This document shows, piece after piece, positions 1-25,772 of a DNA stretch of 25,772 nt. Under the pieces are notes generated by a model, which saw nothing but the letters and a program-made list of their open reading frames with translations, searched no databases and was not told the origin of the DNA. The stretch covers positions 1 to 25,772 of the IMG/VR virus record IMGVR_UViG_3300028490_000026; one strand, given 5' to 3'. Both the position numbers and the translations under genes were made by a program. This DNA is from a virus. Within the stretch, counting starts at the first letter, position 1. Each line of letters starts with the position of its first letter.

Positions 1-3000
1 CAATTTGTTGAGTCCTCTACAGTGTAAGACTCACCCATCTTAACCATGTGTCTAGCAAAGAACTTATCTGTCTGTATGTTCATAGCAATGTTCTCTATAA
101 ATGCTCTACCATTAGAACCTACAAATTCAGTGAAGTAGAACTTAGACCCCTTCACTATACTGTTGATAAATGTCTTACCCATAGAATGCTTAGCTTTGAT
201 ACTATTTGTTCTAGTCTTGTTATTCTCTCTGAATGAAGGTTGTAGTTCATCGTCTTTAACAATACCAAGTATGTCTTCTTGTTGACTTTCATTAAAGGAA
301 TTAAAGAAATCTAACAGTTCATGGTTTACTGTATATCCAGTTTGCTCTCTCTTATTAATAGCATCAGTCTGTTCTTGAGGTGCAAAGAATCCTTTACGAC
401 CTTTTAGTTCATGCTCCTTACTCGTAACATTGGGAGCTACTTCAGGAGGAACAAAAGAATCTATACCATTACGTGAGGTTACTTCTGTAACCTTATCAAG
501 GTTCTCAATATTAAGTTTAACAAATGCTTTCTTCTTACCAGAGCCAACAGATACCATAGTCTCTTCAACTAATCCCTGCTCGTTCATTGCATGTAGATAC
601 AGAATCCCTATAGACCTAGCCATCATACCTTGATAAGCTACGTCATCAATTCCATCTACATTAATACTCAGTGACTTCATAACACCGTTACCGATAGCAA
701 GAATGACAGACTCTCTGTCACCACCACCTTCTTGAATGGCTCTAGCACCATCAGCATCAACTCCATAAGCTCTTATGATATCCTCAGAACTAACTGCTCC
801 AAACTGTGTCTGGAATGCTTGAAATGCATTAGTGCCTTCAGTAAATAGCTTCAGTGAAGTATCTGCATTAAATACAACCTTACCATTAGCTCTACCATCA
901 CTTAGAAGTACCCATGAATTGTTGAAGTAATACTTAGCAAGTCTACTTGAGTAATCAGCAAGTGACTCTTCCTTACCTTGTCTTGGTATCCTTACTGTGT
1001 AGTCATTTAGTGCTATATGAAAGTTCTTGAACAATTCAAGTACTGTACGTTCAATGTCACCTCTCTTCTCAGGAGACAAGAACACTTTAGAACCAGTATT
1101 ATTTAGTTCACTCTTATCTACAGTAACAAGCTCCTCAGTAACACCAGGCAAAGGTTCAACATCAGTAGGAGTAGTGAAATTAACAACGGTAGTTTCCTGA
1201 GTGCCATAAGACTTATCTGCAATAATCTCAGTCAATGCTCTTGCTTGGTTATTGTCAGTTTTAGCAAACATATCAGTAAGCTTCTTACCTGCTGATTTGA
1301 TACGTAGTTCATCTATCAGTTCTGGATTAGCTTTAGCCCATGTTTCCCATAGACCAGAGTAAGTTCCCCAATAATCAAAGTTAGAATCTTTAGCTGGTTT
1401 ACCTTTTCCAGTTCCTTTGAGACTTTGATACTCTTGCTCAATAGTTTTACCATTAGGTAGCTTGGCATTTAAAGCAGAAAATCTCTTGTCACCTTTGGTG
1501 GAGACTTCATATGTCTCACTGTTATCCTTAGTCTCATAGAGTTCTAAGCCCATAGCCTTAGCAGCTTCATCATTAACCCTAGTCTCATACTCTCCTATGG
1601 TTTCATTCTTTCGTGGTCCTAGTGTATTGTGAGCAGCTTCATGTTGCAATACAAAAGTCTTAAACTCTTTATCACTCTTGAATGCATCCTCTTTAATCGG
1701 ACTTGCTTTAGAACCATCTTGTTGTTCCTTGGGATTAGTCCAAGCTTTCTCTTCATACTTAGATTTCCACAGTGCTTTATCTGAACTGATGGTTATCTTC
1801 TGAGAAGACCCATCTGGATTCCTAGTGTGCTTAGCCAGTAATGGTTTACCATTCTTCCCAGTAAGCTCTTCGGAAAATACATCAATCTTCTCCCCATTAA
1901 CCATCTTGATACTACCTATCTTCTTAGAAGTAGGAGCAGGAGCAGTCTCAACTACATCGTCTTCAACTACAAGTGTAGAGGGAGCTTCTGTATTAGAGAA
2001 TGTTTCACCTGTAGATGTAGTTGTATCATCCTCGATGGTTACAATATCTGCATCCAAAGTACTAGGAGCTTTAGTGTCTACCTTCGATTCTGACTGTGTT
2101 TCTTCTTTAACAGGACTCGTTGTATCAGTTTCAGTAGAACTCTGCTCAGATTGGCTTGTAGAGGTATCCCTACTATCAAGCTCATCAGTAAGTACCTGTA
2201 CTTCTGCCTGTAGCTTTGTATACAAGTTATCTTGCTTAGGAGTTCTCTCTGTACTTTCTAAAGCATCAACCTTATCTTGCTTCGTTGCAATATTCTGTGC
2301 AAGAGACTCTTCACTCATCTTGTCAGACTTCTTCTTGAAGGTACTCATGAAGTTCTTGTAGATGTAGTCCACAGGATTCTCTTTGATTTCCTTCTCTTGA
2401 GCTTCAAGTTGAGCTATCTCTTTCTTCATTGTAGATATAGTCTTATCAGGATCTTTTAGAGCAGAAGGATCAGCTTCATAACTAGCAAGTCTTTCTTTCT
2501 TCTGTTCAAGCTTAGTACCAACTTGTTGTTCAAATGAACTGTCACTGTTTGCTTCAAGTGTAGATGTAACTTCAGTATCAGAACCATCAAATACAATCTC
2601 GTTATCTGGAGTAAGGTCTTCCTTCTCTGCCTTCTTAACCTTAGATTTCTTAGACATCTTTTCAACGTATGGTTCTGCTACATCTTTAGCTTTACGTACA
2701 CCCTTACCAGTTATGGATGCTGTACCTTTAGCAATATCCATAAGAGTACCAGGAGTAGAGATAGCTGCTTGAGTTCCTCCACCACCTGCTGCTCCTAGTA
2801 TAGTTGCATCTTTCATTTCCTTTTGAACCTTAGCATTAGGTACAGGATTCTCTCCAGGTTGCATCTTCTCTGTATAGGTCTGTGCTCCCTCAGCTAATCC
2901 TTCAGCACCAGAAGCAGCAACAACACCTACTGGCATTCTAAGTATCTTAGACTTGGTTAATCCAGTGAACATCTTGCCAGTAAGAATACCTGCATCAATC

Positions 3001-4244
3001 TTGTTGAGTGCAGTGTATCCCATAGCATAAGGTAAGTTCTTAACTAGGTCTTTAAAGTTAGCATCTTTACCATTCTTCTCAACTGCCATGTCAGCAGACT
3101 TCATGTAGATAAATCCTGCCATCATTGGAGCATTAGCCATAGAGACACCAACTTCAACTAGACCATCAGTAAGACCTTTCAATCCTTCCTGTACTATATT
3201 CGCATAGTTCTTGTTATAGAATGCAGCATCTATCTTGTTGATACCGTAATCTTCTCTAACCTGGTCATTCATGAAGCCATCATTCTGTACAAAGTTCTCT
3301 ACGTTATTAGCAATCTCTTTCCAGTAATCAGCACCTTCCATGTAACTAGCTCTTGCACCTTCATTAGCCTTCTTAAATGCTCCTTCAGGAGAGATGTCAG
3401 CAATACCCTGACTCGTCATACCTGCAGCAGTGTTAACCATTCCTAGCATGTTATAGAGACCCTTGTTAGCAGAAGCTAGTAAGTCTACAGGGTTGAGTGG
3501 ATTAAAACCAGACTCAGACATGTTCTCCCAGTCTTCTTTTCCAGAGTACCGTGACTTAGCAAGTAGCCTGTCAAATTTAACTATCTCTTTAGGGTCAGCT
3601 CCAGGTTCATTAGCAACCCTGAACTGGTTGGCTAACATCTGTCTCTCATATCCTCTACGTTTAGTAAATTCATCACCTGACTCAGTATTGTCAGCATAGA
3701 GTACAGCATTACCACTATCTAGTAATGCATTAGCTACAGGCATAGAGCCTTTACCTTGTTCATCAAATGCTACTATGTCACCTAGTTCCCTTGGTGCTCT
3801 ACTATAGTCAGCTCTATCAACTTCACCTTTTAACGATACACCAATCTCTTCTTGAGAGATTAGAGTATTAAGGAATGTCCTCTTAGCTTCCTGTGTAGCC
3901 ATAGAGCCTACTTGTGCGTCTAAACCAGCCTTAGCCTTCTTAGCTAGACTAGCGTTCTTTAAGGGGTCTTCTAGTGCATCTATACCAGTGAACCTAATGT
4001 TACCCTGTAGACCAAGTGCTTTACCCTTGATTGTATCTGCATCAATAAATAGATTGTCTGTAAAGCTTGAGAGTTCATTGTAGGCATCCATCTTAGACTC
4101 TGATGAGATTTGTGGATTCCACAATGTATCTAGTAGTTGTTTATTTCTATCCATACCTGAGATGGATAGATATGCAGGAGCACTTAGTTGTGACGCAGAC
4201 TGAGATACCGTTGGTAAATCACCTGTTATAAAATCTTCATTCAT
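1..4244 (-). CDS. Giant virion RNA polymerase (N4 gp50-like), N-terminal 1414 codons, cut by window edge
   Basis: An open frame starts at ATG 4244 after an AAAGGA site and runs off the left end without a stop. In N4 the equivalent protein (about 3500 aa) is packaged in the capsid, injected, and transcribes early genes. Visible order: helical N-terminal region (residues 1-530), a coiled-coil Lys/Glu stretch (about 560-680), a Ser/Thr/Glu linker (about 690-770), a zincin-like domain with H868-E-A-A-H872 and possible third ligand E893, and a second phage-type domain (about 915-1011). The start of the polymerase domain follows. The motif G1376-S-N-G-R1380 sits where N4 has its T/DxxGR motif, about 420 residues after the N4 minimal polymerase begins near residue 998, so the spacing agrees well. 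The surrounding sequence also resembles N4 vRNAP as I remember it. Catalytic motifs A, B and C would lie outside the window. The family call is inference from motif, length and position in the structural cluster. Confidence 0.85.
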   Translation of the reverse strand, partial: MNEDFITGDLPTVSQSASQLSAPAYLSISGMDRNKQLLDTLWNPQISSESKMDAYNELSSFTDNLFIDADTIKGKALGLQGNIRFTGIDALEDPLKNASLAKKAKAGLDAQVGSMATQEAKRTFLNTLISQEEIGVSLKGEVDRADYSRAPRELGDIVAFDEQGKGSMPVANALLDSGNAVLYADNTESGDEFTKRRGYERQMLANQFRVANEPGADPKEIVKFDRLLAKSRYSGKEDWENMSESGFNPLNPVDLLASANKGLYNMLGMVNTAAGMTSQGIADISPEGAFKKANEGARASYMEGADYWKEIANNVENFVQNDGFMNDQVREDYGINKIDAAFYNKNYANIVQEGLKGLTDGLVEVGVSMANAPMMAGFIYMKSADMAVEKNGKDANFKDLVKNLPYAMGYTALNKIDAGILTGKMFTGLTKSKILRMPVGVVAASGAEGLAEGAQTYTEKMQPGENPVPNAKVQKEMKDATILGAAGGGGTQAAISTPGTLMDIAKGTASITGKGVRKAKDVAEPYVEKMSKKSKVKKAEKEDLTPDNEIVFDGSDTEVTSTLEANSDSSFEQQVGTKLEQKKERLASYEADPSALKDPDKTISTMKKEIAQLEAQEKEIKENPVDYIYKNFMSTFKKKSDKMSEESLAQNIATKQDKVDALESTERTPKQDNLYTKLQAEVQVLTDELDSRDTSTSQSEQSSTETDTTSPVKEETQSESKVDTKAPSTLDADIVTIEDDTTTSTGETFSNTEAPSTLVVEDDVVETAPAPTSKKIGSIKMVNGEKIDVFSEELTGKNGKPLLAKHTRNPDGSSQKITISSDKALWKSKYEEKAWTNPKEQQDGSKASPIKEDAFKSDKEFKTFVLQHEAAHNTLGPRKNETIGEYETRVNDEAAKAMGLELYETKDNSETYEVSTKGDKRFSALNAKLPNGKTIEQEYQSLKGTGKGKPAKDSNFDYWGTYSGLWETWAKANPELIDELRIKSAGKKLTDMFAKTDNNQARALTEIIADKSYGTQETTVVNFTTPTDVEPLPGVTEELVTVDKSELNNTGSKVFLSPEKRGDIERTVLELFKNFHIALNDYTVRIPRQGKEESLADYSSRLAKYYFNNSWVLLSDGRANGKVVFNADTSLKLFTEGTNAFQAFQTQFGAVSSEDIIRAYGVDADGARAIQEGGGDRESVILAIGNGVMKSLSINVDGIDDVAYQGMMARSIGILYLHAMNEQGLVEETMVSVGSGKKKAFVKLNIENLDKVTEVTSRNGIDSFVPPEVAPNVTSKEHELKGRKGFFAPQEQTDAINKREQTGYTVNHELLDFFNSFNESQQEDILGIVKDDELQPSFRENNKTRTNSIKAKHSMGKTFINSIVKGSKFYFTEFVGSNGRAFIENIAMNIQTDKFFARHMVKMGESYTVEDSTN

Positions 4245-4254
4245 TATGTTCCTT

Positions 4255-5757
4255 TTAGTTGTTACCGAACCTGCTTGTAAGTTCTTTCTCGAACAATGCA
4301 TTGTCCTCCATAAATAATCCATCTCTCATAAAATCTGCAATATCATCTATATTCTTTCTACTTGCAGGAGGATTCTTTACCTTGTACTTCTTCCAGGCAT
4401 TAGCCATATATGGAGAGAACTTCTTATTCTTTTTTAGTAGGTCAAATACATTCTTAGTAAGACTTTCATTATCTGCCATTCCAAACCAACCAGCATCAAA
4501 AGGAGTAGATGCTCCTCCATCGTCTGTCTGTTCCATAGCTGGTTCAAGTAGAGTCCATAACTCAGGTACTCTACCTAGCAATGACCTTAGATTCTCATTG
4601 ACAACAGAAGAGTCATCTGAAGCTAAAGCATTATCCATCTCTTTATTGTTAGCATCAAAAGATAATTGAGCTTGTATACCTTTATCTCTCTCTGCTTTAA
4701 TCTCTTTCATCTTGTCGTTGATGACTGTCATTGCACCATCGGATACAGATTTTGGGAGATTATTACTCTTGAAATAATCAGCAAGTACCTCAGCTACCAT
4801 TTCTGGTTTAGTGTTCTTCTCCTTTATATACTTCATGCCCATTTCGACTATTCCACTAATACCAGTTTTACCAAATAGTTTCTCTTGTTGCTTATCTAAC
4901 TCTTTTATCATAGCTGTTTGTTTAGCCCTACCACTATCTGAACTCATACGCTTAGACATGAGGTCTTGTTTCCTTGCCTCTATAACACCTGACTTTTTTA
5001 TATCCTGAAGTAATGGACTCTCAGTATTGTTATACTTAGGACTTTGAGCACTTACCACTGGAGTGTTAGTTGCCTTGGTAGCTACAGACCCAGGAGGAGT
5101 CAGTGGTGGAATACCATTTAACATTAGATTATCATCATTCTCTCTCTTGACTTCACTAAGTTTTAATTGATTGGCTTCATTAGATATTCTTGCATTCTCA
5201 AGACTAACCATAGGTTTAATCATGCCTGATGCATACTTATTCCCAGAAGCCATTATGTTCATGATTGCATCGAATCTATCTTTAGGTGTTGCATAATTAC
5301 CTTCAGCAAAATCAGCCATTATCTTCTTACCAGCAACCTCATCAGCCTGTGTATCGTTGTATTTAGTTTCATTCAACACTTGTGCTCTGTTAGAAATATC
5401 GATACGTCTATTGGAAAGTTTATTACTGTCCTTATGTTGCTTAATGCTCTCATTAAGATTAGCACCTTGCATAGCAATCCTAGCTGCTGCTCTAGTTTCC
5501 TGAGACTCTAGCTGTCTATCTCTAAACTGTTGCTGTACTCCGAACTGAAATTGATTCTGGATTAATTGTTGGGTCTGTAGTTGTTCCTGTACCTTACGAT
5601 GTTCCTCTGTCTTTAATAGAGTCTGCATCTTCATAACAAGGTCACTAGATGAGTCCATAGACTTCATCACACCTTGCATCATACTGTTAGCGACACTTGA
5701 TGTATTGGCTGCTGCATTAGCACCTTTGGACATTGTATCCATGAATGGGTTTTGCAT
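4255..5757 (-). CDS. Glutamine-rich coiled-coil virion protein, probably ejected with vRNAP (500 aa)
   Basis: Function is not recognised by sequence. The first 130 residues are rich in Gln, Met and Asn and look helical or coiled-coil, with many QxxQ spacings. A Pro/Thr/Ser linker lies near residues 215-245, followed by a charged helical region, and the C-terminus has many aromatic and lysine residues. There is no signal peptide or membrane segment. The ATG at 5757 follows GGAG with 5-base spacing; the stop is 10 bases before the vRNAP start, so the two are surely co-transcribed. In N4-like phages the genes beside vRNAP encode internal or structural virion proteins, so a role in the capsid interior or in ejection is the best inference. 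It resembles the long helical ejection proteins of podoviruses in composition only. Confidence 0.7.
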   Translation of the reverse strand: MQNPFMDTMSKGANAAANTSSVANSMMQGVMKSMDSSSDLVMKMQTLLKTEEHRKVQEQLQTQQLIQNQFQFGVQQQFRDRQLESQETRAAARIAMQGANLNESIKQHKDSNKLSNRRIDISNRAQVLNETKYNDTQADEVAGKKIMADFAEGNYATPKDRFDAIMNIMASGNKYASGMIKPMVSLENARISNEANQLKLSEVKRENDDNLMLNGIPPLTPPGSVATKATNTPVVSAQSPKYNNTESPLLQDIKKSGVIEARKQDLMSKRMSSDSGRAKQTAMIKELDKQQEKLFGKTGISGIVEMGMKYIKEKNTKPEMVAEVLADYFKSNNLPKSVSDGAMTVINDKMKEIKAERDKGIQAQLSFDANNKEMDNALASDDSSVVNENLRSLLGRVPELWTLLEPAMEQTDDGGASTPFDAGWFGMADNESLTKNVFDLLKKNKKFSPYMANAWKKYKVKNPPASRKNIDDIADFMRDGLFMEDNALFEKELTSRFGNN

Positions 5758-5766
5758 AATATCTCC

Positions 5767-6351
5767 TTACGATAATCTAGGTGCTGTAGATATAGCTGCT
5801 GCAGTCTCACTAGGATTATTACGTTCTTGCTCAACGTAGTTACCACCATTAGCGTATCCTGCTGTTAAGTTCTGTCTTACTGCAGCAATCCTACCTAGTT
5901 CATTCTTTGTTAAGTTCCACTGTTCACCTGCTCTGCTGTTTTGATCTCTAGCAAACCCTAACATCTCATCTCTATATTGATTGCCCTTGTATAGATTCCA
6001 CATGTTCATGCCAGTCATACCGATATCCATGATACCATTAACAGTACCCATAGTCTGTCCAAAGTTAAAGTCACCACCAACTCCTAGTGGACCTGTAGTT
6101 TCTGGTGTACCTCCAGCTATTTGACCAGCATCATAATCATAGAACCCATCAGTAGCTCCAGATTTCATACTAGGACCTTCTAGTGTAGGACCATCATAAG
6201 CTCCTTGAGCAGTTCCAAATAGTGATGAACTGTTTATCTGAGCTAGTCCTGGTCTATTAACACTGTAGCTTGGTTGGTTGTATGTATACCTGATAGGTTG
6301 AGTTAAATTTTGACCTCTAGTAGTTCCACCCTGTGCAAGTTGAGTTGACAT
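5767..6351 (-). CDS. Internal virion protein-like, T7 gp14-type organisation (194 aa)
   Basis: The N-terminal 100 residues are low-complexity, rich in Gly, Thr, Gln and Pro. The C-terminal half has a Met/Gly-rich helix (GIMDIGMTGMNMWNLYKGNQ) followed by a charged amphipathic helix with many Arg, Asn and Gln residues. This pattern of a small-residue hydrophobic helix leading into an Asn/Gln/Arg helix is seen in small podovirus internal virion proteins that enter the cell envelope during ejection. It is the first gene after the 6352-6467 gap, so the first gene of the vRNAP block, with AAAGGA six bases before ATG 6351. It ends 9 bases before the 500-aa gene. The match is by architecture, not by a confident family match. 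Confidence 0.6.
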   Translation of the reverse strand: MSTQLAQGGTTRGQNLTQPIRYTYNQPSYSVNRPGLAQINSSSLFGTAQGAYDGPTLEGPSMKSGATDGFYDYDAGQIAGGTPETTGPLGVGGDFNFGQTMGTVNGIMDIGMTGMNMWNLYKGNQYRDEMLGFARDQNSRAGEQWNLTKNELGRIAAVRQNLTAGYANGGNYVEQERNNPSETAAAISTAPRLS

Positions 6352-6374
6352 AAATAATCCTTTGTAGATTGAAT

Positions 6375-6410
6375 TTAAATCATTATATCATATAAGCTTG
6401 AGGATGGAAT
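6375..6410 (-). promoter_or_regulatory. Extended -10 promoter in front of the vRNAP block
   Basis: On the minus strand TGATATAAT (6390-6382) matches the sigma-70 extended -10 consensus TGnTATAAT perfectly. The best -35 candidate at 17-base spacing is ATTCCA (6410-6405), only 3 of 6 matches. Transcription would start near 6375, about 24 bases before the ATG at 6351. N4 late promoters are read by host sigma-70 polymerase with a phage activator, which would fit a weak -35. This is the only promoter candidate I see in a non-coding gap. Confidence 0.55.
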
Positions 6411-6428
6411 TGTAGGGGAGTTTAGAAT

Positions 6429-6454
6429 CTACAGGACACATTGTGTGCCTGTAG
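6429..6454 (-). promoter_or_regulatory. Imperfect inverted repeat (hairpin) in the only large gap
   Basis: The arms CTACAGG and CCTGTAG are perfectly complementary. Inside them CACA pairs with TGTG, leaving one bulged A and a 3-base loop. It lies after the stop at 6468 and upstream of the extended -10 promoter. No T-run follows on either strand, so it is not a canonical intrinsic terminator. It could be a factor-dependent terminator, an RNA-processing site or a protein-binding operator. Short CTAAAC/CCCTACA-like sequences flank both sides. Confidence 0.5.
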
Positions 6455-6467
6455 GGTTTAGAGGGGT

Positions 6468-6797
6468 TTAAACAGGTGTTACGATGTACTTAGCAACGAA
6501 GCTAAGTTTCTTTCCACCTTGCTCTGGATTTTGCTGAATTAGTTTTAACATTTGGTTAGCCTTATTCTGGTCAACTGAATGCTTCTCCATGATATCACTA
6601 ACGGTAACTCTCTTATCCATCTGGATACCTTCCTTCTGGTGTCTGAGAGTGTTTACTTGAGCATCTGATAGAAAGGTAGGTGTATCAAACAACACCTTCC
6701 TACCATTAGTCCAAGCAAATCTTTCCTTCATAGTTTCAGTACTTCTAGCTATGACGATATACTTCTGTGCTTTATTAGGTTTCTCTTTAGTAGCCAT
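6468..6797 (-). CDS. Small structural-region protein, unknown function (109 aa)
   Basis: No family is recognised. The protein is basic and soluble, with a Lys-rich N-terminus, a central segment RFAWTNGRKVLFDTPTFLSD, and a helical region around residues 60-95 with evenly spaced Lys and Gln. It ends in a short beta-like stretch. The ATG at 6797 follows AAGGG, and the gap from the previous stop is 9 bases. It is the last gene of the capsid block before the hairpin and promoter gap. In N4 the genes between the capsid protein and the vRNAP group encode small virion proteins, so a minor capsid or connector role is possible but unproven. Confidence 0.7.
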   Translation of the reverse strand: MATKEKPNKAQKYIVIARSTETMKERFAWTNGRKVLFDTPTFLSDAQVNTLRHQKEGIQMDKRVTVSDIMEKHSVDQNKANQMLKLIQQNPEQGGKKLSFVAKYIVTPV

Positions 6798-6806
6798 AAT
6801 ATTCCC

Positions 6807-7121
6807 TTACTTCTTTGCTTTCTTAGTTACTGTTTTACCAACAACAACTACACCACCAGTAGACCTAGCAGAAGCATCTCTAGTATACATACCAACACCG
6901 ATAGCACCATCAACAGGTTTAACTGTTACTGACTTGCCCATACGGACTTCAACTACTGTATCTGCATCTAGTACTTTTGTAGTCTTGTTACCAAGAACCT
7001 CCTCGATGATACTACCTACGAGTACCACTGAACCAGACTCATTAGTGATAGTAGTATCTTCTACTACTTCACTAATAACTGTGAGTGCTGGATTTGCTGA
7101 AGTTAATCTAAACTCTGCCAT
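6807..7121 (-). CDS. Small beta-rich protein following capsid gene, possible head decoration (104 aa)
   Basis: The sequence is dominated by Val, Thr, Gly and Ile in alternating patterns that suggest a small beta domain. There is a run of valines at residues 91-94 and a Lys-rich C-terminus (VTKKAKK). No signal peptide or transmembrane segment is clear. AAGGA lies six bases before ATG 7121. It is the first gene after the major capsid gene, a position often held by head decoration or stabilisation proteins, but the family is not recognised and the role is inference. A late structural or head-completion role is equally possible. Confidence 0.65.
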   Translation of the reverse strand: MAEFRLTSANPALTVISEVVEDTTITNESGSVVLVGSIIEEVLGNKTTKVLDADTVVEVRMGKSVTVKPVDGAIGVGMYTRDASARSTGGVVVVGKTVTKKAKK

Positions 7122-7148
7122 GTTATTTCCTTTTGTATATTTAATTCA

Positions 7149-7164
7149 CAACTACTAGTAGTTG
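7149..7164 (-). promoter_or_regulatory. Perfect 16-base palindrome over the capsid gene stop codon
   Basis: CAACTACTAGTAGTTG is its own reverse complement. As RNA it would form a 6-bp stem with a CUAG loop, and the capsid TAG stop (7157-7155) lies within it. No U-run follows, so it is unlikely to be an intrinsic terminator. A role in mRNA 3' end protection or processing of the highly expressed capsid message is possible; chance is also possible because part of it encodes the capsid C-terminus. Confidence 0.35.
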
Positions 7165-8231
7165 AAGTTAGCTTTTAGGATTCCTAGTCTTTCAGGATAA
7201 AGTACCTTAGCACCTAACCATCCTTTCCAACCAATAGAACCAACTCTACTTAGTGGGTCTGAAGTACCACCAGAACCAATAGCATGATAAACAGTCTCTA
7301 GTTTACCTTTACCTCTAAGTGGAACTTGAGCAGTATGGTCTTTACCACCTACAACAAACTCAGCAGTATACTCACCAGCAGTACCAGTAGGTGTAATGAA
7401 TCCATTAGCATCTTCTACGTATCTGATTTGACCTAGCATACCACGTTCATTTGGAAGGATAGTAACTCTATCTGCATACAACTCAACTGGTTTCCAGTCT
7501 GTGTTGTTATCTTCCATGTAATCAATAGCAGCAACATGTCCATAAGCAACAAACTTAGAGTTGATAGGGATTGTACCGTAGTTAGGAGAGCTAGATAGAA
7601 CTGCACTCATCTCTTTAGCACCAGATAGTTTCAATGCTGTAATCAATCTCTTAGAAGCAGTAGTAAACGCTGCAGAACCTACAGAGTCATTTGGAGCTGT
7701 ATCATTAGAGATATCATAGATATGTCCTGCACCATAGAAGTACAAGTCTCTGTAGAAACCATCAATAACAAGAGCTGACATATCAGACATCTGATTAGTA
7801 GCTTCTGCTGTAGACCATCTATTGTGGAACAACTCTAGTTCCTCTGAGTATGGCATCCAGTCACCAATAACGAATACATCAGTACTCATCTTGATTAGTT
7901 CCATAGAAGCCTTAGATGTACCAGAATCACCCTCATTAAGCATAAAGCTTGTATAAGCATCTCTAGGAATCATCTGTAGTGTCTCTTCACCAACTGCAAC
8001 ATCATTACCAGTAAAGTCCTCATTCAAGTTATCGTTGAAGTATAGGTCTTTCATTGAAATCCACTTTTCAAATTCAACTCTCTTCGAGTTCTTCAATGGT
8101 AGTGGTTTAGTGATTGTTGCCAATCTATCATACATAGTTTTTTGAGCTGTATTCTCAAGTAGCATTTTGTCGAGGTAAGCACGTCTTTCAGCACCTAACC
8201 CATCTCCGAGGGGACTTCCGTAAATAGCCAT
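7155..8231 (-). CDS. Major capsid protein, N4-gp56 family (358 aa)
   Basis: This is the main shell protein, with an HK97-type fold expected for the family. The family-typical C-terminal region is clear: residues around 315-345 read as a DPLSRVGSIGWKGWLGAKVL-type segment, which in N4-gp56 proteins links the last strands of the shell. The length is slightly below N4 gp56 (401 aa). Also typical are an N-terminal arm (MAIYGSPLGDG) and a middle region with the VFVIGDWMPYSEELELFHNR-type helix. ATG 8231 follows AAAGGA by seven bases. The gene lies directly after the acidic scaffold-like gene, the usual order. A palindrome covers its stop codon. Confidence 0.92.
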   Translation of the reverse strand: MAIYGSPLGDGLGAERRAYLDKMLLENTAQKTMYDRLATITKPLPLKNSKRVEFEKWISMKDLYFNDNLNEDFTGNDVAVGEETLQMIPRDAYTSFMLNEGDSGTSKASMELIKMSTDVFVIGDWMPYSEELELFHNRWSTAEATNQMSDMSALVIDGFYRDLYFYGAGHIYDISNDTAPNDSVGSAAFTTASKRLITALKLSGAKEMSAVLSSSPNYGTIPINSKFVAYGHVAAIDYMEDNNTDWKPVELYADRVTILPNERGMLGQIRYVEDANGFITPTGTAGEYTAEFVVGGKDHTAQVPLRGKGKLETVYHAIGSGGTSDPLSRVGSIGWKGWLGAKVLYPERLGILKANFNY

Positions 8232-8247
8232 AATTTATTCCTTTATA

Positions 8248-9267
8248 TTAACCGAAGATTCTATCTTCAAGTTCTTGTCTGTCCATACCGAAAGCATTAT
8301 CATAAGCACTTCCCGTAGCTCTGGGTTTATTAGAGCCCTGCTTAGGTATTTGTGTACTAGCAGGTGGAACATCAGTCTTAGGTTTCTCACCTCCGTTAGC
8401 TCGTTTAGAAGCTTCTTGATATGCACCTAGCCACGTAGATTGTGGACTAGCTAGTTTCAACTTGATAGCCATAGGATACAGCTTGTCAAATTCCCCACTA
8501 GCGATACTAGATACAAACATAGGAAACATCTGTGAAGTATAAACTTCATTCTTAAACTCGTCATCAATGTCAGCATATACCTGAGATACTTTACCAGCTA
8601 CCTCTGGGTTATTCTCTGTTACATCACGGAAGTAATCAGCTACAGCATCAGTCTGTGGAACTTCAGGCTTGTACTCATCTACAGTGTTCCTAGGTGTGTC
8701 TACTTCGTCAAAGAAGCTTGTACTTGCTTCGCTAGTATTCAACCCTAGTTTCTTCTGTATATAAGTCTTAGCACCTTCATCACCAGACATGGCATCAGCA
8801 AATGCTTTGAGATCATCAGTACCTACAGTTGAGTTATCCAATATGGATATCATCTGTTTGTATGGTTTAATCTTAGACATTTCACTGTTCAGCTTAAATC
8901 CTTTTTGCATCAAGTTGATAGCTTCTTCCTCACTGTCGATTGGAATGTCTCTACCCTTGAACTTCAATACAGGATTGGTTATCATCAAACCTGTAGTTTG
9001 AGTCTCTACGTCAGTGTTATCAACTGGTACTTCCTGCTGGTCTTCCAGGGTACTAGGTGTATCTTCACTTAGGTTCTCTCCAAACAGTTCTTCTGATGGG
9101 TTATCTGTGTCAATATCAGCCCAAGCTTTATCATAGTCTGAACCATTGGTTTCATCACTCTCGTCAGGTGACTCTACATCATTCTCAACTACTTCTTCAA
9201 CTTGTTCTTCAATCTCGCTATTTTCAGTAACATCCTCTTCGAGAGGAGTAGATACTTCATCTAACAT
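8248..9267 (-). CDS. Scaffold-like assembly protein (339 aa)
   Basis: A soluble, strongly acidic protein. The first 80 residues are almost entirely Glu, Asp, Ser, Thr and Asn. A helical middle section (about 100-260) follows, then a Pro/Lys/Ser-rich stretch, and the end is a short amphipathic helix near residues 325-339 (DNAFGMDRQELEDRIFG). An acidic N-terminus and a short C-terminal helix before the capsid gene is the usual layout of podovirus scaffold proteins, which guide procapsid assembly. It corresponds by position to N4 gp57. I chose ATG 9267 (A shared with the upstream TGA, spaced 6 bases from AAGGA) over the TTG three bases earlier. Confidence 0.75.
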   Translation of the reverse strand: MLDEVSTPLEEDVTENSEIEEQVEEVVENDVESPDESDETNGSDYDKAWADIDTDNPSEELFGENLSEDTPSTLEDQQEVPVDNTDVETQTTGLMITNPVLKFKGRDIPIDSEEEAINLMQKGFKLNSEMSKIKPYKQMISILDNSTVGTDDLKAFADAMSGDEGAKTYIQKKLGLNTSEASTSFFDEVDTPRNTVDEYKPEVPQTDAVADYFRDVTENNPEVAGKVSQVYADIDDEFKNEVYTSQMFPMFVSSIASGEFDKLYPMAIKLKLASPQSTWLGAYQEASKRANGGEKPKTDVPPASTQIPKQGSNKPRATGSAYDNAFGMDRQELEDRIFG

Positions 9268-9500
9268 CAATTATCCTTCTTTTCTTGTTTTGCTATCTCA
9301 GCATCACTAATTATACCAGAAAACCATAAAGTAATAATCTGTCTAGCTTTTAATTGGTCTCTAACGCTATCTGAGTCCACGTTCTCTTCCAACACTATAC
9401 TGAGTATAGACTGGTCTATAAACTCCTTCAGGATTAGCTCCTGGAAGCTCTTATCCCCATATAGCTTAGTTAAGTGTTGAGCCTTCTCATCTACGTTCAT
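9267..9500 (-). CDS. Small acidic protein between portal and scaffold, unknown (77 aa)
   Basis: No family is recognised. It is predicted to be mainly helical, with a hydrophobic middle (SILSIVLEENVDSD, about residues 32-45) and a charged C-terminus (EIAKQEKKDN). ATG 9500 is preceded by AGGA at 8-base spacing and overlaps the preceding gene by 14 bases; its stop overlaps the scaffold start by one base (TGATG). Such coupling argues it is translated in proportion to its neighbours. Many podoviruses have one or two small helical proteins of unknown role next to the portal, so an assembly-helper role is possible. Confidence 0.75.
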   Translation of the reverse strand: MNVDEKAQHLTKLYGDKSFQELILKEFIDQSILSIVLEENVDSDSVRDQLKARQIITLWFSGIISDAEIAKQEKKDN

Positions 9501-9672
9501 TTAATGTGTCCTCCATTGCTCTAATACAATTCTCATAAACTACAGATACTGGTAGGTACTCCTTACAAAATACCTTTATCTCAGTGTCTTTGTAGATTAC
9601 ATCTACCCAGAAGTTGTCATCATTTATACGTAGTGGTCTATTGATTCTTATCTCAACATCATCTATAGTCAT
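9487..9672 (-). CDS. Very small protein after portal, unknown (61 aa)
   Basis: A short mixed-charge protein with alternating hydrophobic and charged residues in the first 40 positions (VEIRINRPLRI, then FWVDVIYKDTEIKVF), suggesting a small beta sheet, and a helical C-terminus. The start ATG 9672 overlaps the portal stop as ATGA, and its end overlaps the next gene by 14 bases. These tight overlaps and same-strand continuity support it as a real gene despite its size. No function is recognised. Confidence 0.7.
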   Translation of the reverse strand: MTIDDVEIRINRPLRINDDNFWVDVIYKDTEIKVFCKEYLPVSVVYENCIRAMEDTLNERR

Positions 9673-11801
9673 TTAGCAGTTCCTCCTTCTTTAGGCTTGA
9701 GCTTAGCTACTGCATCAGCTTTAGTCTTTAGTGAGTTGTCTTCTATAGCACTCATCTTCCCATGAGCATCAGCATATAGATTGGCAATCTCTCCATCAGT
9801 CTTAGCAATATCCTTCTCAGCCTTAACACCCTCACCTTTAGTTCGAGCCATAGCATTAGCAGCAAGAGCATTGTCTTTAGCTGCATTAGCTTTCTTAATC
9901 TCTAAGTCTGCTTCACCATGTGCTTGTGCCATTGGGTCTGGCTGAGGTTGATACTCACTAATCATTCTAGCAATATCTGGTCTATCTAGTTGGTCAGCTA
10001 AGTCAGCTACAAGTAAGCTAATAGCTTCTGGTGGAATACTACCTGCTTGAGCAAGTGGAGATAACTGCTGCATCAACATGTTAAGATTCTGTATCTTAAT
10101 CTGTTTAAGTCCATCAGTACCAACCTTCATCTTGATATCAAACTTCAAGTCCTTTCTATCAAACATGTCTTCCACTTCACTAGCTACAAGCATCATAGCT
10201 TTCATAGCAGTGTCTTGTGGTAACTGTTCAAGACCAAACTGTTGTACTAGTCTCTGAGTTTCACTCTGCTTTAATGAAGGTATATCAATACCAGTGATTC
10301 TCTTGATTTCAGTCTCATCCACATACTGAGCACTCATAGCTAACCACATACCTAGCATCTCTTTGAGACCATTAGTTATATTCGTAGTTATATCAAGTAG
10401 TCTAATCTGTGATTGAGACATCATTGCTGAGAAGTTACTAGTACTAGCCTTCATCTCTGAACCAGGTAAACCCTGCATAGCATTAGTAATACCAGTTAAT
10501 GATTGAGCTTGTGAATCCAACATAGTAAGCATATTAAAGATATGCTGAGGTAGCTGATTAAAGTTGCCATCCATAATAGCAGTATTGATACTATCGTGAG
10601 TATTAATTTCAATGTACTTGTCACCACGTTTAAGTCTATTGAAGTTCGTTGCATCTAAAGCACCTTTCTTGAAGAACTTAGTTCCGTTGTTCGAGTTAGC
10701 CATGTTATCAATGATACCTCTAACAATACTTGTAGATAACTTCTGCTCATCAGATATGGCATCAGATAACGCTCTACCGTAGATTTTAAAAGGCTCATCA
10801 TATAACGGGATACAAATGAATGGTATCTTCTTAAATGCAAATGGATTCTTCTCCATACGTAGTATCAGATTATCCTCACCATACTTAGCCATAGTAGCTA
10901 CTACATTCTCAACATTACCATCACCTAGTAGGTCATATTCACCCCAGTACTCATATAACGTAATCTTCTTACGAGTGTCATCCATAAACTCAAAGTCACT
11001 TGTATTATAGTTATGAAGGTCAAACCCATCATTCCTTGTATCATCGTTCTGAGATACTATCTTCTTCAGTCTCTTAACTGCATCATCATCATAGAGTTCA
11101 TCCTTAACAATGTCACTCAGAGATGTTCTCATCTCGTAGATTAGAAATTTACTATCTTCAAACGTATCAGCAGTAGGGTCTACATATACATCCTCATTAC
11201 GTACAATCTTAGATGTAGGATGATTGGATAGCACTGTAGTCACCGAGATGGTCACTGTACCGTCTTCAAGGTTCTCTTTGAACTCTGCACCTCTTTCAGT
11301 GAAACTAGCTCTCATTTCGTCTGTTAGAGCATCTAATGGTATAGTTTGTTTCTTGACTCTAGTATCTCTCTTCCAACCTACACGTATAAACACAGTACCT
11401 TCTGGTACAACTACATTACCAAGAGACTTGAGAAACCTTACAGACTTAAAGTCCTTGTTCCAGTAATGGTTAACTAGCTTCTCGTTTACCTTAGACTTAT
11501 ACACATCAGCTTCAGTCATAGGGTCAATCTCTACAATGTCAAAGTTACCAAGGAAAGGTTTAATGATATTGGATACAAGAGCTTCACCTTGCTTCTTGAT
11601 AAGCTTCCATACTATCTTAGACCTACCATCTTGTTCATTACCATAAGGTTCTCCCTTGTACTCTTTCATCCATGTATCAATCTCACTCATAACATCATCA
11701 TGGTATTGTTTTGACTCTTTCAAGTCGTGTTCAACTACCTCTTGCATATCGTCATGTGATAACTTATTTTCAGGTTTATCCCCTGCAACTACTAGTGTCA
11801 T
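9669..11801 (-). CDS. Portal protein, N4 gp59-like (710 aa)
   Basis: The portal forms the dodecameric ring at the capsid vertex through which DNA is packaged and ejected. The N-terminal part has the family-typical segment SKIVWKLIKKQGEALVSNII followed by KPFLGN (about residues 61-86). The middle has the YWGEYDLLGDG loop and a region around 320-350 (IPFICIPLYDEPFKIYGRAL). The helical stretch with SISTSIVRG-like character and the end of the ring core follow. The last 80 residues are Ala/Lys/Glu-rich and likely form the crown helix or a flexible tail. The length is close to N4 gp59 (763 aa). ATG 11801 follows AAAGGAG at five bases. Its end overlaps the next small gene as ATGA. Confidence 0.9.
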   Translation of the reverse strand: MTLVVAGDKPENKLSHDDMQEVVEHDLKESKQYHDDVMSEIDTWMKEYKGEPYGNEQDGRSKIVWKLIKKQGEALVSNIIKPFLGNFDIVEIDPMTEADVYKSKVNEKLVNHYWNKDFKSVRFLKSLGNVVVPEGTVFIRVGWKRDTRVKKQTIPLDALTDEMRASFTERGAEFKENLEDGTVTISVTTVLSNHPTSKIVRNEDVYVDPTADTFEDSKFLIYEMRTSLSDIVKDELYDDDAVKRLKKIVSQNDDTRNDGFDLHNYNTSDFEFMDDTRKKITLYEYWGEYDLLGDGNVENVVATMAKYGEDNLILRMEKNPFAFKKIPFICIPLYDEPFKIYGRALSDAISDEQKLSTSIVRGIIDNMANSNNGTKFFKKGALDATNFNRLKRGDKYIEINTHDSINTAIMDGNFNQLPQHIFNMLTMLDSQAQSLTGITNAMQGLPGSEMKASTSNFSAMMSQSQIRLLDITTNITNGLKEMLGMWLAMSAQYVDETEIKRITGIDIPSLKQSETQRLVQQFGLEQLPQDTAMKAMMLVASEVEDMFDRKDLKFDIKMKVGTDGLKQIKIQNLNMLMQQLSPLAQAGSIPPEAISLLVADLADQLDRPDIARMISEYQPQPDPMAQAHGEADLEIKKANAAKDNALAANAMARTKGEGVKAEKDIAKTDGEIANLYADAHGKMSAIEDNSLKTKADAVAKLKPKEGGTAK

Positions 11802-11818
11802 GTATTCTCCTTTGTTTA

Positions 11819-13546
11819 TTAGGTTAACTTCCCATGTATATTAGTCATGTTAGCCATACCTATCTCGATCATATCTGATTGATTATAGCTCATTTCCATA
11901 AAGTCAAAAGATCTCTGAACTGGATCTGAAAAATAGTCCAATGTGTCTAGTGGTATATTTATACCTTGATGCCACATCTCTTCTATCTGTTTTCTCATTT
12001 CCTCAGTATCTTCACCTATCTCTTCCGTACTATTATTCAGTGCTGTCATGTCAGCTTCAAACGATGATATAGCAAATGAGTTATAAGCCGTTATAAGCGA
12101 GTTAACTGCTGCTAGTGTGCTTCCTAATGCGTTAGCTGGGTTAAACGAAATTATAGCTATTGCAACACCAATGATGGCTGCAAGTCTTGGGTCTATATTC
12201 TGCAGAGCTACAGACAGTAGTGTAGTTGCAACCATAGTCAGTGCAGTCTGCACAGCTATAGCACCTATACCCCAAAGGAACACAGCAGCTACTATAGTAA
12301 AGATTATCCTAAATGCTGTAGTTTGATACCATTTGATCTTGACCTTATTTTCTGAGTACATCCACATATTGAATAGATCCTGGTATATCTCAACCTTAGC
12401 TCTAAGTCCTTGTTTCTTCAAGAAGCCAGTAGGTATGATATAGAAACTTCCTGCATCAGCATTCTTTGATTCCCTCTCAACAGTAACCGTATAACCACCG
12501 TAGCTTCTCATCCTATACTGTATATTATAGTCTCCAGAAACACTCACATCAGTAGGCATGTCATTGTTACTTCCGTTTGGTCTACCATATATGATATCTA
12601 CCCAGTGTCCATACTTTACATGACTCCTATCGAGAGAGTATGTAATGAATGAATGTTTAAGGTGTTCTGCATCTTCCATACTAGACTTCATACTATCACC
12701 ATCTTCATCTGATGTATTCAATCCAAATCTACTCAGTATAAAGTCCACCTCTGTATTAGATTCAACCCAAGACCCATTCTTCATGAAAGGTATAATCAAT
12801 GCAGTTTCGTTATCTGCAGACTTTGTTACATCTGATTCAAATATGAATATGTGATTGTAGCTATCATCTGTACGTGTATACTCGGTAGCCATTACAGCTC
12901 TAGTATCTGTAGGTAGCCATGTAAATATTGGATTGTCAACATCTTTGATTGTACAGTCATCATTGAGTTCAAATAGCCATATACCCCATTTACCATTTAC
13001 ATACTGTGTATCAGGTATGGACTTGTCAGCATAGTCTCTAGTACGTGGTATACAAGCCAGTCCATCAGGACCAGCTTTAACTGAGGGGAATGCTACTTCA
13101 TATCTGTCATCATTTAGTTCTTGCCACAGAACCTTCTCACAAGTACCTACAACATAGTAGTTAGTAGTTAAGGAGTCATACACTTGATGTATGGACATAT
13201 CTACTGGTCTACCTGCTGAGTCACTATAGAAGAAGTCTGTGACAAGCTTTACGTTTGGGTCTTCATTGGTTGCTATGTAATATGCTACACCTTCATTGGT
13301 TAGCTTATTCCTAGTGAGAGTAATATTTGCATTTACTCCCATAGCATCAAACACCTTCTCTTGGTAGAATAGGTTTGACTCTTGTAGTACTATTGGAAAA
13401 TACTGAGTAGGATCAAGACTCTTTGATTTGTTTGCAGCTCTAACCATTGCTTTAGCAAATAATTCATCTGTAGGTTCAAAGAGACTATTGACTTGTAGAT
13501 CAGTATAGTATTTAGTTTTGCTTCCCATCTTTGTACCATACCTCAT
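11819..13546 (-). CDS. Large structural-region protein with hydrophobic hairpin (about 575 aa)
   Basis: No family is recognised. Residues 1-400 look like a mixed soluble region with many aromatic and Asp residues. Residues 411-448 and 453-470 are strongly hydrophobic, two membrane-type helices joined by NIDPRL. The C-terminal 100 residues are acidic and amphipathic. A virion protein with a buried hydrophobic hairpin could insert in the host envelope during DNA entry, or line the tail channel. It sits between the portal and the GNAT-like gene, the place of tail genes in N4-like phages. The start is uncertain: ATG 13546 has no clear ribosome site, while ATG 13528 has GAGG 12 bases upstream; both overlap the preceding gene. 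Confidence 0.75.
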   Translation of the reverse strand: MRYGTKMGSKTKYYTDLQVNSLFEPTDELFAKAMVRAANKSKSLDPTQYFPIVLQESNLFYQEKVFDAMGVNANITLTRNKLTNEGVAYYIATNEDPNVKLVTDFFYSDSAGRPVDMSIHQVYDSLTTNYYVVGTCEKVLWQELNDDRYEVAFPSVKAGPDGLACIPRTRDYADKSIPDTQYVNGKWGIWLFELNDDCTIKDVDNPIFTWLPTDTRAVMATEYTRTDDSYNHIFIFESDVTKSADNETALIIPFMKNGSWVESNTEVDFILSRFGLNTSDEDGDSMKSSMEDAEHLKHSFITYSLDRSHVKYGHWVDIIYGRPNGSNNDMPTDVSVSGDYNIQYRMRSYGGYTVTVERESKNADAGSFYIIPTGFLKKQGLRAKVEIYQDLFNMWMYSENKVKIKWYQTTAFRIIFTIVAAVFLWGIGAIAVQTALTMVATTLLSVALQNIDPRLAAIIGVAIAIISFNPANALGSTLAAVNSLITAYNSFAISSFEADMTALNNSTEEIGEDTEEMRKQIEEMWHQGINIPLDTLDYFSDPVQRSFDFMEMSYNQSDMIEIGMANMTNIHGKLT

Positions 13547-13946
13547 ATTCTGCTTGTATATGAAAAGGTTTAAATCCAGTCATACGAAGAAACCTCTTGG
13601 CTTCATTGTACCACTGAGCTACTTCCACAAACAATACATCTCTGCACTCTATTGTCTTGTCTGATAGCTTTCTCATAGTCTTTGTATACTCAACGATATT
13701 ACTGCTACGTAAATCAACAGTAGTAAAGTAAATTAGGTTTCCATCTCTTTGTTCCATAATGGCACATATAACAGCTTCTTTATCCTCGATAAGGTAAAAC
13801 CTTGCCCAGTCTGCATTAGCCTTGTCAAATGCATCGTAGGGAGACTTGTAGCCTAGATCCCACGATTCTTTGATGTCCTGGTTCTGATACCGTAGATTCT
13901 TAACGGTAGCAAAAAACTCCTCAAATTCTACAGTGTTTACAATCAT
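13512..13946 (-). CDS. GNAT-fold-like protein, probably not catalytic (144 aa)
   Basis: The C-terminal half shows the GNAT acetyltransferase pattern: an Ile/Tyr-rich strand (NLIYFTTVD), a helix, then VLFVEVAQWYNEAKRFL and MTGFKPF (about residues 104-132), where an N-A-L-GF motif is typical. The R/QxxGxG/A acetyl-CoA loop expected after the first strand is not visible, so the enzyme site is likely lost or very divergent. Small GNAT-like proteins occur in the structural regions of several podoviruses, and T7 gp13 is one comparison worth making. ATG 13946 overlaps the upstream TGA as ATGA, which is better than the TTG six bases earlier. Confidence 0.6.
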   Translation of the reverse strand: MIVNTVEFEEFFATVKNLRYQNQDIKESWDLGYKSPYDAFDKANADWARFYLIEDKEAVICAIMEQRDGNLIYFTTVDLRSSNIVEYTKTMRKLSDKTIECRDVLFVEVAQWYNEAKRFLRMTGFKPFHIQAEYEVWYKDGKQN

Positions 13947-15205
13947 GTACAAGGCACTCCAACTTCTCCAGCTAATGAACAGTATAGTTGATCCATCTTC
14001 TGACTATTGAGTGAACTAGGTATTCCTGAAACTGATAACAATCCAGATGAGAACATCATAGCAAATGCATTATATTGTGCATCAAACAACTTCTGTTTCT
14101 TATTGTCATCGAATCCTAATATCTGTCTATCAGTAAGTCTTACCTGAGCTTCTTTAAGTAGTGCATCTGCTTTAGCAAGTTTCACTTTCTCTTCTGCTAT
14201 TTCAAGTTCCTTTCTCTTGATAGCGAGTTCTTCGATAGCGATAAGAACCTTCTGTTCTTCTATCTCTACTTGCTTCTCTTTGATGATCTTCTCAGAAGGT
14301 CTTATGAATGAAGTAACATATTCCTGGTCTGTTGCCTGTGCTTCAGTTAATCCAGTCTTAGCTACTATACTATCCTTATCAGCCAATTTAACATCTTTCT
14401 CAAGAGGTCTGATATAAGTTGTAACATAGTCCTGATCAATCTTCTGTGAATCTTGTAGTTCAGTTCTACTCTCAACATTGTCAGCATCTTTAACCAACTT
14501 AGCAAGTTCTGCAGGTCTAATCTCAGTAGTCACATAGTTCTGATCTGTTTCCTGTGCTCCGATAAGATCTGACTTAGCAGTAGTCATTACATTGTTAAGG
14601 TCTATCCCATCTTTCTCTAGTGGTCTCATTTGATCTGTTACATATGTCTGGTCAGTAGTCTTAGCAGTAATACCTTCTCTATTAGCATCTGTAAGTAACT
14701 TATCTGCATTCATCTTGACTAGCTCTTGAGGTCTAAGCTGTGAAGTAACCCACTCTTGATCTTCAGTCTTGGATTTAACAAGATCAGTCTGGTCTTCAAT
14801 GTGACCAATCTCTGCAACTAGTTTCAGGTTTTCTTTTGGTCTTAACTCTGTAGTTACGTATGTTTGGTCTGCTGTTTTGGCAGATATCAAAGTAGTCTGT
14901 GATTCACACTGAGATATGTTACATGATATCTGACTCTTCTCTAATGGTCTAATCTCTCCAGTAACAAAAAGTTGATCATCTATCTTGGCTTGTTTAAGTT
15001 CATTGTCCTTCACCATCCCTGCCATCTGTTCACCCTTAATAGGTGACTCAAATGCTAACCTAAGAGATTCAGACATTAAGTTGTTGAAGACATCAGAGTA
15101 TTCAGTACCCTTTATTCTTCCACTTTCAAACTGAGTATCTAGTTCAGACTTGATTTGTCCTCCAAGTATCTTGAAGTTAATCACTACGTTTTTCATATCA
15201 TACAT
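13943..15205 (-). CDS. 36-residue tandem-repeat protein with coiled-coil C-terminus (420 aa)
   Basis: Six repeats of exactly 36 residues occupy residues 77-292, with a partial seventh at 293-306. Each opens with DQ-[LTEND]-[FYW]-VT followed by xx-[ILM]-RP-x-E, and ends in a Lys/Thr/Ala-rich segment. After the repeats, residues 300-370 form a clear Glu/Lys/Leu coiled coil, and the C-terminal 50 residues (FDAQYNAFAMMFSSGLLSVS onward) are hydrophobic and Ser-rich. A trimeric or fibrous virion part is likely, but no family is named with confidence. The start is ATG 15205, eight bases after AAGGA, overlapping the upstream stop by 8 bases; the longer frame from 15250 lacks this support. Confidence 0.8.
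   Translation of the reverse strand: MYDMKNVVINFKILGGQIKSELDTQFESGRIKGTEYSDVFNNLMSESLRLAFESPIKGEQMAGMVKDNELKQAKIDDQLFVTGEIRPLEKSQISCNISQCESQTTLISAKTADQTYVTTELRPKENLKLVAEIGHIEDQTDLVKSKTEDQEWVTSQLRPQELVKMNADKLLTDANREGITAKTTDQTYVTDQMRPLEKDGIDLNNVMTTAKSDLIGAQETDQNYVTTEIRPAELAKLVKDADNVESRTELQDSQKIDQDYVTTYIRPLEKDVKLADKDSIVAKTGLTEAQATDQEYVTSFIRPSEKIIKEKQVEIEEQKVLIAIEELAIKRKELEIAEEKVKLAKADALLKEAQVRLTDRQILGFDDNKKQKLFDAQYNAFAMMFSSGLLSVSGIPSSLNSQKMDQLYCSLAGEVGVPCT
14330..14977 (-). repeat. Six tandem 108-base coding repeats (36 residues each)
   Basis: The units encode residues 77-112, 113-148, 149-184, 185-220, 221-256 and 257-292 of the repeat protein, with no length variation. The DQ-VT and RP-E positions are conserved, while the third positions of codons and the second half of each unit have diverged. 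The conservation is thus at protein level and old, not a recent DNA expansion. Confidence 0.9.
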
Positions 15206-16334
15206 TATGCATTTCCTTTTTAGTATATGGTTGAGCTGGAAACTCACCAATTATTCTTCTCTCTCTAAAGTAGTTGTAGGTATCAATCCATCCCTTATCA
15301 ACATTGAGTGTAATACCAAGATCCTTCAACATTGTATCAGACATTTTAGATACAAGTCTAAATTCAATACTTGCCTTATTCTTCACTCCTCCACATGTTG
15401 ATTCTAGTCTAACTTCCCCTCTGCCACCATTACCTGCCGTAGATGTCAACCCTGAAGTACCACCACCACCTGCACCAACACCACCATTTCCTGCTATTGA
15501 TTCATTGTTTCCTCCTTTTCCACCGTTACCAAACCCTGCTTGTCCTCCCCAAAGAGCAGAAGAACCAAAGAATGATAGACCATCTGTAGAGGTTCCCCAA
15601 CACCCACTTCTAGTAGCACCATTACCTTGATAGGCTGAACCTGCTCCTCCTGCAGCAGTAGCCAATGTATCAAATGAAGATGCTGTTCCTGCTCCTGCTG
15701 TACCTAAGTATAGTGCCCCAAGTCCACCTACTCCTACAGTAATGTAGTAAGCGACTTCAGGAGTTACAGTATAGGTATTAGAAACTTCACTACCTCCTGC
15801 TCCTCCATCATCAGAACCTACACCACTATCAAAACCACCACCACCACCACCACCAATCATACATACATCTACGCTGAGTATACCACTTGTGTTTTCCCAC
15901 TCATGGTCTCCTGGTACATCAAATATTACAGACAATGGAACACAGCATAACACGCAGGTTATATCTGCAATAATATTGGATTCCTTTTCACCAGCAGAGT
16001 TCCATGCTCTAATATAGAATGACTCTACTTCACCACCTGGACAATTATGAGTTACTGGTGATGTCTGTGCTGGATAAAGTAGAGTACCATCACTAGAGTG
16101 TATATCATATTGTGGTGCAGGATATCCATCAGTGTCATTCCATTGAAAGGTAAGCTTTTCACAAGTACCACTACTGACAGTTAATGATATTGGTACAGTA
16201 GGAGGACAAGCTCTCCTCCACACTTCAACATCATTAGCCATAACAACTTCTACGTTAGCATATGAACCATCAGTACCCTTAACCTTTATCTTGTTACAGG
16301 TTGATATATCTACCCCATTTACAACTACTGGCAT
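15198..16334 (-). CDS. Glycine-rich tail adhesin (378 aa)
   Basis: The N-terminal 40 residues (NGVDI…NDVEVW) resemble the start of the 552-aa neighbour and may be an attachment module. A fibronectin-III-like, Cys-containing domain follows (about 44-125). Residues 155-312 form a glycine-rich domain that opens with seven glycines and has the usual TYTVTPEVAYYITVGVGG element before alternating Gly runs. Such domains are found at receptor-binding tips of phage fibres, where Gly runs can pack as polyglycine-II helices. The last 65 residues are a different, charged segment. ATG 16334 lies 2 bases after the upstream stop. Host-receptor binding is inference from domain type and location. Confidence 0.8.
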   Translation of the reverse strand: MPVVVNGVDISTCNKIKVKGTDGSYANVEVVMANDVEVWRRACPPTVPISLTVSSGTCEKLTFQWNDTDGYPAPQYDIHSSDGTLLYPAQTSPVTHNCPGGEVESFYIRAWNSAGEKESNIIADITCVLCCVPLSVIFDVPGDHEWENTSGILSVDVCMIGGGGGGGFDSGVGSDDGGAGGSEVSNTYTVTPEVAYYITVGVGGLGALYLGTAGAGTASSFDTLATAAGGAGSAYQGNGATRSGCWGTSTDGLSFFGSSALWGGQAGFGNGGKGGNNESIAGNGGVGAGGGGTSGLTSTAGNGGRGEVRLESTCGGVKNKASIEFRLVSKMSDTMLKDLGITLNVDKGWIDTYNYFRERRIIGEFPAQPYTKKEMHNV

Positions 16335-16336
16335 AC

Positions 16337-17995
16337 CTAGACCTTCACATCTAAATATAATGTACCAGAAGCTTCGTCAAACCTTCCTAGAGCTATGTTT
16401 CCACTTGCTCCATCTTGGTTAACCATCTTAATCCAACCACCATCTGATTGCAAACTAGTGTCATATTCAGCACTACCACTTGGTTCATGGAAGTCTATAT
16501 AATTACCAACATCAAGTATTCCACCACTCACGAATGGAATAGTGTCCTCTATATCATCAAACGTAGAACCAGACTGCAAGTTCTTACCATCTAGTAAGTC
16601 TGCATTTAATCCACTACCACTTCCATCGTTACCTTGATGCCATACAACCTCACCATTAATAGTAACCTCACCACCATTGGCATTCAATCCTAACCAAGTA
16701 CCTTCACTAACACCATCAGTAACAGTAACAGCTTGTATCTCATTTCCATCAATGGTCATAAATGTACTATCTACATCTCCAATAGTTATAGCACCTCTTG
16801 ATTCCAGTGAAGCATCTCCAGTGTAACTAAAGTGATATTTACCACTAGCTGTATCATCTGCATCTGTTCTTAGATACTGGTCATGGGTATGTGTAGCAAC
16901 TGAATAAAAATCACTATCTTCACCATCTAATAGATCTGCGTCTAATCCACTACCAGCACCGTCATTCAATAGCATCTTAGCCTTGAAATCAGCATTACTA
17001 ACATTACCTAGTTTGACCTCAGCAAATTCACTAGCTTCCATACCATCTACAGTGTCAGCATCAAGTGTACTGTCAATCCCTTGTGGGAATATATCTGCAG
17101 GTGGAATCTTATCTACGTTAAGTCTAAACTCGTCCCCATGAAATCCATCAACTGTATCAGAGTCAATGTATGTAAATTCATCACCATCATCTCCATCCTC
17201 ATTATGACCTTGATTGAGTAGGTCTAATGGATAGTGAGTATGAGGAGGAACATATACAACACTGGACAATACAGCTTCTAATGTATCAGTAAAAGGACCT
17301 TCTCCATCATCGTTGTAGAAACACATCTTATAGAAGTAGTCTATGTCTCTATTAACTACACCAAAGTCTTTGTATGTGTTACCACCAAACGGTAGCCAAT
17401 CTACAAGTACCATACTATCTGCAGACTCCCCTCTGTAGATATTAACACCCTTAGCATCAGTCTCACCATTGTCTCCCCACTGTAAGAATATATGGTAATA
17501 ACTTGCAGGTGTACCTACTGAGAATGGATCTGGTTTCTTTGTAGGAGGACATGTACATGGTACTTGTTCATCTCTAAACCCAGTATCTATCTCAGAGTAT
17601 GCAGAACAAGCTCCAGTAGAATCATCATCACAAGTAAAACAAGCCTTAACCCTATAGTGGTAAACCTTAGTGTCTTCTATCTGATGATCTTCGTACCATA
17701 AATCTCCGTTAAGAATATCTGCTACCTGAGTAAAAGTAGTACCATCATCATCACTTCTCTCCACAGTATACATAGCATCAAAGTCAGAATATCCCCACTG
17801 TACAAGTACATGTGTTTCAAACTGACCATCAGTTGCATCACAAAAGTCTGGTACTGGAGGAGGAGGACAAGTACCAGCTCCACCATCTTGCCAATACAAC
17901 ACATCATTGAAATATACCTTGGTGAAAGTATTACCATTAAAGTTTATAACTCCACCAGATTGAGGTATCTCTACCCCGTTGAAATATAATGCCAT
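16337..17995 (-). CDS. Tail fibre with two fibronectin-III-like domains and DADLLDG repeats (552 aa)
   Basis: Order: N-terminal attachment module (1-40, NGVEI…NDVLYW), a Cys/Pro linker (CPPPPVPDFC), an FN3-like domain (about 46-140), a second one (about 153-248), then a fibre shaft. The shaft has four D-A/S-D-T/L-V/L-DG motifs near residues 279, 312, 351 and 464. It also has a classic THTHDQY element and a VWHQGNDGSGSG element, both widespread in phage tail fibres, where they stabilise trimeric shafts. Cysteines cluster in the FN3 region. ATG 17995 follows GGAG by five bases, 9 bases after the previous stop. No chaperone peptidase is visible at the C-terminus. Confidence 0.85.
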   Translation of the reverse strand: MALYFNGVEIPQSGGVINFNGNTFTKVYFNDVLYWQDGGAGTCPPPPVPDFCDATDGQFETHVLVQWGYSDFDAMYTVERSDDDGTTFTQVADILNGDLWYEDHQIEDTKVYHYRVKACFTCDDDSTGACSAYSEIDTGFRDEQVPCTCPPTKKPDPFSVGTPASYYHIFLQWGDNGETDAKGVNIYRGESADSMVLVDWLPFGGNTYKDFGVVNRDIDYFYKMCFYNDDGEGPFTDTLEAVLSSVVYVPPHTHYPLDLLNQGHNEDGDDGDEFTYIDSDTVDGFHGDEFRLNVDKIPPADIFPQGIDSTLDADTVDGMEASEFAEVKLGNVSNADFKAKMLLNDGAGSGLDADLLDGEDSDFYSVATHTHDQYLRTDADDTASGKYHFSYTGDASLESRGAITIGDVDSTFMTIDGNEIQAVTVTDGVSEGTWLGLNANGGEVTINGEVVWHQGNDGSGSGLNADLLDGKNLQSGSTFDDIEDTIPFVSGGILDVGNYIDFHEPSGSAEYDTSLQSDGGWIKMVNQDGASGNIALGRFDEASGTLYLDVKV

Positions 17996-18004
17996 GACAA
18001 CTCC

Positions 18005-20020
18005 TTATGGTGCAGCAGTGTTTGATAGATACAGTATACCATTAGTTGTGTCTTCCCAGATTCTAATACCACCAACCACAGTTTCTCCAGCAAAAGGAGG
18101 AGTATACGTAGGTGGTTTACCAGCTAGGTCATCCCACTCTATAGCAGTAGCTTCTAGTCTAAAGGCATCAGCATGTAGTCCATCAAGTAGGTCAGCATCA
18201 AACCCTGAACCATCAGCAAAGTGTCCTTGACCAATAACCTCATCAGCATTGTGAGTATGTACAGCTACTGCAAAGTCGATAGCATGTTTACCATCAATAG
18301 TATCAGCATCCAACAATGAACCAGCACCTTGAGGTGCAATATCACTTGGAGCAATATCAACAGCCTTTGCTCTATACTGAACCATCTGATCATTGAAGTA
18401 AGATAAAGGTATAGCATCACTATCACCTTCTGGATCAACTATGCCAGATACGGTAGCACCCTGTGTAAAGCGTAGATTGCCTATCATGGCTGTTGTACCA
18501 TCTGATCTAATGAAGTCATTAGGGTCAAGGTTTACTTTGGCTTTAAGAAACCATCCAGACTGTGTATATAGCATGTAGTCATTATCAGTAGCATATCTAT
18601 CTACGAGGTCTCCACCTATAAAGGTATGTCCATCTTCATCATCAACATTCGTATCATATACATACCAGTATTGACCTGGTGTTGGGTCTACTGGATACTC
18701 ACCATCTACACCTTCAGGATTCCATCCACCCATAGCAACAAGACTACTAAACCCAACAAAAGAACCATCTATCAATCCATTATCATTAAGTATAATAGGC
18801 TTATGCATATCATCACCACCAGTAGAAGCAACGATAAATTCAGACTCATCAAATACTGATGTCAATCTAGTATTAAGTACTCCCAAACTTACTGCATCAC
18901 CATCTTCAGTTGCATCACCAAGGTCTATCATCTTGTTTAATCCAGCAGTAATACTACCAGTCATAGGATAAGAACCATCTCTCTTATAGTAATCCTCTGG
19001 ATACAGCTTAGATGTAACCTTGATCCATCCAGATTCAGTCCAAGCCATATAGTCACCAGTCTTAACAGTAAGACCAACCAGATCACCTTCTTGCCATGTG
19101 AATCTTTCATTCAGTGGTAATTCAATGTACCAGGTTGCTCCATACGTGCTATTAGAGGTATCAGGATACTCTGACTCTATACTTCCATGTATAGGCGTAA
19201 ATTTACCTGCTAGGTACACTACTGGGAGTTTTATCATAGAGTTATCTACAAGTCCTTCAGAGTTAAGTTTAACACCTAGTCCTGCATCTGCAAATCCATC
19301 AGAATGATCAAGCATCCATTCCTTCTTAACATACTCCACATGGTCATGTTCTGAGGGAGGGAATGTATTAGGTTTACCAACTACACTGACCCAATCAATA
19401 TACGTCTGTAGGAACATCCACTCACTACTAGTACCATCATCATACCAAGCAATTCTACTACCAGCAGTCCAATAGATATCATCATACCAAGCAGTCTCTT
19501 TAATAACCCAATAATCACCATGTTCAGTAGGTATTGGATATGCACCACTCTTAGGATTCCAGTAACCCTTCAACGTAAGTGCTGATGCTTCACCCCTAGA
19601 TACTTCAGACCAATGATAAGAAGAGAACCCTAACTCAGCATCAGGATAATCAGGATGAGTTACTGGATCAGATATAGGATTTTGTGACCATCTCTTACCA
19701 AACTCTGCTTCATCTATCGTAGCTTTATAGTAAGAATTACCCTCTACAACTTTATCTTCCATTTCAACTAGCTGTCCAGGGATAGCAAGTACAGAGTCCA
19801 TGTTCTCACCAATATCTACGAGTGCTGGTAAATTCTCTGCTATAGGAGCTAGTGTATCAATGTTGTCTGCTACAATCTTGATCTCATCAAGGAAAGGTTT
19901 AATCTCCTTGAGTCCATACTCAATAAACAAGTCCTCAAGTTCAACTGCTAAGTCATCTATCTTAGTGTCTATATACTGTTGCAACTTATCAAAAAGTTGA
20001 TTCATATTCATGATTGCCAT
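18005..20020 (-). CDS. Tail fibre protein with three sugar-binding-like modules (671 aa)
   Basis: The N-terminus (MAIMNMNQLFDKLQQYID) and the next 80 helical residues match the 748-aa paralogue and are probably the virion attachment part. The GFSSYHWSE segment at about 131 is shared too. Three divergent copies of a module (about 151-206, 271-336 and 429-496) have the pattern G-F/W-x-P … YP … G-x-W/YW … GD … SGW. These resemble carbohydrate-binding-type repeats of phage fibres. Two DG-x-x-MxG shaft motifs occur (about 348 and 507). The C-terminus has HTH and DADLLDG elements like the 552-aa fibre. ATG 20020 lies one base after the previous stop; its AAGGA site is inside the previous gene's last codons. 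Confidence 0.85.
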   Translation of the reverse strand: MAIMNMNQLFDKLQQYIDTKIDDLAVELEDLFIEYGLKEIKPFLDEIKIVADNIDTLAPIAENLPALVDIGENMDSVLAIPGQLVEMEDKVVEGNSYYKATIDEAEFGKRWSQNPISDPVTHPDYPDAELGFSSYHWSEVSRGEASALTLKGYWNPKSGAYPIPTEHGDYWVIKETAWYDDIYWTAGSRIAWYDDGTSSEWMFLQTYIDWVSVVGKPNTFPPSEHDHVEYVKKEWMLDHSDGFADAGLGVKLNSEGLVDNSMIKLPVVYLAGKFTPIHGSIESEYPDTSNSTYGATWYIELPLNERFTWQEGDLVGLTVKTGDYMAWTESGWIKVTSKLYPEDYYKRDGSYPMTGSITAGLNKMIDLGDATEDGDAVSLGVLNTRLTSVFDESEFIVASTGGDDMHKPIILNDNGLIDGSFVGFSSLVAMGGWNPEGVDGEYPVDPTPGQYWYVYDTNVDDEDGHTFIGGDLVDRYATDNDYMLYTQSGWFLKAKVNLDPNDFIRSDGTTAMIGNLRFTQGATVSGIVDPEGDSDAIPLSYFNDQMVQYRAKAVDIAPSDIAPQGAGSLLDADTIDGKHAIDFAVAVHTHNADEVIGQGHFADGSGFDADLLDGLHADAFRLEATAIEWDDLAGKPPTYTPPFAGETVVGGIRIWEDTTNGILYLSNTAAP

Positions 20021-20021
20021 C

Positions 20022-22268
20022 TTATTTTCCTTTTAGTATTTGTACTTCTTTTTCAAGAGCAGTTATCTTAGTCAGTAGCTTAGCCAGTCCAGCATCAACA
20101 TAATCCTTGTTGGTTAAGTGATTACCTGAGCTAGGTACTTCGTCTACAAGTACTCCACCATATTTTACTTCAAGAAACCCATCTGACTTGAGTATAATCT
20201 CACCTACAGTAACCTCAGCAACATCATAGTTTCTGAGAGTCATTGAATTATTATCGTGGTCTCTGAATAGAATACCTCTATTTACTGCACCATCGCTGAA
20301 CCATATGTGAGTATTGTCATTTTGGTCCAAAGTCAAATCACTTGTCATAGTTGCTTGACCAGTATGGAGACTAGTTGCTTCCAAATTACCAAGATGTACG
20401 TCAGCATAGGTACTATCTGTATGGTTATAGAAATCAAGTTTGTCATGATTATGATTGATTCTAAACTCAGGTTCTTCTGCAACATCTGAGATAAACCACA
20501 ACCAAGCACCATTAGTAAGCCTCAAATCATCAGTCATTGTTCCACCAGACTTAGATAGGAATGTATCTACATAGTCTTTCCTAGTTAAGTGATTATCACC
20601 AGTAGGTGCTGCACCATCGACAGAAATATTACCATCAGTACCAATTCTACACATAAGAGGTAATTTAGTTCCACTAACATAAGTACCACCGTAGAAGATT
20701 ATTGACCCGTCTATGTTAAGGTTTATATGAGCACCAGTATCAGTAACACTATTGTTTCCAAGTGATGACATAGTACCATCACGGTTACGATACATGTTGT
20801 TACCAATTACTACATCATATCCACCATTAGAATACAAGTAACCACCAGCACAAAACTCTTGATAATTAGAAGTCCAGCAATCAGCAGGTACTTTAATTGG
20901 TAAGTTACCTGTCATTGTATCCCCAGATTTATTGACTTTAGAATTACTAGCATCTATGTGTTGTTGATACTCCACAGCATCTCCAGTAACAGTACCAACA
21001 CCCATTCCAGTAATCTTCTTTGTACCCAACTGTAGATTACCAGTCATAGCAAGAGTTCCATCTCTCAATACGAAGTCAGTAGAGAAGCTAGATATCTGAT
21101 TAACAGTTACAAGGTCTTGTGCCTCTGTACCATCAGCAGCATTCTTAAACTGTTGTCCACCACCTGCAAATGCTCCTATAATCGGTTTTGTACCATCAAG
21201 GAAGTAGTATGAGGTTGGATCAATGTTAAGGTGTATATACCCCCATTCTGTCTCACCATGAATAAGTGAGTCTCCATTATATAGAACAACTCCAGTTAAG
21301 TCACCTTCAGTAAATGTCCATCCTTCAGGAGGTAACTCAGCCATACCCCAATATGCACCTCTAGTATAGTTAGTAGTATCAGGATATTCAGCTCCAGTAG
21401 CAGGAGTAAACATTCCCACAGGATACAACCCAGTACCAGATATGGTAGGATGTAAATACCCAGTACCATCAAGTACTATAGGTTTACCTGCATCAGCAAC
21501 ACCAGCACTCTCTGTAATAAAGTCTGTCTTGTCATATTTCAGTACATCTGCATCATCTACATACTTCATAGTAACAAGGTCTTGAGGACTCTCAATCACA
21601 GGAGGTCCACCATTAGGTCCAGAAATAGAAACACCATCAGAACCAAGTATCAATAAACTAGCAGTAGTTAAACCATCAGCTTGATATCTACTCACCACAA
21701 CTTGTCCAGTCTCATCTGAGTGATACATACCACCAGTAATACCAGAACTGTTCTCAAAGATAACTCTCTGAGCACTTGTAGTAGCTATGTGTAGATTACC
21801 TGTCATAGGTTTAGAGCCATCTATATGTAAGAATAGCTCAGGATTACTCTCAGATGCTTTAGTTGCCCAGTGATAAGAGGAGAACCCAGTTGGATGTTCA
21901 CCATCCTGTACTGGAGTGTCTTCTTCCTCTTGAGCCCAAGAATGAGCATCTAACATATCTTCTCTAGCTTGTATAGCAAATATCTCTGCATACTTCCTAG
22001 ACAGCTCAGCATCTTTAGCTGCTTGAGGAGCATTCTTAATTGCTGCCATATTACGTGAACATTTAATCACACTAGGCATACTATTATATACACCTACAAC
22101 AGACTCCATATTGTCTGCAACTGTAAGCAACTCATCCATATAAGTACCAATCAGTTCCATATTATTGTCTTCAAACAACTGTTCTAAAGCAGTAGTACTA
22201 TCTTCTATCTTCTTATCTATATACAACTGTAATTGGTCAAACAGTTTATTCATATTCACTATAGCCAT
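20022..22268 (-). CDS. Tail fibre protein, trimeric shaft with coiled-coil end (748 aa)
   Basis: The helical N-terminal module (MAIVNMNKLFDQLQLYIDKK) is shared with the 671-aa gene, followed by GFSSYHWA at about 128. The shaft carries repeated DG/SG-x-x-M-T-G/D-x-L motifs (near residues 150, 360, 405, 443 and 576), typical of trimeric tail fibres, and repeated K-YVD elements. One copy of the sugar-binding-like module lies at about 283-348. The C-terminal 30 residues (about 719-748) form a short Leu/Lys coiled coil likely to trimerise the fibre. The start overlaps the previous gene by 10 bases, with AGGA six bases upstream. The receptor is unknown. Confidence 0.85.
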   Translation of the reverse strand: MAIVNMNKLFDQLQLYIDKKIEDSTTALEQLFEDNNMELIGTYMDELLTVADNMESVVGVYNSMPSVIKCSRNMAAIKNAPQAAKDAELSRKYAEIFAIQAREDMLDAHSWAQEEEDTPVQDGEHPTGFSSYHWATKASESNPELFLHIDGSKPMTGNLHIATTSAQRVIFENSSGITGGMYHSDETGQVVVSRYQADGLTTASLLILGSDGVSISGPNGGPPVIESPQDLVTMKYVDDADVLKYDKTDFITESAGVADAGKPIVLDGTGYLHPTISGTGLYPVGMFTPATGAEYPDTTNYTRGAYWGMAELPPEGWTFTEGDLTGVVLYNGDSLIHGETEWGYIHLNIDPTSYYFLDGTKPIIGAFAGGGQQFKNAADGTEAQDLVTVNQISSFSTDFVLRDGTLAMTGNLQLGTKKITGMGVGTVTGDAVEYQQHIDASNSKVNKSGDTMTGNLPIKVPADCWTSNYQEFCAGGYLYSNGGYDVVIGNNMYRNRDGTMSSLGNNSVTDTGAHINLNIDGSIIFYGGTYVSGTKLPLMCRIGTDGNISVDGAAPTGDNHLTRKDYVDTFLSKSGGTMTDDLRLTNGAWLWFISDVAEEPEFRINHNHDKLDFYNHTDSTYADVHLGNLEATSLHTGQATMTSDLTLDQNDNTHIWFSDGAVNRGILFRDHDNNSMTLRNYDVAEVTVGEIILKSDGFLEVKYGGVLVDEVPSSGNHLTNKDYVDAGLAKLLTKITALEKEVQILKGK

Positions 22269-22972
22269 TTAGCATCCTTTGTTCTATCTGTAGTCGATAC
22301 CACTGTAGTTGGGTATCTATTGGTTAAATTCTCTTTACACTGATGATATCTCATGAAGTCATAATTAGTAGCTTGTACATCTTCTTTACTATGTAGCGTA
22401 TCATTTATATAGAACTTACATCCAGCAATTACACACTGAGTAATATCAAGCAAATGTTCATCTGCCAGTTCATCTATATGAGGTACTATCCAAGCACTGA
22501 AGCACATGAATTCTCCATCATGAGTATCTAACCATTCTTGATCATACACTATATAGTAAGAAGAACCTCTTTCTTCAAACTTATCCATAATAGAAACCCC
22601 ACTACCATCAAAGATATCCAATACATCTATTACCCTAGATTGAGCTAGATCGTCTTGTAACACTTTATTTACTGTCGGGGAAGGTAATACACCTGTAGTA
22701 AGGAAAGCTTCTATTTCCTCCTGTATAGGAGCACTAAACGTAATCTCTGTAGGTTCTTGTTCTGTCTGCTCATTGAGTCTACCCAATGCTCTAAAGTTAT
22801 ATGTAGTTATGTCTTTATCTACAGTGAAACCGTGTAGCTTCTTAAACAGCCTAGAACCCAAGGATATATCCTCAAGTACTGTCTGTATAACCGAGTCTAC
22901 ACCATCATCATTGAGAGATACATCTCTGATGTGATACTTGACCTTCTCTCGAAGGTAGTCTATATTTGCCAT
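22259..22972 (-). CDS. Tail/connector protein, N4 gp67-like by position (237 aa)
   Basis: The N-terminus reads like head-tail adaptor proteins: MANIDYLREKVKYHIRDVS followed by NDDGVDSVIQTVLED, a short helical start seen in several podoviral connectors. The rest is mixed alpha/beta with acidic patches. A Cys and Trp-rich part at about 160-205 includes GEFMCFSAWIVPHID, and the C-terminus is charged. The length fits N4 gp67, a roughly 30-kDa virion protein encoded beside the large terminase. The gene lies between the terminase and the fibres; ATG 22972 lies 8 bases after the terminase stop. The call rests on length and neighbourhood, so a generic connector protein is the alternative. Confidence 0.65.
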   Translation of the reverse strand: MANIDYLREKVKYHIRDVSLNDDGVDSVIQTVLEDISLGSRLFKKLHGFTVDKDITTYNFRALGRLNEQTEQEPTEITFSAPIQEEIEAFLTTGVLPSPTVNKVLQDDLAQSRVIDVLDIFDGSGVSIMDKFEERGSSYYIVYDQEWLDTHDGEFMCFSAWIVPHIDELADEHLLDITQCVIAGCKFYINDTLHSKEDVQATNYDFMRYHQCKENLTNRYPTTVVSTTDRTKDAKWL

Positions 22973-22980
22973 GAGGACTC

Positions 22981-24498
22981 CTAGAATAGATATGAATTTG
23001 TTTGTTCTCCATCCATTATATCTAAACCAGGTTCATCCCTTATTGAAGTACTTGCTATGATATCTATCAACGTAAGTTGAGCAATAGCATCAATCAAGTC
23101 ATCATGCTTAGCAAGAATCTTATCTACAGTGATCATACTCATCTCCTGCAATAACTCCTCAGTAAAGTTATGCATAATATCTTCTGGTATCCAGAACCTA
23201 CCCATCTCTACAATAGGTTGAAAACTCTTGAGTACAGTAAGCTTAGAGTTCTTGTGGTTAGGTCTACTAATCATATCTACACCAAAGAATAGCCCTCTCT
23301 TCACTTGTTCGTTATAGATAAATGTCTTCATAGCCATCTGGAATGCTACCTTCTCCAGAACTACAGAGTAAGGTCTATACTTAGCAACATACATGAATAT
23401 CTTATCAATAGTATCATCAGGTTTATATCTACCATAACACCCATCCACTAAGAACCAGTGATTATTCTCATTAACCCCAATAACAGCTATAGCAGTATAG
23501 TCAGCAGTGTCCCTTTCAGAGATAGCTAAATCTACAGATATATAGTAGGTAAGTCCTGCTAGGTTGTTCTTCATATCAGTACTACGATACCTCTTAACAT
23601 TATCCAGGTTATACAGCAATGATTCACTAGGTGTAATAATCAACATGTGTTCCTGATACCATAACGCTGCTTTACCGAGACCCTTATACGAGTTGTATGA
23701 CTGTCTAATATACTCAACAGTAAATCTATCTTCCCAACAACTAACTACAGGTTGTCCATCCTTAACAGGATAATCTTCAGCTATAGGTAACTGTATAGTA
23801 CTCCAGTCATCAGATTCAACCAGGTTCATCAACAATGAGTCAGCATGTAGAGGAGTTCCAATGAACGTAAACTCATAGTTATTAGGATTAACTGCAGGAA
23901 CAACTGCTGCTTGAAACCAGTTCTTCAACTTCTCTCTATTATCCTTGTTAATTACAGACTCATCATTCTCAATATCATCCATGATAATCCAGTCTGGTCT
24001 AAAGTGTCTAATGTTCACACCCCTAATCTTCTGTCCAGTACCTCTACCCTTAACATAGATTTCCCTATCTAGCATTTTATTGTAGATATGAATAGTAGGG
24101 TCATCACCTAACTTAGACTTAGTAATAGTCAAATACTTACTGAGTTCCTTGTTCTCCTGGATAGTATAGATGAGTCTATCTATCTGTGAAGCAACCTGTT
24201 GAACACTGTCCATAATGTAGATGATAAAGTTAATCTCACCATGATTAAACTTCTTACCTTTGAAGATACAGTATATCAAGTAGTACACACCTACCAACGT
24301 AGATTTCGATGCACCTCTTGTACACTCTAAACACTTCCTATTAGACTTCCCATTAATATGGTCAATCATCTGGAAATGCATTGGAGCTACCTTGTTCTCT
24401 TCATCAAAGAACGTATTAAACCAAGCAAAGAACTCTAAGGTGTCTTGATGCTTAGGATGATATGGTAAGTCATACCTAGCTCTGGGTACTATCGCCAT
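22981..24498 (-). CDS. terL: Terminase large subunit, ATPase and nuclease (505 aa)
   Basis: This is the packaging motor and DNA-cutting enzyme. Numbering from ATG 24498: Walker A-like T60-RGASK65-ST67; Walker B-type WIIMDDIEND at 170-179 with acidic D174/D175; coupling motif FIGTPLH at 212-218. The C-terminal RNase H-fold nuclease shows D323 (SVDLAIS), E382 (LEKVAFQ) and D466/D467 (KHDDLIDA), the three acidic positions expected for metal binding. The length matches N4 gp68-type terminases. I chose ATG 24498 because GGAGGT lies 5 bases upstream; the frame could extend to 24528, but that adds ten residues with no ribosome site. It overlaps the preceding gene by 23 bases. Confidence 0.95.
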   Translation of the reverse strand: MAIVPRARYDLPYHPKHQDTLEFFAWFNTFFDEENKVAPMHFQMIDHINGKSNRKCLECTRGASKSTLVGVYYLIYCIFKGKKFNHGEINFIIYIMDSVQQVASQIDRLIYTIQENKELSKYLTITKSKLGDDPTIHIYNKMLDREIYVKGRGTGQKIRGVNIRHFRPDWIIMDDIENDESVINKDNREKLKNWFQAAVVPAVNPNNYEFTFIGTPLHADSLLMNLVESDDWSTIQLPIAEDYPVKDGQPVVSCWEDRFTVEYIRQSYNSYKGLGKAALWYQEHMLIITPSESLLYNLDNVKRYRSTDMKNNLAGLTYYISVDLAISERDTADYTAIAVIGVNENNHWFLVDGCYGRYKPDDTIDKIFMYVAKYRPYSVVLEKVAFQMAMKTFIYNEQVKRGLFFGVDMISRPNHKNSKLTVLKSFQPIVEMGRFWIPEDIMHNFTEELLQEMSMITVDKILAKHDDLIDAIAQLTLIDIIASTSIRDEPGLDIMDGEQTNSYLF

Positions 24499-25135
24499 TG
24501 GAGACCTCCACAGGCATAGCAAGTACATCTATAATCTCAGTTGCACTCTTACCCTTCATTAGCTTAGCAACGTCACTAAGCTTCTCCTCGATACTCTTCA
24601 TAGTCTCAGCACCATCTCCGAGATTGATATTCACTTCAAACTCTCTAGCACCTTCTGGTTTAGCAGTTGAGTCTAGGAATGTCTTACTTAGTGGAGCTAA
24701 ATCTCTGTCTGAGATATCATCACTCAATACACGCTCTAGGACCTTATCTAAGACCTGAAACCTACTCATGGCATAGGATATGTACAGGTTAGTCTGTAAC
24801 AGCGTTACAACCCGTTTATACAACTGTGATTGTTCTAGTCTCTTTGCTTTGATTTCAATAGCTGTCCTTGATACTTCACCAGTTGTGTTTGGGAATGGAG
24901 CATTGCTATCTGCTTGTGGAATACATCTATCTTTAAATGCAATCTTAAATGCATTATACCTACTGTTTTTCTCTAAAAATCTCTTCCTGATATAGACGAC
25001 AACCCCTGGAAGTTTATCCAGGTCCTTGTCTTCTACTTGAGCATGGTTCATAATATCTACGAGCTCATCAGGTTCAACCTCATTAAGAAGACCAGCCTTA
25101 GATACAATCTGTGCTATTCTTTCTATATGATTCAT
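24476..25135 (-). CDS. Probable terminase small subunit, by position (219 aa)
   Basis: The protein is largely helical. Residues 60-110 carry RYNAFKIAFKDRC, then SRTAIEIKAKRLEQSQLYKRV, a helix arrangement often seen in DNA-recognising small terminase subunits just before the oligomerising region. The C-terminal third is acidic and helical and could contact the large subunit. It overlaps the large terminase by 23 bases, and a small subunit normally precedes the large one. No classical helix-turn-helix motif is certain, so the function is inference mostly from neighbourhood. ATG 25135 follows AAGGG by five bases. Confidence 0.6.
   Translation of the reverse strand: MNHIERIAQIVSKAGLLNEVEPDELVDIMNHAQVEDKDLDKLPGVVVYIRKRFLEKNSRYNAFKIAFKDRCIPQADSNAPFPNTTGEVSRTAIEIKAKRLEQSQLYKRVVTLLQTNLYISYAMSRFQVLDKVLERVLSDDISDRDLAPLSKTFLDSTAKPEGAREFEVNINLGDGAETMKSIEEKLSDVAKLMKGKSATEIIDVLAMPVEVSNGDSTQS
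24504..24509 (-). promoter_or_regulatory. Ribosome binding site that fixes the terminase start
   Basis: GGAGGT, five bases before ATG 24498, is the strongest Shine-Dalgarno match near this start. It lies inside the 3' end of the upstream coding sequence, so the two genes are translationally linked. Confidence 0.85.
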
Positions 25136-25143
25136 ATTGACCC

Positions 25144-25215
25144 TTATTTTTTAGTAATTAAATCTCTTACCTTCTTAACTAATTTCTTAGCCTTATCTTT
25201 GCATGGACAACCCAT
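25144..25215 (-). CDS. Micro-gene: 23-residue cationic peptide with CPC motif
   Basis: ATG 25215 shares its A with the TAA stop of the lipoprotein gene (TAATG), and the frame ends at TAA 25146-25144, nine bases before the small-terminase start. It exactly fills the gap between two well-supported genes. The peptide starts MGCPCKDKAKKLV and is rich in Lys with amphipathic spacing. Only a weak purine-rich ribosome site precedes it, so translation would depend on termination-reinitiation. It has no recognised family. The one-base overlap and gap-filling support it; its length makes chance possible. Confidence 0.5.
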   Translation of the reverse strand: MGCPCKDKAKKLVKKVRDLITKK

Positions 25216-25754
25216 TACTCTTCTTCGTCTTCAATCTCAACTACTGGTATCTCACAGAGTTCGGTCTCATCGTTCCATTCAGTATCTTCACCACATGGAT
25301 GAACTTCCTCTGGAGCAACAATACAAGTGTTAGTCTCATTATCTTCTATAGTACCCTCTCCACATGATAGTGGTGGTAACACTACACAAGTATTACAATC
25401 AGTAACCTTGTATCCTTCAGGACACTTACCATCTACAGGCACAATAGGTTCAGTTACATTCTCATCTACTATAATACAAGGTGTAACTACAGTAAATTTT
25501 AAATCCATTCCAAACTCACTAAGTAACTCTTCTCCGTTATAAGTAACATTGCTGTCACCCAATGAGAATGCAGTTAAATCGAATGGAACACCACACTCCA
25601 ATGAAAGGTTATCATCAATGACGATAGGCTCTCCTGGCTCAACTACAATCCTAGTATCACTGTTGTTACAACCAGCAAGTCCTAGTGCCAATAGACCAGC
25701 AAAACATACTGCTACAGACAACTCTGCAATAACTGTTTTAAAATCTTGCTTCAT
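25215..25754 (-). CDS. Cysteine-rich acidic lipoprotein (179 aa)
   Basis: A signal peptide with a hydrophobic stretch (residues 7-28) ends in lipobox L26-A-G-C29, so processing by signal peptidase II and lipid attachment at C29 are predicted. N30 at +2 favours outer-membrane sorting. The mature part has nine further cysteines. Three similar blocks (C111-C123, C131-C144 and C154-C167) each have C-[GP]-E-[GD] at the start and an acidic stretch before a closing Cys. The end is acidic. No family is recognised. Possible roles are superinfection exclusion, envelope modification or outer spanin. It is the first gene in the window, with AAGGAG six bases before its ATG. Confidence 0.8.
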   Translation of the reverse strand: MKQDFKTVIAELSVAVCFAGLLALGLAGCNNSDTRIVVEPGEPIVIDDNLSLECGVPFDLTAFSLGDSNVTYNGEELLSEFGMDLKFTVVTPCIIVDENVTEPIVPVDGKCPEGYKVTDCNTCVVLPPLSCGEGTIEDNETNTCIVAPEEVHPCGEDTEWNDETELCEIPVVEIEDEEE

Positions 25755-25772
25755 AGTATTCTCCTTAATATC

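Follow-up and report, generated by a model that had tools for sequence, protein, structure and literature searches.

Genes and domains at the locus

The stretch of DNA analysed here (hereafter the window) is a 25,772-base virus fragment, at the start of which a minus-strand open reading frame of 1440 aa (3..4322) lies open. The codon of M27 (window 4244) is the better start of this ORF, since it comes directly after the stop codon of the upstream gene (Table 1). Residues are numbered here along the whole ORF; the original prediction had counted from M27, so that its H868, E869, H872 and E893 are ORF residues 894, 895, 898 and 919. Residues 1046-1432 match phrog_2206, a 'virion RNA polymerase' family (E 1.4e-23), as well as a profile of the polymerase domains of 15 Schitovirus virion RNA polymerases (vRNAPs; E 1.3e-18). 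On these vRNAP profile matches, and because the window also encodes a portal, a major head protein, a terminase and a gp57-like protein, the record is that of a divergent N4-type phage. Profile comparison of the N-terminal arm (ORF 27-560) with the N-terminal domains (NTDs) of other vRNAPs returned no significant similarity.

Upstream of the vRNAP gene, the order and sizes of the genes agree with those of N4 gp51 and gp52, followed by head genes. Neither protein significantly matches a family; for the 500-aa protein no family match was obtained, and its likeness to gp51 is one of position. A gp53-sized gene is absent between the protein at the gp52 position and the major head protein (window 6351-7155), where two proteins of about 105 aa are encoded.

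Table 1. Features of the vRNAP gene and its upstream neighbours in the window.
Feature	Position	Strand	Basis or remark
N4-type virion RNA polymerase gene, 5' part, from M27	3..4244	-	C-terminal part beyond the record
T7-like RNA polymerase domain, start (ORF 1046-1440)	3..1187	-	Profile matches; catalytic palm and C-terminal region beyond the window
phrog_9995 domain, NADAR-like (ORF 938-1037)	1212..1511	-	phrog_9995, E 1.9e-26
Zincin module (ORF 799-925): four strands, helix, HExxH helix, Glu helix	1548..1928	-	Family A3, model, viral fold matches
E919 (E893 from M27), variable column	1566..1568	-	Family alignment
E913 (E887 from M27), likely third zinc ligand, next helix (YExxxN)	1584..1586	-	Invariant, 23/23
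HEAAH: H894, E895, H898, predicted zinc ligands and general base	1629..1643	-	Invariant, 23/23
Linker: low-complexity, acidic, Ser/Thr-rich, coiled (ORF 561-798)	1929..2642	-	Sequence
N-terminal arm (ORF 27-560)	2643..4244	-	Position only
500-aa protein at the position of N4 gp51 (ejection protein)	4255..5757	-	Gene order versus N4
194-aa protein at the position of N4 gp52	5767..6351	-	Gene order; weak phrog_2646 match, E 0.03

A family of small zincin modules

The HExxH motif reported in the original prediction is found where it was described (window 1643-1629, minus strand), and all the motifs quoted with it are present, namely SSDKALWKSKYEEKAWTNP (from residue 846), FKTFVLQHEAAH (887-898) and NDEAAKAMG (917-925). 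HEAAH is the sole HExxH among the 1440 residues of the ORF, for which composition predicts a count of 0.006. As a single query, the window segment retrieved no relatives by tblastn or from curated profiles, nor did a close relative emerge when the vRNAP gene or the module was used in DNA and single-sequence searches; alignment-based scans were successful. Two relatives were drawn from giant ORFs sharing the phrog_9995 domain that follows the module, and the resulting three-sequence alignment recovered 29 loci, from which a family of 23 distinct sequences was assembled (A3; the window and 22 other hosts).

Across these 23 sequences, which come from independent contigs, there is no variation at H894, E895, H898, Y912, E913 or A920, and 22 of them have N917. 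Since the HExxH is invariant in so many homologous modules, the segment is, on its alignment, beyond chance a zinc-peptidase-like module of a phage family, and the 'EEKAW ... HExxH' pattern that had been mentioned for other phage proteins proves to be a real one. In its spacing, with 14 residues between HExxH and Glu and three between Glu and Asn, the module is like small gluzincins, and E913 is the likely third zinc ligand. E919, the E893 proposed for this role originally, is ruled out, as its column holds E, A, N, R, M or V in relatives; conservation thus upholds the HExxH of the original prediction and moves its third ligand to E887 in the same count.

An AlphaFold2 model based on the A3 alignment (pLDDT 88.8, pTM 0.81) has a zincin-type topology, in which the HExxH lies on one helix (86-102 of the model) and the conserved Glu on another (111-126). 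The core of four strands and helices is the one given for the MPTases of polyvalent proteins (PMC5512222). A search of predicted structures from viruses ranked giant phage proteins first (E 6.6e-5, prob 1.00); most of the weaker matches that bear a name are zincins, of lethal-factor-like, SprT, IrrE or matrixin type. In the PDB the best match to the model fell below significance, low-ranked lethal-factor matches being set aside as noise, and sequence comparison with solved peptidases gave nothing significant. DUF4344, a 'putative metallopeptidase' family, weakly matches 9 of the 23 members (best E 5.4e-4); with DUF4344, SprT and IrrE small zincins the module has a minimal zincin topology in common, and the similarity is weak. 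The segment is therefore modelled as a small zincin metallopeptidase with an HExxH and, on the helix that follows, a conserved Glu; it would bind zinc and would be active as a peptidase. The zinc-peptidase-like domain put forward originally is in this way borne out by the family, the confident topology and the viral zincin matches, the PDB search adding no significant match.

The module was not found in bacterial genomes by a genome-collection scan with one narrow pattern, and given the use of a single such pattern it is only provisionally a phage-specific one. In a tree of the modules, the window sequence sits on a long branch in a poorly resolved region, its position beside the copies from crAss-like phages having no strong support.

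Comparison with the zincins of N4-type polymerases

Zincins have already been published in N4-like polymerases and in 'polyvalent' injected proteins. The vRNAP of N4 (gp50) carries an HELVH at residue 2228, beyond its polymerase domain, in a zincin named the C1 domain in a cryo-EM study (PMC12633501), and an HExxH follows the polymerase in all 15 Schitovirus vRNAPs surveyed. The C1 MPTase of Schitoviridae (PMC5512222; PMC12633501) is thus likewise an HExxH zincin of an N4-type vRNAP, but it lies after the polymerase, whereas the window module lies before it, with the N-terminal arm on one side and the T7-like polymerase on the other, and is of another family. When aligned with hhalign, the profile of the N4-type C1 zincin and the module reached a probability of 4.5%, over just 14 columns around the HExxH; homology to the C1 zincin was looked for without success. 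The suspicion voiced originally, that the site differs from the C-terminal HExxH of N4, was therefore justified (see also PMC12633501).

Conservation within Schitovirus vRNAPs, which the original prediction had put forward as a check, was not found: none of the 15 surveyed matches the present zincin family or phrog_9995, and only Roseovarius Plymouth podovirus 1 has an HExxH before its polymerase (HEMAH 1291; L119:4687-15969), which does not belong to this family. The differences from published N4-type zincins lie in the family, its position upstream of the polymerase and its phrog_9995 neighbour. In N4 vRNAP, too, NTD and RNA polymerase are joined by a low-complexity linker, and the arm on its own inserts into membrane nanodiscs (PMC12633501).

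The same module in crAss-like RNA polymerases

Twelve of the 22 other hosts are virion RNA polymerases of crAss-like phages (L087, L090, L091, L094-L096, L098 and L102-L106). By blastp they align clearly to gp66 of phi14:2, including its DFDID at 1361-1365 (D1361), a position where L087 has DFDVD; a phmmer comparison of gp66 with the module hosts returned no match. Most of these catalytic subunits carry the module at their C-terminal end or close to it, and the copies are 37-51% identical to that of the window over 81 columns. Two more hosts (L088 and L113) match phi14:2 g065, the RNA-polymerase-associated neighbour protein, and have the module in the N-terminal part of this partner. Phi14:2 g065 itself (L158:9999-13569) has a remote HEIMH weakly similar to the module profile, the only such site in phi14:2. 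The g066 and g065 annotations in the phi14:2 record are based on proteomics, and RNA polymerase proteins of the crassvirus crAss001 are virion cargo (PMC10172136).

Crass-like vRNAPs of the gp66 type and their gp65 partners, which are expected in the virion, hence carry the same zincin module as the window protein, but around unrelated polymerase cores, with a DFDID multisubunit-type active site in the former and a T7-like domain in the latter. The location also differs: the crAss-like module is C-terminal in the catalytic subunit or part of the partner, and the window module sits between arm and polymerase. Given these 12 polymerase and two partner hosts, one protease module is, as far as homology can tell, common to two unrelated types of presumably injected polymerases. 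No mention of a zincin in crassvirus RNA polymerases was found in the literature covered, to which the original description of phi14:2 did not belong.

All further hosts are phage proteins of giant or medium size, and a polymerase signature sought in four giant ones (L107, L109, L110 and L115) was not found. The make-up of the window protein recalls the polyvalent proteins of Iyer et al. (2017), which are likewise giant and multidomain and combine effector-like domains with a zincin as their hub. The window ORF joins an RNA polymerase, a zincin and phrog_9995 and in this combination of unrelated enzymatic domains fits the description of a polyvalent protein; it matched no known LPD and differs from polyvalent proteins by its phrog_9995 domain. 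In one relative (L008), LPD23 adjoins the zincin module. L008 (L008:2-7963) and L009 (L009:3-9695) are giant proteins with both the zincin and phrog_9995, far apart and in opposite orders, and L008 additionally has a DUF6782-like second zincin.

The adjoining phrog_9995 domain

Both this domain and the link to crAss-like polymerases had escaped the original prediction, which overall is supported in part. The window copy is 43-67% identical to its relatives. The domain forms a protein of its own (about 125 aa) in jumbo phages of the phiKZ type and, within early regions, in some Schitoviruses; elsewhere it is part of giant proteins, among them an internal virion protein whose copy is 70% identical to that of the window. 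The latter protein (L007:2361-8228) is T7 gp16-like, has an HELLH of its own and, by eye, a SLOG-like segment before phrog_9995. In phiKZ, the domain forms an open frame of 126 codons (L005:1962-2339, phiKZ 79864-80241), where merely the 38-aa 'PHIKZ082.1' is annotated; several relatives bear no annotation there.

A model of the domain (pLDDT 88.5), predicted from an alignment (A4) from which all rows of annotated records were left out, has as its best PDB fold match E. coli YbiA (prob 0.63, TM 0.59, E 1.1), the other PDB matches listed having a prob of at most 0.08. YbiA is a NADAR N-glycosidase. Among phrog_9995 members, K45 and D93, on the last strand, are invariant and the Glu of the TIE motif, E38, is at least 90% conserved; these are plausible counterparts, by presumed equivalence of position, of the catalytic residues E88, K95 and D171 of DarT1-linked NADAR (PMC11543638). 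With YbiA as its best fold match, an E..YQ..K motif and an invariant last-strand Asp, phrog_9995 resembles NADAR domains such as YbiA, DarT1-associated NADAR and T4 gp30.3, but it is shorter (about 100 aa) and comes without a Pfam or significant profile match. At E<=1, PF08719 (NADAR) is not among the Pfam families matched by the 63 members, and hhalign profile comparisons with NADAR gave nothing significant. No Pfam family could be assigned, matches to ribosomal proteins and coagulase being set aside as noise. The domain is probably a divergent NADAR ADP-ribose glycosidase, which is called NADAR-like here, and not filed as a member, since the profile tests against NADAR were not significant.

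Fusions of phrog_9995 with SLOG domains also occur, in the order DUF4326 - phrog_9995 - YAcAr SLOG (L136:5656-6759 and L026:4656-5759) or phrog_9995 - cpYpsA SLOG (L140:5818-7392). They possibly represent an ADP-ribose-signal cassette, and a combination of SLOG and NADAR has been published for phage NADARs (PMC9503650). The pairing of phrog_9995 with the zincin may be a loose one, as L008 and L009 are the only phrog_9995 hosts found with both modules.

Possible roles of the zincin

The zincin and the NADAR-like domain can be viewed as a cassette, an insert that would separate the N-terminal arm from the polymerase domain. If N4 and crAss phages are a guide, the protein would be delivered into the cell with the genome. 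Once inside, the zincin would cut the giant ejected polypeptide, or partners ejected with it, at domain borders, and this cleavage would free the polymerase (here together with the NADAR-like domain) from an envelope-bound arm. Across hosts the module sits in linkers or at protein ends, and processing after ejection is the simplest role because the protease is placed at polypeptide borders of tail-threaded proteins; we give this reading a probability of about one half. Self-processing by zincins was predicted for polyvalent proteins by Iyer et al., and cleavage of P1 DdrB has been reported (PMC5512222). Counting against processing, N4 vRNAP is packaged unprocessed (PMC5512222) and degradation of the full-length protein is absent (PMC12633501), albeit with a zincin of another family.

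The next candidate, about half as probable as processing after ejection, is a host-directed effector, for which the polymerase would be a mere carrier and which would cut one or more host proteins, for instance a defence or transcription factor. Zincins of polyvalent proteins and toxin systems can hit host targets (PMC5512222), the adjoining NADAR-like domain hints at a counter-defence cassette and the family extends to the four giant proteins in which no polymerase signature was detected. Yet the conserved link with RNA polymerase subunits of two unrelated types better fits a polymerase-linked job, and an effector would require a common target across phages of presumably very different hosts.

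Two further explanations appear unlikely, and to a similar degree. The zincin could be a maturation protease that works in the procapsid and trims the polymerase or head proteins ahead of packaging or in its course, as is suggested by the zincin-bearing DdrB of P1, reportedly processed before packaging (PMC5512222); but N4 vRNAP is packaged whole (PMC5512222) and crassvirus RNA polymerase proteins were detected as large cargo (PMC10172136). Alternatively, the fold might be kept for structure or for a non-peptidase reaction, whether metal-dependent or inactive. An HExxH by itself is no proof of a peptidase, the authors of the cryo-EM study pointing out that it is likewise a mark of alphaKG-HExxH enzymes with links to radical SAM domains (PMC12633501), and no solved peptidase was significantly matched; but both His, the general-base Glu and the third Glu stay strictly invariant even in very diverged hosts, which speaks against this explanation. 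A chance HExxH, to which the low-complexity linker preceding the module might have given rise, is refuted by the 23-member family with its invariant sites, the expected count of 0.006 and the confident fold.

For the release and activation of giant injected polymerases after tail passage, the reuse of a single protease module by two unrelated virion polymerases, at linkers or ends, provides a specific processing hypothesis, testable in culturable systems. A bolder and rather doubtful extension of processing after ejection is that N4/T7-like single-subunit and crAss-like multisubunit-type polymerases independently acquired the zincin, tail-threaded giants needing a co-delivered protease for release or maturation, and that the NADAR-like glycosidase of the window protein clears ADP-ribose at entry. 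If so, ADP-ribose would be removed the moment the phage enters, phage DNA that DarT has attacked being one possible substrate. Likewise singled out by the analysis, as a likely ADP-ribose-related counter-defence enzyme, is the uncharacterised phrog_9995, common in jumbo phages and giant injected proteins.

Two other minus-strand genes of the window can be mentioned. A 435-aa protein (13943-15250) consists of repeated units around 'TDQ-YVT-x-RP-E' and is probably a tail or fibre component. Directly upstream of the terminase genes, a small lipoprotein-like ORF (25215-25754) has a signal sequence ending in LALGLAGC and a C-terminal half rich in cysteine.
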